Assembly (NCBI RefSeq): GCF_001436255.1
Contig: NZ_AZEI01000062.1
Coordinates: 1-64,000, forward strand
Source of the DNA: Lentilactobacillus rapi DSM 19907 = JCM 15042
Lineage (GTDB): Bacteria; Bacillota; Bacilli; Lactobacillales; Lactobacillaceae
Length of the DNA: 64,000 bases
Reading direction: 5' to 3'
In this document: positions 1 to 64,000 of the stretch, piece by piece
How positions within the stretch are numbered: the stretch's first letter is position 1
Layout: each line of letters starts with the position of its first letter
Notes under the pieces: generated by a model
Seen by the model: the letters and a program-made list of their open reading frames with translations, nothing else
What the model was told of the DNA's origin: nothing
Databases searched by the model: none
Position numbers and translations under genes: made by a program

Positions 1-2138
1 GTCAAAGTTGAATGCTTACTGTGATAGTATACTGGACGGACATAATTAGTATTAGCAGTAATGTAACCCGTCATACCATCAGATTTACTATGATGATTGA
101 CGTCACGGACTTGATATCGGAGCACGTGATTCTTGCTATACTTGTAATTCGTCACCACAAACATTGGGCGATTAACCCGGGGCTTTTTAGCGTAACTAAA
201 CTTGCGGGCGCCTTTGGTAAAGTTATTGCTTCGATACAGATAGATGTGTTTCAAAGCGTAAACGGCTTCACCTTTTTTGGCAACCAATTTCCCGCTTGGC
301 TCAGCCGGTTCTGGAGTTGGAGTCGGGGTTGGTTGTGGGTTTGGTGTTGGTTCTGGATTTGGCTGAGGTTCTGGTCCCGGACCTGGATTAGGGTTGGGTG
401 GCGTTACCGTCTTTTGATAGTAAAAGATGACTGGCGTGGTATTGGCCGTTAAAGTGCCGGTTAAATTAGTTGGCATCTTGGATTTAACCAGGGTATAGGA
501 TTGGCCGTTAATCGTCAGGGTATCCGGATAATAAGGCGGATCAATTTTATAGGGGTCATTAATAGTCCCGTGAACCACCTTTTGCTGGAGCAACTGATTA
601 TTATCATTATCCAGGTAGTTAATATTCAAAGTGGTATCATTAGCAAATGACTTGCTATAAACCACGTCAATGGTACCACCACCATCAGGAATGATTACCT
701 GGTTTTGGTTAACGACTTTATGATCATTAACCACATATCCGGGAATATCAGGCACAGTGACATATTGACCGACATCATCCTTACCACTAACATCGTGACC
801 TAACGGATTCCCGTTTTGATCAACTGGGTGAATGGTGTACGACACCGTGGTGGCATCATAAGCCACTCGAATATCCCCACCGCCTTCTGGCACGGTGACT
901 TGATGATTTACAACTTGGCTATCATCAACATTGTAGCCGGTAATGTCTGGCACTGTAACCTTATCACCAGCCATACCGGTTTGTTCCGTTGGCGTGTAAG
1001 TTGAAATGTTCTGACCGGTCTTTTTATCATAAGGAATAATGCGATACTTAATCTGAGCAACGTTAATTTCATATGGAATATATTCATCGAAAATGGTATA
1101 GACCGGGTTGGTAGTAGTATCTTGATAGCCTAAATATAAATAATACTTATACGGATTTTGAATTATTTTGGAATTATAACCATCGTCAAATGGATAATTG
1201 GTTGGTCCGGGTTTTACCTGCGAAATGATATTACTATAAGTCATACTGCCATCTTTTTGCCAGGTATTGCCGGCGCCGATATAAAAGGCCTGCGCAAACT
1301 TGTTATCCGAATCCAGGGAAAAACCGTCAGCCCAACCGCTATCACCATCAGCGTAGCCCAATTCCCCTCGGTTGGTATAAGTCATTCCTTGTGGTAATTT
1401 ATTGTTAAACGGCTGAGTGACGGTAATCGTATTGGTTGCGGAATAGATTACCGGCAAAACGAGTTGTTGCCGGAAAATAGCAAAATTTTTGGTATATTGA
1501 CTCATTTTCAGTGAAGAAAAATCAGAAATACAATTATATTGAAGCCGTAAATCAGTTACTTTGCTTAAATTAGCTATAGGTGTGACATCAGTAATTCGAT
1601 TACCGATCAGCGTAATATTTTCCAAGTTTTTACAGTTAGCCAAAGGTGAAATATCAGTAATATCAGCGTGGTAGAACTTAGAACCGAAGTTAAATGTAGT
1701 GCTTAAATCAATTGTCGTTAAACTGGTCGCATATTGTAAACCTTCCAAAGAATAGTTGCCTGGGTTAATACTCTTTGGACCAACCGCACCATTTCCCCCG
1801 TTATAAGGACCCAACGAATCGTAAAACTCATCGTCGGACCCATTACCGAACCATTGTAAAGTTTTTAGCTTTGACAAAGCTGTTTTAAATGAATCCACTG
1901 TGAAATCACTCAACTGAGCATTCTGAGCAGCTAAATCCTCATCTTTAAGATTATACAAAACTAACTGCTGTAACTTTTCGTTGGGCATTACTTGATCCAG
2001 CGCCGGATTAGTATCTTGCTCATCCGCATATACTACTACGACTGGTGGCGTACTGCCAATTGGCACCATTGATACTGAGAATAGGACCATACCCACCAAA
2101 AATACAATTGGCACCAACAAACACTTAATTAATTTCAT
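1..2138 (-). CDS. LRR/MucBP surface protein with DUF5776-like end (3' part cut off)
   Basis: The reading frame is open from an ATG at 2138 to the window edge, giving 712 codons without a stop. An N-terminal signal peptide (MKLIKCLLVPIVFLVGMVLF...) ends near VYADEQD. Leucine-rich repeats lie around residues 150-195 (NLENITLIGNRITDVTPIAN, then LSKVTDLRLQYNCISDFSSL), as in internalin-like proteins. Two or three MucBP-type modules follow at about 360-500 (VTVPDITGYNVDD, VTVPDIPGYVVND). A Pro/Glu/Thr-rich linker lies near 580-613. The rest (VYALKHIYLYRSNNFTKGAR, RVNRPMFVVTNY, VRDVNHHSKSDG, GYITANTNYV) resembles the C-terminal DUF5776 module of lactobacillus surface proteins, which probably holds the protein to the envelope. 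A secreted adhesin is inferred; the ligand is unknown. It is divergent from the nucleotidyltransferase gene. Confidence 0.88.
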   Translation of the reverse strand, partial: MKLIKCLLVPIVFLVGMVLFSVSMVPIGSTPPVVVVYADEQDTNPALDQVMPNEKLQQLVLYNLKDEDLAAQNAQLSDFTVDSFKTALSKLKTLQWFGNGSDDEFYDSLGPYNGGNGAVGPKSINPGNYSLEGLQYATSLTTIDLSTTFNFGSKFYHADITDISPLANCKNLENITLIGNRITDVTPIANLSKVTDLRLQYNCISDFSSLKMSQYTKNFAIFRQQLVLPVIYSATNTITVTQPFNNKLPQGMTYTNRGELGYADGDSGWADGFSLDSDNKFAQAFYIGAGNTWQKDGSMTYSNIISQVKPGPTNYPFDDGYNSKIIQNPYKYYLYLGYQDTTTNPVYTIFDEYIPYEINVAQIKYRIIPYDKKTGQNISTYTPTEQTGMAGDKVTVPDITGYNVDDSQVVNHQVTVPEGGGDIRVAYDATTVSYTIHPVDQNGNPLGHDVSGKDDVGQYVTVPDIPGYVVNDHKVVNQNQVIIPDGGGTIDVVYSKSFANDTTLNINYLDNDNNQLLQQKVVHGTINDPYKIDPPYYPDTLTINGQSYTLVKSKMPTNLTGTLTANTTPVIFYYQKTVTPPNPNPGPGPEPQPNPEPTPNPQPTPTPTPEPAEPSGKLVAKKGEAVYALKHIYLYRSNNFTKGARKFSYAKKPRVNRPMFVVTNYKYSKNHVLRYQVRDVNHHSKSDGMTGYITANTNYVRPVYYHSKHSTL

Positions 2139-2369
2139 CGCCTTAACCCCCTCACAAAAAAACAAACCATAAAATTCCCCTAAATCCATTATAACTGATT
2201 CCCGTTAAGCGGGCATTGTTTCCGCTTACATTATTGTTATAAATGAGCATAACTTTTGCCTCATTTGCAAAAACATCTATTATCTTTAAAGTAGCCTTTT
2301 CCCATCCCAACCAATAATTCCGCCCCCGTTATCGTATATTATATGTATAAGCCAAAAGGAGGCGCCACA

Positions 2370-3146
2370 ATGACCCAAACTAACCAACTACTCGAACGAC
2401 TGAAAAAAGAATACGCCAAGATTCTCAAGGATAACCTTGTTGGCATCTACCTCCACGGATCTTACGTCATGGGTTCTTACAACGAAGAAGTCAGTGATTT
2501 AGACTACATTGTTGTTGTGAAAGAGCCACTCAAATTCAGTGACAAACAACGACTCATGAATGTCACCATCAAAAGGTTATGGCCGCTTTCACCACAGAAG
2601 GGCTTGGAATTCCACGTCCTTCTGCTTGAAGATACAAGCCATTTTACAGATCCGCTACCCTTTGATTTCCATTTTTCTCAAATGCACCTCGCAGAATATG
2701 CATCGAATCCAGATAAATATATCAAATCAATGCATGGCAAGGATCCCGATTTAGCCGCTCACATTACCATTCTCAACCGCTACGGCCAGGAGTTGATTGG
2801 CGCACCGATCGAAGAAGTCTTCAGTGAAGTTCCTTCAGCGGACTATTGGCGAAGTATCACAGCGGACATTAACGATGCCGACCAAGAAATCCTCAGCCAG
2901 CCCATGTACATTGTCCTCAACCTTTGCCGGGTTTTAGCGTACGAGCAAGACAATCTCGTGACATCCAAATTAACTGGTGGCGAATGGGGATTAAGGGCCT
3001 TACCAGAAAAATACCACCCCATTATCCAAGCAGCCTTAACAAAATATACGTTAGCTAGTTCAAAGGATCCGTTTGATAGCATCCGTGCCACTCAATTAGA
3101 TCAATTTGCCCGTTTGATGCTAAAGAAAATAAGACTGAGGCAATAG
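2370..3146 (+). CDS. Nucleotidyltransferase-fold protein (aminoglycoside adenylyltransferase-like)
   Basis: This encodes 258 aa. The start at 2370 is chosen because AAAAGGAGG lies at 2354-2362, 7 nt upstream; an upstream in-frame ATG at 2343 has no such site. The N-terminal third has the Pol-beta nucleotidyltransferase signature: LHGSYVMGSYNEEVSDLDY contains the G-S motif and the D-x-D metal pair. The C-terminal half (LCRVLAYEQDNLVTSKLTGG, EWGLRALPEKYHPIIQAAL) resembles the DUF4111 domain of AadA/ANT(9)-type adenylyltransferases. Family membership suggests transfer of AMP from ATP to a small hydroxylated substrate such as an aminoglycoside; the true substrate cannot be read here. It is monocistronic and convergent with the next gene, with 16 nt between the stops. 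Confidence 0.8.
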   Translation: MTQTNQLLERLKKEYAKILKDNLVGIYLHGSYVMGSYNEEVSDLDYIVVVKEPLKFSDKQRLMNVTIKRLWPLSPQKGLEFHVLLLEDTSHFTDPLPFDFHFSQMHLAEYASNPDKYIKSMHGKDPDLAAHITILNRYGQELIGAPIEEVFSEVPSADYWRSITADINDADQEILSQPMYIVLNLCRVLAYEQDNLVTSKLTGGEWGLRALPEKYHPIIQAALTKYTLASSKDPFDSIRATQLDQFARLMLKKIRLRQ

Positions 3147-3162
3147 GCGATTTGATCCCAGC

Positions 3163-3942
3163 CTAATTGCGATCATTCTTCTGATCCATCAACTTCAAAC
3201 CCGTTTGAACAAAGTCTTCTCCAAACGCCGCCACTAATAATCGTTGCCAATCCGTTGGTACTGCCAACTCCCTTAAGATCGGTTGAAGCCACTGATTGGT
3301 CGGCAGTAATTTCATTAATGAATGCTTTGTAAATTGAGAAAATAACAAGTTTCTTCCATAGAAAGTGGCCAGTCGCTGCTGAAAATTCGGTACCGCCACT
3401 GGCACTAACAGGTTATTGGCATTATTTCGATCACCCAAATAGAGTTGGGCAGCCAAGAAATCAGTCTTCAGATCAAACGAAACGGCTTTATGGGCCGCTG
3501 CCATCGCTGGTGCCATCCGGATAAACCAGATTAACTTGTGTTGCTCCAACGTCCGCAACAAATGAAGTAGCGCTAAATCCAATTGGCTTAATCGAAATTG
3601 GTTCGCCTGCATTGCCGGCCGCGTTAAACTAACTTTAATTGCTGCAGTTAACTCGTCAAAATCCCCGGGATCATCCCAGAGCACTTCAACCTGCTGCGCA
3701 TGTGCTAACCACAATTCATGAGTGGCCACTCGCAATGTGAGCCAATTCATTTGACCATTTTCGGCGACAATCTTTAACAACCAGTAGGAGCTGGCTGTTG
3801 AGCGCGCATAATTGCTGGCAACCAGCTCCACCCCTGCAGGTAATGTAGCGATAATCGTTTGCTGCAATCGTTGCCGGTACGCATCATCCATGGTAAATTG
3901 ATATTTCCCGTTATTCGGTCGTAACTTGGCCAAAGCTGTCAT
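3163..3942 (-). CDS. Conserved hypothetical protein, 259 aa
   Basis: I do not recognise the family. The protein is soluble, with no signal peptide or membrane segment, and is rich in Leu, Ala and Gln. It looks mixed alpha/beta in the first 130 residues (WLLKIVAENGQMNWLTLRVA, HELWLAHAQQVEVLWDD) and helical afterwards (LDLALLHLLRTLEQHKLIWF). The ATG at 3942 is preceded only by a weak GATTGGG, so the start is uncertain by a few codons. It stands alone, convergent with the nucleotidyltransferase and upstream-facing to the MFS gene region. Codon use resembles its neighbours, so it is probably a resident lactobacillus gene. Confidence 0.6.
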   Translation of the reverse strand: MTALAKLRPNNGKYQFTMDDAYRQRLQQTIIATLPAGVELVASNYARSTASSYWLLKIVAENGQMNWLTLRVATHELWLAHAQQVEVLWDDPGDFDELTAAIKVSLTRPAMQANQFRLSQLDLALLHLLRTLEQHKLIWFIRMAPAMAAAHKAVSFDLKTDFLAAQLYLGDRNNANNLLVPVAVPNFQQRLATFYGRNLLFSQFTKHSLMKLLPTNQWLQPILRELAVPTDWQRLLVAAFGEDFVQTGLKLMDQKNDRN

Positions 3943-3991
3943 CCCAATCGTTCTTTAAATTGATTGTAGCACGCATTTTAATCAGCAAATT

Positions 3992-4018
3992 AAAAAGCAA
4001 TCCCCGAAGAGATTACTT
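3992..4018 (-). terminator. Terminator of the MFS gene
   Basis: On the minus strand AAGTAATC pairs with GATTGCTT around a TCTTCGGG loop, followed by a T-run. It lies about 20 nt past the MFS stop codon. Confidence 0.6.
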
Positions 4019-4038
4019 TACACTTAGGTGGCATTTAA

Positions 4039-5313
4039 TTAATCGAGCGTTTCCGGTTTAGCTGCCTTCTTATTGTTCAAATTGGCCAAGAGGAAGAGGA
4101 CCGTTCCAACAACTAAGAGGATAATGGCAATGTAAAATCCCATGATCTTCGAACCAGTGGCATCCGAGATACTACCGGTTAGTGCCGGGGCAATGATCGA
4201 TGACATCATCCCAAAGAAGTTAAAGACACCAAGGGTTGTGCCAATCCCAACTCGCGGCGCATTTTCACCCAACCAGGAAATAATAATTGGTTCGACGGCC
4301 AACTTACCAAGGAAACCATATAAGACCAGCGCGATCAATAAGAATGTTGGATTAGTCGCCTGAACAGTTGCCAGCAGCATTGCGGCAGCCAGAAGTTCCA
4401 AGACAACAATGAATTTGATCTTTTGATTCATAAAGCGGTCGGCTAATTTACTGAAGAACAAGGCGCCTGGAATCGAGGCGAAGGCAACTAATGAGGCTGA
4501 AAAACCAATGGCAGTTCCTTTGAATCCGCGTTCGGTTGCCAGAAAGTTCGGGAGCCAAGTGACGATCATGTAGTAAGCGTAACAGGTAGCAAAGTACAGT
4601 AGGTAACTAAAGAACATCTTAGGTGCCAACAAAGTACCAACTGAAACTTTTTCCTTTGGCTTCTTTTCAGTCTTCTTCTCAAGAGCGGCTTGAATCACTG
4701 CCACATCATCCTTGTTACTGCGGATGATGGCTTGAAAAGCAATCACCATGAATAGAATCATCGCGATTGAAATGTACATCATCACTTGCCAAGGCATCCC
4801 CTGTTGAGCAACCAAGAAACTTGAAAGAATCATGCCAAGTCCCGAGCCAACTGCCGAGCCACTGTTCACAATCGCTGTCGAGAAGCTCCGTTTGTTGGCC
4901 GGAATATTCTGATTGGTGAGGGAGTATGCTGACCCGTAGAAGGAACCACATCCTAAACCAGCCAGTAAACTACCTAAATAAATGATTTGAATTGATCCGG
5001 CCAGCGCAACGATTAACGCTGCCGCCGCAAACAGTAAGAAGCCTGGGATCAGAACCCGTTTCTTACCGATCTTATCAACCAAAAATCCGGCCGGTATCTG
5101 CATAACCACATATCCTAAAAAGTAAAAACTAGAAATGGATCCTAGGGCAGTGTCTGAAACATTACCACCCAATGAGGCTCTAATCTGTGGGTAAACGGGG
5201 GCTAAAGCAGACCGGTAGACCCAAATTGCGATCCAACCAGCACATAATAAGATAACGATCTTTTTCCAATACGCCATTCCAGTGTGGGGTTTACTTTCGT
5301 CTCTTTCCATCAT
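4039..5313 (-). CDS. MFS transporter divergent from pucR
   Basis: This is a 424-aa, 12-segment major facilitator. The cytoplasmic loop after segment 2 carries the MFS signature (GFLVDKIGKKRVLIPGF). GGAGG precedes two adjacent ATGs at 5313 and 5310; either could be the start. The substrate is not recognisable from sequence. It is divergent from the purine-catabolism regulator and shares its control region, which contains two cre-like boxes. From that context I infer a role in the ureide pathway, for example uptake of a purine or ureide, or export of the end product oxamate; an unrelated anion substrate is equally possible. The gene ends in its own terminator, so it is monocistronic. Confidence 0.8.
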   Translation of the reverse strand: MMERDESKPHTGMAYWKKIVILLCAGWIAIWVYRSALAPVYPQIRASLGGNVSDTALGSISSFYFLGYVVMQIPAGFLVDKIGKKRVLIPGFLLFAAAALIVALAGSIQIIYLGSLLAGLGCGSFYGSAYSLTNQNIPANKRSFSTAIVNSGSAVGSGLGMILSSFLVAQQGMPWQVMMYISIAMILFMVIAFQAIIRSNKDDVAVIQAALEKKTEKKPKEKVSVGTLLAPKMFFSYLLYFATCYAYYMIVTWLPNFLATERGFKGTAIGFSASLVAFASIPGALFFSKLADRFMNQKIKFIVVLELLAAAMLLATVQATNPTFLLIALVLYGFLGKLAVEPIIISWLGENAPRVGIGTTLGVFNFFGMMSSIIAPALTGSISDATGSKIMGFYIAIILLVVGTVLFLLANLNNKKAAKPETLD

Positions 5314-5343
5314 CAATTCCTCCAATAATAGCTTTACTCATTT

Positions 5344-5357
5344 GGTAAGCGCTTTCA
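5344..5357. promoter_or_regulatory. cre-like box upstream of the MFS gene
   Basis: GGTAAGCGCTTTCA matches the CcpA cre consensus (TGWAARCGYTWNCW) at 13 of 14 positions. It lies about 30 nt before the MFS start, where bound CcpA would block transcription. Confidence 0.6.
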
Positions 5358-5459
5358 ATTATAATTATAACGGCTGCTCTTTTAAAAACACTGCCCATTC
5401 TGAACCATAATGGATAAAACATTGTCTAAAGTGGCTAAATATGGTTTAATGAATAGAGA

Positions 5460-5473
5460 TGTAAGCGCTACCG
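5460..5473. promoter_or_regulatory. cre-like box upstream of pucR
   Basis: TGTAAGCGCTACCG matches the cre consensus except at the last base. It lies between the likely promoter and the pucR ribosome binding site (TTGGAGG, 5482-5488), so glucose repression of the regulator itself is plausible. Confidence 0.6.
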
Positions 5474-5497
5474 TTATGAAATTGGAGGCATTTTACT

Positions 5498-7159
5498 TTG
5501 ACGACATTAGAACAATTACTCGACCTGCCACGATTCTCCGACTTGGAAATCCTTTCCGCCCATAAGAACCTTGAACGCAAAGTGGAAAGTGTCGAAATCA
5601 CTGAAACTCCCGACGTTGCAAATTTTATTCCCAAGAACGCCATTGTCCTGACGACGGCAATGATCTACAAAGATGATCAATCAAAAATGAAGCACTTACT
5701 TGATACCCTCGTTTCTAAGGACGTTGCCGCGTTAGGGATTAAAGTCGGCCGATTCATTGACGATATTGACCAAGATGTGGTTGATTATGCCTCGAAGGTT
5801 GATGTCCCCATCGTCAAAGTCCCCAGCAGCCAACCATTGGGAAGACTGTTATACCAAATGTTGAGTTATATCTGGGACGCTAAGACTGAACAGCTTACTT
5901 ATGCATTAGATATTCAGAAACGCTTCTCGGGCCTGCTTATGCACGACGTCAATTTAAGCCGCTTTATCGCCGAACTCGGAAAAATCATCAATGCCCCGGT
6001 GATTTTACTGAGCCCTTGGCACAAAGTCATCAGCAATTCTCAATACTTTTCCCGCTCAGACCATCCGGCTTCGTTTTACATTGAACAGATTGATGACCAC
6101 CATTATGACAAAATCAATGAAGGCAATAGTTCATTTATCGTGAAAGACTTGAAGGGTGAAAACGTCCAGGTGCTGGGATATCCAGTGAATGTTGACACGT
6201 ATTTTCCGTTCCACTTAATTATCTTGAAACCCGAACAAATTCCTTATCCTGTGTCTGAGTTTGCTATCGAGCAAGCGATCCTCGTCTTGACGTTCATTTT
6301 GTTCAAGAATTACAAAGTCGATGAATTCTTCGATATCATGAAAAGTGACTTCCTCTCTCAATTGATTAAGGCAAAAACGGACCAAACTCACGACCACCGC
6401 AATTGGGTCGACTTAGGGTCGCGCTATGGCCTTGTTCACAGTAAGTATTATCGCTTGGCCCTGGCCTACTGTGTTCCTAACAAAGACAACAAGACCAAGC
6501 TGATTTATCGCCAAGAAGAGGCTGCCATTGCCAAAAAATGGCTGGAAGCGCAACTGCCACTTCGAATTAAGAATGTCATTATCTTTAAGGTCAAGAACAC
6601 CAACGAAATTGCTTTGCTCTTCCAGTCGCAGGAACCGGATGCCAACAAAGTTCTTCAAACACTGGCGGATGAACTCAAAGAGGCACTGTCAATCCAGCTA
6701 TGCTTTGCATTTGGAAATCCCTATGAAGCAATTACCAATATCTCCAGTTCGTTTATTGAAGCAAAATCAGCACTGGATGAAGCAACCCGGCTCTTCAACC
6801 CAAATGTTGTAAATTATTACCATCCAAAGGGGCTGGTTGGCCTTTTTGAAAATACAAACGAGGAAAGTATTCACTATTATTGTGAAAAAATACTCAAAGA
6901 TTTAGCCTATCCAAACGATCAATCCCAAAAGGAATTAAGAAATACTTTGAAGCATTATTTGGATTACAACTGTGAAATTACTAAAACTGCCACAGCGTTG
7001 TATCTCCACAGGAACACAATTAAGTACCGGATTAAGCAATGTGAGAAATTACTGGGGCTGTCCGTCAAGGATCCGGAGAATAGTTTGAATCTACGGTTGG
7101 CATTGGAATTGTCAGAATCGGGCAACGAATCCAGTGAGCAAGCGGAACCTGGTGCCTAA
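5498..7159 (+). CDS. pucR: PucR-family transcriptional regulator of purine/ureide catabolism
   Basis: This encodes 553 aa starting at a TTG; TTGGAGG lies 9 nt upstream and no ATG is better placed. Residues about 1-125 form the PucR N-terminal sensor domain (LPRFSDLEILSAHKNLERKV, FIPKNAIVLTTAMIY). The central part (about 300-420) matches the GGDEF-like domain of the family. The C-terminus (LYLHRNTIKYRIKQCEKLLG) is the PucR-type HTH_30. Known relatives activate purine and allantoin genes in response to ureides such as allantoin or allantoate. Its place beside a complete allantoin pathway supports the same role. The short tail after the HTH (SGNESSEQAEPGA) is dispensable-looking. Two cre-like boxes in the divergent control region suggest carbon catabolite control. 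Confidence 0.9.
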   Translation: MTTLEQLLDLPRFSDLEILSAHKNLERKVESVEITETPDVANFIPKNAIVLTTAMIYKDDQSKMKHLLDTLVSKDVAALGIKVGRFIDDIDQDVVDYASKVDVPIVKVPSSQPLGRLLYQMLSYIWDAKTEQLTYALDIQKRFSGLLMHDVNLSRFIAELGKIINAPVILLSPWHKVISNSQYFSRSDHPASFYIEQIDDHHYDKINEGNSSFIVKDLKGENVQVLGYPVNVDTYFPFHLIILKPEQIPYPVSEFAIEQAILVLTFILFKNYKVDEFFDIMKSDFLSQLIKAKTDQTHDHRNWVDLGSRYGLVHSKYYRLALAYCVPNKDNKTKLIYRQEEAAIAKKWLEAQLPLRIKNVIIFKVKNTNEIALLFQSQEPDANKVLQTLADELKEALSIQLCFAFGNPYEAITNISSSFIEAKSALDEATRLFNPNVVNYYHPKGLVGLFENTNEESIHYYCEKILKDLAYPNDQSQKELRNTLKHYLDYNCEITKTATALYLHRNTIKYRIKQCEKLLGLSVKDPENSLNLRLALELSESGNESSEQAEPGA

Positions 7160-7200
7160 AAATTGAGCAGAAGTTCTTAGCTACCAACAAATTAATAGCA

Positions 7201-7252
7201 AAAAAGGGGACCCAATTGAAATCCTAAAATGGATTTCAATTGGGTCCCTTTT
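7201..7252. terminator. Bidirectional terminator between pucR and the alcohol dehydrogenase gene
   Basis: A perfect 18-bp stem (7207-7224 with 7231-7248, starting GGGACCCAATTGAAATCC) with a 6-nt loop is flanked by A-rich and T-rich runs. It can end pucR transcripts and readthrough from the other strand. Confidence 0.85.
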
Positions 7253-7281
7253 AAGAGCCGCGTCAGAGCGCTCACTGTTTT

Positions 7282-7400
7282 AGGACAGCTCCGCAAAGCA
7301 GAAGTCTGCATGTAAGCACCACCGAGAAAAATTCCAGAACCGGGAATTTCTCTCGCTGGAGACTTACATTCCGACTTCTAATCGCTTTGATCCGCTCACT
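7282..7400 (+). repeat. Family A structured repeat, copy 1
   Basis: The copy runs from AGGACAGCT to GCTCACT. Stems: GCAAAGC with GCTTTG, AGAAGTC with GACTTCT, ATGTAAG with CTTACAT, and an inner hairpin around AAAATTCC/GGAATTT. A fragment GCTCACTGTTTT just before it (7270-7280) looks like the end of a lost upstream copy, because tandem copies elsewhere are joined by the same GCTCACT-spacer-AGGACAGCT junction. It sits 5 nt beyond the stop codon of the alcohol dehydrogenase gene. Confidence 0.85.
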
Positions 7401-7404
7401 TTTT

Positions 7405-8163
7405 CTACTGTGCTGTATATCCGCCATCTACGACGAATTCTGCACCAGTTGCGAATTTGGATTCATCTGAAGCCAAGTAGACACAGATCCAGGCAATATC
7501 ATTCGGTTCGCCAATATGGCCCATTGGTGTCTTGCTTCTTTGCGACATCATTTCTTCTGCACCCTCAAGATCGTCAACTAACGGAGTCTTGATATAGCCT
7601 GGGTGAACGGTGTTAACTCGCACGTCATAATCTTTTAAGGCACAATCCAAGGCAGCTGATTTGGACATGATTCGCACGGCACCCTTTGAAGCATTGTATG
7701 CACCCAAGTTCGGATCGCCGACAAAACCTTCGATCGAGGACATGTTGATGATTGAAGCGCCGAGGTTCTTATTCTTCATTCGTTGAATTCCCAAGCGGGT
7801 TCCAAAGAATACCCCGTCCAGGTTAATTGACTGTAATTTGCGCCATTCTTCAGTTGTCGTTTCTTCAACGCTCTTGCTAACCGCAATTCCAGCGTTGTTA
7901 ACGATTGTGGTCACTTGGCCAAATGCTTTTTCAGTTTCATCAAATAATTTGGTCCAGCCTTCTTCATCTGAAGCATCGTGCTTGATGAATTTGATGACAT
8001 CCGGTCCACCAACTGATTTTGCGGCTTTTTCACCAACATCAGCGTGACGGCCAGTAATGACCACTTTGGCACCTTCTTCAACAAATTTATCAGCAACAGC
8101 CAACCCAATTCCTAAAGTACCACCGGTTACAATCGCAACTTTTCCTTTTAATCGATCTGTCAT
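7405..8163 (-). CDS. R-specific NADP-dependent alcohol dehydrogenase (short-chain dehydrogenase)
   Basis: The 252-aa protein is the ortholog of the L. kefir/L. brevis R-specific alcohol dehydrogenases as I remember them. It reduces ketones such as acetophenone to R-alcohols with NADPH. Visible features are the Rossmann TGGTLGIG (13-20), TGRHAD with Gly38 (NADP preference), NNAG (89-92), catalytic Asn114, Ser143 (MSSIEG), Tyr156 and Lys160 (YNASK), and the C-terminal GGYTAQ whose Gln coordinates Mg in the known tetramers. CGGAGG precedes the ATG. It has its own promoter (8226-8254), so it is probably not part of the ureide operon upstream. The physiological substrate is unknown; a role in NADPH reoxidation is inferred. 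Confidence 0.95.
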   Translation of the reverse strand: MTDRLKGKVAIVTGGTLGIGLAVADKFVEEGAKVVITGRHADVGEKAAKSVGGPDVIKFIKHDASDEEGWTKLFDETEKAFGQVTTIVNNAGIAVSKSVEETTTEEWRKLQSINLDGVFFGTRLGIQRMKNKNLGASIINMSSIEGFVGDPNLGAYNASKGAVRIMSKSAALDCALKDYDVRVNTVHPGYIKTPLVDDLEGAEEMMSQRSKTPMGHIGEPNDIAWICVYLASDESKFATGAEFVVDGGYTAQ

Positions 8164-8225
8164 TTGATTACCTCCGTTTTATAGACGATATCGAGTACCA
8201 ATGAAGTGATTTATTTCACAAACTT

Positions 8226-8254
8226 ATAATACACTATTTATCTTCTTTTGTAAA
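8226..8254 (-). promoter_or_regulatory. Promoter of the alcohol dehydrogenase gene
   Basis: On the minus strand TTTACA (8249-8254) and TATTAT (8226-8231) are separated by 17 nt, a good sigma-70 type promoter about 60 nt before the start codon. Confidence 0.6.
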
Positions 8255-8285
8255 TTATTTTCTTTTTATTTGAAATTAATTTTCA

Positions 8286-9230
8286 TCATGACGCATAACT
8301 GATTCTCGTTCCGGCTTTACCTTGTAGGGCGAGGTCGGCTTCATCTAACGCGCAAATAATGGCTGTCCCGCCAGTTTTGGCGAATCCAATTCCCGCTTCA
8401 ATTTTCGGTCCCATACTTCCCACAGAAAAATGGCCATCTGACAGGTATTTCTCAGCCTCAGTAACTGAAATATCCTGGAGCTTTTCTTGTTCAGGCTTCC
8501 CATAGTTAATATAGACATTGCTGACATCCGTCAAAATCATAAAGATATCTGCATTCACTTGTTCTGCCAATTTGCGGCCGGTGCGGTCCTTATCAATGAC
8601 GGCCTCAACGCCACACAACTGACCTTCATTGGTTTGGTAGACCGGAATCCCACCACCGCCACCAGCAATGACAATGATATTTTGCTCGAGCAGATGGACA
8701 ATTGAATCGATCCCATGAATCATCGAGGGCATTGGTGAAGGCACAACCCGTCGATAGCCCCGGCCGGCATCCTCAACCATAATCCAGTTCTTTGTTGCCT
8801 GTAGTTGCTTAGCTTCTTCTTCTGAATAGAAAATCCCGATTGGCTTGCTTGGATTCTGGAATGCCGGGTCATTTCGATCGACCTCAACTTCCGTCAGCAG
8901 CGTTGCAACGTTGGCCGAAGATTGATTCTTCCGCAATGTATTTTTCAATGATTGTTCCAGCATGTAGCCGATAGATCCCTGGGTTTCCCCATTACAGGCG
9001 TCTAACGGGAAAGCCGGCACAACGTCTTTGGCAATTTCATTTTGTTGTAAAATATTTCCAACTTGCGGACCATTCCCGTGGGTCAACACAATTTCATAGT
9101 CCATTGCCTCTATTTTGGCGATCTGTTCCGCACTCTTGCGGACATTTTGCATCTGAATGTCAAATTCTGCCGGTTGTTTTGGCTGTAAAATGGCATTCCC
9201 GCCGATCGCAATCACAACTCGCTTAGCCAT
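8286..9230 (-). CDS. Catabolic carbamate kinase
   Basis: The 314-aa protein converts carbamoyl phosphate plus ADP to ATP plus carbamate. Family motifs: AIGGNAILQP, THGNGPQVGN, DACNGETQGSIGYM, IAGGGGGIPV, VIDKDRTGRKLA and SMGPKIEAGIGFA. The ATG at 9230 has AAAGGGGG 6 nt upstream; a TTG one codon earlier is less likely. It is the last gene of the ureide operon, 45 nt after the DUF2877 gene, as in the E. coli allantoin cluster, where the equivalent enzyme is AllK (YbcF). No arginine deiminase genes are nearby, so carbamoyl phosphate should come from oxalurate. This is the ATP-yielding step of the pathway. Confidence 0.95.
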   Translation of the reverse strand: MAKRVVIAIGGNAILQPKQPAEFDIQMQNVRKSAEQIAKIEAMDYEIVLTHGNGPQVGNILQQNEIAKDVVPAFPLDACNGETQGSIGYMLEQSLKNTLRKNQSSANVATLLTEVEVDRNDPAFQNPSKPIGIFYSEEEAKQLQATKNWIMVEDAGRGYRRVVPSPMPSMIHGIDSIVHLLEQNIIVIAGGGGGIPVYQTNEGQLCGVEAVIDKDRTGRKLAEQVNADIFMILTDVSNVYINYGKPEQEKLQDISVTEAEKYLSDGHFSVGSMGPKIEAGIGFAKTGGTAIICALDEADLALQGKAGTRISYAS

Positions 9231-9275
9231 CAAATACCCCCTTTCAAGTTATCAATTAAATTCATATTCACAAGT

Positions 9276-10109
9276 TCACAAATGTACTTTGAACAAAAGC
9301 GCAGAGACGATACCAGATATCGTGTCAATGCCCGATGTATTGCCGTAATCAATTGCATCGTGTAGCAACTCATCTATATCGTTAAGTGCGCCTTTGCCTG
9401 ATAGATAATCAGCAATCTTCAGTACAGCACTGCTAAACCGTTTGTTCAACGCATGATTCAAATAATGGCGACTAATATCCGTCGTGTATCTGTCCGTCGC
9501 AATCTTTGATCGAATTGCTTGGTGGAGGGATTCAGTGGGCTCAACCAGCCAATCGATTAGCAGCCAGCCCAACAGCAGGTCATCCCCCGAGGGCGTCAAC
9601 CCCCGGCCGCGGCCAGCGAAGAAATCAACCCCGCGTTGCACATTGGCAGCCTCAGTTAACCAGGTTAATTCGGCTTGGAACGGTGAGGCCGCTTTACTCA
9701 ACAAGGCTTGAAATGGCTGGTTTAATCCTGTCATCTTATTGAGCTGCTGGGCAGCCCCAAGCAGATATTGCGCCCTGGTGCCATCGATTTTAGTCGCTTT
9801 AAGACTCACATCGTAAGTCTTTGACAGCTCAATTTGCCAGGTTTCAGTAGCCGTCGTGATTTCAATCAGCTGGTCTGCAAACCGAATGGATTGGGCATCA
9901 TTTATTTGGGCCAACAACTCATAGAATTCTGCCTTGGGGATATAAACCCCGCCCGGAAACAGCTTGGATTGATCCCAAGCCACCAGGATAAGAGGGTTAT
10001 GCTGTCGGTCAGTGAGATTAAAGGTGTGCTTAAATACACTGTGGACAAACCAGTCTCCCCGTTCCAAATCCAATAAGTCCTGATCCGCATATGCCTGTAC
10101 TTTTCTCAT
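9276..10109 (-). CDS. DUF2877 protein, YlbF/AllH-like subunit of oxamate carbamoyltransferase
   Basis: The 277-aa protein carries the DUF2877 hallmark GRGRGLTPSGDDLLLGWLL at about 165-185. In E. coli the homologue YlbF (AllH) works with FdrA and YlbE as the oxamate carbamoyltransferase that splits oxalurate into oxamate and carbamoyl phosphate. Here the order FdrA, DUF1116, DUF2877, carbamate kinase is the same, which supports the same function. The ATG at 10109 follows the DUF1116 stop codon by 6 nt, with only a weak ribosome site, so translation is probably coupled. Assignment to this enzyme rests on family and context; no catalytic residue is known to me. Confidence 0.85.
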   Translation of the reverse strand: MRKVQAYADQDLLDLERGDWFVHSVFKHTFNLTDRQHNPLILVAWDQSKLFPGGVYIPKAEFYELLAQINDAQSIRFADQLIEITTATETWQIELSKTYDVSLKATKIDGTRAQYLLGAAQQLNKMTGLNQPFQALLSKAASPFQAELTWLTEAANVQRGVDFFAGRGRGLTPSGDDLLLGWLLIDWLVEPTESLHQAIRSKIATDRYTTDISRHYLNHALNKRFSSAVLKIADYLSGKGALNDIDELLHDAIDYGNTSGIDTISGIVSALLFKVHL

Positions 10110-10115
10110 GATTCA

Positions 10116-11384
10116 TCAAACCCCAACTTCAAATCCGAGTTTCTCCGCGTAAGCTAAGACTGCTTTTTCAAAACATTCCATTGGTGGGTTAACGGTTCCG
10201 GCACCGATTTGGCCAAGGCCGGCTTTCTTATTGGCAATACCAGTATTAATGACCGGCAAAATCCCAGTTTCAACCACTTTACGAGCATCAATTCCAATCG
10301 AAATCCCCTTGAAGTCCCAAGTTGGAATTGGGAAATTCGGATTAGATGCGGTAGTGATTTCAGTCATTTCTTCACTAATGTGGAGGGCATCGAAGAAACC
10401 ACCCGTGCCAATAAAGCGGGTCACTGCAGGGGCTGCGATCATCGCAAAGCCGCCGACACCAAATGTTTCGGTGATGGCACTGTCACCCATGTCCGGAGAC
10501 GCATCATCTTCGGAGAATCCTGAGAAGTACAGCCCTTTTGGCGTGTTAACCGGACCGGTAAACCATTGGTCACCCATTCCAGAAATTCGAATCCCAAATT
10601 CATAACCGTTCCGGCACATTGCCGTGACAATCGTGCCTTCTTGAACTTGGCGGGCACCATCCATGACGGATTTAGCAGAGGCCATCATAATATTCAAGAA
10701 AAATTGATCGGTATCAGCTAAGAACTGGATCACGTCTTCTTTGTCTTTCTGGTTAATATTTAGTTTGACAATACTTGGGGACATTTCCTTTAAGAATGCC
10801 AGTGAAGCGGCAATGTTTCGCTGATGGAATTCATCCCCCATGGCAATCGCTTTGGCAATCAACACGTTGACGTTTAGCGGTTCACGCATTTGCATGGCTT
10901 CGCTCAAGGTTGGTCCCAAAACATCTCTCATCCATCTTAATCGATTAATCACTTCCGGACCGTTGGCGCCAAATCGGAGCACAGCACCAATGCCTTCGTT
11001 CATTGTGCAATAAGCACGGTTGCCATCTGTTTTGTTTTCAACAATAAAGACCGGCATATTAGCAGACGTAATCCCACCCATGGGACCAACCGCATCCACA
11101 TGGTGACATGGGATCAGCTTGACTTCGCCGCTCTCCATCAAGGCGCGGGCATCGTCTTCATTATCAGCCCAACCTTCAAAGATGGCAGCGCCGATGCAGG
11201 CCCCTTGAACCGGATCAATCATCTTGTCGTAGGTAATTGGTGGACCCGCGTGCAGCAGAACCTTGCCATGATTGAACGCATCAATGACCTCTTTTGCGGG
11301 GACAACATCCAGCAAGAATGGCGAACCGGCAATAATTTTTGAAATAACGGCATTGTTGGCTTCTTCTACATTTGCATAGACCAT
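10116..11384 (-). CDS. DUF1116 protein, YlbE/AllG-like subunit of oxamate carbamoyltransferase
   Basis: This encodes 422 aa. The start at 11384 (MVYANVEEANNAV) is chosen because GTGGAGGTG lies just upstream and the fdrA stop codon is 2 nt away; the same frame extends 93 nt further upstream inside fdrA but without a ribosome site. Family features include LLHAGPPITYDKMIDPVQGA near residues 45-65 and the Gly-rich MIAAPAVTRFIGTGGFFDAL. In E. coli YlbE (AllG) acts with FdrA and YlbF in carbamoyl transfer between oxalurate and oxamate. The tight spacing to both neighbours indicates a co-translated complex. The C-terminus (ECFEKAVLAYAEKLGFEVGV) is complete. Confidence 0.88.
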   Translation of the reverse strand: MVYANVEEANNAVISKIIAGSPFLLDVVPAKEVIDAFNHGKVLLHAGPPITYDKMIDPVQGACIGAAIFEGWADNEDDARALMESGEVKLIPCHHVDAVGPMGGITSANMPVFIVENKTDGNRAYCTMNEGIGAVLRFGANGPEVINRLRWMRDVLGPTLSEAMQMREPLNVNVLIAKAIAMGDEFHQRNIAASLAFLKEMSPSIVKLNINQKDKEDVIQFLADTDQFFLNIMMASAKSVMDGARQVQEGTIVTAMCRNGYEFGIRISGMGDQWFTGPVNTPKGLYFSGFSEDDASPDMGDSAITETFGVGGFAMIAAPAVTRFIGTGGFFDALHISEEMTEITTASNPNFPIPTWDFKGISIGIDARKVVETGILPVINTGIANKKAGLGQIGAGTVNPPMECFEKAVLAYAEKLGFEVGV

Positions 11385-11386
11385 CC

Positions 11387-13156
11387 CTACACCTCCACTT
11401 TCTTGTTCAATGACACTTTGTTCAAGAAGATTAAAGCCTTCTGAAGTTCCACGTTCCCACCAGAAACTGGATGCCAATCGAACTGAACGGCATGGCCACC
11501 ATTTTCATTAATGGCTTTGGCGAAACTTTCCAACCCAACGTTGATAAATTTATCCACCGTAAGCAACTTCTGAAGATCTTCAGAAACGGCTGGCATGACG
11601 GCATCGGAAGCTTCTTCAGGTAAAATCGGCTTGAGATCTTCATGCACCGGCTTGCCAACCAATGCTAAAGCGGTCTTAACGGCTTGGGCATTGCTTTGGC
11701 AGAGAATAACTCCGGCATCCTGTAAAATCTTCTGTTGATTATGGTAATCTTGAGGGTCCAAATCAGTTCCGACAATCGTGCCAATAACTGGCAAGTTCCG
11801 CCCTTGAGCCTTCGCGTCGGCAATCACTTTCTTGATGGCGGGTTCTAATTCACCGGCCATGTTATCATGCGCACCATATCCGAGGACGATATCGATCAAG
11901 ATTGCGGCTGTTTCCGGGTCATTACCGGCTTCAACCATCATTTCTTTGCGTTTAGTCGCGTCAATCATCGGATGTGGCCGACCCTGGGTGTAAACATCGT
12001 CGCCTAAATCGATGACTTCATAGCCTTCCTTTTTAAGGATATAGCCATCACCGGCATCTTGGGCATTGAGACCCAGGGCATCGTTCATCAACGTTGCAGC
12101 TTCGTATGCCAGCGTGCCACCAGAATAATAACCCTTGATGTACTTCTGCTTAGGGTCCAACTTGATCGTTGGAACTTCCAACTGATCGTCGATGGCTTCC
12201 GGCTGCTGACCATTTAACAGGTCAACGGCAATTCGGGCAGTTTCTTCCAAAGTGTATGCCCGGTAGAGGCCTTCTTCATGAGCGGCTGGCTTTTCGCCGA
12301 GGAAAATGGCGACAACTGGCTTGCTGGCAGCCCGAAGTAAGGCAACGACGTCATCGCGAACCTCTTTGGCAGGTGGCTTGGAAATCGCCACGATGACTTT
12401 AACATTCGGATCTTGATCAAGTAGGGCAACTGCATCCTTGAAGGTGGTTCCTTGAACGGCAGCCTTTAAGTCACGGCCACCGGTTCCAATCGCATTGGTC
12501 ACCCCGGCACCCAGCTTGTGGATGATGGTTGAAACTTCCTGAATTCCAGTTCCAGAAGCACCAACCATGCCGATGCCGCCCTTGCGAATTCGGTTAGCGA
12601 ATGCCAATGGAATCCCATTAGCAATCCCAGTTCCACAGTCAGGTCCCATCAACAGCAAGCCCTTTTCGTGGGCAAGGTTTTTCAAGCGGGCTTCATCTTC
12701 GATCGTCACGTTATCGCTAAAACAGAAAACGTGTTTGCCGGCATCCAAAGCCTTTTCAACTTCACCGGCCGCATAGGTGCCTGGCACAGAAATCAAGGCA
12801 ACTGGCGCGTCTTTGCCCAACTCTAAGGCTTTATCCCAAGTCTTAACCCGTTGTTCATCGTCAGTGCCTTGATCATCAGCTTGGCCCTGTTCATCCAGGT
12901 ATTCCTTCGACTTTTCAATCACCTCATCGACTAAGTCATCGCTGTCAGCATCGAGAACGATCACCATATCGTTTGGAGAAGCTTTTTCTAATTCATCGGT
13001 TGCAAGCCCACCAGTTTTGAAGATATCTTTGTTGGCGGGGGTCCCCATCATCACTTGAACGTTGTTGACGCCATCCAAAGTTTCCAGATAGTTCGTCAGC
13101 AGCATTAGGACGATTGAATCTTGATAACTATTTTTTTCAATAATTGTATGGAGCAT
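11387..13156 (-). CDS. fdrA: FdrA-family protein (AllF-like subunit of oxamate carbamoyltransferase)
   Basis: The 589-aa protein resembles the alpha chain of succinyl-CoA synthetases: a CoA-binding-like Rossmann region (LISVPGTYAAGEVEKALDAG), MGPDCGTGIANGIPLAF, and GMVGASGTGIQEVSTIIHKL in the ligase-like half. FdrA proteins were once called acyl-CoA synthetases; E. coli FdrA (AllF) is now placed in the oxamate carbamoyltransferase complex. The genes that follow encode its two partners, and carbamate kinase ends the operon, so carbamoyl transfer from oxalurate to phosphate is the best inference. It starts 20 nt after the ureidoglycolate dehydrogenase stop. Residues 130-150 are Asp/Glu/Gln-rich (DEQGQADDQGTDDEQR) and look like a flexible loop. 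Confidence 0.9.
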   Translation of the reverse strand: MLHTIIEKNSYQDSIVLMLLTNYLETLDGVNNVQVMMGTPANKDIFKTGGLATDELEKASPNDMVIVLDADSDDLVDEVIEKSKEYLDEQGQADDQGTDDEQRVKTWDKALELGKDAPVALISVPGTYAAGEVEKALDAGKHVFCFSDNVTIEDEARLKNLAHEKGLLLMGPDCGTGIANGIPLAFANRIRKGGIGMVGASGTGIQEVSTIIHKLGAGVTNAIGTGGRDLKAAVQGTTFKDAVALLDQDPNVKVIVAISKPPAKEVRDDVVALLRAASKPVVAIFLGEKPAAHEEGLYRAYTLEETARIAVDLLNGQQPEAIDDQLEVPTIKLDPKQKYIKGYYSGGTLAYEAATLMNDALGLNAQDAGDGYILKKEGYEVIDLGDDVYTQGRPHPMIDATKRKEMMVEAGNDPETAAILIDIVLGYGAHDNMAGELEPAIKKVIADAKAQGRNLPVIGTIVGTDLDPQDYHNQQKILQDAGVILCQSNAQAVKTALALVGKPVHEDLKPILPEEASDAVMPAVSEDLQKLLTVDKFINVGLESFAKAINENGGHAVQFDWHPVSGGNVELQKALIFLNKVSLNKKVEV

Positions 13157-13176
13157 GGACTCACCAACTTCCTTTC

Positions 13177-14244
13177 CTAAGCGAAGGCACCTTTACCATC
13201 GTATTCATCCAAATGAACTACGTCACTCTTCAAATACTCATAAATATCAGTGGCAACTTCAATGCCATTCTTCATTGCTTTTGCGTATCTAATCTGGCTT
13301 CTTTCTCCAGGTAGATAGACTTGGTCATAGCCTTTAGCAGGTGGCATCGAATGCAGTTCATCGATCATTTGCGAAACCCGTTTCTTAAACGCTTCTGGAT
13401 CAGTAAACTTAGCTGGATCCATTAAAATATACATTTGACCCAAGTTCCGTTTTTCAGTCAGATCATGATACATTGAGGAAACGTGCTTGCCAAATGGTAA
13501 TCCCAACAGCGAGCCTGACAAGACATCGATCATCATCATCAAACCATAACCTTTAGGCCCGGCGATTGGCAATAATGCCCGTACATCATGAGGATTGGTG
13601 GTTGGATTACCTTCAGCATCCACTGCCCAGGTATCCGGAATTGAGCGGTTCTTGGAACGCGCATCCAGCACCTTGCCCCAAGCTTGCACCGTGGTTGCCA
13701 TATCGAACACAAGCGGCTTTTCACCATTGGTTGGTGCGGAAAAGGCAAACGGGTTGGTTCCAAAGTAGGTTTCACTGCCACCAAATGGCACCACCATTGG
13801 ATCCGATTGGCACATGGCGATTGCAGCCAAACCTTCTTCAGCTGCCCGTTTAACATAATATGAAAGCATCCCACTGTGACCTGTTCTGGCAACACCAACG
13901 ATTGCCGAACCGCTCTTCTTAGCCATATCAATGGCATAATCTAGCGCAACGTTGCAAACGTATTGGCCCATGCCGTTATCACAATCAACCACGCCGGTTG
14001 AATCGCTCGTTGGCTTGAAAACGATGTTTGGATCGAGGTTAACGCCGCCTTTAGCAATTCGTTCTGCGTAATAGGCAACCCTGACAGTTCCATGGGAGTG
14101 AATCCCACAGGCGTCTGCATAAGTTAAGTGTCGGGCAGTTTCTTCGGCATGAGCTTCTTTTAGCCCGGCCTTCATAAATTTACGTTTCATTAATTCTTGT
14201 AATTCTGCTGCATCAACTAATGTGGTCCCGGCTGTTTCTTGCAT
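13177..14244 (-). CDS. allD: Ureidoglycolate dehydrogenase
   Basis: The 355-aa protein belongs to the Ldh2/malate-type dehydrogenases with a non-Rossmann NAD fold. Motifs: DACGIHSHGTVRVAYYAERI near 50-70, ARTGHSGMLSYYVKRAAEEG near 120, FGTNPFAFSAP near 165 and KGYGLMMMIDVLSGSLLG near 235. AllD oxidises S-ureidoglycolate to oxalurate with NAD. It lies between the ureidoglycine aminohydrolase and the oxamate carbamoyltransferase genes, so substrate and product both fit its neighbours. The start at 14244 has GAGGAG upstream. NADH made here must be reoxidised; nothing in the operon does so. Confidence 0.92.
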   Translation of the reverse strand: MQETAGTTLVDAAELQELMKRKFMKAGLKEAHAEETARHLTYADACGIHSHGTVRVAYYAERIAKGGVNLDPNIVFKPTSDSTGVVDCDNGMGQYVCNVALDYAIDMAKKSGSAIVGVARTGHSGMLSYYVKRAAEEGLAAIAMCQSDPMVVPFGGSETYFGTNPFAFSAPTNGEKPLVFDMATTVQAWGKVLDARSKNRSIPDTWAVDAEGNPTTNPHDVRALLPIAGPKGYGLMMMIDVLSGSLLGLPFGKHVSSMYHDLTEKRNLGQMYILMDPAKFTDPEAFKKRVSQMIDELHSMPPAKGYDQVYLPGERSQIRYAKAMKNGIEVATDIYEYLKSDVVHLDEYDGKGAFA

Positions 14245-14270
14245 GATAAGTCTCCTCGCTTAGTTGTGAT

Positions 14271-15053
14271 TTAGATTTCAGGATCTCGGTTGGCATCTTT
14301 TGAGTAGACGTAAGCTAATGGTTCACCCCGGCCAACTGCGTAGGCGGCTTGTGGTACATAAGAAGCCATGAATAAGTAATCGCCCTTTTCAACGGGGTAC
14401 CAATCGTTGTCCAAGTTATACATGCCTTCGCCAGAAATCAGATAGGCACCGTGCTCCTGAAAATGAGTCTCGATGTAGCCGTGGCTTGCGCCTGGTTCAA
14501 ATGACAAAATGTGAACGTTCATATCGAAGCCAAGTTCTTTTGGCAGGAAGTCCCAGAGCAACACATCTTTCATGCCTTCATATTCTTCCGGCTTTTGATC
14601 CTTGGTATTGCCAACGACCTTGTGGGCTTCGTAGCCTTCAAGTGGCTGATAACGTTTCTTGTAGAGGAAGACCTCGGTTGGTTCATCTTGAGCGTTTTCC
14701 ATCATCATTTTGACGCCAGCTGGATAATAAGCGTAACCGCCAGTTTCCAAGACGTCTTCTTCCTTGCCATCGGTTACTTTTAATTTTCCCTTTACAACGT
14801 AGGCAACTGTTTCAATGCCATCACCGCCGAAGCCAGTGTGTTTGCCACCCTTTTGGAAAGTCGCAATATAGTCGACAAATCCGGCACCAATTCTTGGTGA
14901 TCCCAGAATCGAAACGTCCACGTTCTCAAATCCAGGAATGGTATTCTTAACCAAGCCATCGTGAGGAATGATTGCGAAACTGTCTTTCTTAATAACTGCC
15001 CGTGATGCTAATAAAGTCTTTTGGTACCCTGTTCTGTCGTTTTTATATCCCAT
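14271..15053 (-). CDS. allE: S-ureidoglycine aminohydrolase (bicupin)
   Basis: The 260-aa bicupin hydrolyses S-ureidoglycine to S-ureidoglycolate and ammonia. The N-terminal cupin shows [20 protein letters not shown]; the C-terminal cupin has the metal site [16 protein letters not shown] (Glu, His, His) and a later Gln in [11 protein letters not shown], as in E. coli AllE. The start at 15053 is preferred: GGGAGG lies 7 nt upstream, and the ATG five codons earlier overlaps that site. It follows the amidohydrolase gene by 28 nt and precedes allD by 26 nt, matching the order of reactions. Confidence 0.93.
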
Positions 15054-15081
15054 GATAAATCCTCCCATTTTCTAATAAAAC

Positions 15082-16329
15082 TTATTTATAGGCTAATTGA
15101 TATAATGTATCGGCTAATAATTGAACACCGGTCACTAAGTCTTCAAATGGTGTATCTTCTGCCGGATTATGACTAATCCCGTCAATACTTGGCACAAAGA
15201 TCATTGCCGTTGGATAGAATGGTGCGATAACTTGTGAATCATGACCGGCACCACTGTGCATGATGCGATATTTGTAGCCTTCAGCTTTGGCTTCTTTTTC
15301 GATTGTCGCCACAATCTCATCGTTCAATGGAACGGGAGCTTCATCCATCCACAAATCAATGTCAATCCCAAGCCCTTGTTCCTTCGCGGTTGCCTTCATC
15401 ATTTCTTCTAATTCTTGAGTGAAGTTAACCAGGAATTCAGCATCCGTATGGCGGCAGTCCATCGTGAACAAAACTTCGCCCGGAACCACGTTAACGGTGT
15501 TTGGCTTGACCGCAACCTTCCCAAACGTGAGAACCAATGGATCCCCAATTTCATGAGCACGATCCAAAGCCTTTGAAATGATCTTGGACATCCCATAAAC
15601 TGCGTCGTGACGATAACTAAGTGGCGTGGTGCCGGCATGGTTGGCCTCGCCTTTCAGCGTAATGTTGTAACGGCGTTGGCCAGCAATGTTATTAACGATC
15701 CCAATTTGTTCATGCTCGTGCTCTAGAATGTCACCTTGCTCAATATGCTCTTCAACGAAGGCTTTGATATCATCTCGACGCGTTTGCTTAGGCTTAAAGT
15801 CAAATCCTTGGCGATGCATTTCATCGACAAACTTGTTACCTTCAGCGTCCGCAATGTCTTTGACTTCATCATCATTGGCAACCCCGACAAAATTTTTACT
15901 TCCCCAGAATGCCATTGGGAAGCGGCTGCCTTCTTCTTCGGCCATCGAAATGACTTCAAGAGCACGGCGTGGTTGACCATACTTTTCAAGCAGATATTGA
16001 GCCGCGGTCAGCGATGCAACAACGCCAAATTGGCCGTCAAGCTTGCCACCGTTCACAACCGTATCAATATGAGAACCTGACATAATCGTTTCATCTGGCA
16101 AATCAGTTCCTTCGATGCGACCGAACAAGTTCCCAACTTCATCAAATTGAGTGGTCATCCCAAACGATTCCATTTGCTGTTTCACATACTTTTGTGCCTG
16201 CAGCCAGGAATCGGTATAGAGTAATCGGGTCATCCCACCGGTTGGGTCACTTCCAATAGAAGATAAAGCTTTGAGTCTTTCATCAACATTCTTAGCAATT
16301 TCTGAATTCACTGTCTTATCGGTTGTCAT
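15082..16329 (-). CDS. allC: Allantoate amidohydrolase
   Basis: The 415-aa M20-family metallohydrolase converts allantoate to S-ureidoglycine, CO2 and ammonia. Metal and active-site motifs are in place: MSGSHIDTVVNGGKLDGQFG, MAEEEGSRFPMAFWGS, EEHIEQGDILEHE, GEANHAGTTPLSYR, TMDCRH and MHSGAGHDSQ. N-carbamoyl-amino acid hydrolases are close relatives, but the flanking allE and allD genes decide for AllC. It is the first gene of the seven-gene operon. Upstream (16330-16600) are two cre-like boxes and a PucR-box-like sequence. GGAGGGCTATATC precedes the ATG. Confidence 0.93.
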   Translation of the reverse strand: MTTDKTVNSEIAKNVDERLKALSSIGSDPTGGMTRLLYTDSWLQAQKYVKQQMESFGMTTQFDEVGNLFGRIEGTDLPDETIMSGSHIDTVVNGGKLDGQFGVVASLTAAQYLLEKYGQPRRALEVISMAEEEGSRFPMAFWGSKNFVGVANDDEVKDIADAEGNKFVDEMHRQGFDFKPKQTRRDDIKAFVEEHIEQGDILEHEHEQIGIVNNIAGQRRYNITLKGEANHAGTTPLSYRHDAVYGMSKIISKALDRAHEIGDPLVLTFGKVAVKPNTVNVVPGEVLFTMDCRHTDAEFLVNFTQELEEMMKATAKEQGLGIDIDLWMDEAPVPLNDEIVATIEKEAKAEGYKYRIMHSGAGHDSQVIAPFYPTAMIFVPSIDGISHNPAEDTPFEDLVTGVQLLADTLYQLAYK

Positions 16330-16364
16330 GATATAGCCCTCCTTGTATTACGTTACAAATATAT

Positions 16365-16378
16365 TGTATGCGCTTTCA
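16365..16378. promoter_or_regulatory. cre-like box near the allC start
   Basis: TGTATGCGCTTTCA matches the cre consensus with one mismatch, 36 nt before the allC start codon. Confidence 0.55.
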
Positions 16379-16385
16379 TGACAGA

Positions 16386-16398
16386 CATCATTGGTTAC
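16386..16398. promoter_or_regulatory. Possible PucR box
   Basis: CATCATTGGTTAC agrees at 11 of 13 positions with the Bacillus subtilis PucR box WWWCNTTGGTTAA as I recall it. A second TTGGTTA core lies on the minus strand at 16441-16447. Suggestive only. Confidence 0.35.
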
Positions 16399-16564
16399 TT
16401 TGGCTAAATCTATGAACGGATTTGTCGGTTCCTGTTCAAAATAACCAACCGATCTTATGATCCAAAACAGGCCATCACCTCCAAAATCATTTTCTTAACG
16501 AAGCCGGATTGCCAGAAAATCCAATCCCAGCTCACTGACATCCAAGCTCATTTGTTATCTTTAG

Positions 16565-16578
16565 TGTAATCGTTTTCA
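16565..16578. promoter_or_regulatory. cre-like box upstream of allC
   Basis: TGTAATCGTTTTCA matches the cre consensus with one mismatch (T for R at position 6). It lies about 235 nt before allC, near the far end of the control region. Confidence 0.5.
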
Positions 16579-16676
16579 AAACGAATGCCGTTGTCTATAT
16601 TGCATAAATATATCGGATTTTAGTGCATTACCTACAAAAGAATCAGTAACTGAAAATCGGTCGTCTGAGACCAGTC

Positions 16677-16724
16677 AAAAAGCGGCCCCCATTATATCCA
16701 AAATTGGATTAATGAGGACCGCTT
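16677..16724 (-). terminator. Terminator of the permease-allantoinase unit
   Basis: On the minus strand AAGCGGTCCTCATTAATCC pairs, with small mismatches, with GGATATAATGGGGGCCGCTT and is followed by TTTTT. It separates allB from the allC operon. Confidence 0.8.
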
Positions 16725-16759
16725 AATGATCAATACGTTCATTCAGTTACCTGGGCAAG

Positions 16760-18181
16760 TTAATTTAGCACAGCTTTATGAGCCTTATCAGCCTGCTTTT
16801 CATCTACAGACTTGGGGCCATTCTTGATAAATTGACCTGGGAATTCCTTGATCACACCTTGGTCTTGGCTATAAATTGTTTGGCCTCTCAAAATAGTTTG
16901 AACCACTTGAGCACCAATCTTCTTGCCAATGTATGGGCTGATCTTGTTACGATATTCTAATTCATCTGCTTCCAAAGTGTAAGGGGCATTTGGTTTGATA
17001 AGTGCAAAGTCAGCATCTTTACCAACACTGATACGGCCCTTTTGATCCAAATGATAACGATCTGCTGGATTTGAACCAATGATCTCACCAAATTGCTTCA
17101 GTGACATGCCCCGTTTTTGAACGGCTTCATCGAACATCACGTCAACGTCGTTTTGAACGCCGGCGATTCCACCCCATGCTTCAAAGGCGTTGTCGGTATC
17201 CTTCAAATCTGGCGTACATGGTGAGTGATCAGAAGTGACAAAACTAATGCCGCCTGATTCAACTCTTTGCCAAAGGGCATCTTGCTGCGCTTGTTCACGA
17301 ATTGGTGGTGAACATTTAACAACTGGGCCAATGGCATCCAATTGATCCTTTGTGAAGTAGAGGTAGTGGACACATGTTTCACATGTAACATCGACACCTT
17401 CAGCTCTAGCCTTGATCACTTCGTCAACGCCTTCTTTACAAGCAACGTGACAGATATGAATTCGACAGCCGGTTTGTTTTGCCATGAAGATTGCCTTGCG
17501 AATAGCTTCAACTTCTGTAAATGCTGGGCGGGTGTCCACATAATCTGCTAACGTCGTTTTGCCTTCAGCTTTAGCGATTTCACCCAGTTTATCGGTAATC
17601 GCAGCATTTTCTGCGTGGATTGCCAGCACTTTACCGGTTTTGGCAACTTGCTTCATCCCTTCATATAAGGAATAATCATCCACGTTTTGGAAATCGCCGT
17701 CGATTGAACGGTCACCACAAGTTGCTAGGAAGCACTTGTAGCCTGAAACGCCTTCTTCATCCAATTCTTGGATGCCGCCGTCCAAATTGTATGGTACCAA
17801 TCCGCCGAAGGAAGCAACATCAACCTTCAATTGATTTTTACCAGTCTGATATTTTAGTTCGATACTCTTCTTATCCACGGTAGCTGGAACCTGATTCAAT
17901 GGCATTTCCATGAATGAGGTTACTCCACCCTTGGCACAAGCAGCCGTTCCGGTAACGTATCCTTCCCATTCATCACGATAGCCACCGCCCATTGGGGTAA
18001 TGTGAACGTGGGCATCAACCATCCCCGGGCTCACAACTAATCCCTTGGCATCAATGACTTTGTCGCCATCAAGATCTGCGCCAATTGCAGTAATCTTACC
18101 ATTATCAACGGCAACGTCTGTCTTGACACCACCGTCTTCTAAAATAACTAATCCGTTCTTAATAACCAATTCATGACTCAT
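16760..18181 (-). CDS. allB: Allantoinase
   Basis: The 473-aa cyclic amidohydrolase opens the hydantoin ring of allantoin to give allantoate. The binuclear metal site is visible: VDAHVHITPMGG near residue 57, the lysine to be carbamylated in GYKCFLATCGD near 147, IHAEN, IHICHVACKEG and SDHSPCTP. Dihydropyrimidinase and hydantoinase are related, but the permease upstream and allC downstream support allantoinase. GAGGAAACAAC precedes the ATG. It lies 75 nt after the permease gene with no terminator between, so the two are probably co-transcribed. Confidence 0.93.
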   Translation of the reverse strand: MSHELVIKNGLVILEDGGVKTDVAVDNGKITAIGADLDGDKVIDAKGLVVSPGMVDAHVHITPMGGGYRDEWEGYVTGTAACAKGGVTSFMEMPLNQVPATVDKKSIELKYQTGKNQLKVDVASFGGLVPYNLDGGIQELDEEGVSGYKCFLATCGDRSIDGDFQNVDDYSLYEGMKQVAKTGKVLAIHAENAAITDKLGEIAKAEGKTTLADYVDTRPAFTEVEAIRKAIFMAKQTGCRIHICHVACKEGVDEVIKARAEGVDVTCETCVHYLYFTKDQLDAIGPVVKCSPPIREQAQQDALWQRVESGGISFVTSDHSPCTPDLKDTDNAFEAWGGIAGVQNDVDVMFDEAVQKRGMSLKQFGEIIGSNPADRYHLDQKGRISVGKDADFALIKPNAPYTLEADELEYRNKISPYIGKKIGAQVVQTILRGQTIYSQDQGVIKEFPGQFIKNGPKSVDEKQADKAHKAVLN

Positions 18182-18256
18182 GTTGTTTCCTCCTTCGAGA
18201 CTGACTGAGGTTCAAGACCCCAGCTCTATCCAACTTTGCAGTAGGCAACGCACGTT

Positions 18257-19741
18257 CTAATCATCAATCGTTTCTAAAGCTTTCTTGGGCACCAGCCGTT
18301 TCAATGCGAGGTAAATAATGAATGCTGAACCAAAGCCAACAAACCATGAAACGTCTGAAATCCCAGATAATGCCGGAATAAATTGACCGCTAAGTGACAG
18401 CAGCAACGCCAGGATTGTGGCAACGTAGGCCTCCCGGTTGATTCCGTGATACAAAACATCCTTATTGTTGGTATCCAAATCCATATACAAATCGTCCAAG
18501 TCTTCGTGCCGTTTGTGAATGAAGAAGTAGTTGGCAATCATCACTCCGGCAACGGGTCCCAAAACTGCCCCGATTGAGTTTAGGAAAACGAAGATACTAT
18601 CTGAATTTTCCATCAACTTCCACGGCATGATCAAGAAACTAATCAGTGAAGCAATTAATACCCCACTCTTGTAATGAAGTCGCTTGGGGAACAGCGCCGT
18701 TAGCTGGTAACCTGCTGGAATGATATTTCCAGTGGCATTGGTTGAGATCGTTGTCAGTAAGAAGACGGCCATTGAAATAATGACGGCTGGAAAATTGTCC
18801 CATCGTTCGATGATATTTAACACATTCCATTCTTCAATGTGATAATGAATCGAACCGCCAATCAGAATCACCACACTGGAAAAGGCAAAGATTAAATATC
18901 CCAGTGATAATCCCAACGTTTGGCCCACCACTTGGGCGCGGGTAGATTTGGCATTTTGAGTAAAGTCAGAAACACTCGTCCCTGGCGCTGCCCAAACGGC
19001 TAATACTGAGTTGAAAATGATAAAGTAAACCAGAATTGGATTGACGTGAGCGGTCGCTGACAGCCGGTAGGAAAGAATCGGTCCCAAACCGCCGGCAGCT
19101 GAAATTGCCCAAATAGCCATGCCACCGAATACAACATAAATCAGTGGGCTTAAGATGGCGGTAAACTTGTTCAAAATGCCCCCGCCGCCAATTCCAACGA
19201 GTACGTTCAAAATCCAGAAAATGGTAAAGGAAATCAATCCTGGAATGCCAATCCCTAAAATTTTGACCGAACCACCAAGATGTAAGAACCCTGGCCAAAT
19301 TTTACCAATCATAATCAATAATGCAAGTGAACCGGTGTACGTCTGCAATCCAAACCAGGCGATAGCAGCGACGCATCCCCGCAGGAACCCTGGGAGTTTA
19401 GCACCAAAGTTTCCGTAGGCTGATCGGAGATGCATCGCAAACGGAATCCCGTACTTTGACCCCACAATCCCGTTCAGGGACATGAACGCTGATACGAAAA
19501 ATGCGCTTAGGAACAGGGCAATCATGACGTTCAGCGGTGACAATCCCAAGAATAGGAAGCCCCCGACCGCGGCATAGTTGGGAATATTATGAATGGATCC
19601 CATCCATAACGTGAAGTAATTCCCCGCTCCCATGTTGCGTTTATCTTTGGTCTTGGGAAGTAAATCATCATTATAACCGCGCTTTTTATACTCGGTTATT
19701 TGGTTTTCAGTTACTTCGAAATCGTCTCTTTTCACCTTCAA
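18257..19741 (-). CDS. NCS1-family allantoin permease
   Basis: The 494-aa protein is a 12-segment nucleobase:cation symporter-1. Typical NCS1 features are WMGSIHNIPNYAAVGGFLFL at the first membrane segment, SKYGIPFAMHLRSAYGNFGA, and TISTNATGNIIPAGYQLTAL. PucI of B. subtilis and the E. coli YbbW-type proteins are allantoin transporters of this family. Coupling to allantoinase makes allantoin the likely substrate, although hydantoin or another purine-related compound cannot be excluded. A perfect cre box lies about 180 nt upstream of the start codon, and a 14-bp palindrome about 120 nt upstream. Confidence 0.9.
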   Translation of the reverse strand: MKVKRDDFEVTENQITEYKKRGYNDDLLPKTKDKRNMGAGNYFTLWMGSIHNIPNYAAVGGFLFLGLSPLNVMIALFLSAFFVSAFMSLNGIVGSKYGIPFAMHLRSAYGNFGAKLPGFLRGCVAAIAWFGLQTYTGSLALLIMIGKIWPGFLHLGGSVKILGIGIPGLISFTIFWILNVLVGIGGGGILNKFTAILSPLIYVVFGGMAIWAISAAGGLGPILSYRLSATAHVNPILVYFIIFNSVLAVWAAPGTSVSDFTQNAKSTRAQVVGQTLGLSLGYLIFAFSSVVILIGGSIHYHIEEWNVLNIIERWDNFPAVIISMAVFLLTTISTNATGNIIPAGYQLTALFPKRLHYKSGVLIASLISFLIMPWKLMENSDSIFVFLNSIGAVLGPVAGVMIANYFFIHKRHEDLDDLYMDLDTNNKDVLYHGINREAYVATILALLLSLSGQFIPALSGISDVSWFVGFGSAFIIYLALKRLVPKKALETIDD

Positions 19742-19859
19742 AACCCCTTACATATAGCCAGTCGACCACCTTTGTTAAAGGAATCAGTTTAGATAAACAA
19801 CTTCCTCGGCAATTACTAGTTAAAAATAGATAGACCAATCTGCGCAGATCGTTGTTCTT

Positions 19860-19873
19860 GTTCATATATGAAC
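19860..19873. promoter_or_regulatory. 14-bp palindrome in the permease control region
   Basis: GTTCATATATGAAC is a perfect palindrome, 119 nt upstream of the permease start. It may be an operator; no regulator can be named. Confidence 0.4.
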
Positions 19874-19922
19874 TTGTGGAACTAGTACAAGCAAAATGAT
19901 TCTGTCATTTATCAATTATTAT

Positions 19923-19936
19923 TGTAAGCGTTTTCT
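19923..19936. promoter_or_regulatory. cre box between the permease gene and the hydrolase gene
   Basis: TGTAAGCGTTTTCT fits the cre consensus at all positions. It lies 182 nt upstream of the permease start and 113 nt upstream of the divergent hydrolase start, so it could act on either. Confidence 0.7.
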
Positions 19937-20048
19937 TTGTTGGCTGCATTGTTCAGATTGGACAATTTAATAATTTGGTTTGTCTCATAACATTTTTTAG
20001 ATTTGTTAGAATGACCAGTAAGAGATCCTTTGAAAGGTGGCATGCAAA

Positions 20049-20864
20049 GTGGAAATTCAGACGATTGAACTAGACCAATATGAAACGGCTTCAATTAAAG
20101 CAACGATCTATCACGGTACCGCCAACAATCAAAGCCCCATCTTATATCTCCATGGCGGTGGATTAATATTCGGCAACCGTAATGACTTACCTACCGACTA
20201 TATCGAAAAATTTGTCGCCGCCGGGCATCCCTTTGTGACCCTCGATTACCTGCTGGCACCGGAATCCAAGCTAGACGTAATCTTGACTGTCTTGAACCGA
20301 TCCATTAACCAGTTAAAAGCCCAATCGCTGATGAATGATGACTTGGTATTAATGGGCCGGTCGGCAGGGGCTTACCTAGCCTACCTCTTAATTCGCGATG
20401 GGCTGAAAGCCAATGCCTTAATTGATTTATACGGATACTCTCGACTGGATTATCCCGAATTCCACCTGCCGGCGCCCTACTACAATCAATTTCCAAAGGT
20501 CCTGCCAATGGCTGCCCAAGCTCAAGTGGGTGCCACCCCAATCTCAGCCGGGGAAATGAAGGATCGTTATCCAATTTATGTATCTGCCCGCCAATTTGGC
20601 ACTTGGATGAGCATGGTCCTGCCAACTCAGCAGACCATTCCAGCCTATTCCTTGACAGCTGAAGCGTTGAACCAACTGCCTAAGACCATCATGCTCCACA
20701 GCACCGATGATCCGGATGTGCCATTTACTGCGGCTCAAAACGCCGCGGCAATCATGACTGCGGCAACCTTAGTGCCGGTTCCAAGTCAAGAACATGACTT
20801 TGACCGGGAAGTGACGGCTAACAATCTAGCCTACTATGATCAGATCATTGACTTCATTTCTTAA
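20049..20864 (+). CDS. Alpha/beta hydrolase (HSL-like)
   Basis: This encodes 271 aa from a GTG at 20049, with AAAGGTGG about 8 nt upstream. An in-frame GTG at 20037 lies inside that ribosome site and is less likely. The oxyanion-hole motif LHGGGLIFGN (about 34-43) and the nucleophile elbow MGRSAGAYLAYLL place it in the hormone-sensitive-lipase-type esterases. A plausible acid is in HSTDDPDVPF and the histidine in PSQEHDFD near the C-terminus. It probably cleaves short-chain esters in the cytoplasm; the substrate is unknown. It is divergent from the permease but not an obvious part of ureide catabolism. The metal ATPase gene follows closely. Confidence 0.8.
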   Translation: MEIQTIELDQYETASIKATIYHGTANNQSPILYLHGGGLIFGNRNDLPTDYIEKFVAAGHPFVTLDYLLAPESKLDVILTVLNRSINQLKAQSLMNDDLVLMGRSAGAYLAYLLIRDGLKANALIDLYGYSRLDYPEFHLPAPYYNQFPKVLPMAAQAQVGATPISAGEMKDRYPIYVSARQFGTWMSMVLPTQQTIPAYSLTAEALNQLPKTIMLHSTDDPDVPFTAAQNAAAIMTAATLVPVPSQEHDFDREVTANNLAYYDQIIDFIS

Positions 20865-20920
20865 CACAATCGATTTCACAGCTGTTTCGACGACATTGCG
20901 TCTATCAATTGATGGTGATT

Positions 20921-22813
20921 ATGATGAGAATTACAGCTAAGCAGACTCAAAAGCGCCAAATTTTACAAAATATCTTCCACCAAAAGGGCCGCGTGACCGC
21001 CATTGTCGGCTCGGCTATTTTGACATTAACTGCAATTTTGATTTCAAATTTGCGGCTTTCCGTGCTGCTCTACTTAGTGGCTTACGGCATTGTTAGTTAT
21101 CCAATCATCCTTGAATCGGTTCGCAATATGTTTCACGGAGAATTCTTTGACGAAAACGTCTTAATGACAATTGCCACGATCGGTGCCTTGGTTCTCGGCG
21201 AATATCCTGAAGCCGTCGCGGTGATCTTGTTCTACGAAATTGGGGAGTTGTTTGAAGATGCTGCCATTAGTCAATCCCAACGGTCCATTTCATCATTAGT
21301 CAAGCTCAAAGCCCAAACGGCAAACGTAAAAGTCGCGGCTGGCATTCAACCGGTCAAGTTGGAAGCTGTCTCTCCCGGCCGCACCATCGTGGTCCGGCCA
21401 GGAGAACGAGTGCCATTGGACGGCAAACTTGCGAGTGAGACTGCAACCGTTGATATGTCGGCTTTGACCGGTGAATCCGTACCTAACGACCTAAACGTGA
21501 ACGATGAAATCTTGAGTGGAGCAATTAATCTATTCAATGCAATCGAGGTCCTGGTCACTAAGCCATACGAGGACTCCACGGTCGCTCGAATTTTAGATAT
21601 GGTTGAAAACGCCAGCAGCAAAAAGACGCCGACTGAAAAATTCATCAAACGATTTGCGAAGGTTTATACACCATTAGTTGTGCTGGCGGCCATTATCTTA
21701 GCAATCGTCCCACCCCTATTTTTTAATGAACCCCTCGTCACCTGGGTCAACCGTGCATTGGTCTTTTTAGTCATTAGCTGTCCGTGTGCGTTGGTTATTT
21801 CAGTGCCGCTCAGCTTCTTTGGCGGCATCGGGGCCGCTTCAAAGCAGGGGATTTTGGTTAAAGGCAGCAATTTCTTGGAAGTCCTTCATCGCCTAGATAC
21901 CGTTGTTTTCGATAAAACCGGCACCTTAACGGTTGGTCACTTTTCAATTGATCAAATCACGCCAGCACCCGAATTTACCCGCGATGACCTGCTGACTTAC
22001 GCCGCGATTGTCGAGCAGCATTCCACCCACCCCGTTGCGCAATCAATCGTTGCAGCTTATCATGGTGACCTCCAACAATATCCAGTAACGAATGTGGCTG
22101 AAAAGCCGGGTTTTGGGATCACAGCCACCGTTAACCACCAAAACGTGACGGTCGGCAACGCCAAAGCCCTCAAGCAGGTGGGCATCAAGCTAAAGAACGA
22201 CCAGCAGGTCACCACCGTATTTGTCGCAATTGATGGTCAATACGCCGGTTCAATTTCAGTTACCGATCAACCAAAGCCCGATTCCAAGCAGGCAATTAGC
22301 CAACTTAAACAACACGGCATCAAAAGAACGGTGATGTTGACCGGCGACAACCACCAAATTGCAGCCCAAATTGGCAAACAGCTTGGAATTGACGAAGTTC
22401 AAGCTGAGCTGCTCCCGGGAGATAAGGTTAAAGTTGTTGATTCATTGATACAAGACGCCCATCAGAACAAGCACTGTGTTGGCTTTGTTGGCGACGGGAT
22501 TAATGATTCACCCGTCTTAGCCCGGGCAGATGTCGGCATCGCCATGGGTGGCCTTGGCTCTGACGCCGCAATCGAAGCTTCTGACATCGTCATCATGACG
22601 GATCAACCCACCAAGATTGTCAAAGCGATCGATATTTCCAAGCGAACCAAAACCATTGTTTGGGAAAACATTATTTTTGCACTCATTGTTAAAGGCATTT
22701 GCTTAATTCTTGGAGCGTTGGGAATTGCCGGCATGTGGGAAGCCGTGTTCGCAGATGTTGGCGTCACATTACTGGCCGTGATGAACGCATTGCGACTCCA
22801 GACCCTCACCTAA
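20921..22813 (+). CDS. P1B-type heavy-metal ATPase (Zn/Cd/Pb export type)
   Basis: The protein of about 630 aa pumps heavy-metal ions across the membrane with ATP. The membrane motif is SCPCALVIS (CPC), characteristic of the CadA/ZntA group. The phosphorylation site DKTGTLTVGH, actuator motif ALTGESVP, MLTGDNHQIAAQIG and the hinge GDGINDSPVLARADVGIAMG are intact. No cysteine-rich metal-binding domain is present at the N-terminus, as in several Firmicutes homologues. The start is uncertain: in-frame ATG codons lie at 20912, 20921 and 20924, with a weak GGTG site favouring the later two. No ArsR-type regulator adjoins it. Confidence 0.88.
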   Translation: MMRITAKQTQKRQILQNIFHQKGRVTAIVGSAILTLTAILISNLRLSVLLYLVAYGIVSYPIILESVRNMFHGEFFDENVLMTIATIGALVLGEYPEAVAVILFYEIGELFEDAAISQSQRSISSLVKLKAQTANVKVAAGIQPVKLEAVSPGRTIVVRPGERVPLDGKLASETATVDMSALTGESVPNDLNVNDEILSGAINLFNAIEVLVTKPYEDSTVARILDMVENASSKKTPTEKFIKRFAKVYTPLVVLAAIILAIVPPLFFNEPLVTWVNRALVFLVISCPCALVISVPLSFFGGIGAASKQGILVKGSNFLEVLHRLDTVVFDKTGTLTVGHFSIDQITPAPEFTRDDLLTYAAIVEQHSTHPVAQSIVAAYHGDLQQYPVTNVAEKPGFGITATVNHQNVTVGNAKALKQVGIKLKNDQQVTTVFVAIDGQYAGSISVTDQPKPDSKQAISQLKQHGIKRTVMLTGDNHQIAAQIGKQLGIDEVQAELLPGDKVKVVDSLIQDAHQNKHCVGFVGDGINDSPVLARADVGIAMGGLGSDAAIEASDIVIMTDQPTKIVKAIDISKRTKTIVWENIIFALIVKGICLILGALGIAGMWEAVFADVGVTLLAVMNALRLQTLT

Positions 22814-22834
22814 TTTTTGATAAAAGATAAAAAA

Positions 22835-22902
22835 AGAAACCACAATGTGTTGTAATGGATCATTAACTTCTCAGCTAATGATGCGTTACCATTGTGGTTT
22901 CT
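22835..22902. terminator. Bidirectional terminator
   Basis: AGAAACCACAATG (22835-22847) pairs perfectly with CATTGTGGTTTCT (22890-22902), with an inner GTAATG...CGTTAC stem. A-run before and T-rich sequence after it serve both the ATPase gene and the convergent gapN-like gene. Confidence 0.8.
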
Positions 22903-22952
22903 CTTTGTGTTTCACATGAAACATCAATCTATCTCTATGTGGAATTCTTTGG

Positions 22953-24407
22953 TTATGGTTTTAAATTAATAACGGTTAATTTCTCTCGTGACATTGAAAG
23001 AATACTGTTGTGGACACCCTGGGTCCCCATTCCTGAGGCTTTAACACCTAAGAATGGGAAGTTATCAGGTCCCCGTTGTGGCCGACCATTAACTTGGACG
23101 GTCCCAACTTCAACGGCCCCAGCAATTTCAAGCGCTTTGTCAATATCTTGGGTGAAGACGCTGGCCTGCAAACCAAAATTTGATTTGTTGGCAATTTCAA
23201 CCGCTTGATCAACTGAGTGAACTCGGATAACTGGTAATACTGGGCCAAATGGTTCAATCCAGGCAATATCCATGTCCTCGGTCACATTGTCCAGCAACGT
23301 TGGTTGAAGTAAATTGCCATCCCGTTTGTTACCACTGACTAAAGTGGCCCCTTTATCCAAGGCATCATCAATCAATCCCTGAACAAAGTCAGCAGCCTTA
23401 TCATCAATCAATGGGACGATCGCACTGTCGTTAACTGGTGAGCCAACTGACAGGTTTTCGACCTTTTATTTTAACTTGGCAACAAGTTCATCAGCAACTT
23501 TGTCGTCAACCAGCACCCGTTTAACAGCGGTACAACGTTGACCTGAATATGAATAAGCACCTTTGACAATGTTATCAGCCGTCTTATCCAAATCCGCATC
23601 GTCGCACACGATTGCTGGATCCTTACCACCTAATTCAAGGACCAACGGAATCATAATTGATTTCTGTGACAAATGCTTACCGGTTTGGGTACTGCCGGTA
23701 AAACTAATCATATTAATGCCTGGATGTTCGGTTAAATAATCACCGATTTCAGAGCCATGACCCGTTATCAAGCTTAAAATGCCCTTAGGAAAACCAGCCC
23801 GATCCAATGCCTGAATCATCTTAATGCCAGTAATGGAACCCTGAGTTGCCGGCTTGAAAATAACGGCGTTACCAGCCATTAAAGCAGGCGCAATTTTAGA
23901 CGCTGCTAAATTAACGGGGTAATTGAATGGTGAAATTGCAAGCACAACTCCAAGTGGTACTCGTTCAATGATTCCTAATTTATTTTTGGAACCGCCGGGA
24001 AAGCCGTCGCCACGAACACTTTGGCCATGCATATGCAATGCTTCTTGAACGGTGTAACGAACTAAATCAATAGTCCGTTGAACTTCACCTTCAGCACTCT
24101 TGAAATTTTTACCAACTTCATTCATTAATGAAGTTGCAATATCGTCCTTTGCTTCTTCGAGTTCATCCGCCCAACGGTTGAGATACTGACCGCGGTCGCC
24201 GAGTGAGAGCTTAGCCCATGAACGTTGGGCTTCTTTAGCTGCTTGAATACTCTCATCAACTTCTGGCTGAGTGACGGCCTGCACGTTGCCGATCACCTCA
24301 TGTTTCCAAGGTGACTTAATCGCAATTGTTTTTTGAGAATTACTCTCTCGCCATTCTCCTGTGAGGTAAGCTGGATAAGTTTTAACTTCATTTTTTACGC
24401 TATCCAA
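22953..24407 (-). pseudogene. gapN: gapN-like non-phosphorylating aldehyde dehydrogenase, interrupted by an in-frame TAA
   Basis: Translation from a TTG at 24407 (GGAGAGGAG 7 nt upstream) to 22953 gives a full-length aldehyde dehydrogenase of about 484 codons with a single TAA at 23466-23468, after residues ELVAKLK. The frame is unchanged on both sides, so this is a nonsense change, not a frameshift. The catalytic SGQRCTAVKRV, ELGGKDPAIV, FSPFNYPVN-like ISPFNYPVNLAASKI and the end NFPFLGVKASGMGTQGV match NADP-dependent glyceraldehyde-3-phosphate dehydrogenases such as streptococcal GapN, which oxidise glyceraldehyde-3-phosphate to 3-phosphoglycerate. Streptococcal GapN has a charged residue at the stop position (…KIRE-K-V…). 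Without the last third the enzyme should be inactive. Alternatives: sequencing error, or readthrough, for which I see no signal. Confidence 0.85.
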
Positions 24408-24924
24408 ATCAATTCTCCTCTCCGTCATTCAATATTGATGACATCAAAATCCGCCTTCATGCTTCTTAATTATGAAAGTGAATTATGTTCATTAAAATAG
24501 ATTTTACAATATTTTTTCATTAACTTCCAATAGTTTTCACATTTATTTCAAGTGATATCGGTTACAATGTTGCTGCTATGGGGATCATTAATTTTCGTAA
24601 AGCCTTGATTGATATCGGATCGTGACAAGTGACTGATATATCAATTTAGATAGGCCTGGTGAATCCAAATGATGATTTTTACTTTATTTTACTTATTTTT
24701 ATGAAAACTCCCTTCTGATTAATTTCACGTTCTTTCATTGTTTGAAAACTCGTTTTGATTTTGATCTTGAAGTCGAATCGATGCTTCCGAGAAACGATTA
24801 GCCTGTTATGACCATTTGTGGCGTAATTAAAAAGGCTCAGGCAAATTGATTTTTACCTGAGCCAGTTATATTGGAATTAACACTATTCAATCAGCACTTC
24901 AATACGAGGGCATTGGGTTGCCGC
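24408..24924. other. Non-coding region between the gapN-like gene and the APC permease
   Basis: About 500 bp without a convincing gene. It holds the presumed promoter of the gapN-like gene, two copies of TGATATCGG about 60 bp apart (near 24553 and 24613) that could be regulator sites, and the terminator of the permease gene at 24829-24863. Confidence 0.5.
24829..24863 (-). terminator. Terminator of the APC permease gene
   Basis: On the minus strand GGCTCAGG pairs with CCTGAGCC (24834-24841 and 24856-24863), followed by TTTTTAATTA. Confidence 0.8.
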
Positions 24925-26352
24925 TCACGATTTTCGATCATCAACCTTCTCATCAATAATCGACTCAAAGCGCTTTCCCAAAAAGTCGCTCGACACGGTC
25001 TTATCCTTGCGCTTGATCAGGTAGCTGGCCAAGCCAAAGACCACCCAGATCGCGAGGATCACGTATTCAGCCGGCCAAACCAATGAAACTGGCGTCCCAG
25101 GAACCAGCGTCAATAAGGCCACTCCCAGCGCGACGACCCCACCAATTGTTGGTGCCACTAAATGCTGATTGCGAAAGCCGCCCTTTAATTTCGGGTATTT
25201 TCGGCGAATCTTGAGCAAACAAAAGGTACTGAATGACCAAGCCAGCGCAATTAGGAAGCCGCCCATATCAAGGAAATAAACCAGGGCACCTTTACCTAAC
25301 CAGCCGACACCCAAAACCAATGCCAGCACTAACCACAAAGCATTTGTCGGGGTTCCGTACTTTGGATGAACCTTAGCAAATGCCTTGGGGAGGATATTCC
25401 CCCGAGCCAAAGAGAAAATCAATCTTGGCGCCGCTGCAAATAACGACAAGAAGCTGGTCGCCAATCCCAAGAATGAAATCATGTAGGCAAAGATGCTCAG
25501 GATTGGAAAGCCAGCCGCTTTGAATGCGTCAATGGTGCCCATTTGCATATTGGCCGTCTTTTCCCACGGGTAGACCCACGCCGAAGAAAGGAGCACCGAA
25601 CAGTAATAGATCGCCGCAATCACGATTGATAAAACGACCACTAAACCGATCCGTCTGCGGGGAATGTTTGTCTCCTCAGCCATCACGGCGACCGACTCCC
25701 AGCCGGTTAGAAAGGTCATCGCCGGTAAAATAAATCGGAATACCGAAGACACTTTATTCTGCCCATTTGAAAATGCGGGCATGAAATTGCTGACACTCCC
25801 GCGGACAAAGCCCACGACAACCAGCGATAAACCCAACACCACCAACAATAGGAACAAAATAATTTGCACGTGTCCGGTCAATCGAGCCCCCAAATAATTG
25901 ACCAGGAAAATGAGCAGCGTAAAGCCAACCCCAATCGCCAGTTCAGTTAAATGCACCCGCACACCGGCAAATGTATAATAGGGTCCCACTGCAATTTGCG
26001 GGAAAATCGTTGAAATCAGTAAACTGGACGCTGTCACAAAGAACGCCAAGATGCTCAGGTATGCCCCAAGGAGCGCCCAGCCGGCAAACAACGCTCCTTT
26101 CTTACCAAAGGCTGCATACCCATACACCACTTCACCGCCGGAACGGGAAAAGATGGTCGACAATTCGGCAAACGAAAGTGATACCAATACGGCCAAAGCA
26201 GACGCAACCAGTAAGCCAAAGATTTCACCACCAGCACCGTAAACTTTGAAAAATTGGCTGTTGGTGTAGATCCAGCTACTCCCAATAACCCCGCCGGCAC
26301 CAAGTGATACCAAACCAAAAAAACTAATATTGCGTTTCAAAGATCCATCCAT
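24925..26352 (-). CDS. APC-family amino acid permease
   Basis: The 475-aa protein has 12 hydrophobic segments and the APC motif GLVSLGAGGVIGSSWIYTN near the N-terminus, FAELSTIFSRSGGEVVYGYA in segment 3 and WESVAVMAEETNIPRRRIG in the middle. APC members import amino acids or exchange them with amines; the substrate cannot be predicted. The ATG at 26352 is chosen because GGAGG lies 8 nt upstream; the frame extends eight codons further without a ribosome site. The C-terminus (YLIKRKDKTVSSDFLGKRFE) is basic and cytoplasmic. It is monocistronic, with its own terminator. Confidence 0.87.
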   Translation of the reverse strand: MDGSLKRNISFFGLVSLGAGGVIGSSWIYTNSQFFKVYGAGGEIFGLLVASALAVLVSLSFAELSTIFSRSGGEVVYGYAAFGKKGALFAGWALLGAYLSILAFFVTASSLLISTIFPQIAVGPYYTFAGVRVHLTELAIGVGFTLLIFLVNYLGARLTGHVQIILFLLLVVLGLSLVVVGFVRGSVSNFMPAFSNGQNKVSSVFRFILPAMTFLTGWESVAVMAEETNIPRRRIGLVVVLSIVIAAIYYCSVLLSSAWVYPWEKTANMQMGTIDAFKAAGFPILSIFAYMISFLGLATSFLSLFAAAPRLIFSLARGNILPKAFAKVHPKYGTPTNALWLVLALVLGVGWLGKGALVYFLDMGGFLIALAWSFSTFCLLKIRRKYPKLKGGFRNQHLVAPTIGGVVALGVALLTLVPGTPVSLVWPAEYVILAIWVVFGLASYLIKRKDKTVSSDFLGKRFESIIDEKVDDRKS

Positions 26353-26687
26353 GAATGAGTCCTCCATCATGACCAATAAATTGCGAATAAATGTTGCACC
26401 GCTATTTTAACAGAGGATTGCCAGCTATAAAAGCGGTAACACTGGGAATCAGTCGATATACTAGTATGGAAGCCGAGCGACCGTTGCTCACAAAATCGGT
26501 CACCACATCCACGATCGCGTGACCAAGCACCCAGTTAACGCAAACATCTATTAATGTCGATACCAACAACAGGCGCGACCTAACTCGGGAAGGCTTCCCT
26601 TCTCGGATTTGGTCGTGCCTGTTCTTGAATATATTGTGAAAACAGCAATAGTTTGGATATATTTGGTCGCCACTAGCTAGCCAAGTG
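26353..26687. other. Non-coding region with a large hairpin
   Basis: No convincing gene. A strong hairpin lies at about 26568-26622: AACAGGCGCGACC pairs with GGTCGTGCCTGTT, with an inner CGGGAAG/CTTCTCG-type stem. It resembles the nested palindromes described below in plan but not in sequence. A minus-strand open frame at 26402-26713 was judged spurious. Confidence 0.45.
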
Positions 26688-26794
26688 GTGCTCCGCAAAG
26701 CAGAAGCCGACAACCAAGAATCCTCAAAACCAGGATTTCTGTTGGCGGAGACTTAGGTGCTGGCTTCTATTTAAGCGCTTTGCTAGGCACGCTC
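26688..26794 (+). repeat. Family A structured repeat, copy 2 (diverged)
   Basis: The stem AGAAGCC/GGCTTCT replaces AGAAGTC/GACTTCT of other copies, with pairing kept. GCAAAGC pairs with GCGCTTTGC. The copy ends inside the last codons and stop of the minus-strand gene at 26783. Confidence 0.7.
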
Positions 26795-27025
26795 ATCCTC
26801 AAAGTTATCATTATGTAACGACACATTTGGCCGCCACTTCTTGCCAATCTGTTCCCACTGAAAATTTGAGCTGACCTTAATCTGCTTGTTCTTCTTATCC
26901 ACTTCGGTAATCAAAATCAAGCGATGGTCGAATTCACTTCTGGTCCGTTGAATATCTGGCGTATCCAGTAATATTTTGGTGTTCTTGCGAGTGAATCCCC
27001 CAAGATCAATCAAATCGTAATCCAT
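26783..27025 (-). CDS. Small hypothetical protein, 80 aa
   Basis: I do not recognise the family. GGAGGGG lies 7 nt before the ATG, a strong ribosome site. The sequence is hydrophilic and begins MDYDLIDLGGFTRKN; the middle (HRLILITEVDKKNKQIKVSS) looks like two beta strands, and it ends SLHNDNFEDERA. The last four codons and the TAG stop lie inside a family A repeat, so the original C-terminus may have been replaced by repeat sequence. No neighbour gives a hint of function. Confidence 0.6.
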   Translation of the reverse strand: MDYDLIDLGGFTRKNTKILLDTPDIQRTRSEFDHRLILITEVDKKNKQIKVSSNFQWEQIGKKWRPNVSLHNDNFEDERA

Positions 27026-27736
27026 AAAATCCCCTCCAAAAAAGTGTGAGCATCGCTAAGGAGCCAAAAGCGGGCTAAAAGTGTCCCGAATCACAAATCC
27101 CGATTTTGGAGATTGATGATTGGGCCACTTATGCTCAGTTCCTGCTTAACGAAGCTGGCCTTAAATATACTTTCATTATAAGCAAAGCGGCCTGTTAAGC
27201 CCAAATTTGAAAAGTGTTTCGTTCTAGGCCAAAATCCTTATAGTAATTATTACTTGTTATTAAGGGATGTATGTTAGAATACAATCACGGTTATAGCCTC
27301 TAGTCCGCTTCATATCAAGGTATTTGGGACATTTTATCAATTCAATGATCATCACAATTGCGATTAATTGAACCGAATCGGAATCGTTTACTTCATTTTT
27401 CCAAATTGATACTAAAAAATGTCCAAAAATATTATTCCTAATCTTTCTTTCAAAACCCAAAAAGTCTGGAAACGCCTTTAACAATGTTGTTTTGTAAAAA
27501 ATGCTCAACCGCTTATATATCAAGGGATGAATCCATTCCTGTAAGGTCTAGAACTAATTTGACCTACCTTATTAATTAGATGATAATTTAGTTGCTAGGG
27601 TTTATGATTACAAAGATTTGTGATTACCCCTTTGTATCATTTCATTGTGAAATCTCACGCATTTCACAAACTCAATTGACAGGAACAGGGGTGGGTTGTT
27701 ACGGACTACACATTATTCTTCGAAAAAAATGATCAG
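27026..27736. other. Long non-coding region upstream of the Mga-like regulator
   Basis: About 700 bp without a supported gene. 27047-27165 resembles a badly decayed reverse-orientation family A repeat (GTGAGC, AAATCCCGATTTTGG, CACTTATGCTC). 27645-27669 is an inverted repeat, and TTGACA stands at 27676-27681. The minus-strand open frame at 27260-27523 has no ribosome site and no family resemblance. Confidence 0.45.
27645..27669. promoter_or_regulatory. Inverted repeat upstream of the Mga-like regulator gene
   Basis: TTGTGAAAT (27645-27653) and ATTTCACAA (27661-27669) form a perfect 9-bp inverted repeat with a 7-nt centre, directly upstream of a TTGACA -35-like box. It may be an operator for autoregulation. 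Confidence 0.5.
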
Positions 27737-29227
27737 TTGGCTTTTTCACTGCTGCAGAAATTCTTCGTCCGAAGAAATATGATTGTCACAGTGTCGTCAA
27801 TTCTCGATACTCTGCCGATATCAGAATACAAGCTTAACCAACTGCTCACAACAATTAACAATGACCTCTCGCAGGTTCACTATACCAAAAGTCCCCAAAT
27901 TACCTCACCCGATAAAAATGTCTTGAAAGGCGAAAATATTACCACAACGGTCATGAACGAGATGCGTCTCTTGTATCTCAAGCGGTCCGTTCTTTTTGCT
28001 TTGTTCCAATACAATTTCTTACAATCCAAGACCTTGTCCAAAGCGACCTTCATGAAGCAAAATTTTATTAGTAAAACCAAATTCTATGCATCAGGCGTTG
28101 AACTCAAACAAATTTTAAAGGATTCCGACTTTTATCACTCGCCGAACATCATTAAAAATCCTGAATATGTTCTCAGACTGCACATTTTTGAGTTTTTCTA
28201 CACGGCGTTTAATGGCATCGACAGTCCGTTTGAAGACATGAATGTCAAAATCAATAACCTCATTATTCGGATTCAGGCTCAATTCTCATTTATTCTCAAG
28301 CCGATTCAAAAAAGCAAATTGGAGATCTTCCTCAAAATCTGGATTCTCCGAATGCAAAATGGCAATGACATCACTGACAAACTAATTTCACAAGACAACG
28401 TCCAACCTGATGTGATGGAAAAGCTCACCAGCATTCAAGCGTTCATTCATGAGCAATTTAACGTTGACATCAAAAAAGAAGAACTGAACTATCTGTATAC
28501 TTTTCTGTTGACCCAGGAATACGTCAACGGCATCCAGCGGGTGTTAACCAAGGATGATTATCCCTTGGCCTACAAGCTCACCAACGATCTGGTTGATCAA
28601 GTCCGAACAGTGGGGATGCTCAACGACCCAACCAAGTTTGATCCAACCGATTTATATACCGCGCTCACCTGCATCCATTTGCGGTTCATCACGTTATACA
28701 TTGAGCCAACCACATTCATTTCCTTGGAGCAAGTCAGCTTTTTCCAGCAAACCTATCCAATTTTCCATACAATTATCAATCATTACATCGAATATATCAA
28801 AACCAAGAAAATTATGAGCCTCAACAAGCGCGAATCTGCCAACCTTTATTTTGACTATATGTTTGCGTTCATTACGACTATTCCAAAAGATTTACTGCTG
28901 GACAAGGTTCATATCTGTGTCGATTTTTCTCAAGGCAGCATTTATAACAACTACATTATCAGCACGCTGGAAGGCTTCGCAAATGCCAACATTGTCATTG
29001 AATCCAACCTTTCCAGAACGACCGATATCTATTTATCAGACTTCTATTCCACGAGCGTTACCAAATCCCAAACCATTTGGCGTGACCCACCTTCACCTGA
29101 TGATTGGGCCGACCTCGGGGACAACATTGTCCGTCTTAAACAGGATAAAGTGAAGAGCCTGGCAGATCAAAGTTCACCATTATCCAGGGAGGATCCTGAC
29201 GATGGAACACCAAATACACACTTATAA
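27737..29227 (+). CDS. Mga/AtxA-like transcriptional regulator
   Basis: The 496-aa protein resembles the Mga family: N-terminal winged-helix segment (LLQKFFVRRNMIVTVSSILD, ISEYKLNQLLTTINNDL), a helical PRD-like middle (FEFFYTAFNGIDSPFEDM, FIHEQFNVDIKKEELNYLYT) and a C-terminal EIIB-like part (KVHICVDFSQGSIYNNYIIS). Such regulators control surface-protein genes, often responding to sugar phosphotransferase status. The only usable start is the TTG at 27737, yet in-frame sequence that reads like protein (TDYTLFFEKNDQ) extends back to a TGA at 27677 with no start codon. The gene overlaps the next one by 26 nt, so the regulator and the secreted protein are made from one transcript. Confidence 0.75.
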   Translation: MAFSLLQKFFVRRNMIVTVSSILDTLPISEYKLNQLLTTINNDLSQVHYTKSPQITSPDKNVLKGENITTTVMNEMRLLYLKRSVLFALFQYNFLQSKTLSKATFMKQNFISKTKFYASGVELKQILKDSDFYHSPNIIKNPEYVLRLHIFEFFYTAFNGIDSPFEDMNVKINNLIIRIQAQFSFILKPIQKSKLEIFLKIWILRMQNGNDITDKLISQDNVQPDVMEKLTSIQAFIHEQFNVDIKKEELNYLYTFLLTQEYVNGIQRVLTKDDYPLAYKLTNDLVDQVRTVGMLNDPTKFDPTDLYTALTCIHLRFITLYIEPTTFISLEQVSFFQQTYPIFHTIINHYIEYIKTKKIMSLNKRESANLYFDYMFAFITTIPKDLLLDKVHICVDFSQGSIYNNYIISTLEGFANANIVIESNLSRTTDIYLSDFYSTSVTKSQTIWRDPPSPDDWADLGDNIVRLKQDKVKSLADQSSPLSREDPDDGTPNTHL

Positions 29228-30974
29228 AAAAGTCGTTTGGCTGGGGATGATTCCCCTGTTTTGGAGCGTCATCACCGCAACATCAATCAACGTTTCAGCC
29301 GATGACTTCTCAACCACACCTCAAACGACAGGAGATGCCGCTGCTTCGACAACTTCTCAAAGCCCTGATACTACTCAAAGTACAGCTGCTGTCAGTTCCA
29401 CCAACACTGATGCGGCAACGGACTCAACCGCAACCCCAACGGCAACTGTCGACTCGGATTCCACCAACGTCGAAACGGCGGCAACCAGTGCAACGCCGAC
29501 AACTCAGTCGATGGCTGCCAGCACAAGCAGTCCAGCTCAACCGGCCTCTCAGCAAGCGAATTCATCAGCCCAAGGGAACGCTACCTCGGCTTCGACAGCA
29601 ACTACAGCTAGTTCGGCCGCTTCAGATCAATCAAGCAGCTCAACCAGTGCAGCAACGTCTGCAGCGAACCAATCCACTGTCTCAGCCAACGGCATCACCA
29701 ATCCCGACAGCAACGTTTCAATCCCAATCACTGAGGATAAGGTCACTGAGTTGAACACCCTGCTCAATCAATATCTGACTAAATTCAACGCAGCCAACCA
29801 AGCTGATTATCAGCTGGTTAAGAGTTATCGGTTCACCAACAGCATTGAAAATGAGCTGATTGATCCGACAACTGATGTGACTGATGGTACTATTTTGTTC
29901 GATAACCTCAGAAAACTCCTGACAGATTTTACCAATGACAACCGGATTTATCTGCTTAAAAATTATCAGGGCGTCGATATTTCTTTTAATTTAACGACGA
30001 AAAATCATACCTTCACCAACTACGGCAAGATCCTGACGATTCCCGTTTACATCGTGAACACTGACGAAGACGGCAACCAAATCGGTGACCCGATCCCAGT
30101 GAGTGCGGCCGATAACGCTGGCCTGGAATATGGTGGCAGTTGGGCCACCAACTCGACGGACCTCGCTGGCTATCAGTTGGTAAGTTCCCCAACAAGTTCG
30201 ACCGGCAAATGGGACGGCTCGTTTGACTATGGCTTGCTCAATGACAAGGGCCAGCTCATCTTGAAGTATGTCTACAAGAAAACACCCGTGACGCCGGTTA
30301 CCCCGGTAACGCCCGTCAATCCTGATCCAGAACCCAGCCAGCCCGTGACGCCTGATCCACAACCAACGACGCCCACAACGGATGACCAAGAACCAGCAAC
30401 CATCGAACCGGACACTGTCACACCAACGGTCACCAGTGAGCCTCAAACTAACCAACCTCGGCTAATCGAGGTTCCAAAAATGACTTTCAGACAGACCCAA
30501 CCGGTTAAACCAAGCCCTGTGCTCACTACACCAGTGATTGCTCCAGAAGCCGGGATTGCGGTTGCCCCCGTCAAAACGATCACCCGAGCAGATCCATTTA
30601 CCTTGATTGCCAAATACACCCTGCCGACAAAAGTTGCCGCACCAACGCAAGCAACGACGACCCAAGCGACTCGGCGATCACTGAAAACCAAGCCGCAAAA
30701 GGCCCAGGTCAAGCGAATCACGCCGGTTCTGGACGTTAACGTCCCTAATCCAATGACGGAATTAGCCAGCAACCTTAAACTGTCAGAAATCCAACAACCC
30801 AATCCTGACAAAATAACCAATCCAGTTCTTCAACCGAATCAAATTGTCAAACAGCTGCCAGGTGGCAACCCCGCTCATACCCAATTGGGTCAATTCTTCG
30901 CCATGCTGAGTGGCACGATTAATTTTGGCACCGCTGATAAGGAAAGAACCAATTGGCGGGAACCTTTCTCATAA
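29202..30974 (+). CDS. Secreted Ser/Thr/Ala-rich protein with MucBP-like module
   Basis: The 590-aa protein has a signal peptide (KKVVWLGMIPLFWSVITATS, cleavage near NVSADD), a long Ser/Thr/Ala/Gln low-complexity region (about 35-170), a folded segment at 175-280, a MucBP-like module at about 285-365 (IPVYIVNTDEDGNQIGDPIP ... LKYVYKK) and a Pro/Thr linker. The C-terminal 170 residues are basic and polar. The end contains LPGGN followed by a weak hydrophobic stretch and charged residues, which looks like a degenerate LPXTG signal. GGGAGG precedes the ATG inside the upstream regulator gene. The glycosyltransferase gene follows by 22 nt, so O-glycosylation of the Ser/Thr region is a reasonable inference. 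Confidence 0.8.
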   Translation: MEHQIHTYKKVVWLGMIPLFWSVITATSINVSADDFSTTPQTTGDAAASTTSQSPDTTQSTAAVSSTNTDAATDSTATPTATVDSDSTNVETAATSATPTTQSMAASTSSPAQPASQQANSSAQGNATSASTATTASSAASDQSSSSTSAATSAANQSTVSANGITNPDSNVSIPITEDKVTELNTLLNQYLTKFNAANQADYQLVKSYRFTNSIENELIDPTTDVTDGTILFDNLRKLLTDFTNDNRIYLLKNYQGVDISFNLTTKNHTFTNYGKILTIPVYIVNTDEDGNQIGDPIPVSAADNAGLEYGGSWATNSTDLAGYQLVSSPTSSTGKWDGSFDYGLLNDKGQLILKYVYKKTPVTPVTPVTPVNPDPEPSQPVTPDPQPTTPTTDDQEPATIEPDTVTPTVTSEPQTNQPRLIEVPKMTFRQTQPVKPSPVLTTPVIAPEAGIAVAPVKTITRADPFTLIAKYTLPTKVAAPTQATTTQATRRSLKTKPQKAQVKRITPVLDVNVPNPMTELASNLKLSEIQQPNPDKITNPVLQPNQIVKQLPGGNPAHTQLGQFFAMLSGTINFGTADKERTNWREPFS

Positions 30975-30996
30975 AATTAACATTGGATGGTGACTC

Positions 30997-32481
30997 ATGA
31001 CCCATTATTTTATTACTTCTCAAATTGACGATTACACCTCCGCGATTGAAATCGCTGAAATCCAGCGTCTGCACTTATTTGACGATCTGGGTCAGCAAGC
31101 CTATATCGTCACCAAAAATCATGTCAGAAACGCTGCTGAGACTTGGCGCAAATTGGGAATTGCGGGTCGGGTCATCAACCTGTTTCAGTATTTTCAAGGG
31201 CGTCAACCAAGCGGAGAACCCATCGCTGACACGACTACTTTGATCAAGCAGCTCACCAATCTGCCGATCCACGACAATGTGGCGTGGGTTGATGGCAAAG
31301 TGCGGGTCCAAATCACGATGGCTGGCTCTGAAATCTATTACGTCGATTACATCGATCAGTGGGGCTTTACTGACCGCCGCGATTTTTACGAAGGCAACCG
31401 GTTGTCCTACTCAGAATATTTCGACGACAACGGTCGGCTCAATAGCCGGGCCTATTACGATCAGTCTGGCCAAGTGGTGATTGTCCTGCGCTATCACGGC
31501 GGAGCGAACAACCAACCCGTCCTGAGCTTGATCATGCTGACCCACGACGGCCGCCACTTGCAATTCGACGACCTCGATCAGTTGATGGCCTACTTCTTGG
31601 ATTGCCTGGCCGCCGCCGATGATGACCCCCGTTTCTATTGCGACCGTGAGGACATTGCGGTCAAGCCATTCAAGTTAATGCAGCAGCCTGCCAAACGTTA
31701 TGTGATCCTTCATTCCACCTTCACTGAAAACGCCCAACGGAACGGGAAATTTTACCCGTACGTCAAAATCATCTCAACAATGACTGACAAACTGACTGGC
31801 ATTATTTCATCAACGATTAACGAAGCCGCTGACGTCCATGCCCGAATTCCGGGCACCAAGGCCTACACGGTCCCCGTCAGCTACCTGCCAAATGAGCGAT
31901 TCAATGCCCATTTTGACTTTAGCAAACGCAAACCCTACCAACTTATTGCGGTGGCTCGGGTCACCAAATTAAAACAATTGGATCACATTATTGATATTAC
32001 CCAGTCGCTGCACGAAATCTTTCCCTACATTGACCTCAAAATTTATGGCTACGAGGATTCCACCAGCGATCCGACAACCGTCAACCAGCTTCATCGTTCG
32101 GTTATCGACAATCACGCTGACTCCTTTATCCATTTCTGCGGTTACGTCCAGGATCTCACCACCGTGTATGAAACCGCCGACTTATTGGTGCTAACCAGCC
32201 AGTACGAGGGCTTTTCGATGGCCGTTTTAGAAGCGCTCGGTCACGGCTGCCCGGTTGTCAGTTACGATATCAACTATGGTCCGTCGGAAATGGTCAAAAA
32301 TGGCGTCAACGGTCAGCTGATCAAGCCCGATGACACCAAGGCACTGTTTGAAACCATCAAGCACCTCTTGATGAACCGCGACCTGCTGAAAATAGATAGC
32401 GAGCAAGCAATGGTTCCACTGCACAAATTTTCGGAAGACGCCGTCAAGCAGGATTGGTTGCAAGTGATCAACGAAAAGTGA
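30997..32481 (+). CDS. GT4 glycosyltransferase (GtfA/TarM/TagE-like)
   Basis: The 494-aa cytoplasmic enzyme has a C-terminal GT-B donor domain with the GT4 E-x7-E motif in YEGFSMAVLEALGHGCPVVS and IAVARVTKLKQLDHIIDI before it. The middle (SYSEYFDDNGRLNSRAYYDQ) resembles the extra beta domain of GtfA, which modifies serine-rich adhesins, and of TarM/TagE, which glycosylate teichoic acids. Position directly after a Ser/Thr-rich secreted protein favours protein O-glycosylation, but teichoic acid is an alternative. Usually GtfA works with GtfB and an accessory Sec system; neither is seen here. It is the last gene of this three-gene unit. Confidence 0.78.
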   Translation: MTHYFITSQIDDYTSAIEIAEIQRLHLFDDLGQQAYIVTKNHVRNAAETWRKLGIAGRVINLFQYFQGRQPSGEPIADTTTLIKQLTNLPIHDNVAWVDGKVRVQITMAGSEIYYVDYIDQWGFTDRRDFYEGNRLSYSEYFDDNGRLNSRAYYDQSGQVVIVLRYHGGANNQPVLSLIMLTHDGRHLQFDDLDQLMAYFLDCLAAADDDPRFYCDREDIAVKPFKLMQQPAKRYVILHSTFTENAQRNGKFYPYVKIISTMTDKLTGIISSTINEAADVHARIPGTKAYTVPVSYLPNERFNAHFDFSKRKPYQLIAVARVTKLKQLDHIIDITQSLHEIFPYIDLKIYGYEDSTSDPTTVNQLHRSVIDNHADSFIHFCGYVQDLTTVYETADLLVLTSQYEGFSMAVLEALGHGCPVVSYDINYGPSEMVKNGVNGQLIKPDDTKALFETIKHLLMNRDLLKIDSEQAMVPLHKFSEDAVKQDWLQVINEK

Positions 32482-32502
32482 CGGATGCCACGCCTAAAGC
32501 AC

Positions 32503-32533
32503 AAAAAAGAAGCCCCGCGTGAACAGGACTTCC
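32503..32533 (-). terminator. Terminator of the minus-strand type I toxin-like locus
   Basis: On the minus strand GGAAGTCC, loop TGTTCACGC and GGGGCTTC are followed by TTTTTTGTG. It closely resembles the terminator at 53369-53399 in the other type I locus, including the loop core GTTCACGCGG. Confidence 0.65.
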
Positions 32534-32595
32534 TATATAAAAGAACTATAATTTAACGATATTTGATAACCGCTTGCTGATCACAGCTATGGTGG

Positions 32596-32679
32596 TTATT
32601 TTTTGCTGGCTTTGATACAACTCAACACTAATCCGATTAACATGATATCCCTGCGGAACGCAAAAACACCGCCAGACAT
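32596..32679 (-). CDS. Holin-like type I toxin relic or short variant, 27 aa
   Basis: The frame ends in MLIGLVLSCIKASKK, which aligns with NLIGLVVELIKNQQKK at the end of the toxin-like peptide at 53192. The N-terminal half (SGGVFAFRRD) has lost the usual hydrophobic pattern, suggesting decay. After the stop codon both loci continue with CCACC-TAGCT-...-AAGC-...-GGTTAT-like sequence and then share a very similar terminator. Family peptides insert into the membrane and are silenced by an antisense RNA. No promoter was assigned. This may no longer be functional. Confidence 0.45.
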   Translation of the reverse strand: MSGGVFAFRRDIMLIGLVLSCIKASKK

Positions 32680-32742
32680 TAACATCTATTTAATTACTGG
32701 TGTACGTCATATGTAGTACAATACAGCGTAGAGGTGATTATT

Positions 32743-32989
32743 ATGGCAAGAATTGAAGTTAGAATTGATGATGATGTCAAACAAAAAGCAGTTGCAGAAT
32801 TAGCCAAACATCAGATTACGCTGTCAGCCTTTGTGAAAGCACAAGTGGCTACCGTTTCCTCGTTACTATTCAATGCCAAATGTCGAACAAAATAAGGCAA
32901 TTCAAGAGATTGCTGATGATATTAAAGGCAAAAAAACATTGCCAGGCGCTACCAACTCGGATGAATTGGAGCGGCGATTAAACGAATGA
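32743..32989 (+). pseudogene. DinJ/RelB-type antitoxin broken by a frameshift
   Basis: GAGGTG precedes the ATG. The first frame reads MARIEVRIDDDVKQKAVAEL ... then AFVKAQVATVSS and stops at 32895 after 50 aa. From about 32858 another frame continues correctly as PRYYSMPNVEQNKAIQEIAD and ends ERRLNE at 32989. The whole aligns with the intact antitoxin at 50595 (RINVRIDPDIKEKA, SEFVRATLTSVANEGLPEH, NQETMAGIKEA), so a short deletion has joined the frames wrongly. No toxin gene follows; the next gene is on the other strand. TACAAT at 32717-32722 is a likely -10 box. Confidence 0.8.
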
Positions 32990-33009
32990 AGTCAAATTAT
33001 CCACCCACA

Positions 33010-33609
33010 TCATTTTACCAATCCATCCCTCACAATCACCCCATCATGAACTTCCAATACCACGCGATTGCCGTCCTTCAAAACGAGTCGATACCCGTTC
33101 TGCTTAAGCGCTTTGTCAATTGCTTTGGAAGCATCGGTGAAGCTTGCCCTGATCGTTTTCAGGGCCTTTTTGTTTTGCTTGGGGTGTCGGCGCACGATCT
33201 TCAGTGCTTGCTGATAATCATGCTTTTTCACCTGGACCACGTAGGTTTTCTTGGCAGCATCAAACGTGACTGTCCCAATATCGTCCCGATACGTGTTCCT
33301 TAATTCTTTTAAAATCCCCTTTTCGCGCAATGCCTGCTTTTGCTGGGTGTTTTTTTGTTTGGCCCGGGCATTAAAATAGGTCGACCCCTTCAGCTTACCT
33401 GAAGTTTGGGTAACCTTACTCTGAGCAACCGGCTTGTTGTTCTGGGCATGAACATCGTAGGCCACGCTCACAATCAAGCAGCCCACGGCAACAATCGTCC
33501 AGAACGCCATCAAGCCAGTCGGCCCATCATGCGTCCCGGCCCAAATCCAAGCACCGATGCCAATCAGGGTTAAAATTGCAAACACAATTGCGATAATGGT
33601 GACAATCAT
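33010..33609 (-). CDS. Membrane-anchored hypothetical protein, 199 aa
   Basis: The family is not recognised. Two hydrophobic segments at the N-terminus (about 2-22 and 32-52) are followed by a basic, Lys/Gln-rich region (NARAKQKNTQQKQALREKG). The C-terminal part (IGTVTFDAAKKTYVVQVKKH, YRLVLKDGNRVVLEVHDG) is probably a small alpha/beta domain. The gene is minus-strand, 56 nt after the Mga-like regulator gene, and may be co-transcribed with it. A role in the envelope is suggested only by the membrane segments and neighbourhood. Confidence 0.6.
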   Translation of the reverse strand: MIVTIIAIVFAILTLIGIGAWIWAGTHDGPTGLMAFWTIVAVGCLIVSVAYDVHAQNNKPVAQSKVTQTSGKLKGSTYFNARAKQKNTQQKQALREKGILKELRNTYRDDIGTVTFDAAKKTYVVQVKKHDYQQALKIVRRHPKQNKKALKTIRASFTDASKAIDKALKQNGYRLVLKDGNRVVLEVHDGVIVRDGLVK

Positions 33610-33665
33610 CGACCGTCACCCCCACCATCACGAATTCCCTCAAAATTGAACATCCAAACTCCCCC

Positions 33666-35057
33666 TCACTTTGCTACTGGTACCTTCGTTGAACTTGTGG
33701 TCCACACGACGCTTTGCAGCCAGCGGCCAATCTTTTCAAGCAGTAACCTGACGTTGTTCTCGATGCTTAACCACGGCAGCCAGTAATACTGGTTCTTGGC
33801 GGGGTTGGCCGGACTCACCACGATCTGAAATAACGGTGTGGTGACTTCCGTTGAAATCGGCAGCGGCCGCAGTTGCCAGTCAATGCTCATGAAACGAGTC
33901 ATCAAGCGTTGCTGCAGCACGCCGATCACGTAATCGTCCAACTTATTCGGGTAACTGACTTGAACGTGCTTTTGGGAGATAAAGGGTGCCAAATACCGGC
34001 TCAACACCTGCGTCATCTCGTCAGCGAACTGGGTCAACTCCGGAATGTCCTTGGTCAAAACGGCAACGATGTGCTTTAACTCCGGAATGGCTTCGACCTC
34101 ATCGGGCTCATTAAGCTTAATCGCCGGTTGTTTTAGCAGAATCGCAAATTGAATCGATTCCATTAAATATTCATCAAGTTCTTCAAAATAAAGTGGTGAT
34201 CGATAGACTTGCAGCCGCGTGATGACCGTTTTAACTACCAATTGGATCAAGTACGGCAGTACCGCTCGTTCCTTGGGTCGCACCAGCTTGGTGGTGTGGG
34301 TATCCACAAAATAGGGACTGTAAGTGACCATGTATTGCAGCCAATAGACCTCAGCCAAATTAAACTTAATGTTCTGAGACTTAGCCGGCAAGCTGGTAAA
34401 TCGCATCAGTTCATTGCGTTTCGACTTGGGTGACGGTTGGGATTCCTGCGTCAAATACTTGTACTTGCTCAGTCGAATGGCGGTCACTTGTAAAAAGCGG
34501 GTGACCGCATGAGATTGTTTCACTTTGGCCGGTACTGATTTGGCCAGGGCCTGCAAGTAATCATCTTCATCCGCCGTTAATTTCAGATCCTCATTGCCCA
34601 ACTCGCAAAGCTGCCAGCCGAAGATTCGGATGAGCCGTTCATCGCCCTGAAGCTCGTTGGTGCGCATGTTATAAGTCAAGTTATGGTCGGCTAACCACTT
34701 CACAAAGGGGGTCAGCCGAGTCAGGATCGTGGTGTTCCCAACCGGCAATAGTGGCTTGGGCTGCTCGCGGATCGCTGCTAACAGGCACCGATATGCCACT
34801 GAATTGCGAACCAACGTCTGGGTCAAGACCCGATCGATCCAATCGCATTGATCGACCAGCGCCTTCTTGGAAATTTTCTTGCCAGTAATGGCTTGATAGT
34901 TGGTAACCAGCCGACGATAGACTTGTTGAGTTGAGACGTAGGGCCACTTTAACAACTTGGACAACTCGGTAAATTCAACCCGCCGTTGCGAACGAATCGC
35001 TTCGATTAATTGAAGTTGCCGACGCTCAGGGTTGGTTAGCAGCATATCTATAAACAT
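33666..35057 (-). CDS. Second Mga-like regulator
   Basis: The 463-aa protein has an N-terminal HTH region (ERRQLQLIEAIRSQRRVEFT, ELSKLLKWPYVSTQQVYRRL) and a long helical remainder, the layout of Mga/AtxA-type regulators and of the protein at 27737. Sequence similarity to that protein is weak, so the family call is tentative. It lies downstream of two giant adhesin genes on the same strand, separated by the palindromic repeats at 35079-35296; control of the adhesin genes is a contextual inference. The ribosome site before the ATG at 35057 is poor; an internal ATG at 35045 is an alternative. Confidence 0.6.
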   Translation of the reverse strand: MFIDMLLTNPERRQLQLIEAIRSQRRVEFTELSKLLKWPYVSTQQVYRRLVTNYQAITGKKISKKALVDQCDWIDRVLTQTLVRNSVAYRCLLAAIREQPKPLLPVGNTTILTRLTPFVKWLADHNLTYNMRTNELQGDERLIRIFGWQLCELGNEDLKLTADEDDYLQALAKSVPAKVKQSHAVTRFLQVTAIRLSKYKYLTQESQPSPKSKRNELMRFTSLPAKSQNIKFNLAEVYWLQYMVTYSPYFVDTHTTKLVRPKERAVLPYLIQLVVKTVITRLQVYRSPLYFEELDEYLMESIQFAILLKQPAIKLNEPDEVEAIPELKHIVAVLTKDIPELTQFADEMTQVLSRYLAPFISQKHVQVSYPNKLDDYVIGVLQQRLMTRFMSIDWQLRPLPISTEVTTPLFQIVVSPANPAKNQYYWLPWLSIENNVRLLLEKIGRWLQSVVWTTSSTKVPVAK

Positions 35058-35078
35058 AGGGTCAACTTCTTTCTAAGA

Positions 35079-35296
35079 GTGGTTCAGTAGGCGTTTTGAC
35101 CCCAGAATGTAAGGCAAACATCAAGTATTCCCGGTTTTGGGGATATTTGATGTTTGCCTTACATGGCAGGGGTCAGCCGTCTGAACCACATTTTATCAAT
35201 GTAACAGTGGTGCTTGACTTTGGAATGATAGCTGTTTGCCTTACACGGCAGGAATCAGCCGTCTGAAGCATATTTTATCAATGTAACAGTGGTGCT
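35079..35296. repeat. Family B nested palindrome with a duplicated half
   Basis: 35079-35189 forms three nested stems: GTGGTTCAG with CTGAACCAC, TGACCCC with GGGGTCA, and ATGTAAGGCAAACATCAA (35107-35124) with its complement ending at 35164. The right half plus flank (35151-35214) is repeated at 35233-35296 with few changes, ending ATCAATGTAACAGTGGTGCT in both. It lies between the regulator start and the adhesin stop codon and could act as the adhesin gene terminator region. Confidence 0.75.
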
Positions 35297-35343
35297 CATT
35301 TACCAAAGACCCACCACTCCACAAAATCATTCAAACAAAATCA

Positions 35344-38300
35344 CTAAATTTCTTTCCGTTTCTTAATTCCAAACAGCCCCAGCAGTCCAGCCAACGCAAC
35401 ACCAATCAAGGCAGCGATTGGTGAATTACTGTCACCAGTCTGTGGTAAAGTTGCGGCTTTTTCGACCTGTTGGTTCTCAGGCAACTTGTGATTCTGACCA
35501 GTCTGCCCGTTGCCACCAACAGTTGAACTTAGCTTGGTGACACCAGTGCCGTTCGTGGTATAGCGAGCAACCCGATCACGAGTACCGCGAGTCTGATTGC
35601 CGTTGACCTTGGCAGCCTGCCTAGAAGCCCCCGACTGGTTATTCCGAGTTGCCTTCTTGGTCGTCTTGGCCTTCTTAGTGGCCTTTTTAGCAGATTTCTT
35701 AGCCGTCTTCTTTTTCGTTGTTGTCGGCTTCGTCTTCTGATCGTTGCGATTAGTCGTCTGATTCTGGTCATTATTCCCAGAAACGGTTGCGCCGTTGTTG
35801 GTCGTTGAGCCGGCATTGTTGTTATTGTTGGCGTTATTACTTGGGGTGACCGAACCGCCACCATTGCCACCGTTACCACCACCGCCATTAACAGCGACAT
35901 AGTGAATTGAACTGATGGCTCCAGGATTGGTGATGGTTGGCAAGACGTACCCGCGTGACGGATTCGTGCTGTCCACCAGGCCCAAATTGCCGTTAGGACC
36001 CACAGCGTAGTAGCCGCTAATATATGGAACAACCTGATTGGTTGGCGCACTGACCTTCGTTGGGTCGGTATGATCCACCACGTAGGTCACGCTGGTTACT
36101 TGACCACTTGGAGAAACGATGGCGTAGCTGCCGACCTTGTTATAAACGTATTTGATGGTCACGTTGGCGTCGCCGATCTTGCCGGTGGCGTTCGTTGGCA
36201 TTGCGGTCAAATAATACCCATCAATATACTTAGCGATGGTCGTGTAGCTGTCACCCGCTTTCAAATGTTCGCCAGAAACGGGATCGGCCAGTTGCTTACC
36301 AGCTTCATCCACGTAGACTGCCTGCCATGAAAAATCGTTGGCAACAATCGTGAATTGACCAGCTTTCACCGTAATCGTGTAGTTCGGATTGGCCGCATCA
36401 GTCGCCGTGACGTTAATGGCGTAAGTGCCCGGCGTTTCACCAGCCACCCGGCTTACCGTATAAACTGGCTTCACCCCAGCCGTTGGCAAGCCACTGACCG
36501 TGGCCGTGAAGGTTGGGTCGGCTTGACCAGCCGTCTTTGAGGCATCATTAGCAGTAATTGTGATGGCGGCCTTATTGATAATCGCATGACCGGCCTGGGC
36601 AGTTGCCTGCACACCCTTGTTGGCATCGGTAATCTTCTTCAAACCAGCCGCGTTCAGCGTCACGCTGTAGCTGCCGGCATTGGCATTGACCTGGCTCCAG
36701 TCAAAGTCTGAATGATCAAACGTTGGCGTCACGACGTCAGTGCCACCAGTCAGCGTCACCTTAGGAACCGAATTGTCAGCCCCATTAAAATCAGTGGTGC
36801 CATCGTAAGTCTTAGTCACGTTGCCAACAGTCGCCAAGACGCTGTTCGGCGCAACAATAGTAAATGTCCCTTTATTAGCTGTAATGGTATAGTTCGGATT
36901 GTCGGTCGCACTGGCAGTCACCGTAATTGCATACTGACCAGGTTCCTCACCGGCAGCCCGACTAACCGTATACTTAACGTCAGCGCCAGCAGCGGGCTTC
37001 GTCACCGTTGCTGTCAACTTCGGATCCGCTTGCCCTTGAACCTTGCTGGCATTGTCGGGGGTAATCGTAATGGCTGCCTTGTTGATGGTCACCGTTCCGC
37101 TAGTCACATCGTTCGTTGCCAAAGTCGTGCCATCATTGGCATCAGTAATCTTCTTAATGCCGGCAGCGTTTAAAGTCACCGTGTATTGACCAGCATCGGG
37201 CTTCACCTGGCTCCAATCGAAATCAGCCGCCGTGAAAGTTGGGGTTGCCAATACGGATTTCCCACTCAAAGTGACGGTTGGCACAGCTTTAAAACTGGTC
37301 GTGCCATCATAAGGCTTGGTAACATTCCCAACTTGAGCTTTAATGGCCACCGTGGTTGGTGTCTTAGCAGTGATGGTTGCATGACCCACTGTGATATCTG
37401 TAGTAGCCAAGGTTGTATTAGCATTCAGTGCAGTAATCTTGGCAATCCCTTTGGCATTCAACGTAATTGAATAAGTACCAGGAGTAGCCTTAACTTGGCT
37501 CCAATCAAAATCATCCACCGTAAATGTTGGGTTCTTCAAACCAGTCTCACCGCTTAAAGTGACCGTTGGTACATCCTTGAAAGTAGTCGTACCATCTTCT
37601 AACTTGGTGACATCCCCAACCTTGGCTTTAATTGCCACTGTAGTTGGCGTCTTGGCTGTGATGGTTGCGTGACCCGCTGTAACATCTGCAGTCGCTAATG
37701 TCGTGTTGGCATTCAAAGCAGTAATCTTGGCAATCCCCGTGGCATTCAATGTAATTGAATAACTCCCAGGAGTAGCCTTCACTTGGCTCCAATCAAAATC
37801 GTCAGCTGTAAATGTTGGTGTCTTCAAACCGGCTTCACCACTCAAAGTGACCGTTGGTTCGTCTTTGAAAGTAGTGGTACCATCTTCTACCTTGGTGACA
37901 TCCCCAACTTGAGCTTTAATGGCCACTGTGGTCGGTGTCTTAGCAGTAATGGTGGCGTGACCCGCTGTGATATCTGCGGTCGCTAAGGTTGTATTAGCAT
38001 TCAAAGCCGTAATCTTGGCAATCCCGCTCGCGTTCAACGTAATTGAATAACTCCCAGGAGTAGCCTTTACTTGACTCCAGTCAAAATCGTCTGCCGTAAA
38101 TGTTGGGGTCTTTACCCCGGCTTCACCACTCAAAGTGACAGTTGGTACGTCCTTGAAGGTGGTCGTGCCGTCCCCCACCTTGGTAACATCTCCAACTTGA
38201 GCTTTCAGTGCAGTCACTGCGGGCGTTGCGGCGCTTTTCCAATGATTGATGACAAGCTGCATTGTCTTGCCACCTAAAATACTGCTTAACTTGGTGGGGC

Positions 38301-39984
38301 CCTCTGTACTTACATATGTAAAGTTAGGTACAGAACTCTTGATGGTTGGGTTAGCGATCTCTGTGCCAACCTTACCAACATAATAGGTCGTATCCGAATT
38401 TCCACTAGGCGATACTAAATTGTTAACGCTGGCACCGTTATCGGTTTCGGGGTTGGTTGGATCAACCACAAGTCCAGCATTATTCAATAAATCCCCTGCC
38501 TTAATCCGTGGACCCACATTCTCTGTAAAAATTGGATTGTTATATTCATCCACGTTAATGATCAAAGCAAACGATGTGTTGTCGGTCGATTGCTGCTGAT
38601 CGGAATTAGTCCGAAGATTGCCACTCGTAATGTTTCCAAGTGCCTGAACAGCGCCGAAGTATTCCGCTGCTGCGAGCATTAGATCGGCGGCGCTGCCCGA
38701 AGTGTATTCTGTCTGCAACTTTTCCCAATAGGGTAGCAGACTATTGTAATAAGTAATAGTAGGTGCTTCGTAGAACGGTTCCGTTTTGATCGTGCTGCCA
38801 TCTTGGGTAATATCAAGTGATCCCAATCTTGTTTTAATGGCACTCTTGGCTGCGGCTAAAAGCTCTGCATCATTGTAGCCCTTTGTACCGTAATATAGTT
38901 GCACGGGATCAACCACATTCCGAAAGGCCTTGGTTAACCCTTTAGAGTCCATCTGATTCAGGACAGATTGATAACTGGCATGATTATTGGTCGAAACGAC
39001 CAGATCGCCGTACTCATCAATCTTGGCTGTCGTATCTGCTGGTAAGACAATCTTATTCAACGCCTGCTCAGAATCTGACACTTGTTGAGTGTTAACGCCA
39101 TTCTTGTCTTCAAGGAGCATCTTATTGGCAACGTCCAATTCCGTGCGCATGCTCTGAAGCAGTTCGTTAGCTTGATTCAAGGTCGTCTGCATCTGAGCTA
39201 ACTTCTTGGGCAACTTCATTGAGGTTGTTGCCTTGACTTGCTTTAATTCACTGTTGACGTGGGCTTGAATTGCATCCAACCCAGAATCGTGAACCACAGT
39301 ATCGTCACTCTTGGCGTTGGCTTGTTGAGCATCTGCCTTAACCACTGCATTAACATTGTCCGCGACTTTTTGAGCCTGAGCCGTAATTTTTGCGGCCTGC
39401 TTATTGAAGTCCGTTGCACTTTTTACTTTAGGCGTCGCAATTTTTTGAACGGTTGCCTTGACTGCAGTGACATTGTTTTTTGATGGACTTTGACTTGTGG
39501 CAACCTCATTATTCGTGCTTTCAGTATTTACCGAAGTGGCCGGCGCGGTCGAACCTGTACTTGCCTTCACCGCCTGAGTTGCACTAGTGGTTGCGGTCGT
39601 TGTCTCGTTCGCCGCATTGTCAACAGTTGCCTGGTCGGTTTCAGACTCATCCTGTGTATTCACAACAGTTTTGGTTGCAACCATCGCAGTTTGTGTGCTG
39701 TTTTCTTGATCATTATTTTGATCATCCTGCTGGACATTTTGAGTTGCTGTTACAGCAGAATCATTAGTTGGTTGCGCCTGATCATTAAGTGTATCCGCAT
39801 GCGCTGTTGTGATATCTGGTGCCATTAGGCCAGGAACCCCGTGAACCTGAGCTTCATGCACCCCTAGTAATAACGCAACGGTTGTCATCCCTTGAACAAC
39901 CCATTGCTTCTTGGCCTTATAGAGCTTATATCTGGTCACACTAGGCTCTGTATCTGTAATCTGATCATATTGATACCGTCTCAT
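35344..39984 (-). CDS. Giant LPXTG adhesin with YDG/MBG-type repeats, 1546 aa
   Basis: The N-terminus has a KxYKxGKxW-type signal (KLYKAKKQWVVQGMTTVALL). Then come a Ser/Thr/Asn/Gln-rich region (65-180), a helical stretch (about 185-350) with an adhesin-type segment (IDEYGDLVVSTNNHASYQSV, GLTKAFRNVVDP), a unique region (360-580) and four YDG-like domains (from about 585). The first three are near-identical 96-aa units. MBG-like domains (ITITPDNASKVQGQADPKLT) and another YDG/MBG pair follow, then MucBP-like modules, a Gly/Asn linker and a Lys/Ala-rich segment. The C-terminus is LPQTGDSNSPIAALIGVALA then a basic tail, for sortase A anchoring. Binding target unknown. It is related to the next adhesin in its N-terminal region. 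Confidence 0.9.
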   Translation of the reverse strand: MRRYQYDQITDTEPSVTRYKLYKAKKQWVVQGMTTVALLLGVHEAQVHGVPGLMAPDITTAHADTLNDQAQPTNDSAVTATQNVQQDDQNNDQENSTQTAMVATKTVVNTQDESETDQATVDNAANETTTATTSATQAVKASTGSTAPATSVNTESTNNEVATSQSPSKNNVTAVKATVQKIATPKVKSATDFNKQAAKITAQAQKVADNVNAVVKADAQQANAKSDDTVVHDSGLDAIQAHVNSELKQVKATTSMKLPKKLAQMQTTLNQANELLQSMRTELDVANKMLLEDKNGVNTQQVSDSEQALNKIVLPADTTAKIDEYGDLVVSTNNHASYQSVLNQMDSKGLTKAFRNVVDPVQLYYGTKGYNDAELLAAAKSAIKTRLGSLDITQDGSTIKTEPFYEAPTITYYNSLLPYWEKLQTEYTSGSAADLMLAAAEYFGAVQALGNITSGNLRTNSDQQQSTDNTSFALIINVDEYNNPIFTENVGPRIKAGDLLNNAGLVVDPTNPETDNGASVNNLVSPSGNSDTTYYVGKVGTEIANPTIKSSVPNFTYVSTEGPTKLSSILGGKTMQLVINHWKSAATPAVTALKAQVGDVTKVGDGTTTFKDVPTVTLSGEAGVKTPTFTADDFDWSQVKATPGSYSITLNASGIAKITALNANTTLATADITAGHATITAKTPTTVAIKAQVGDVTKVEDGTTTFKDEPTVTLSGEAGLKTPTFTADDFDWSQVKATPGSYSITLNATGIAKITALNANTTLATADVTAGHATITAKTPTTVAIKAKVGDVTKLEDGTTTFKDVPTVTLSGETGLKNPTFTVDDFDWSQVKATPGTYSITLNAKGIAKITALNANTTLATTDITVGHATITAKTPTTVAIKAQVGNVTKPYDGTTSFKAVPTVTLSGKSVLATPTFTAADFDWSQVKPDAGQYTVTLNAAGIKKITDANDGTTLATNDVTSGTVTINKAAITITPDNASKVQGQADPKLTATVTKPAAGADVKYTVSRAAGEEPGQYAITVTASATDNPNYTITANKGTFTIVAPNSVLATVGNVTKTYDGTTDFNGADNSVPKVTLTGGTDVVTPTFDHSDFDWSQVNANAGSYSVTLNAAGLKKITDANKGVQATAQAGHAIINKAAITITANDASKTAGQADPTFTATVSGLPTAGVKPVYTVSRVAGETPGTYAINVTATDAANPNYTITVKAGQFTIVANDFSWQAVYVDEAGKQLADPVSGEHLKAGDSYTTIAKYIDGYYLTAMPTNATGKIGDANVTIKYVYNKVGSYAIVSPSGQVTSVTYVVDHTDPTKVSAPTNQVVPYISGYYAVGPNGNLGLVDSTNPSRGYVLPTITNPGAISSIHYVAVNGGGGNGGNGGGSVTPSNNANNNNNAGSTTNNGATVSGNNDQNQTTNRNDQKTKPTTTKKKTAKKSAKKATKKAKTTKKATRNNQSGASRQAAKVNGNQTRGTRDRVARYTTNGTGVTKLSSTVGGNGQTGQNHKLPENQQVEKAATLPQTGDSNSPIAALIGVALAGLLGLFGIKKRKEI
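37337..38200 (-). repeat. Three tandem 288-bp units inside the 1546-aa adhesin
   Basis: Units begin at 37337, 37625 and 37913 (GCTTTAATGGCC-type sequence), exactly 288 bp apart, and another boundary is at 38201. They encode 96-residue YDG-like domains differing at a few positions. Such repeats can change copy number by recombination while keeping the frame. Confidence 0.85.
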
Positions 39985-40244
39985 ATCATGACACCCTCTA
40001 TTTCATCGATTTTCAAAATTACCCTCAGTAATATTGGATTAGTGTTCTATGTGTTCCTATATATTAGGAAGAAATCTATATCAATTAATCTATGTATGAA
40101 TGGGTGGTATTCACCACCCATCCAGTAATTCGGGTTAACGGATCGCCCCATCAGGGGAAACGGAGCGATTCATCGGCATTGCGAACCATTGCCGTTATTG
40201 AGGGGGAACGGAATGATTCACTAGCTGCATTGCTTCAAAAGAAA
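39985..40244. other. Spacer between the two adhesin genes
   Basis: No gene. A hairpin ATGGGTGGT/ACCACCCAT at 40100-40121 has no T-run. Two related 21-bp segments (GGGGAAACGGAGCGATTCATC near 40155 and GGGGGAACGGAATGATTCACT near 40203) lie before the stop of the larger adhesin gene. The 5' part should hold the promoter of the 1546-aa adhesin gene. Confidence 0.4.
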
Positions 40245-43200
40245 CTAGTTACGTCTCTTTCTCCGCAATGCGGCCAAGCCAATCGTGCTTAACATTCCCA
40301 CGACACCCAAGATTACGGCCCCTTCATTTTGATCGTCACCAGTTTGTGGCAATCGCTTCTGGGCTAATTGTTGACTTGAAGCTTGTTTATTCAAATTATT
40401 CGATTGTTGTGAAGCAGGTTTAGCTGGACCATATACACCAGCAACCTTAACAGGTTCGTTCGACAACCGCTTTGGCTGAGCGTTGGTGTTAACTCGAGCT
40501 TTCCCAAGCTTAGCTGGCTCATTACCATTATTACTACTATTGCTACGACCATTACCAGGCTTCGACGGCTGATTATTTACAGTCGTTGGCTGCGTTGGAG
40601 TTGGAGTAGCTGGTTGTGTTGGTTGAGTCGGCTGCGTTGGCTGGGTCGGCTGAGTCGGTTGCGTTGGCTGGGTCGGCTGAGTCGGTTGCGTTGGTTGAGT
40701 CGGTTGATTAGTCGGTTGCGTTGGCTGCGTCGGTTGCGTTGGTTGCGTCGGCTGCGTTGGTTGCGTCGGCTGATTAGTTGGCTGAGTCGGCTGCGTTGGC
40801 TGAGTCGGCTGTGTTGGCTGAGTCGGTTGCGTCGGCTGCGTTGGTTGTGTTGGCTGAGTCGGCTGCGTTGGTTGAGTCGGCTGCGTTGGCTGGGTTGGTT
40901 GACTAGCCTTTACATAGTGAATATACGTGTCCTTATCAGGAGTTGCATAAGGCGCTGTTGGTGGCAAGTAACCCTTAGTTGCATCAGACTTATCAGCCTG
41001 AACTAAGTCGTTTCCATCAGCATCCACTGCCTTGTAACCATCAATATAAGGGATAATCCCAGTCGTTGGTGTCGTGATCTTCGCTGGATCATCAGGATCA
41101 TTTGGATAAACCGAAATGTCCTTGTCGCCACCAGTTGGTAGGATAGAAATATATTTACCAATTAATCTGTACGTGTAGGTAATGGTCTTATCACTGTTCG
41201 TCATTGTGCCATTAGCATCACTTGGTGTCTTGATCAAGTAGTACTTCTGAACTACGAGTGCTTTAGACGTATACTTATCGCCAGCTTTTAAGTCCGCTGT
41301 TGTGGTTGATGGGGCAACGTCATTGCCCTTTTCGTCAACATACTTCACGATCAACTTGTAAGTTTGAGCATCAGTAATTGTCAACTTACCAGGAACAACC
41401 TTAATATCATAATTAGGATTATCTGTGGCACTGGCCGTCACACTAATGTCATAACTACCAGGTTCGATATCTTTACTAATATCACCAAGGGTATATTTAA
41501 GATCATCACCCTTAACTGGCTTGCCATCGACGGTAGCCACGATCTTGCTTTGATCACTGTATGGCTTACCATCGTACTCTTTGTTCAGCGTTGGCCCAGT
41601 AATCGTAATTGGTGCCTTGGTAATCTCAAACTGGGTATTCGTAACATCATCCATCGTGATTGCCTTGGTTGAATTTGCTGCCTGTAAGTCAGCCAATCCT
41701 TTGGCACTCAACTTAACGTCGTACTTGCCCACGTTCTGACTGTTAATACCAGTCGTATCAAAGTCATCTGCTGTCCAACCAGCAGTTGGGGCAACTAAGT
41801 TATCACCCAACTTAACATCGAAGACTGTTGGGTCAGTCGAAGCATCACCATCGTAGACTTTGCTCTTAGGTTGGAGAACCACAGCACCCTTATCAACTGG
41901 TGTGGTTGTGATCGTCAACTTACCAGGAACAACCGTAACGTTATAGTTAGGATTGTCAGTGGCATTAGCCGTTACGGCAATATCATAATCACCAACTTCA
42001 ATGTCCTTACTAATGTCTCCAAGGGTATACACAACATCAGCACCCTTAGCAGGCTTACCAGCGACGGTAGCGACAACCTTGGTTGTGTCAGCGTACGGCT
42101 TGCCATCATAGACTTTGGTCAAGGTTGGGCCTGTAATTGTAACTGGTGCCTTGGTAATCTCAAATTGGGTATTCGTAACATCATCCATCGTGATGGTGCT
42201 CTTCTTGTTGGCTGCTTGGAGATCAGCCAATCCTTTAGCACTCAACTTAACGTCGTACTTGCCAACATTCTGGCTATTAATGCCGGTGGTATCAAAATCA
42301 TCAGCAGTCCAGCCAGCCGTTGGGGCAACTAAGTTATCACCTAACTTGACATCAAAGGTTGTTGGATCGGTTGTGGCATCGCCATCATAAACTTTGCTCT
42401 TAGGTTGCAGAACAACGGCATCCTTACCAACCGGTGCAGTTGTAATCGTCAACTTACCGGGAACAACCGTTACCGTGTAGTTTGGATTATCAGTATCAGT
42501 TGCCGTTACGGCAATGTCATACGTTCCTGGATCAACATCCTTACTGATATCTGCAACGGTGTACTTAGGATCAACTCCCTTGGCTGGCTTGCCATCGACC
42601 TTAGCAACATCCTTGTCCGCTGCTGTGTATGGCTTGCCATCATAAACCTTGTTGAGAGTTGGACCCGTAATCGTAATTGGGGCTTTGGTGATTGTGAACT
42701 GCGTATTAGTAACATCGTCCATCGTGATCGTCTTAGTTGTGTTAGCAGCTTGCAAATCACTTAATCCCTTGGCACTCAACTTAACATCGTAACTACCAAC
42801 GTTTTGACTGGTAATCCCGGTGGTATCAAAATCATCAGCAGTCCAGCCAGCCGTTGGGGCAACTAAGTCGTCACCTAACTTAACATCGAAGACCGTTGGA
42901 TCAGTTGTGGCATCGCCATCGTAGACCTTACTCTTAGGTTGCAGAACAACAGCATCCTTATCAACTGGGGTCTGGGTATAGGTTACCGTGAATGTCTGGG
43001 TGGCACCCTTGGCATCAGAGTTCAAGTCAAATGCTGGATTGGCTACTAATGCATCAGCCAAAGTATCATAAGACTTGCCGTCTGGACCAGTAACCTTATA
43101 AGTACCAGTCTTGGCTAAGTCAGCATCCGTTGTCTTAAACGTGATGTCATTGGTACCCGTTGCCGTCTTGGCACCTGTATTAGGGTTCTTAGTATCATCA

Positions 43201-46200
43201 TTACCTAATGCCGTATCGATCACTTTAGCAGCAACCGTTCCGGGACCTTGGGTTACCAAGTTAGCCTTGTCTACTTGGAAGTGATTAACCAAGGTTGCTG
43301 AACCGTCTAGCTTGATAGTGGTATCTCCATCTGTCGTTGTGAAGACATACCCAGGAACAGTTGGAATGTTATTCAAAATCTTAGAACCAGCAACTCCTAC
43401 TGGTGGGGTGGCAGTTCCATCATCACTATAGCCACCATCTGAACCAGGGAAACCGTTAATGACTTTACCATCCTGATCAACGTTCTTAATATGAGCAGTA
43501 GTTGTAAATGAATCGGTAATGGAGCCGGTCACATTATTCAAACCATCAACTCGGAAGTAAGTTGGGATAGTGACTTGCTTACCACGGTCATTAATACTAT
43601 CAGGATCTTTAACTGGCAAGATGACATCCGCCATATCTTGAGAAGCTAGCTTGGGAATTGAAGTGACGATTCCAACAATACTACTCCACTTTGTGCCAAC
43701 CTTATCAGCAGTCATTAAATCATCCGCCGTAGTGGTGCTGGTTCCATCCTTGGCGTTGAAGTAGTATTTGTGCCCATTACTAGTTAAGGTGACACTCTTT
43801 CCGCCATCGGTTAGTTCCAATGCACTATTTGAATACAAGGTTGTCGTGGAATCACCAGCAGTACTCTTACCCTCAGTAGCAGCACCAGTCATTTGAAGTG
43901 CAAACTTACCTGGGGTATCTCCCTTATTAGCAGTAACTTCGGTTGGTAAGTTAATGATGCCGCCAACGTTAGTGCTAGTACTAGCCGTGTTGTTTGCTAA
44001 TCGAAGACGGATAGATTGCTTATCATTTTTCATTGGGTTATTGACGCCGCTAGTACTATAACTAGTTCCAAAACTTTGGTTATCTTGGATGGCCCCACTT
44101 AAAATCATGCCTTCAGGAGCATTAATCATCATTAAATCACCAAAGTTCCGACCAAGGGTAATTCCAAGACTGTAGACACTCCTACCATCAAACGAACTTA
44201 GTCCAGATACAGTTGTGGTATTTCCCTCTGAATCAGTTAAAATTGTATGGAGATTTTGAGCATTACTTTGTTTAAATAAACCAGTGTATTGACTTACATT
44301 GCTATCATTATCGTCACCGGCAAGCATTACAACACTGGTTGATTCTCCGTCCTTACCACCCTTAGTCGCAGATGCAACATCGTAAGTTTTGCCATTGTAT
44401 GTGTTAGTAGTTGCTTCTGTATTTTGGAAAGGCTGCAGTGCAGATACTGCATCTGCATTTACTTTAAACTGGACATTCAGTGCCATACTACCTGGATCGA
44501 ATTCTAATCCAGTACCGGTGTAATCAACCTTATAGACTACTTGATTATCGGCATTTGTATATTGAGTTACCTTTGGAGAAATAGTAACACCACTCCACCC
44601 AGCACCAATTTGAGAGAATACTTGACCATTGGCCTGTTTGACAAGTTGTGTTTGCTTAGGCACGGTAATGTAAAAGACTGGGTCCTTTTTTGTTAATGCA
44701 ACACCGTAGTATCCGGGCATATCATTCTCATCTTTAGCTGATGGATGATTAACCAGGTTATTGTTAAATCCACTGTTCGGTTGATTATTAACGTAAAATC
44801 CATTCGCATTCATGTTAGGATTCTTGTAAACTGGTTTTGATCCATCGCCAATGGAAACAGTGAACGTGTCACCAGGATTTAAGACCTTGTTAAAACTTTG
44901 AGTAGCATCTAATGATATTGGAGCATTTATAAGCGCTGTTGCAGTTGTCGTTTTCGTAGCAATAGCTTGACCAGTATCATTATCGTCAACTGTCAAAACA
45001 AATGGTACATTTGTTTTGTCTGCGACACCATTCTTAACGTACCCTAGCGTAGCAAAAGAAGTTGTTTGCACATCATTTTCAGTACCATCTTGGTTGAGCA
45101 CTTCACCACCCCAACCAATTTTCCCCCACATAGTTTCTCCGGGATTCAATACAAAATTTGGAGTGATTTCATAACTTTTTACCGAGGCACCAGTAGGAAC
45201 AGTAAACATTGTAGTAGTATTGACACTACCTGTTTGTGCAATCGTAGAAAGAGTGCTTCCTTCCTTAATATCTTTAAATTCTTGTGAAGTACCATTAGTA
45301 AAATTAATTTTGACATTATAACTGTTGCCGGAAGCCCAAGTTCCATATGCTTTTGTTAGCAACGGTATATATAATCCGGTTGATTCTACACTATCTGGAA
45401 GAGCCATTATTATTGTTGCATTTAATTGTGCTTGCCCAGTTGAGGTGATTCCAAAATTATTTAGAACATTTGAAGCTTGATTCCCCACCACTAATTCATT
45501 TTGACTATTAGCATTATAAAGATACGTACTAGCAGCTTTTCCTGTAGAAGCAGCAACATTCTCAATTAGTTTATTACTTGTACCATCAAATGTTATAGAA
45601 CCATTAAGTGCAGATGTTTTAGGTGTTAATCCTTTTTCTGAGCCATTGTCAAGAGCAACGGGGGCTGTTGTATTACCGAAATTTTTAGAATAAACAGCTT
45701 TCCCTATGCTAAATGTTTGCTGACCCGTTTGTGTTGAATCACCGTATGAACCAATAAAATATAGCGATGAGTTGAAAACGTTATAGTTTCTTCCTTCTTT
45801 AGTCTTAAAGACAACTGGCGTGCCAACCCCACCTGGTTGTGATATTTCAACCGTTGCTGAATTAATAGGTGTATGCTGCCACATATACTGCTGTGTTTTT
45901 TCCGCATCAAGCGAAAATGTGGCTGGCACGTTAACTTCAATATCAACATCATTAACACTACCGTTTAAGGAATTGCCCCATTTAGTCATACCACCGGATA
46001 AAGAATAAATATAATCTATATTTTTAATTCTTGGAAGTGTATTGATGGTACCAACTGTTCCCAACGTCAACTTATTAATCTTATTAGTATTCTGAATTGT
46101 AATACTAGTTGTTTTATCGGTAAGATTAGTACCTCCATATGATATCGGCAGCAAACTCTGATCAGCTACTGATCCAATTGGACCAGCTAAACCACCAGTT

Positions 46201-47654
46201 GCTGGAGTGCCTGATCCCATATCACTTAGAACACCATAATTAGCATTCCCCATGCCAGTTAAATTAATAGTTTGGTTTGAAGTCTCTCCATCATTTTGAA
46301 CAGTCCAAGTATATGTAACTGAACCGTCTTTATTTGTCACTTGTTTAGGACTTCCTGTTGCAATAGCAGTATTTTCATATCCTTGCTTATTCGTTAATGA
46401 AGCAGGAATTGTAACGTGAAAAGTGTCGCCCTTGTTTCCAGAGTAACTAAAATTGAAAGGTATCGATTGATCATAAAGACTTTGTCTGTCGTAAACGTAT
46501 GTGGCTGAGCCATCGGAATTTACAATAATCTGTTGAGATCCGTCATCCCATTTTGAAGCTGTAAATGTCAGATTTGCCGCCTCCGCCGGATCAACCACCT
46601 GCCTGAAACTCTTCGTCAACCCCTGTTTATGTAAGTTGGCTAGAACTTTGTTGTAGCTCTTGGTGTTGCCGGTCGTAATGATCAAATCCCCGTAATCATC
46701 GACTTTGGCGGAAGTTCCATTTGGGACGCTGACATCGTTGTAGGCTGCTTTGGCATTGGCAACCACGTGGGCTTTAACACCCTTTTTATCAGCTGAGACC
46801 AAGGCAGTTGCCTGGTTCAATTCAGTGTGCATGTTAGCAACCACTGTTAAGGCTGAATTCAACTTGGTCGTTGCTTGCTTCTGGTTCTTAACAGCGATCT
46901 TTTGGGCAGCCTTAATTGTCTTCAAGACTTGCGCTTGTTGGGCCTTTTGATGGGTACCAATTGCAGTTAAGGCTTCGTCTTGAGGAATGTTGTCATTTTC
47001 TTTGGCATTGGCCAACTTGTTACCCTTATTGATTTGGGTTTGGGTGGCCTTCATAATCTTGTTAGCCCGGTTAACGATTGATTGGGCTGACTTTTTGTTG
47101 TATTTAGTTAACTTCTTATAAGTAACTTTTTTAACTTTGAGCTGATTATTGACCTTTTTATTCACCTTGGTGGTCTTCTTTTGAGAAGTTGCCTTGGTTG
47201 AATTGTTAGTGGCATCGGTCGTTGCGGCATTGGTTTGATCGGTGGTGCCAGTTGTTGAACTGCTGGTACTGTTGGTTGAACCAGTGGTTGCTGAATTGGT
47301 TAACGATGATTGGTCGCCAGTTGTTGTGCTGGAGCTGTTTGCGTCAGATGTTGCAGTGACTGCGCTGCTTTGGCTGCTATTGTTGCTTTCACTGGTTGAA
47401 GTAGCGGTTACCGGCTTGGTTGCGGTCGCCGTTGCAGTACTAGATTCACCGGTAGCTTGAGCATCATCCCCGTTATAAGTAGCGGTGGTGTCAGCGTGCA
47501 CTGGATGTGATGACAACATGGTATATGACAACCCAGAAGTGAAGACTGAGATGCCGGCAACTAACCATAATTTGCCCTTCTTGTATAGCTTGTAGTGTTC
47601 CTGTTTCTCCAAGCTATCTTTGTATAGTCTTGAATTATAATTGTATCGATTCAT
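40245..47654 (-). CDS. Giant LPXTG adhesin with Pro-Thr-Gln stalk, about 2469 aa
   Basis: The start at 47654 ([20 protein letters not shown]) is chosen over a TTG five codons earlier. The signal is KxYKxGKxW type ([20 protein letters not shown]). Domains in order: Ser/Thr/Asn-rich region (about 50-155); Lys/Ala-rich helices (160-285); the segment [20 protein letters not shown] ... [12 protein letters not shown] shared with the other adhesin; a very large beta-rich region (to about 1540) with several bacterial adhesin-like folds; three YDG/MBG-like pairs ([18 protein letters not shown] ... [16 protein letters not shown]); MucBP-like modules; about thirty Pro-Thr-Gln triplets; and [20 protein letters not shown] with a basic tail. 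It is a sortase-anchored adhesin; the ligand is unknown. It follows a four-gene unit on the same strand. Confidence 0.9.
40609..40902 (-). repeat. Tandem 9-bp repeat encoding Pro-Thr-Gln
   Basis: About thirty units of a 9-bp repeat (variants of TGGGTCGGC/TGCGTTGGT on the plus strand) with occasional 12-bp Pro-Thr-Asn-Gln variants. It forms a wall-spanning stalk. Because units are multiples of three, slippage changes stalk length without breaking the frame. Confidence 0.9.
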
Positions 47655-47674
47655 GTGTGATACCCCCAAAAGTA

Positions 47675-47793
47675 AGTGAGCGGATCCAAGCGGTTAGAGA
47701 TCGGAGTGTAAGTCTCCTCGAACGGAAATTCCGGTTTTGGGAATTTTTGTTCGAGGTGCTTACATGCAGATCTCTGCTTGGAGTAGCTGTCCT
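47675..47793 (-). repeat. Family A structured repeat, copy 3 (reverse orientation)
   Basis: Read on the minus strand it begins AGGACAGCTACTCCAAGC and ends GGATCCGCTCACT. Its stems are CCAAGC/GCTTGG, AGAGATC/GATCTCT, TGTAAG/CTTACA and CTCGAAC/GTTCGAG, each different from other copies but self-complementary. It lies between the small gene at 47800 and the adhesin start. Confidence 0.85.
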
Positions 47794-47799
47794 TTATTT

Positions 47800-47988
47800 C
47801 TATTCTGCAATTTTCTTAATTCGTGGATAAGTTCCCACGTCAACGATTCCCTCTATTTCAACGGTCGTTTCCAATTTGTTAAGGTGAACGGCCGATTGTT
47901 CTTTGGCGCTTGATACCGATTTGACGACTAAGTTATGTTGCTTTTTGATTTGTCGCCGACTGGGTACTTCATGCCCATATCTTTCCAT
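47800..47988 (-). CDS. Small hypothetical protein, 62 aa, in the SseB/helical operon
   Basis: The family is unknown. GGGGGTG lies upstream of the ATG. The protein is basic at the N-terminus (MERYGHEVPSRRQIKKQHNL) and acidic/neutral later (TTVEIEGIVDVGTYPRIKKI). It follows the SseB-like gene by 49 nt on the same strand and is followed by a family A repeat and the giant adhesin gene. There is no signal peptide or membrane segment. Confidence 0.6.
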   Translation of the reverse strand: MERYGHEVPSRRQIKKQHNLVVKSVSSAKEQSAVHLNKLETTVEIEGIVDVGTYPRIKKIAE

Positions 47989-48008
47989 CGAGTCACCCCC
48001 GGTAATAA

Positions 48009-48043
48009 AGTGAGCGGAGTAAAGCAGTTAGAAGTCGCTACGA
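48009..48043 (-). repeat. Family A repeat remnant
   Basis: AGTGAGCGGAGTAAAGCAGT and the following TAGAAGTCG match one outer end of the repeat (reverse orientation). The remainder is missing. The stop codon of the SseB-like gene (48038-48040) lies inside it. Confidence 0.65.
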
Positions 48044-48898
48044 CAACCAACCACTCCGCTTATAAAACGCATCAACGTTATGCTTCACTTCGTCGCCCAA
48101 GGTTCCTTCCAACTGGCCGACAATAATGTCAGAACCATATGGGAGGTAGCGGTGCGCGGCGATGGCTAACTTCCGGGACACCTTTGCTTCAAACGTTTCC
48201 GGTTTGCCCCGGTAGTCCACTAAGACAGCGAATTGATACGTGCTGTCGTTTTTTGGCTTCAATTTGATTAGCCAAGCCGTTTCGATTTTATGGATATGCG
48301 TCAATGCCCGGCTCAATGCATCTTGAAGCTTGGTTGGCGTTGGGTTGATCAGCTTGAACTTGAAGTCGTCATCTTGATTGTGCGTGACAACGACCGGTGC
48401 AACCTTGTGAATGTAATCCCAGTACTCCTGAGTTAATGGGAAGCTCTGGGTGCCCGGGTTAATCAAGATTCCCTGGAGGCTGAACTGTTTAGCTTCAGCC
48501 ATTAATTCCTTGCTAGTGAACTCAAAGGATCGGAATGGGTCCAGATTGGGCGTGCCGGCAAGGAATTTTTGCATTTTCGCTAGGTCAGTGAACACTGGAA
48601 TATACTTCTGGCCATCCGCCAAGTAAGTGGTCACGGCCACGGACAAGGTGAACGCCGGCTTGGGCTGTCTGGATGAAGCGGGCCGGCGACCTGTTTGAAC
48701 CGGGGCGTAGAATTTCATTTCCAGGAGTGAAGCCGCGAAACGATGTTCAAGGGCCGGATCCATCGGTTGATCCATGAACGATTGCAGCCGTTGGTTGAAG
48801 CCGGAAGTCTTGAACGACATAATCCCTTCAGATTGAGACTCGACTTTAGCTGGCGTGTTCTCCGGTTCGGTTTTCTTCACTGAATCAGTTTCCATCAT
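48038..48898 (-). CDS. SseB-domain protein
   Basis: The protein of about 286 aa has, after an acidic and polar leader, an SseB-like N-terminal domain (FYAPVQTGRRPASSRQPKPA, YLADGQKYIPVFTDLAKMQK, FRSFEFTSKELMAEAKQFSL, GILINPGTQSFPLT) and an SseB C-terminal domain (FKLINPTPTKLQDALSRALT ... VLVDYRGKPETFEAKVSRKL). SseB-type proteins were named from serine sensitivity in E. coli; their biochemical role is unclear, though they are common near secretion and surface systems. The ATG at 48898 has AGAAGAGGG 6 nt upstream; neighbouring ATGs at 48904 and 48895 are alternatives. Its last residues overlap a family A remnant. It is the third gene of a four-gene unit. Confidence 0.75.
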   Translation of the reverse strand: MMETDSVKKTEPENTPAKVESQSEGIMSFKTSGFNQRLQSFMDQPMDPALEHRFAASLLEMKFYAPVQTGRRPASSRQPKPAFTLSVAVTTYLADGQKYIPVFTDLAKMQKFLAGTPNLDPFRSFEFTSKELMAEAKQFSLQGILINPGTQSFPLTQEYWDYIHKVAPVVVTHNQDDDFKFKLINPTPTKLQDALSRALTHIHKIETAWLIKLKPKNDSTYQFAVLVDYRGKPETFEAKVSRKLAIAAHRYLPYGSDIIVGQLEGTLGDEVKHNVDAFYKRSGWLS

Positions 48899-48928
48899 AT
48901 TCATCCCTCTTCTCTTGAAGCCGAGCCG

Positions 48929-49117
48929 CTATTGGTTCAACTTTGAGATAGCTTTCAGCAATGCTTCGGCGCTGTCGACCAACTGGAGCACCTGTTGCTT
49001 ATTGCCATCGGTAGCGGCATCGTCAATTGCTTGGGCAATCGTGCTCATGTTTTGGCTTAATACTTTAACGGGCGTCATGCGCGTCAAAGTGTCAATGTTA
49101 TCAGTTTCTGTATTCAT
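48929..49117 (-). CDS. Small helical protein, 62 aa, paralogous to the tail of the next protein
   Basis: Residues 15-61 (TPVKVLSQNMSTIAQAIDDA, then QVLQLVDSAEALLKAISKLN) align with the C-terminus of the 334-aa protein encoded 30 nt upstream (TPITLLAQAFGLICHSLEEA, then EIADLTQSADQLLAAIRTLT). Both look like a two- or three-helix amphipathic module. GTGGGGG lies before the ATG. The free module and the fused module side by side suggest that they pair or share a partner. No family name is known to me. Confidence 0.7.
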   Translation of the reverse strand: MNTETDNIDTLTRMTPVKVLSQNMSTIAQAIDDAATDGNKQQVLQLVDSAEALLKAISKLNQ

Positions 49118-49146
49118 ATCAGTCCCCCACTTTTCTATTGAAACGA

Positions 49147-50151
49147 TTAATCATTATTCAGCTTGGTTAAGGTGCGAATCGCAGCTAACAACTGATCGGC
49201 GGATTGAGTCAGATCAGCAATTTCTTGTTGGTTGCTGGCTTCTTCCAAGCTGTGGCAGATAAGGCCAAACGCCTGGGCCAACAAAGTGATCGGTGTCGCT
49301 TGATGGGCCTGGTGAGTGGTTGTAGCTGCTTGTGATTCGCTTGGCTGCTGGCTTGATTGCTGGCTTTGTGGCTCGTCGACTTGCGGTTGGGTTGGTTCCT
49401 GATCTGCTGGCCAATTATCATTTGGATACTGTGGTCGCAAATGGGCTGGCCGTTTGGCTTCACGAGTTGCTTGTTGCGATTCCGGTTGCTTTGGTTGGCT
49501 CGCTTGTGAATCATCAGCGGCTGGTTGCGCCGGTTGATCATCGGCTTGAGCTTCTTGATCGTCAGCACTCACAGATTCTGTCATTGGCTTCTCTAACTCA
49601 CTCTTGAGGTCTTCAATGTTGAGAATGCTTTCATTATTACCTTCACTTAACTCGTGCTCCATCCGGTCAACCTTCTGTTTTTCTTCATCAGTTAAGCTAA
49701 CCAGACTCGTTTTGGCGGTTGGGCTGTTGGGTTGGTAATGGTTCACATCGTCAATCCGCTCGCCAAGCCCCTCGTCGTCCAACACGTAATAGTGATGCTG
49801 CTCATCGACGGCCGGTAATTGAACTGGGGCAACCTCGTCTGGTTGATCACCATTTTTTAACGGAACCAATTCCCCGGTCATGTCGGTTAGGCCGTGATAA
49901 ACGTGAAGTGAGCCAATCCTGCCATAGACCAGCTTGATGATTGCCGGTTCAGTTCCCATCAGCCGTGAAAGGCGTTGTGGCTTGTTGACAAGTACGTAGC
50001 CATTTAATATCGGTAATGCGATTCGGTATTCTTCACTAATGGCTCGAAAGATTTTTTGCGGTTCCATCAATTGATTGCCGTCAAGGTTCTCAAAGTGGAC
50101 TTCAGCGTAGTTTTGAACTTGTCGGGCCGCTCCCTCAGCTTCTGACATCAT
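49147..50151 (-). CDS. Uncharacterised protein with Gln/Pro-rich linker and C-terminal helical module, 334 aa
   Basis: GGGAGG precedes adjacent ATGs at 50151 and 50148. The N-terminal domain (about 1-125; YAEVHFENLDGNQLMEPQKI, EEYRIALPILNGYVLVNKPQ, VYGRIGSLHVYHGLTDMTGE) is alpha/beta and unassigned. An acidic stretch and a long Gln/Ala/Pro/Ser-rich linker (about 195-285) follow. The last 50 residues are the helical module shared with the 62-aa protein downstream. There is no signal peptide, so it is cytoplasmic unless exported by an unusual route. It is the first gene of the unit leading towards the giant adhesin. Confidence 0.65.
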   Translation of the reverse strand: MMSEAEGAARQVQNYAEVHFENLDGNQLMEPQKIFRAISEEYRIALPILNGYVLVNKPQRLSRLMGTEPAIIKLVYGRIGSLHVYHGLTDMTGELVPLKNGDQPDEVAPVQLPAVDEQHHYYVLDDEGLGERIDDVNHYQPNSPTAKTSLVSLTDEEKQKVDRMEHELSEGNNESILNIEDLKSELEKPMTESVSADDQEAQADDQPAQPAADDSQASQPKQPESQQATREAKRPAHLRPQYPNDNWPADQEPTQPQVDEPQSQQSSQQPSESQAATTTHQAHQATPITLLAQAFGLICHSLEEASNQQEIADLTQSADQLLAAIRTLTKLNND

Positions 50152-50361
50152 TAATTCCTCCCATCCAAATAAAATAGTTGCTATAAATAGATGAAAAACC
50201 GCCCGGAACTTACCCGTCCATCGTGCTAACCCCGAATAGGTATCCCCTCAATATAAATTAACGGTTATTTATTTACACACTTAATTCTAAATAAACGATT
50301 ATATATATCTATATGTATCAGACGCGTTTTGTCCGCACTTTTTTGGGAAAATAAAAAATAT

Positions 50362-50401
50362 AAAAATGGATGCTAATTTTTGATTATTAGCATCCATTTT
50401 T
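50362..50401. terminator. Strong hairpin between divergent genes
   Basis: AAAAATGGATGCTAAT pairs perfectly with ATTAGCATCCATTTTT. It has terminator form on both strands, but lies between two divergent genes, where no upstream transcript is visible. Confidence 0.7.
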
Positions 50402-50544
50402 GTGATGAGTGATTTGAGAACCGTGCTGTGGCAAGGCTCAAAGTGTTATTAAGATATTATTAAGAAGTTAATTTGCATAATTGTATTTATTTGTTGGTGA
50501 ATTTTTGTAAGTAGAAAATCATTATTTATAATCGTTCATCATGT

Positions 50545-50573
50545 TTGACCGTGTGCACCAAATGTCATACAAT
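50545..50573 (+). promoter_or_regulatory. Promoter of the DinJ/YafQ-like operon
   Basis: TTGACC (50545-50550) and TACAAT (50568-50573) are spaced by 17 nt. The GAGGTG ribosome site at 50584-50589 follows. Confidence 0.7.
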
Positions 50574-50594
50574 TTAGAAAATGAGGTGATATTA

Positions 50595-50891
50595 ATGGCA
50601 TCTGCTAAAACTAAACCACGCATCAACGTCCGAATTGATCCTGATATTAAAGAAAAGGCCGAGTCCCAGCTTAAGAAGCAAGGATTGACCATTTCTGAAT
50701 TTGTAAGGGCAACCTTGACTTCAGTCGCTAACGAAGGTTTGCCGGAACACTTCATGATTCCAAACCAAGAAACAATGGCTGGAATTAAAGAAGCAATTGA
50801 GACAATCCAAGGAAAAACAGATCTTCCGGGAACCGACGACCCCAAAAAATTATTAGAAATGTTGCTATCAGATGATGACAAAACAAATTAA
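50595..50891 (+). CDS. DinJ/RelB-type antitoxin
   Basis: The 98-aa protein has the ribbon-helix-helix start (RINVRIDPDIKEKAESQLKK, TISEFVRATL) that binds DNA and a C-terminal toxin-binding part. The start at 50595 has GAGGTG 5 nt upstream; the frame extends upstream through the promoter and is not translated. It overlaps the toxin gene by 20 nt. In this family the antitoxin blocks the toxin and represses the operon. The decayed antitoxin at 32743 is a paralogue. Confidence 0.88.
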   Translation: MASAKTKPRINVRIDPDIKEKAESQLKKQGLTISEFVRATLTSVANEGLPEHFMIPNQETMAGIKEAIETIQGKTDLPGTDDPKKLLEMLLSDDDKTN

Positions 50892-51252
50892 GTATCGAAA
50901 AAACTTTAAAAAACAGATCAAAAAGATTCTCCATAATTCCAGCTGGCAGCGAGTATTTCAAGTGTCACTTCCAAAAGAAATTGATAAGAAACAAAGACCA
51001 CCCTTTGACTTCATTGTTTACTGTTTGGCTAACAACGCTCCTATTCCTGAATATTTTTATGTCCATTCTTTATTGGGATACTCAAGAACCATTGGTGAAA
51101 TCAAACGCCAGATCGGTAGATCCAAATTAGATATAAAAATTCTGGAACTCCACTTTGATGGACATACTGGCGACCATTTATTAATTTATGCAGATAGTCC
51201 AGATATGGTTGTTTTGATTGCTATTGGAACCCATAGCGAGTTATTTGGTTAA
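50872..51252 (+). CDS. YafQ/RelE-like mRNA interferase toxin with a long insertion
   Basis: The 126-aa protein begins YRKNFKKQIKKILHNSSW and ends FDGHTGDHLLIYADSPDMVV then IGTHSELFG, the typical YafQ-type termini with the catalytic-region histidines. YafQ toxins are usually about 90 aa; here about 35 extra residues (VSLPKEIDKKQRPPFDFIVY and following) lie between the first helix and the core. Such toxins cut mRNA on the ribosome. Translation starts within the antitoxin gene (ATGATG at 50872/50875). The insertion may be a family feature or a specificity change. Confidence 0.75.
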   Translation: MMTKQIKYRKNFKKQIKKILHNSSWQRVFQVSLPKEIDKKQRPPFDFIVYCLANNAPIPEYFYVHSLLGYSRTIGEIKRQIGRSKLDIKILELHFDGHTGDHLLIYADSPDMVVLIAIGTHSELFG

Positions 51253-51347
51253 AAATAGTTGTTAAAATTTCCTAATTAATCAGCAATTAGCACCATCAAT
51301 TCTTAATACTAACCACAACAGTGTCACGTGCTATCCGTATGTGTGAG

Positions 51348-51393
51348 GATAATACAAAGCCGTCGAGCTCTCGTTCGGCGGCTTTGTATTATC
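51348..51393. terminator. Bidirectional terminator after the DinJ/YafQ-like pair
   Basis: GATAATACAAAGCCGTCGA pairs with TCGGCGGCTTTGTATTATC around an 8-nt loop. Confidence 0.85.
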
Positions 51394-51447
51394 TATAATT
51401 ATGAACATTAGATTTCAAATAAATCATTCTCAAGCTGTCGATCAAAT

Positions 51448-51774
51448 TTAGCGGTTCTGCTTAGCTTCATCTTCTAATTGATTAATCCATTTTTCAAAAT
51501 CATGGAGACTGCCATCGCCAATGGTCTTTACCTCGCCGCTAATAGCTTCCCGTAAAGCTTCTTTAGCATCAGGCGTATCATAAAAATTTTGCTTATCTAC
51601 TTCTGCTTCTTTTTTTAATTGATCCAGTCGTTCCTTGTCAATTAACACCACACTTTTGCGAACAGGCTGATCTTTCTCTTGGACTGCAATTTCAACTTCA
51701 TTATTAGTGTCTAAAACGGATCTAAGAACTTGAAATAAGTTTTTCCTGAATGAACTTGGTGTATAAATTACCAT
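51448..51774 (-). CDS. Phd/YefM-type antitoxin, orphan
   Basis: The 108-aa protein has a YefM-like start (VIYTPSSFRKNLFQVLRSVL, VEIAVQEKDQPVRKSVVLID) and an acidic C-terminal tail of the sort that wraps a toxin. GAGGAGA lies before the ATG. A partner toxin would normally follow directly, but only a terminator hairpin is found, so it is an orphan or acts on a toxin elsewhere. GTACCCA/TGGGTAC repeats over its promoter suggest autoregulation. Confidence 0.78.
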   Translation of the reverse strand: MVIYTPSSFRKNLFQVLRSVLDTNNEVEIAVQEKDQPVRKSVVLIDKERLDQLKKEAEVDKQNFYDTPDAKEALREAISGEVKTIGDGSLHDFEKWINQLEDEAKQNR

Positions 51775-51821
51775 AAAAACATCTCCTCGTTAGGATAAGG
51801 TCACAAGTCTAATTCATACAA

Positions 51822-51857
51822 ATTATAACGTACCCACATATGTACGCCTATGGGTAC
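51822..51857 (-). promoter_or_regulatory. Promoter/operator of the Phd-like antitoxin
   Basis: TATAAT on the minus strand (51822-51827) is adjacent to an inverted repeat GTACCCA (51830-51836) and TGGGTAC (51851-51857). Confidence 0.5.
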
Positions 51858-51922
51858 CCCTCGTCATCTGAAACTAACCAAATGATTTCTATTGAGCGTT
51901 ACCGTTAAAGAAGTTGATTAGT

Positions 51923-52015
51923 ATGCTACATCGTGAAAACCAAATTCGCCAATATCATGATGGTTCAGTTGCTGACTTAATGAACTTTTTTCATACTTAC
52001 GCAAACGCCGATTGA
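51923..52015 (+). CDS. Possible 30-aa protein or gene fragment
   Basis: The frame MLHRENQIRQYHDGSVADLM, then NFFHTYANAD, looks protein-like and ends just before a terminator hairpin. There is no clear ribosome site. It may be the tail of a lost gene in this toxin-antitoxin region. Confidence 0.3.
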   Translation: MLHRENQIRQYHDGSVADLMNFFHTYANAD

Positions 52016-52049
52016 AAAAAGGACCCGCCGAGCTTTCGCCGGGCGGGTC
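52015..52049 (-). terminator. Terminator of the macrodomain unit
   Basis: GACCCGCC pairs with GGCGGGTC (52022-52029, 52042-52049); on the minus strand a T-run follows. Confidence 0.75.
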
Positions 52050-52079
52050 TGGGGAGCTATTTGGTTTATTGTATTACCT

Positions 52080-52329
52080 CTAAAATGGTAAATCAGATAA
52101 TTCATCGTGTTTACCAAAGTAAGCAAGCTGATTATCCAAGTAAACTTCAACCGTATAATTATCATCGTTAACATCTTGAAGTGACAATGTCAGACTTTGG
52201 GGAAGCGCACCCGAACCGTTCGGATCTGGCCAGTACCATTTTCGGTTGCTCGAGTCGGTTATCACTATTCGATAATTAAGATACGCATCTTTATTCTCAG
52301 GTACGAGAGGTACTAAGCTATTATACCAG
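52080..52329 (-). other. Open frame downstream of the macrodomain gene without a good start
   Basis: After the macrodomain stop another frame reads IYNDWYNSLVPLVPENKDAY, then NYRIVITDSSNRKWYWPDPN and ends YFGKHDELSDLPF. No ATG, GTG or TTG exists before a GTG at 52265, and that one has no ribosome site. It looks coding (hydrophilic, strand-rich) and is followed by a terminator, so it may be the tail of a former fusion to the macrodomain, joined by frameshift, or a 61-aa protein started at GTG. Confidence 0.4.
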
Positions 52330-52332
52330 TCG

Positions 52333-52845
52333 TTATAGATCTGGTTGACTATTTAACCAAGTTTGAGTTTCTTTGATGCTCATAAACTCTGCCTTTGGAT
52401 TTTTCTTACTATAAAGGTGAATATAAATTCGAATCGGCAGTTTTGACAGATACCGCTCCATCAACGGACGAACTTCCTTATTCCAATCTAACCCACCATT
52501 TCCAGCGCCAAGTTCTGGAAATGATATTGAGGTAATCCCAAGTCGTTGATAGTTTTCAACAAATTTTTTAAGGCCTGCTTCAAGATATTCAATTTTAGAT
52601 TTATTCCGCCAGTCTTGCTTAGTTGGAAAATTAAGGATCCATTTGGTGGGCGATTTATATAACCAAAGTTTCCCAATACTCAACTGACCATTTTCACAAT
52701 AACGCTGATACTGATGGAACATGTCGGGATATAATCGTTTAAATTCTAATGCGATCCCCTTACCCATCACGCCTACCGTATTAACTGTATTAACTAGTAC
52801 CTTAGCAGGACTTTTAAATAAGTTATTTTTAGTATATATAATCAT
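52333..52845 (-). CDS. Stand-alone macrodomain protein (DarG-type)
   Basis: The 170-aa protein is a macrodomain: VLVNTVNTVGVMGKGIALEF and FPELGAGNGGLDW carry the ADP-ribose-binding loops, and ILNFPTKQDWRNKSKIEYLE is typical of DarG, the antitoxin that removes ADP-ribose from DNA. Full DarG proteins are about twice as long and sit next to the DNA-ADP-ribosylating toxin DarT. No DarT gene is present within this window. GGAG lies 8 nt before the ATG. It could protect against DarT-type toxins of phages or neighbours, or be a relic. Confidence 0.85.
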   Translation of the reverse strand: MIIYTKNNLFKSPAKVLVNTVNTVGVMGKGIALEFKRLYPDMFHQYQRYCENGQLSIGKLWLYKSPTKWILNFPTKQDWRNKSKIEYLEAGLKKFVENYQRLGITSISFPELGAGNGGLDWNKEVRPLMERYLSKLPIRIYIHLYSKKNPKAEFMSIKETQTWLNSQPDL

Positions 52846-53191
52846 TAAATCAACTCCAAATGTTGAAAATCTGTGTTAAGTCTAAACAGCACCTATATTT
52901 CAAGTAAACTAAGTATAGCATATCCTTCTTACAGTTAAGGAGATGGTTACTGGGTTCCTTGATCGGAAATGAATGGCACCCACCTATTGTCGATATCTGC
53001 TCATTTGGTCAGTTCAAAGCAACAATGTCGATTTGCAATCATAGCAATCATAGCCATCTTGAAGCGCCTTCCACGGGAATGTGACAGCGAGACTTCTTTT
53101 TTACGTATAACATGACTATTGTCCGCTCACTAATAAAAAATTAGATCGAAGCCCTGTATTATCGCGGTTTATTAGGAACGAGATAGCCTAG
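52846..53191. other. Non-coding region before the type I toxin
   Basis: About 350 bp with no supported gene. The last 60-100 bp should contain the promoter of the type I toxin. CCGCTCACTAATAA at about 53131-53144 resembles an end of the family A repeat. Confidence 0.35.
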
Positions 53192-53296
53192 GTGTCCGTT
53201 TCGGACGCTTTACAACTGGCAATTGGGATTGGTCTTTTGATCATTAACCTAATTGGATTAGTTGTTGAGCTGATTAAAAATCAGCAAAAAAAATAG
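53192..53296 (+). CDS. Holin-like type I toxin peptide, 34 aa
   Basis: From a GTG the peptide starts SVSDALQLAIGIGLLIINLI and ends GLVVELIKNQQKK: a short polar start, one membrane helix and a Lys-rich tail. This matches the putative holin-like toxin family (Hol_Tox) common in Firmicutes, which depolarises membranes when made in excess and is silenced by an antisense RNA. The post-stop sequence (CCACCTTAGCTCGGGCAAGC) and the terminator at 53369-53399 are shared with the relic locus at 32503-32679, which supports a real type I module. The ribosome site before the GTG is unclear (AGGAACGAGA at a distance). Confidence 0.75.
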   Translation: MSVSDALQLAIGIGLLIINLIGLVVELIKNQQKK

Positions 53297-53368
53297 CCAC
53301 CTTAGCTCGGGCAAGCTAGCGGGTATTTAATAGTCGTTTAATGTCACCGTCTTATACGGCTCTACACG

Positions 53369-53399
53369 GGAAGTTCCGTTCACGCGGAACTTCCTTTTT
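53369..53399 (+). terminator. Terminator of the type I toxin locus
   Basis: GGAAGTTCCG, loop TTCAC, GCGGAACTTCC then TTTTT. It is nearly the same as the terminator at 32503-32533 on the minus strand. Confidence 0.8.
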
Positions 53400-53502
53400 G
53401 TGTTTATATTATATCACGGTTAGAGGAATTTGGATAGAAAGATCGCTTAGATGCACCGTACCTCTGATATAACATGTTTGATTTATAGAAAAATTTCCAA
53501 AT

Positions 53503-53539
53503 CATGTTTGTATCTCAGGAGATACAAACATGTTATAAT
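53503..53539 (+). promoter_or_regulatory. Operator/promoter of the toxin-antitoxin-chaperone operon
   Basis: CATGTTTGTATCTC (53503-53516) and GAGATACAAACATG (53519-53532) form a perfect 14-bp inverted repeat with a 2-nt centre. TATAAT (53534-53539) follows at once, so a bound repressor would cover the promoter. A further half-site ACATGTTTG lies at about 53472-53480. The HTH antitoxin of the operon is the likely ligand. Confidence 0.85.
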
Positions 53540-53561
53540 AACAAGAGATAATGCAGTTTGG

Positions 53562-53912
53562 ATGTGGAAGCCATTGATCAATATCAATGACATTAAAAAA
53601 ATAATTATAGATATTCAAAAAAGGCGCAATTATTGGAAACTTAGTACTCGTCGTAAAAATCTATTAACATTAACAGAATTAGGAATCACTCAAAACATTG
53701 CCTTCGACTTGATTTATAATCACTTAGAGTGGCGGGACTATGTTTCTGGACCTCAATTAGATGATCATGCCATACCGGGAAATATTTGGGTATTTGGACT
53801 TACAATTAACGATTATCCTTGTTATTTAAAGTTTCAAGATCGGCCTAATGGCATCGTAATGTGGATTTCGTTTCATAAAGCTGACTACTCACTCCGTTTT
53901 CCGTACCGCTAA
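53562..53912 (+). CDS. MqsR-like toxin of a TAC system
   Basis: The start at 53562 (MWKPLININDIKKI) is chosen because the frame further upstream runs through the operator and promoter. The 116-aa protein has RRKNLLTLTELGITQNIAFD, NIWVFGLTINDYPCYLKF and a C-terminal VMWISFHKADYSLRFPYR, the order of helices and strands of MqsR-type mRNA interferases (RelE fold). Cleavage of mRNA at specific codons is known for MqsR; here it is inferred. Toxin-first gene order, HTH antitoxin and SecB-like chaperone downstream fit tripartite toxin-antitoxin-chaperone modules. A HigB-like or other RelE-fold toxin is the alternative. Confidence 0.7.
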   Translation: MWKPLININDIKKIIIDIQKRRNYWKLSTRRKNLLTLTELGITQNIAFDLIYNHLEWRDYVSGPQLDDHAIPGNIWVFGLTINDYPCYLKFQDRPNGIVMWISFHKADYSLRFPYR

Positions 53913-53952
53913 CTTGAAAATCATTCGTCTTAAGATAAAGCGAGGTAACAAA

Positions 53953-54513
53953 ATGAATCTTAAAAAAGCACTTTATAATCCGGAATTGGATACTACCGAA
54001 ATATACACCGAAGTGTGGAAGCCTGAGATTGTGAAGGTCCGGGATATTAACGACTTGTTAGTTATAAATCATTACTGGCAAGATGCTGACGGAGAGTTAT
54101 GGGGAGATTTTGCCGATCCGATGGAAAACGTTAGGAACAGCTTTACTGCTTACCGAAAACGTAAGAATTATATGACTTCCGGAGAAATCAGAGAATTGCG
54201 TCACAATTTAGGATTGTCTGTAAGAGAATTTGCATATATCTTGGGAATCGGTTCATCATCATTAACTCAAATTGAAAATAATCAACGGGTTCAGGCAAAA
54301 TATCAAGAAATACTTTTTGAAGCTGCTCGAAATGACTACAATAGTCATCACCAACTACCCGATAATTGGCGAAATGATTTTGAGAAGCCACTGGCAAGTG
54401 CATTTGATAATTCACCCACATATTCTCCAACTAACGATTTGTATACCACTAAATCTCTGGACGCTGATCCCCAATCCTTTGGTAAATCAGGCGAGTTAGG
54501 AGGTGCTGCTTAA
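53953..54513 (+). CDS. HTH antitoxin with chaperone-addiction-like tail
   Basis: The 186-aa protein starts at 53953 with GCGAGG upstream. The N-terminal part (about 1-75, ALYNPELDTTEIYTEVWKPE) should bind the toxin. Residues about 78-125 are an Xre-type HTH (MTSGEIRELRHNLGLSVREF, AYILGIGSSSLTQIENNQRV) of the MqsA kind. About 60 residues follow (NWRNDFEKPLASAFDNSPTY ... FGKSGELGGAA), polar and probably disordered. In known TAC systems such a C-terminal tail makes the antitoxin depend on the SecB-like chaperone. Its stop overlaps the chaperone start by one base. Confidence 0.78.
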   Translation: MNLKKALYNPELDTTEIYTEVWKPEIVKVRDINDLLVINHYWQDADGELWGDFADPMENVRNSFTAYRKRKNYMTSGEIRELRHNLGLSVREFAYILGIGSSSLTQIENNQRVQAKYQEILFEAARNDYNSHHQLPDNWRNDFEKPLASAFDNSPTYSPTNDLYTTKSLDADPQSFGKSGELGGAA

Positions 54514-54926
54514 TGAGTATTCTACGATTCAATGGTTATAAAGTTCAGGAGATGGCATACAAAAGAAATGCCCACTATCAACCGGCCAAGAAGCAAATCG
54601 AATTAGATCCGAAGATCACTACAAAAATCGACATAACTGATAATGACATCAATATTACACTAACCGTTATGATCGGTTCTTTGGAAAAAGGTTCCATGCC
54701 ATTTCAGGTCAGGTGTTCGATCATTGGCAATTTTACCTACAATCCAGTTGAGGATAATACTAATATTGGCATCGACACTTTCGTGCGTCGCAATGCAGTG
54801 GCAATTCTTTACCCCTACGCGCGTGCGATCATCGCGACATTAACAACGACGTCTAACGAATTCCCTGGATATAATATGCCAACTATTAACGTTGCTAAAT
54901 TATTAACTCAAGATGATTCAAATTAG
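54513..54926 (+). CDS. SecB-like chaperone of the TAC system
   Basis: The 137-aa protein matches the SecB fold: beta-rich start (ITTKIDITDNDINITLTVMI), then RRNAVAILYPYARAIIATLT and NEFPGYNMPTINVAKLL, which line up with E. coli SecB NILFPYARECITSMV and FPQLNLAPVN. AGGAGGTG precedes the ATG, which overlaps the antitoxin stop codon. Gram-positive bacteria normally lack a housekeeping SecB; solitary SecB-like genes beside toxin-antitoxin pairs are the TAC type, where the chaperone folds and protects the antitoxin. A wider export role is unlikely. Confidence 0.88.
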   Translation: MSILRFNGYKVQEMAYKRNAHYQPAKKQIELDPKITTKIDITDNDINITLTVMIGSLEKGSMPFQVRCSIIGNFTYNPVEDNTNIGIDTFVRRNAVAILYPYARAIIATLTTTSNEFPGYNMPTINVAKLLTQDDSN

Positions 54927-54942
54927 AAACACTTACCATGCT

Positions 54943-54975
54943 AAAAGGAGCACTCCAACAATGAAGTGCCCCCTT
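54943..54975. terminator. Terminator between the TAC operon and aroB
   Basis: AAAGGAGCACTCCA pairs imperfectly with TGAAGTGCCCCCTTT; both convergent genes can use it. Confidence 0.6.
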
Positions 54976-55005
54976 TACTTTGTATAAATGTTCCACATGA
55001 AACAA

Positions 55006-56085
55006 TTACACCTTAACGGTCTTAATATCTAAAAAATCCTGAATATCATCGCTAGGGATCGACTTGATTGCCGGCCCACCAATTTGATGAACGTAAATCA
55101 AGTTCAGATGACCATCACGATTCTTCTTATCGTTCTTAATTTTGTCGAAAACTGCTGGGGATTCTAAGAGTGGTGAAGTGACCGGCAGACCAACTGCTTC
55201 TAGGCGATCAATCAATGTTTGGGTCAAGCCTTCATGGGATAAGCCCTTTTCTTCAAAAATTCGGGTGATCGCAACCATCCCGATGCTGACTGCTTCGCCA
55301 TGACGCAGATCGCCATCAGCCAAAGCTTCAACGGCATGACCAATCGTGTGGCCAAAGTTGAGCAATTGCCGCAAGCCGCCCTCTTTTTCATCACCCATAA
55401 CCACGTTGGCTTTGTATTGAACGGAATGAATACTGAGCTCTTTGGCATTGGCGAGAATGTCTGCCGGTGAATTGATTGACTGAACCAATTTCCAAAGATC
55501 GCCGTCTGATAAAGCAGCTACCTTGACGATTTCCCCGTAACCTTCAACCAGGTCGCGGGTTTTTAACGTCTGCAACGTTTCTGAATCGATGATCACCAAA
55601 TCAGGTTGGTAAAAAGCCCCAATGATGTTCTTAGTGTTATCTAAATCCACGGCAGTCTTGCCGCCAACTGAACTGTCAACCTGCGCCAGCAATGAAGTTG
55701 GGATCTGAATCAAGCTGATGCCCCGCATGTAAGTTGCAGCCAAGAACCCTGCCAGGTCGCCGGTAACGCCGCCACCCAAGGCGATCACACCATCATCGCG
55801 ATTGAAGCCATCAGCGGCCATTTCACGAGTTAAATTGCCAAGAACCTCGAGTGATTTAGAGGCCTCGCCAGCTGGGAATTGGTAGTTATGAACGGTGAAA
55901 CCAACGCTCTCCAACGCGTCAGCCACCCTATCTTGGTAGAGTGGCGCAACGTTGCTGTCACTAACCAGAGCAATTTTTCGTTTTGACCAAATACTGGAAA
56001 CCAATTGACCGGTACAGTTCAGGACACCATTTTCAATTTCCACGTTGTATGAATGATCTGGTAATTCAACTTTAATTATCTTCAT
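55006..56085 (-). CDS. aroB: 3-dehydroquinate synthase
   Basis: The 359-aa enzyme converts DAHP to 3-dehydroquinate, the second step of the shikimate pathway, with NAD and a metal ion. Motifs: FPAGEASKSLEVLGNLTREM, ALGGGVTGDLAGFLAATYMR, PTSLLAQVDSSVGGKTAVDL, KNIIGAFYQPDLVIID, LLNFGHTIGHAVEALADGDL and RHGEAVSIGM with the metal ligands. The ATG overlaps the aroF stop codon by 4 nt, so the two are translationally coupled and share the attenuator upstream of aroF. Confidence 0.96.
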   Translation of the reverse strand: MKIIKVELPDHSYNVEIENGVLNCTGQLVSSIWSKRKIALVSDSNVAPLYQDRVADALESVGFTVHNYQFPAGEASKSLEVLGNLTREMAADGFNRDDGVIALGGGVTGDLAGFLAATYMRGISLIQIPTSLLAQVDSSVGGKTAVDLDNTKNIIGAFYQPDLVIIDSETLQTLKTRDLVEGYGEIVKVAALSDGDLWKLVQSINSPADILANAKELSIHSVQYKANVVMGDEKEGGLRQLLNFGHTIGHAVEALADGDLRHGEAVSIGMVAITRIFEEKGLSHEGLTQTLIDRLEAVGLPVTSPLLESPAVFDKIKNDKKNRDGHLNLIYVHQIGGPAIKSIPSDDIQDFLDIKTVKV

Positions 56086-57098
56086 AAACTAACCTCACTT
56101 TTTTCTTCGACGGGGGCAACAAGGGTCTTGCGGATTGCGAAGGCTTTAGCAGCCATTTCACGGTATTGGTTTGGCTTCAATGCTTGGGCACCATCGGAGA
56201 ATGCGTGGGCTGGGTCATCGTGAATTTCAACGACCAAACCACTTGCCCCAACGGCAACTCCGGCCAATGCTTCAGGGGTCACAAATTCGGTATGACCAGC
56301 GGCATGACTGGGGTCAACAATCACTGGGTAATGAGTCAATTTTTGCAGAACCGGAACGGCACCGAGGTCCAATGTGTTTCGCGTGTATTTGTTATCAAAT
56401 GTTCGAATGCCCCGTTCCGTGATGATAATCTGGTGGTTACCACCGGCAGCGATGTATTCAGCTGCGTTCAAGATGTCGTCAATGGTTGCTGACATCCCAC
56501 GTTTTAACATAACTGGAATGTTTGTCCGGCCAACCGCTTTCAACAAAGAGAAGTTTTGCATATTACGGGCACCAATTTGGAAAATATCGGTGTATTTAGC
56601 AATCATGTCCACGTGGTCTTGGTCCATCACTTCAGTTAAGACGTCCATATCGTAGGCATCAGCGGCGGCTCGTAAGAACTTCAAGCCGTCTTCGCCGAGT
56701 CCCTGGAAGGAGTATGGTGATGTCCGGGGCTTGAAGGCGCCACCTCGAAGAATCGTTGCGCCACCACTCTTCGCAACCTTCGCCATCTTCATGACGTGCT
56801 CTGCAGATTCGACGGAGCATGGACCTGCCATCATGGTGAAGTGATCGCCACCGATTTTACTATGAGCGGTTGTCACCACCGTATCTTCTGGATGGAATAA
56901 TCGGCTGCCCTGCACGGCTGCTGGAACATTATCAATAATTAAATCGATCGCATTCTTTTCTTCGGCGTTTAAGTCCTTTTCGGTGATGCCTTGAATTGCA
57001 ACGCGATTATGATGGACAAATACTTCATTGGTACCATCGAACCGGTTCTTAATTTCATCAATAATTTCTTCGTGTCCTGCTTTAACTATAACTATCAT
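56082..57098 (-). CDS. aroF: DAHP synthase with N-terminal regulatory domain
   Basis: The 338-aa enzyme joins phosphoenolpyruvate and erythrose-4-phosphate, the entry to aromatic biosynthesis. The first 75 residues (IVIVKAGHEEIIDEIKNRFD) form the ferredoxin-like domain that mediates Tyr/Phe feedback in the Thermotoga-type enzymes. The barrel shows MMAGPCSVESAEHVMKMAKV, LRGGAFKPRTSPYSFQGLG, QIGARNMQNFSLLKAVG, MLKRGMSATIDDILNAAEY and VIVDPSHAAGHTEFV. GGAGA precedes the ATG. Upstream is a leader peptide with Phe, Tyr, Tyr and Trp codons and two terminators, so aroF-aroB is probably controlled by attenuation. Confidence 0.95.
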   Translation of the reverse strand: MIVIVKAGHEEIIDEIKNRFDGTNEVFVHHNRVAIQGITEKDLNAEEKNAIDLIIDNVPAAVQGSRLFHPEDTVVTTAHSKIGGDHFTMMAGPCSVESAEHVMKMAKVAKSGGATILRGGAFKPRTSPYSFQGLGEDGLKFLRAAADAYDMDVLTEVMDQDHVDMIAKYTDIFQIGARNMQNFSLLKAVGRTNIPVMLKRGMSATIDDILNAAEYIAAGGNHQIIITERGIRTFDNKYTRNTLDLGAVPVLQKLTHYPVIVDPSHAAGHTEFVTPEALAGVAVGASGLVVEIHDDPAHAFSDGAQALKPNQYREMAAKAFAIRKTLVAPVEEKSEVSL

Positions 57099-57140
57099 AA
57101 TATAATCTCCATTTCCTTTGGCTTATTGACATTTTGGTTA

Positions 57141-57188
57141 AAATAAAACTCCCGCAGCGTCTATCTATCTAGAACACCACGGGAGTTT
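57141..57188 (-). terminator. Second terminator hairpin in the aroF leader
   Basis: On the minus strand AAACTCCCG pairs with CGGGAGTTT (57180-57188 and 57146-57154) and is followed by TTTTATTTT. It lies 48 nt before the aroF start codon and may be a second decision point. Confidence 0.75.
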
Positions 57189-57200
57189 CTGGTTTAGGGT

Positions 57201-57244
57201 AAAAAAATTGGTCCCGCAGTATTTTGAAAATTTACTGTGTGACC
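57201..57244 (-). terminator. First terminator (attenuator) in the aroF leader
   Basis: On the minus strand GGTC-ACA-CAGTA pairs with TACTG-CG-GGACC and TTTTTTT follows (57201-57207). Its 3' arm includes AAATACT (57218-57224), which is complementary to AGTATTT (57260-57266) in the upstream antiterminator segment. Confidence 0.75.
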
Positions 57245-57259
57245 GGAGTAATCATGCTG

Positions 57260-57333
57260 AAATACTATTGGTCGCACAAGTTGTAGGATGTGCCCACAAC
57301 CTGTACGGTGTGAACACTACAATGGCCAATAGT
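57260..57333 (-). promoter_or_regulatory. Competing RNA stems of the aroF attenuator
   Basis: Minus-strand ACTATTGG, part of the leader-peptide codons for Tyr-Tyr-Trp (57326-57333), pairs perfectly with CCAATAGT (57264-57271). The latter overlaps AGTATTT (57260-57266), which can instead pair with the terminator arm AAATACT. An intermediate hairpin AGGTTGTGGG/CCTACAACTT lies between. This is the 1:2, 2:3, 3:4 logic of ribosome-mediated attenuation. Confidence 0.7.
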
Positions 57334-57370
57334 AACTAAATCGATTAAGATTTGCGTTTAATTTCATCAT
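57317..57370 (-). CDS. Aromatic leader peptide of aroF-aroB, 17 aa
   Basis: The reading frame gives MMKLNANLNRFSYYWPL and a TAG stop, with AGGAG 9 nt before the first ATG. Four of the last seven residues are aromatic (Phe, Tyr, Tyr, Trp), and they lie inside the RNA segment that controls the downstream terminator. In attenuation, a ribosome stalled at these codons for lack of charged tRNA frees the antiterminator. I see no other reason for such a composition at this place. The peptide itself is probably without function. Confidence 0.78.
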   Translation of the reverse strand: MMKLNANLNRFSYYWPL

Positions 57371-57509
57371 AATTAGAATCTCCTAATAAAGTTAAATTTT
57401 AATTGCAGTTATCATATTATGAATTTAGGATTGTGTCAAGGATTAAATTTCAAAAAGTTTAAATCGTGAGGATAAAGCACTGGTTATACGGGGGAAATTT
57501 GTGTGGGTT

Positions 57510-57628
57510 AGGGCAGCTCCTCCAGGCAGCAACCTGCACGTAAGCACCACAAGCAAAAATTCCAAAACCGGGAATTTCTGCTGGTGGCGACTTACGCTCC
57601 GGTTGCTAACCGCCTGGATCCGCTCACT
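57510..57628 (+). repeat. Family A structured repeat, copy 5
   Basis: The outer stem is CCAGGC/GCCTGG and the second GCAACC/GGTTGC, both unlike the usual AAAGC and AGAAGTC versions yet complementary. It is joined head-to-tail to the next copy by a 6-nt spacer. Confidence 0.88.
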
Positions 57629-57634
57629 TCTCTT

Positions 57635-57751
57635 AGGACAGCTCCTCAAAGCAGGAATCTGCACATAAGCACCACAAGCAAAAATCCAGAACCAGGATTT
57701 CCGCTTGCGGAGACTTATGTTCCGATTCCTAACCGCTTTGTTACGCTCACT
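57635..57751 (+). repeat. Family A structured repeat, copy 6
   Basis: Stems CAAAGC/GCTTTG, AGGAATC/GATTCCT, ATAAG/CTTAT and an inner AAGC-AAAATCC/GGATTT-GCTT hairpin. Second unit of a tandem pair. Confidence 0.88.
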
Positions 57752-57823
57752 CTCATTTTTCTTGACAAATTCTCATAATCGCCGTAACCTGATAACAATT
57801 AAATATCCGTCCTACAAAAACCG

Positions 57824-58138
57824 TTGATGTGGAGATCAAGATTGTCATGCCCGTAAAGAGAGCCGCCGTTGCTGAGAGTGCGACCGGATACAAGCAATTA
57901 AATGGACCGCAGAGGGTTCTTCCGAAAGTATGCGAGTACGAAGAAACGTTCAGGCAGACGTCATTTGCCGGGAGTGTGTTGGCACTTCGCTAAGCGTGAG
58001 TTAATTGAATGGATTCGTTATTTGACCGATTTTAATTCCAAATGACTGTCTTTTCTGTTAATCTCAAATTAAGGTGGCACCGCGGAATAATCCGTCCTTA
58101 AAGAACCAGTTAATGGTTTGAGTCAGGACGGATTTTTT
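57824..58138 (+). promoter_or_regulatory. T-box riboswitch upstream of trpEG
   Basis: The T-box sequence AAGGTGGCACCGCGG is at 58071-58085. TTAAGG can pair with CCTTAA to form the antiterminator, and the terminator is AATCCGTCCT/AGGACGGATT (58089-58134) followed by TTTT. Stem I elements (AAAGAGAGCC, GCTGAGAGTGCGACC) lie at 57850-57895. TGG at 57903-57905 followed by A is a candidate Trp specifier, which agrees with the genes downstream. Uncharged tRNA would switch on transcription. Confidence 0.92.
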
Positions 58139-58267
58139 GTGTCCAAAATTATTTTACGTGCCATTCATCCTATAATCCCGGAGGTTTCAGTTATGATCAA
58201 GCTTATCGCCAAACGATGGCAATCCCAACCAGTTTATTGACACAAACTCAACTTGGAGGTCATCAAT

Positions 58268-59746
58268 ATGAATATCGAACAATTACAAAAATTTGCCACT
58301 CATTTTCCAGCAGTTCCCGTCACGCTGCAATTCCAATTAACCTCGTTTGACCCAATTGCCATTACCCAGGCATTTGACCAACCAGATTCACCGTGCTTTC
58401 TCCTAACCGGTAAGCCGAAGAAAACCGAGGATGGTTTCAGCTTCATTGGCGTCAACCCATCCAAGTCGTTCACTTATCGAAATGGTCGACTCACGATTAA
58501 AGAACAAGATAACAGCGAATCAACCGAAACCGTTGAACTCAAACCAGTCATCGAAAAAATTCTTAAAGAAAATCAAACACCCCGCATCCCCGACCTACCG
58601 CCTTTTTTGGGAGGCCTCACCGGCTACTTCAGCTATGACTATGAGAAATATGCAACCACAGCCACACTCCCCACGGTGAAAGATCCCATGGACTTAAATG
58701 ACGCCGACCTGATATTGGTCGACGAAGTGATTGCTTATAACCACGCCACCCAAACGGTCACTTTAAGCAAAATCGTCCCTGCCAATGAGCTACTCAGCAC
58801 CTACAATTCAGTCATGGCTGAACTGACTGCCCTCAAGCAACAACTATTATCAATTACCGGAGAACAACCTCTACCAGCGTTTTCCATGGCCCCGCTGAAA
58901 ATGCAATTCTCCTTACAGGAATTTGATGAAAGAGTCGCTGAAACCAAGCAGCACATCGTTGATGGCGATATTTTCCAGCTCATTTTATCCAATCCCCAAC
59001 AGGCCACCATGCAAGGATCCCTGTTTGCGGCTGCCCCGACCCTCTTTCGTGAAAGCCCGTCACCTTACCAATTTTATTTCCGGCATGGTGATTTTGAAAC
59101 GATCGGTGCCTCCCCAGAAACGTTGATTACTAAGCGAGACCAGACGTTATTTACCTACCCACTCGCCGGCACCCGTCGCCGCGGTCACGACAAGGCAGAG
59201 GACGATCAATTCGCCTATGAGCTCCAGCATAGCCCGAAGGAATTGTCCGAGCATAACATGCTGATTGACCTTGGGCGAAACGACTTGGGGGCCGTCAGTG
59301 AATTTGGCAGCGTCAACGTGACCGCCTACCGCAAATTATTACGATTCGCAAACGTGATGCACATGGGGTCGGTTGTCGAAAGCACAGCCAAAAAAGGCGT
59401 TTCCGCGATTGACATCATCAATGCCGTTTTACCCGCTGGAACATTATCAGGCGCACCGAAGATTTCAGCTATGAAGATTATTGGCCAGCTTGAAAACCGC
59501 AAACGCGGAGTTTATGGTGGCTGTATCGGTTACTTAGGCTTTGATGGGGATCTGGATCTATGTATTGGCATCCGCCTCGCCTACCGCAAAGGCAATCAGC
59601 TAGTGGTCCATTCGGGAGCGGGAATTGTTGCCGACAGTGTCGCCAAATACGAATACCAAGAGTTTAATAATAAGGCCAGTGCCGTCGTCAATGCACTGAA
59701 AGAAACCAGTACGAAGGGAGATGTCCTCAATGCATTATCTGATTGA
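58268..59746 (+). CDS. trpE: Anthranilate synthase component I
   Basis: The 492-aa protein makes anthranilate from chorismate with ammonia from TrpG. GGAGG lies 8 nt before the ATG at 58268. Motifs: DGDIFQLILSNPQQ, YPLAGTRRRGHDKAEDDQFA, MLIDLGRNDLGAVSEFG, AVLPAGTLSGAPKISAMKII and RKRGVYGGCIGYLGFDGDLD. The Ala in PLAGTR favours TrpE; PabB has Lys there (PIKGT). The Trp-type T-box upstream agrees. It overlaps trpG by 17 nt. Confidence 0.93.
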   Translation: MNIEQLQKFATHFPAVPVTLQFQLTSFDPIAITQAFDQPDSPCFLLTGKPKKTEDGFSFIGVNPSKSFTYRNGRLTIKEQDNSESTETVELKPVIEKILKENQTPRIPDLPPFLGGLTGYFSYDYEKYATTATLPTVKDPMDLNDADLILVDEVIAYNHATQTVTLSKIVPANELLSTYNSVMAELTALKQQLLSITGEQPLPAFSMAPLKMQFSLQEFDERVAETKQHIVDGDIFQLILSNPQQATMQGSLFAAAPTLFRESPSPYQFYFRHGDFETIGASPETLITKRDQTLFTYPLAGTRRRGHDKAEDDQFAYELQHSPKELSEHNMLIDLGRNDLGAVSEFGSVNVTAYRKLLRFANVMHMGSVVESTAKKGVSAIDIINAVLPAGTLSGAPKISAMKIIGQLENRKRGVYGGCIGYLGFDGDLDLCIGIRLAYRKGNQLVVHSGAGIVADSVAKYEYQEFNNKASAVVNALKETSTKGDVLNALSD

Positions 59747-60341
59747 TAACTATGATAGCTTTACCTACAATTTGTACCAACTGATCGGCAGCTTGACGGA
59801 TGAACCGATTACCGTCGTCAAAAATGATGCAATTACTGCCGAAGAATTACAAGCACGCCATCCAGAAAGCGTGATTTTGTCACCGGGACCAGGCCGCCCA
59901 GAAGATGCTGGAAACATGCCGGCGATCTTAAAAGAATTTCTGGGCAAAGTCCCAATTCTCGGTGTCTGCCTGGGGCATCAGGCAATCGCTGAAGCTTACG
60001 GGGCAAAGGTGGTCCACGCGCCAAAATTAATGCATGGCAAGCCGTCGGAAGTAGAAATTGCTGAACCAAGCGGTTTGTTCAAAGACTGCCCACATAAATT
60101 TCAAGCAGCCAGATATCACTCGTTAATCGTTGATCCCAGAACGGTGCCGGATAATCTGAAAGTCACTGCTCAAACTGCCGATGGGGAAATTATGGCACTT
60201 GCTGACGCCGCCAATCACGTTTATGGCGTCCAATTCCACCCAGAGTCAATCATGACTGATCCAGAAGTCGGCAAACAAATTGTCGCCAACTTCTTGGCAA
60301 TTGTCCGGGAGCACCAGCGGATGATGGCGCATGCTCTATGA
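59730..60341 (+). CDS. trpG: Anthranilate synthase component II (glutamine amidotransferase)
   Basis: The 203-aa class I amidotransferase supplies ammonia to TrpE. Visible are YLIDNYDSFTYNLYQLIG, ILSPGPGRPEDAG, the nucleophile in LGVCLGHQAIAEAYG and the His-Glu pair in YGVQFHPESIMTDP. AAGGGAG lies 9 nt before the ATG at 59730; the ATG at 59721 abuts that site. In many bacteria the same protein also serves aminodeoxychorismate synthase. The operon ends here: no trpD, trpC, trpF, trpB or trpA follows. Confidence 0.92.
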   Translation: MHYLIDNYDSFTYNLYQLIGSLTDEPITVVKNDAITAEELQARHPESVILSPGPGRPEDAGNMPAILKEFLGKVPILGVCLGHQAIAEAYGAKVVHAPKLMHGKPSEVEIAEPSGLFKDCPHKFQAARYHSLIVDPRTVPDNLKVTAQTADGEIMALADAANHVYGVQFHPESIMTDPEVGKQIVANFLAIVREHQRMMAHAL

Positions 60342-60362
60342 AGAAGTGACAATTAAATGACC

Positions 60363-60488
60363 GATACGATAAGACCTGGGACGGTAGCCGATTTCACCCC
60401 AGAATTTAAGCAAACAGCGCAATGCACTCTAGTTTGGAATGCATTGCGCTGTTTGCTTAAATTGCCTGGATCCGCTGTTTGTCGCATC
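60363..60488. repeat. Family B nested palindrome at the end of trpEG
   Basis: A perfect 24-bp stem (60403-60426 with 60440-60463, containing TTTAAGCAAACAGCGCAATG) sits inside flanks that align with the palindrome at 35079-35189 (GTAGCCG-TTTCACCCCAGAAT against GTAGGCG-TTTGACCCCAGAAT). Outer GATACGATAA pairs with TTTGTCGCATC. It probably terminates trpEG transcription. Confidence 0.7.
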
Positions 60489-60614
60489 TTCCATCAATTT
60501 AAAAATGGGACGCGCAGTGGCATTGATAAATCATTTGCCGACTAATATCTCAGCCCTTTTGACTGTCTGAATCCCTTGCTTTGAAACAAGTTTCACTCTG
60601 CTGCTACATAGACT

Positions 60615-60731
60615 AGGACCGCTCCTCAAAGCAGAGATCTGCACATAAGCACCCTGTCTGTAAATCCAAAACCAGGATTTTCAGACAGGGCGACTTATGC
60701 TCCGATCCCTAACCGCTTTGCTACGCTCACT
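60615..60731 (+). repeat. Family A structured repeat, copy 7
   Basis: Stems CAAAGC/GCTTTG, GATC/GATC, CATAAG/CTTATG and an inner CTGTCTG/CAGACAG hairpin. First unit of a tandem pair, 7 nt before the next copy. Confidence 0.88.
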
Positions 60732-60738
60732 GTACTTT

Positions 60739-60856
60739 AGGACAGCTCCTCAAAGCAGAAGCTTGCACCTAAGCCTCCACCACCAAAAATCCAAGCCCGG
60801 GATTTCTGGTGGTGGAAACTTAGGCTCCAGCTTCTAACCGCTTTGCTACGCTCACT
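60739..60856 (+). repeat. Family A structured repeat, copy 8
   Basis: Stems CAAAGC/GCTTTG, AGAAGCT/AGCTTCT, CCTAAG/CTTAGG and an inner CCACCACC/GGTGGTGG hairpin. Its last bases are the stop codon of the zinc-ribbon gene on the other strand. Confidence 0.88.
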
Positions 60857-61010
60857 GTACTTTAAAATTCGACTTAAAGATAAACCCACACGATGGGCAC
60901 CGATTCAAACCATAGCTAATCTGCATTGGCCGATGGCACTTTGGACAATTACCTTGAACTGATCTGGGCATTTTGGTCACTTTTTTGAGTTTTTCTGATT
61001 GGTCTGCCAT
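60852..61010 (-). CDS. Small zinc-ribbon protein, 52 aa
   Basis: GGAGG lies 5 nt before the ATG. The protein reads MADQSEKLKKVTKMPRSVQG, then NCPKCHRPMQISYGLNRCPS and CGFIFKSNFKVQ: two CPxC pairs 15 residues apart form a rubredoxin-like zinc knuckle. The N-terminus is charged and probably helical. Its TGA stop is supplied by the outer end of a family A repeat. It follows kptA by 28 nt on the same strand and may be co-transcribed with it; a nucleic-acid-binding role is only a guess. Confidence 0.75.
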   Translation of the reverse strand: MADQSEKLKKVTKMPRSVQGNCPKCHRPMQISYGLNRCPSCGFIFKSNFKVQ

Positions 61011-61038
61011 AGTTTCCTCCACCGGATTAACCGGTTAT

Positions 61039-61587
61039 TTACTGTTGAATTATTTTGAGATATGTCGCAGGCATCGCATCCACCAGCCAAACACCACTTT
61101 CAGTTGGGTAAAACAAAATGCCATCCTTGGCAGCTTTTTGCGCCTCAACTTGAAAAATCACTGGCTTTGGATCTCGACGTTTTCCCACCTGAACGGCCAT
61201 TCGCCGATTAGCAGAAAGGTGCACGAAGTCGCGATCCATTTTTTTCAATCCCTCGTCAACAATCAACCTTGCCGCGGCATGAGTGGTTCCGTGATATAAA
61301 ACTTCCGGAGGCGTTTTGGGTGGCGTCAGTGGCTTGACGGGGATACTATGCCCATATAATGCCCTAATTGTACCACCTTCGATCGCATAGCGCTGCTTGT
61401 CACTTTGACGCATAATCTTTCGAATGAGGGGTTCACTAATCGGGGTACCGTAGTGTTGATTAAAGTGGCGAATGAACGAATTAAGGTCAACTCGACCATA
61501 TTGATCCAAATTAATCCCAATCTTATCGGGATGGTGACGTAGGGTGAATGAAATTCGTTTACTAATTCTGGTTAAGTGATGATCCAT
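61039..61587 (-). CDS. kptA: RNA 2'-phosphotransferase (Tpt1/KptA)
   Basis: The 182-aa protein matches the KptA/Tpt1 family: SKRISFTLRHHPDKIGINLD, QRYAIEGGTIRALYGHSIPV, LYHGTTHAAARLIVDEGLKK, FVHLSANRRMAVQVGKRRDP and DGILFYPTESGVWLVDAMPA. The enzyme moves an internal 2'-phosphate from RNA to NAD, giving ADP-ribose 1'',2''-cyclic phosphate. In eukaryotes it finishes tRNA splicing; in bacteria its substrate is unknown. The Arg-His of the first motif and HGT of the NAD site are present, so it should be active. No RNA ligase or tRNA intron is nearby. Confidence 0.9.
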   Translation of the reverse strand: MDHHLTRISKRISFTLRHHPDKIGINLDQYGRVDLNSFIRHFNQHYGTPISEPLIRKIMRQSDKQRYAIEGGTIRALYGHSIPVKPLTPPKTPPEVLYHGTTHAAARLIVDEGLKKMDRDFVHLSANRRMAVQVGKRRDPKPVIFQVEAQKAAKDGILFYPTESGVWLVDAMPATYLKIIQQ

Positions 61588-61917
61588 ATGTAAGAACCTT
61601 CAATCTTGTGCAATCAACTAGTAATATTATATGCCAAATTGACCTGCAACCCAAAAAACACACGGAAATTTGGGATTCCGTGTGTCAAGTAATCGCATAT
61701 ATTGAGGGGTGATTCTATGTTGAGGGGTTAGTTAGTAAAACTTTGGGCAAGTCACTGCCTGAGGGGGTGCAGTGAGCTTGTAACCAATATGACTGTTCGT
61801 CATATTTGATTGTCTATACTATATCGTCCGTACCTTAAACGGAACTTAAAATTCGAATTTTTTTGTATTAGATATGATAAAATCGAATTATTAAAGCTGA
61901 TTTTGAGAGGATACATC
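61588..61917. other. Non-coding region with two unexplained hairpins
   Basis: Between kptA and the phosphatase gene. 61658-61685 is a terminator-like hairpin read on the minus strand (ACACACGGAA/TTCCGTGTGT, then TTTTTT), with no minus-strand gene upstream of it. 61748-61780 is a long hairpin CAAGTCACTGC/GCAGTGAGCTTG. Possibly a small RNA; nothing else is seen. Confidence 0.4.
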
Positions 61918-62556
61918 ATGAAAAGAATTTATTTTGTTCGCCATGGACAGACGCTTTTGAACAGGTTTCGCAGAATGCAGGGCTGGGTGGACTCACCCTT
62001 AACCGAAAAAGGCGAAGCCCAGGCAACGGCTGCCGGTAAACGGCTTGCTGATAGTCACTTTCAGTTAGCGGTCAGTTCCGACATGTTACGCGCAATCCAC
62101 ACGTTAGACCGCATTCTAGCCCAAAATAAACATGCTGGTGGCATTACCCGCGAAGTTCATGAAGATGTGCGGGAGATCTATTTTGGCTCCTTTGAAGGCG
62201 TTGATAGCGTCCAGACGTGGAACATGATCGCCCGGCCACTCGGCTATTCCACTCAAGAAGAATTAATCAAACACTATAACTTGTTGAAAGTCCGCGATTT
62301 TATGCATGACGCTGATCCATTTCACGAAGCGGAGACGGCCGCCCACATTGAAGCTCGGATCAAATCCGCTGTGGCCCGACTCGCCAAAGAACTTAACGAT
62401 GGCGAAAATGCCGTCGTTGTGACTCACGGAACGTATTTGCGTAACTTAGCGACAATTTACGCTGCGGATGGGAAAGTGGCGGATCAACCGAAAAATGGCA
62501 GTATCACGGTTTTGGATGTGACTCATGAGCCAGTTGTTATCGATGATATTAAATAA
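61918..62556 (+). CDS. Histidine phosphatase family protein (phosphoglycerate mutase-like)
   Basis: The 212-aa protein starts at 61918 with GAGAGG upstream; the frame extends further upstream without a ribosome site. IYFVRHGQTLLNRFRRMQGW carries the catalytic RHG, AVSSDMLRAIHTLDRIL the second arginine region, VREIYFGSFEGVD the acid and VVTHGTYLRNLATIYA the second histidine. This branch contains phosphatases for sugar phosphates or cobalamin precursors rather than true glycolytic mutases; the substrate is unknown. Monocistronic. Confidence 0.85.
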   Translation: MKRIYFVRHGQTLLNRFRRMQGWVDSPLTEKGEAQATAAGKRLADSHFQLAVSSDMLRAIHTLDRILAQNKHAGGITREVHEDVREIYFGSFEGVDSVQTWNMIARPLGYSTQEELIKHYNLLKVRDFMHDADPFHEAETAAHIEARIKSAVARLAKELNDGENAVVVTHGTYLRNLATIYAADGKVADQPKNGSITVLDVTHEPVVIDDIK

Positions 62557-62703
62557 CGATTTCTAACATAGAATCAAAGTAGCTGGGCACCCATCAGGAA
62601 TGTTCAGCTATTTGTTTGAAGAATTTTTAAATGAGTTGGAGAGCATTTTTAGATATGATTTTATAAATGTGCTTTCGTTTCTTTACCCTAATTTCTAAAA
62701 AAA

Positions 62704-62741
62704 CAGCCAACCATGAACAAAAAATGTTCATCATTGGCTGC
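62704..62741. terminator. Bidirectional terminator
   Basis: AGCCAACCATGAACA pairs with TGTTCATCATTGGCT around an A-rich loop, with A-run and T-rich flanks. It serves the convergent phosphatase and signal peptidase genes. Confidence 0.8.
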
Positions 62742-62789
62742 TTTCTTTAAGGTTTGAGGATCGCCCAGAGCTCGTCACCCTGTCGCTGT

Positions 62790-63377
62790 TTAATACCCCA
62801 AACTATTCACATTGGTTCGTTTAGTTTTATTGGTTTCCCAGAAGAGGGTCTTAGCAACGCCGACAATCTTCTTCTTAGGGACAAAGCCCCAGTAACGACC
62901 ATCGTTTGAAACACTTCTATGGTCTCCTAAGACGAAATATTCGCCCTTTGGCACCTTAGTAGCATGCGTATTCTTATCCCAACTCTTGGATAAGGTCTTT
63001 AAACTCCAGTTACCGGTTCCGGCCGTCCGTTCCTTCATGCTGATAAACTTCTGAGGAACAACCTTGCCATTTACGTAAATATTACCGTCTTTGCTAGAAA
63101 CTGTATCACCTGGTAGCCCGATTACCCGCTTTACATAGTCAGTCTTGGGTTTGGTTGCCGTTGGATCTTCGCCATAAGCATCAAACACAATGACACTCAA
63201 ATGTTTAATCTTGGCTTGCTTCCAAACGACCAATCGTTCATTATTAATAAGGTTGGGTTCCATTGATGGACCATCAACTCGCGCCATTGTGAATACGTAT
63301 AATTGAACAACGTAGGCAATTGCCAAGCCGACAATAATTGGAATGACCCAACTTGCAATTTCTCTGATTACTTTCAT
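62790..63377 (-). CDS. lepB: Signal peptidase I
   Basis: The 195-aa enzyme has one N-terminal membrane segment (IASWVIPIIVGLAIAYVVQL), the catalytic serine in RVDGPSMEPNL, the catalytic lysine in DYVKRVIGLPGDTV, and the conserved GEYFVLGDHRSVSNDGRYWG. It removes signal peptides of secreted proteins outside the membrane, including those of the surface proteins in this window. AGGAG lies 7 nt before the ATG at 63377; a TTG one codon upstream is less likely. The C-terminus is short and basic. Confidence 0.95.
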   Translation of the reverse strand: MKVIREIASWVIPIIVGLAIAYVVQLYVFTMARVDGPSMEPNLINNERLVVWKQAKIKHLSVIVFDAYGEDPTATKPKTDYVKRVIGLPGDTVSSKDGNIYVNGKVVPQKFISMKERTAGTGNWSLKTLSKSWDKNTHATKVPKGEYFVLGDHRSVSNDGRYWGFVPKKKIVGVAKTLFWETNKTKRTNVNSLGY

Positions 63378-63542
63378 CAAAAGGCTCCTTTAAGGACTAC
63401 AGTAATTCGAATATTTTTACTAGAATGCAGTCGACATTAATTTTAGCATACTTTCCTGTCATGACAACATTTTAGGCAATAATTAACGGATTAGTAACCC
63501 CAAATTTAAAAATTTCCTATTCGTGAATCTGTATTTATTTTT

Positions 63543-63661
63543 AGGACAGCTCCGTAAAGCAGAAACTTCCACATAAGCACCACCAACAAAAATCCCCAAA
63601 ACCGGGATTTCTGTTGGCGGAGACTTATGCTCCGACTTTTAACCGCTTTGCTCCGCTCACT
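63543..63661 (+). repeat. Family A structured repeat, copy 9
   Basis: Stems AAAGC/GCTTT, CATAAG/CTTATG and inner CCACCAACA/TGTTGGCGG hairpin; the AGAAAC arm is less well paired. First unit of a tandem pair. Confidence 0.87.
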
Positions 63662-63667
63662 CGTATT

Positions 63668-63786
63668 AGGACAGCTCCTCCAAGCAGAAGTCTGCACGTA
63701 AGCACCTCAGAGAAAAATTCCCAAGCCCGGAATTTCCCTCTGAGGAGACTTACGCTCCGACTTCTAACCACTTGGATCCGCTCACT
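63668..63786 (+). repeat. Family A structured repeat, copy 10
   Basis: Stems CCAAGC/ACTTGG, AGAAGTC/GACTTCT, CGTAAG/CTTACG and inner CTCAGAG/CTCTGAG hairpin. It ends 25 nt before the start of the exporter gene, so it could lie in its leader. Confidence 0.88.
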
Positions 63787-63810
63787 TATTTATTATAAAG
63801 AGGTGACGTT

Positions 63811-64000
63811 ATGAAAACAAAATCAACTTTAGGAAAACGAATCTGGCTCATTTTCATTTTAGGGACCATTAGTGCATCCGGACCATTATCAATCGATCTT
63901 TATTTACCCGCCCTACCAGAAATGACCCATGATCTAGCAGCACCAGCATCCCTCATTCAAATGAGTTTAAGTGCCTGTCTGCTGGGATTAGCGCTGGGAC
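63811..64000 (+). CDS. Bcr/CflA-like MFS drug exporter (5' part only)
   Basis: GAGGTGACG precedes the ATG. The 63 codons in the window give a first membrane segment and the motif SASGPLSIDLYLPALPEM characteristic of the Bcr/CflA subfamily of multidrug exporters, followed by the start of segment 2 (QMSLSACLLGLALG). The gene runs off the window. Confidence 0.85.
   Translation, partial: MKTKSTLGKRIWLIFILGTISASGPLSIDLYLPALPEMTHDLAAPASLIQMSLSACLLGLALG

Follow-up and report, generated by a model that had tools for sequence, protein, structure and literature searches.

A probably mobile family of hairpin-forming DNA repeats at gene borders in Lentilactobacillus rapi and other Bacilli

Repeat units and arrays in the window

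Two units of a hairpin-forming DNA repeat of about 119 bases, which is probably mobile, lie at 57510-57751 of the window, the 64-kb stretch of the Lentilactobacillus rapi contig NZ_AZEI01000062.1 that was analyzed here. The original prediction of a repeat family with shared ends was borne out by the seed AGGACAGCT, of which the window has 6 occurrences where 0.22 would be expected, and by a profile search, which revealed eight full-length units (starting at 7282, 47675 in reverse, 57510, 57635, 60615, 60739, 63543, and 63668) and two diverged ones. About ten copies had been predicted; nine of them were recovered by the profile search, the one at 48009 is a 29-bp match, and the reverse unit at 27046 had been missed. 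Orientations (+ and -) are those of the strand on which the repeat was first described; the folding strand, here called F, is its complement. The features are as follows.

7282..7400, + strand: single full unit (profile search); the convergent gene 7405-8163 has its stop codon 4 nt from the 3' end of the unit
26690..26789, + strand: diverged unit (nhmmer, 46.9 bits)
27046..27161, - strand: diverged unit, absent from the original prediction (nhmmer, 52.7 bits)
47675..47793, - strand: single full unit (profile search), directly preceding the 2474-aa ORF 40245-47669
48009..48037, - strand: 29-bp fragment of a unit end, seen by eye and not reported by the profile search
57510..57628, + strand: unit 1 of the two-unit array 5' of the trpE leader (profile search, structure model)
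57629..57634: spacer TCTCTT between the units of the 57510 array
57635..57751, + strand: unit 2 of the 57510 array (profile search, structure model)
60615..60731, + strand: unit 1 of a two-unit array (profile search); L. dabitei has four units here
60732..60738: spacer GTACTTT between the units of the 60615 array, identical to the 3' flank
60739..60856, + strand: unit 2 of the 60615 array (profile search)
63543..63661, + strand: unit 1 of the two-unit array that precedes the gene with its start at 63811; L. dabitei has no unit at this site
63662..63667: spacer CGTATT between the units of the 63543 array
63668..63786, + strand: unit 2 of the 63543 array, followed by 24 nt and the ATG at 63811

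The 3' end of the reverse unit at 27046-27161 adjoins TTTTTTGGAGGGG...ATG of an 80-aa ORF (26783-27025), and a later ATG with a Shine-Dalgarno-like motif is found 20 nt beyond the 47675 unit. By eye, a TTGACA box follows the 57510 array. The window also holds a T-box-like leader of the anthranilate synthase gene (57815-58140), whose match is far below the Rfam gathering score, and a match to the RatA RNA antitoxin (53324-53411; 78.4 bits). In addition, a stretch of about 45 bp (62699-62745) has matches at other places in at least 8 of the 24 Lentilactobacillus genomes, and it seems to be a second, shorter interspersed repeat near the 63543 array.

A search with the structure model R1 gave at least 150 full-length matches in the L. 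rapi genome, which answers the initial concern that the genome might contain no other copy. Many units are organized in head-to-tail arrays with spacers of about 6 bp. In 33 fetched stretches and the window, 137 copies (partial ones counted) fell into 52 groups, none with mixed orientation, and 79 of 85 spacers measured 4-8 bp, 48 of those exactly 6 bp; the 33 stretches over-represent arrays because they were chosen around BLAST hits with a two-unit query. A GCTACATAG-like stretch was seen by eye ahead of some first units, often so at L075-L091 and also at 60600-60614 of the window, and is perhaps an array leader. A further unit type, B, with the same ends, a similar length and a very different core, lies inside the same kind of array (L018:1458-1574, L095:5258-5374, L095:9024-9140, L157, and L170).

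Covariation and the strand kept foldable

The hairpin formed by the 119-nt unit stacks about five stems and includes purine-rich internal loops as well as a bulge of 4 nt; on F, the ends of the unit read AGTGAGC...GTCCT in Lentilactobacillus. The compensating arm pairs first described are present in the sequence as quoted, and the covariance check proposed with them confirmed pairing far above shuffled and slid controls, also across genera. With the originally proposed fold, 96.3% of the stem cells of 63 units were paired and two-sided changes occurred at 24 of 38 pairs, with a covariation score of 0.425 compared to 0.158 in shuffles and at most 0.079 with slid partners. None of 500 shuffles scored as high, a count that is not a probability given that the structure came from the same alignments and their sequences share ancestry. 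One of five measures, the number of further pair types, was not clearly above the shuffles (54 vs. 51.0, with 43 of 500 as high). In an alignment of the complement strand, comprising 70 units from at least four genera (g1, g12, g20, and g21) and one plasmid, 95.9% of the cells were paired, two-sided changes were found at 34 of 41 pairs, the covariation score was 0.681 (0.215 shuffled, at most 0.142 slid), and some columns varied among G·U, A-U, and G-C. At the gathering score, Rfam 15 gave no match over the window units or over nine loci of other families.

A folding strand under selection should tolerate G·U and avoid A·C. The strand as first written showed 64 G·U vs. 162 A·C in 193 units of L. 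rapi and L. dabitei; with each distinct helix counted once, the numbers were 42 vs. 107 in these genomes (p 1e-7) and 33 vs. 91 in other genomes (p 2e-7), where the helices behind both p values are not fully independent. By group, the G·U and A·C counts were 0 vs. 26 in genus g20, 3 vs. 13 at the trpE loci of Secundilactobacillus/Loigolactobacillus and 16 vs. 36 in other Lentilactobacillus, with g12 near balance (14 vs. 16). The asymmetry resides mostly in the apical stem P5 (6 vs. 50 and 3 vs. 41 in the two sets), and without this stem the lean was weak (36 vs. 57 and 30 vs. 50; p 0.04 and 0.03). In a control set of 21 leaders located before trpE in related loci (from 23 taken, selected by position and a T-box motif), the sense strand showed 75 G·U vs. 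6 A·C. In ten trpE loci searched against Rfam, a T-box reached the gathering score in two (L098 and L102), the window orthologue being weak, and there was no gathering-score match over the repeat units.

Fold energies pointed to the same strand. As RNA, the complement was the more stable strand in 309 of 310 units, with a mean advantage of 12.7 kcal/mol in the L. rapi genome and of 8-13 kcal/mol by group. The same preference was seen in a further set of units (51 of 51) and, across 11 genomes, in 54 of 58 units, among them those of G290 (equal means, three of five units favoring the complement) and G219 (one of two). With DNA parameters the complement was better in 193 of 193 units, so that fold energy does not divide RNA from single-stranded DNA. 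Deamination bias is an unlikely cause of the A·C excess, since C-to-T changes on the coding strand beside starts would raise G·U, yet arrays beside start codons carry 103 A·C vs. 37 G·U on the mRNA strand. The excess of A·C on the strand first described, together with the better fold of the complement, places the selected hairpin on the complement; F is thus shown to be the strand kept foldable, be it as RNA or as single-stranded DNA. The proposed selection for a folded hairpin is therefore supported by the covariation, with the strand corrected by wobble and fold energy to the complement of the one written. The comparison of G·U with A·C offers a general means of identifying the selected strand in a family of genomic hairpins.

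Placement, turnover and distribution of the arrays

The position of the arrays relative to genes was one-sided. In two samples from the L. rapi genome, a start codon with a Shine-Dalgarno-like motif was found within 30 nt of the 3' end in 50 of 86 arrays and at the 5' end in 1 of 86. The first sample contributed 26 of 44 arrays with a sense start at the 3' end and the single one at the 5' end; the second, 40 stretches from model hits outside the earlier coverage, contributed 24 of 42 at distances of 16-24 nt and 0 of 42. A convergent stop codon lay within 30 nt of the 3' end in 6 of the 42 arrays of the second sample, five of them at 2-3 nt, and stops at the 5' end were found in 3 of 42. Starts and convergent stops were assigned by simple rules (open frame, Shine-Dalgarno-like motif), not by annotation, and in at least one case, L020, the rule picked a wrong, nearer codon, whereas by eye a proper start is present within 30 nt. 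For the complete genome G049, from another genus, the corresponding numbers of starts within 40 nt were 11 of 23 vs. 0 (20 high-scoring stretches). Genus g20 had starts in 0 of 19 arrays, and the stop codon of a gene reading into the array lay at 0-5 nt in 6 of 19, compared to 0 of 19 on the other side. Among 33 additional arrays, from 11 genomes, 15 follow the stop codon of an F-strand gene within 60 nt and 3 abut the start of an opposite gene, while the far side had 0 starts and 3 convergent stops. These one-sided starts and stops across samples indicate that arrays tend to adjoin gene borders with the 5' end of F.

The genes behind 20 of 27 start-adjoining arrays were ordinary ones (PepX, ferritin, ArgG, GAPDH, dehydrogenases, and transporters, two having no Pfam match), and no theme common to the 20 was found. 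No fixed distance from promoters was detected (3 of 35, compared to 2.6 in shuffles), nor any strand bias relative to replication in G049, where 119 arrays (among the 150 units scored) were divided into 60 minus and 59 plus and, for the best assumed origin, the bias was no greater than in 30% of shuffles. The one-sided placement and the strand asymmetry are the surprising parts of the family; what makes it unusual is the flush placement at gene starts or ends, the swapping of pieces between copies, and the unexpected strand that is kept foldable.

Comparison with L. dabitei (genome G153, 97% DNA identity; trpE protein 96% identical) revealed turnover in both the number and the content of units. 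Of 18 arrays with both flanks found in L. dabitei, 17 were filled and one (63543) was empty, a ratio that gives no estimate of the frequency of empty sites because most stretches were fetched for holding units in G153. Insert lengths at these sites differed by about a unit or more at 10 (the empty site included) and were similar at 6; the remaining 2 contain runs of N. The flanks are mostly 90-97% identical, and units at the same site have often been replaced, most of them matching another locus at 90% or more. At 57510, both species have two units within the same flanks, the first of another type in L. dabitei (58%) and the second 81% identical, and each L. rapi unit has a 96% match elsewhere, one in the L. 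rapi genome and one in L. dabitei. Both units at L019:5285 were replaced (75 and 81%) with the spacer TGTATT unchanged, and at L025 the units were kept (99 and 89%). L015 showed the reverse of the general pattern, with units 96-99% identical and changed spacers. At 60615, the two units of L. rapi correspond to four in L. dabitei.

The comparison of empty sites among relatives, suggested at the outset, gave both filled and empty orthologous sites at 57510, 60615, and 63543. The 63543 site holds no unit in L. dabitei, one in G158, three in G156, and none in 11 other alignable genomes, and in named relatives the sites 57510 and 60615 were filled in 2 of 10 and 1 of 8, respectively. By eye, several empty 63543 sites have a stretch of about 24 nt between the -10 box and the Shine-Dalgarno sequence, which is missing or changed in the filled sites and in the empty site of L. 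dabitei.

The similarity among units was not evenly distributed along their length. In the L. rapi genome, 111 unit pairs from different arrays have cores (positions 18-99) at least 95% identical; their spacer identity was 0.49, compared to a background of 0.47, and their outer stems were partly alike (0.78 and 0.84 vs. 0.69 and 0.77). Units of one array were alike in their spacers (z 8.8) and 5' flanks (z 5.9) and mostly not in their cores, apart from a weak excess for segment 37-47 (z 2.5). Spacers were closer to the 3' flank than to the 5' flank (z 4.0 and 1.8), with no resemblance between the flanks themselves. In part of the arrays L177 and L178 (G158), alternate units are 97-100% identical, compared to 73-82% between neighbors; alternating units are likewise 99-100% identical in L090 (G088), and three neighbors are identical in L212 (G609). 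Duplication of a unit with its spacer, followed by exchange of cores between dispersed arrays, is the simplest account of this pattern.

Relatives of the repeat occur in other Bacilli of several families and are patchy among close relatives. R1 matched 18 of 24 genomes of the genus (four with at least 150 matches, six with none), 40 of 151 genomes and 16 of 40 genera of the family, and, the L. rapi genome included, 19 of 295 genomes of the order. With strict filters, R2, built on the complement strand, matched 7 of 398 genomes of the class, and six of the seven lie outside the order. Eleven genomes pre-selected for having hits, and thus no survey, were followed up; between 2 and 81 matches were obtained per genome, with some places matched on both strands. 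At the two loci seen in G563, a genome from another family, the region between the 23S and 5S rRNA genes contains a related unit oriented with transcription (L186:1501-1614 and L190:1501-1614). Matches were also found in 75 plasmid records; in the one record examined for genes (L043), a copy directly precedes a copper P-type ATPase gene, and the unit L043:2997-3112 is 99-100% identical in six genomes of several genera (L049-L054:1501-1616). No match was found in the phages searched for the repeat or in the plasmids searched with a g20 array.

Explanations of the family and comparison with known repeats

The account that we regard as probable is that of short non-autonomous mobile hairpin repeats, grown by tandem duplication and core exchange. 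Copies would insert with the 5' end of F flush at a gene border, in Lentilactobacillus a few bases before the Shine-Dalgarno sequence of an oppositely oriented gene and in other genera just after a stop codon, with a mobilizer assumed to act in trans and F kept foldable as RNA or single-stranded DNA. Arrays may lengthen by tandem duplication of unit and spacer, as the identical blocks suggest, and cores would then be exchanged between dispersed arrays, most likely by gene conversion, with spacers staying local. The mobile reading is supported because copy number ranges from 0 to at least 150 within one genus and filled and empty sites occur in relatives, and further by the turnover against L. 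dabitei, the core and spacer pattern, the tandem blocks, the placement, the strand, and the cross-genus covariation. The original proposal of a non-autonomous mobile palindrome thus gained support, with no insertion event caught. Against it, no insertion event was found and, in the flanks of 40 arrays, no target duplication, no mobilizer emerged among Y1_Tnp and RVT_1 proteins, only one of 18 compared sites was empty in L. dabitei (in stretches mostly chosen as filled there), L015 is reversed in pattern, and the wobble asymmetry lies mostly in the apical stem. Much of the turnover might also be accounted for by gene conversion on its own, with no mobility at the present day.

The strongest rival is a functional RNA of the F strand, such as a 3'-UTR stabilizer or a processed hairpin RNA, multiplied for its usefulness and not as a parasite. 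It agrees with the tolerance of G·U and avoidance of A·C on F, with the greater stability of F in 309 of 310 units, with the columns that vary among G·U, A-U, and G-C, with the sense stop codons adjoined by 6 of 19 g20 arrays and 15 of 33 arrays of other families, and with the sense direction between the rRNA genes of G563; in L. rapi, however, F is antisense to the adjacent gene start in most sampled arrays, the 20 genes behind arrays share no theme, and 6 of 24 genomes of the genus have no match, which together leave this explanation possible and rather doubtful. A bolder and less probable version of mobility would have F as an RNA replicating through the genome, forming a bacterial SINE-like family in several families of Bacilli, whose structured RNA or single-stranded copy would be set flush at translation borders by host or helper machinery and whose hairpin modules would be swapped between copies. 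That the arrays act in cis as sense-strand elements of translation or stability in mRNA leaders is quite unlikely, in spite of the sense start and Shine-Dalgarno-like motif at the 3' end of 50 of 86 sampled arrays. Such a role is disfavored by the excess of A·C over G·U on the mRNA strand, present even beside starts; moreover, the fold of that strand is about 12 kcal/mol weaker in L. rapi, 75 G·U vs. 6 A·C were counted in leader RNAs from this lineage, and array length is not kept between sister species. The structured RNA originally considered is accordingly disfavored as an mRNA leader, and it may instead be an RNA of the opposite strand.

Spread of REP-like elements by a RAYT/TnpA-REP transposase, suggested by high-copy intergenic hairpins with a strand-specific fold as in REP (PMC8266576), has very little probability left. 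Y1_Tnp was detected in 7 of 24 Lentilactobacillus genomes and was absent from G156 and G158, each with at least 150 copies. Four genomes of the genus reach such numbers; these two lack Y1_Tnp, and in a third the matches are confined to short pieces at the ends of contigs. In the L. rapi genome, a single Y1 transposase match was found, in an IS200/IS605-type element (L042:89-1872) with tnpA- and tnpB-like genes, and the REP-type transposase first proposed as the mover is not supported. RVT_1 occurred in 8 of 24 genomes and was likewise absent from G156 and G158, and neither domain tracks copy number in the 24 genomes. REP-like spread is hence largely refuted for Lentilactobacillus, unless a Y1 family below detection exists. 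Hardly credible at all is covariation free of selection, arising by intrastrand template switching (quasi-palindrome correction), for which the unit, a long quasi-palindrome, would be suited. In unit pairs with 1-3 core differences, which are not independent, one-sided changes (116 to mismatch, 33 via G·U) far outnumber two-sided ones (14), indicating that single events usually leave one arm unchanged and disfavoring such repair, which also does not predict the strand asymmetry.

Candidate memberships were also assessed. REP/REPtron was rejected on the 119-nt unit, a hairpin base without a GTAG foot and no matching Y1 distribution, and 5'-UTR cis-regulatory RNA on the excess of A·C over G·U on the mRNA strand. 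The target-site duplication of MITEs was not found, the flanks of 40 arrays being unlike at every offset tested (|z| at most 1.2), although old insertions could hide one. Of the distinct end modules that enclose the tandem internal modules of BOX, no counterpart was noticed by eye apart from the GCTACATAG-like stretch ahead of some first units. Since tested features were lacking or not established, the family is not filed as REP, MITE, or BOX. A search of the open-access literature gave no description of the family, which does not establish its absence from print.

Short structured repeats are usually catalogued species by species, with the folding strand assumed. Here, one family spans several families of Bacilli, its strand can be read from the wobble asymmetry, and its position is near Shine-Dalgarno sites or stop codons on one side only, so that the spread and form of such repeats become directly testable in food lactobacilli. 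Among systems in which a folded single strand is recognized, the attC site of integrons is bound by the integrase through its R and L boxes. REP elements are described as high-copy hairpins, the fold of one strand being recognized by a TnpA-REP enzyme, with a GTAG foot and a Y1 transposase (PMC8266576) and a length of 20-40 bp (PMC3733652); the present family resembles REP/BIME in copy number, hairpin, and strand-specific fold (PMC8266576) and differs in its length, its hairpin base, and the transposase distribution. Like the interspersed repeats bcr1-bcr18, described for the Bacillus cereus group and compared here by description, of which about half are transcribed and some have conserved structure (PMC3446304), the units are interspersed. 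They are also comparable, again by description, to the Sta-1, Efa-1, and Bhal-1 stem-loop families, intergenic repeated hairpins of Firmicutes that are tabulated per species, four of them figured with structures predicted on both strands (PMC2267715). The BOX elements of Streptococcus pneumoniae are composites of boxA-boxB-boxC, unlike the whole units repeated here, and the parts of their description considered give no Shine-Dalgarno-flush placement or strand-specific wobble (PMC3049150). They share with the present family an intergenic position, a structured sequence, and tandem modules varying in number between strains, for which unequal crossover is among the proposed mechanisms (PMC3049150).
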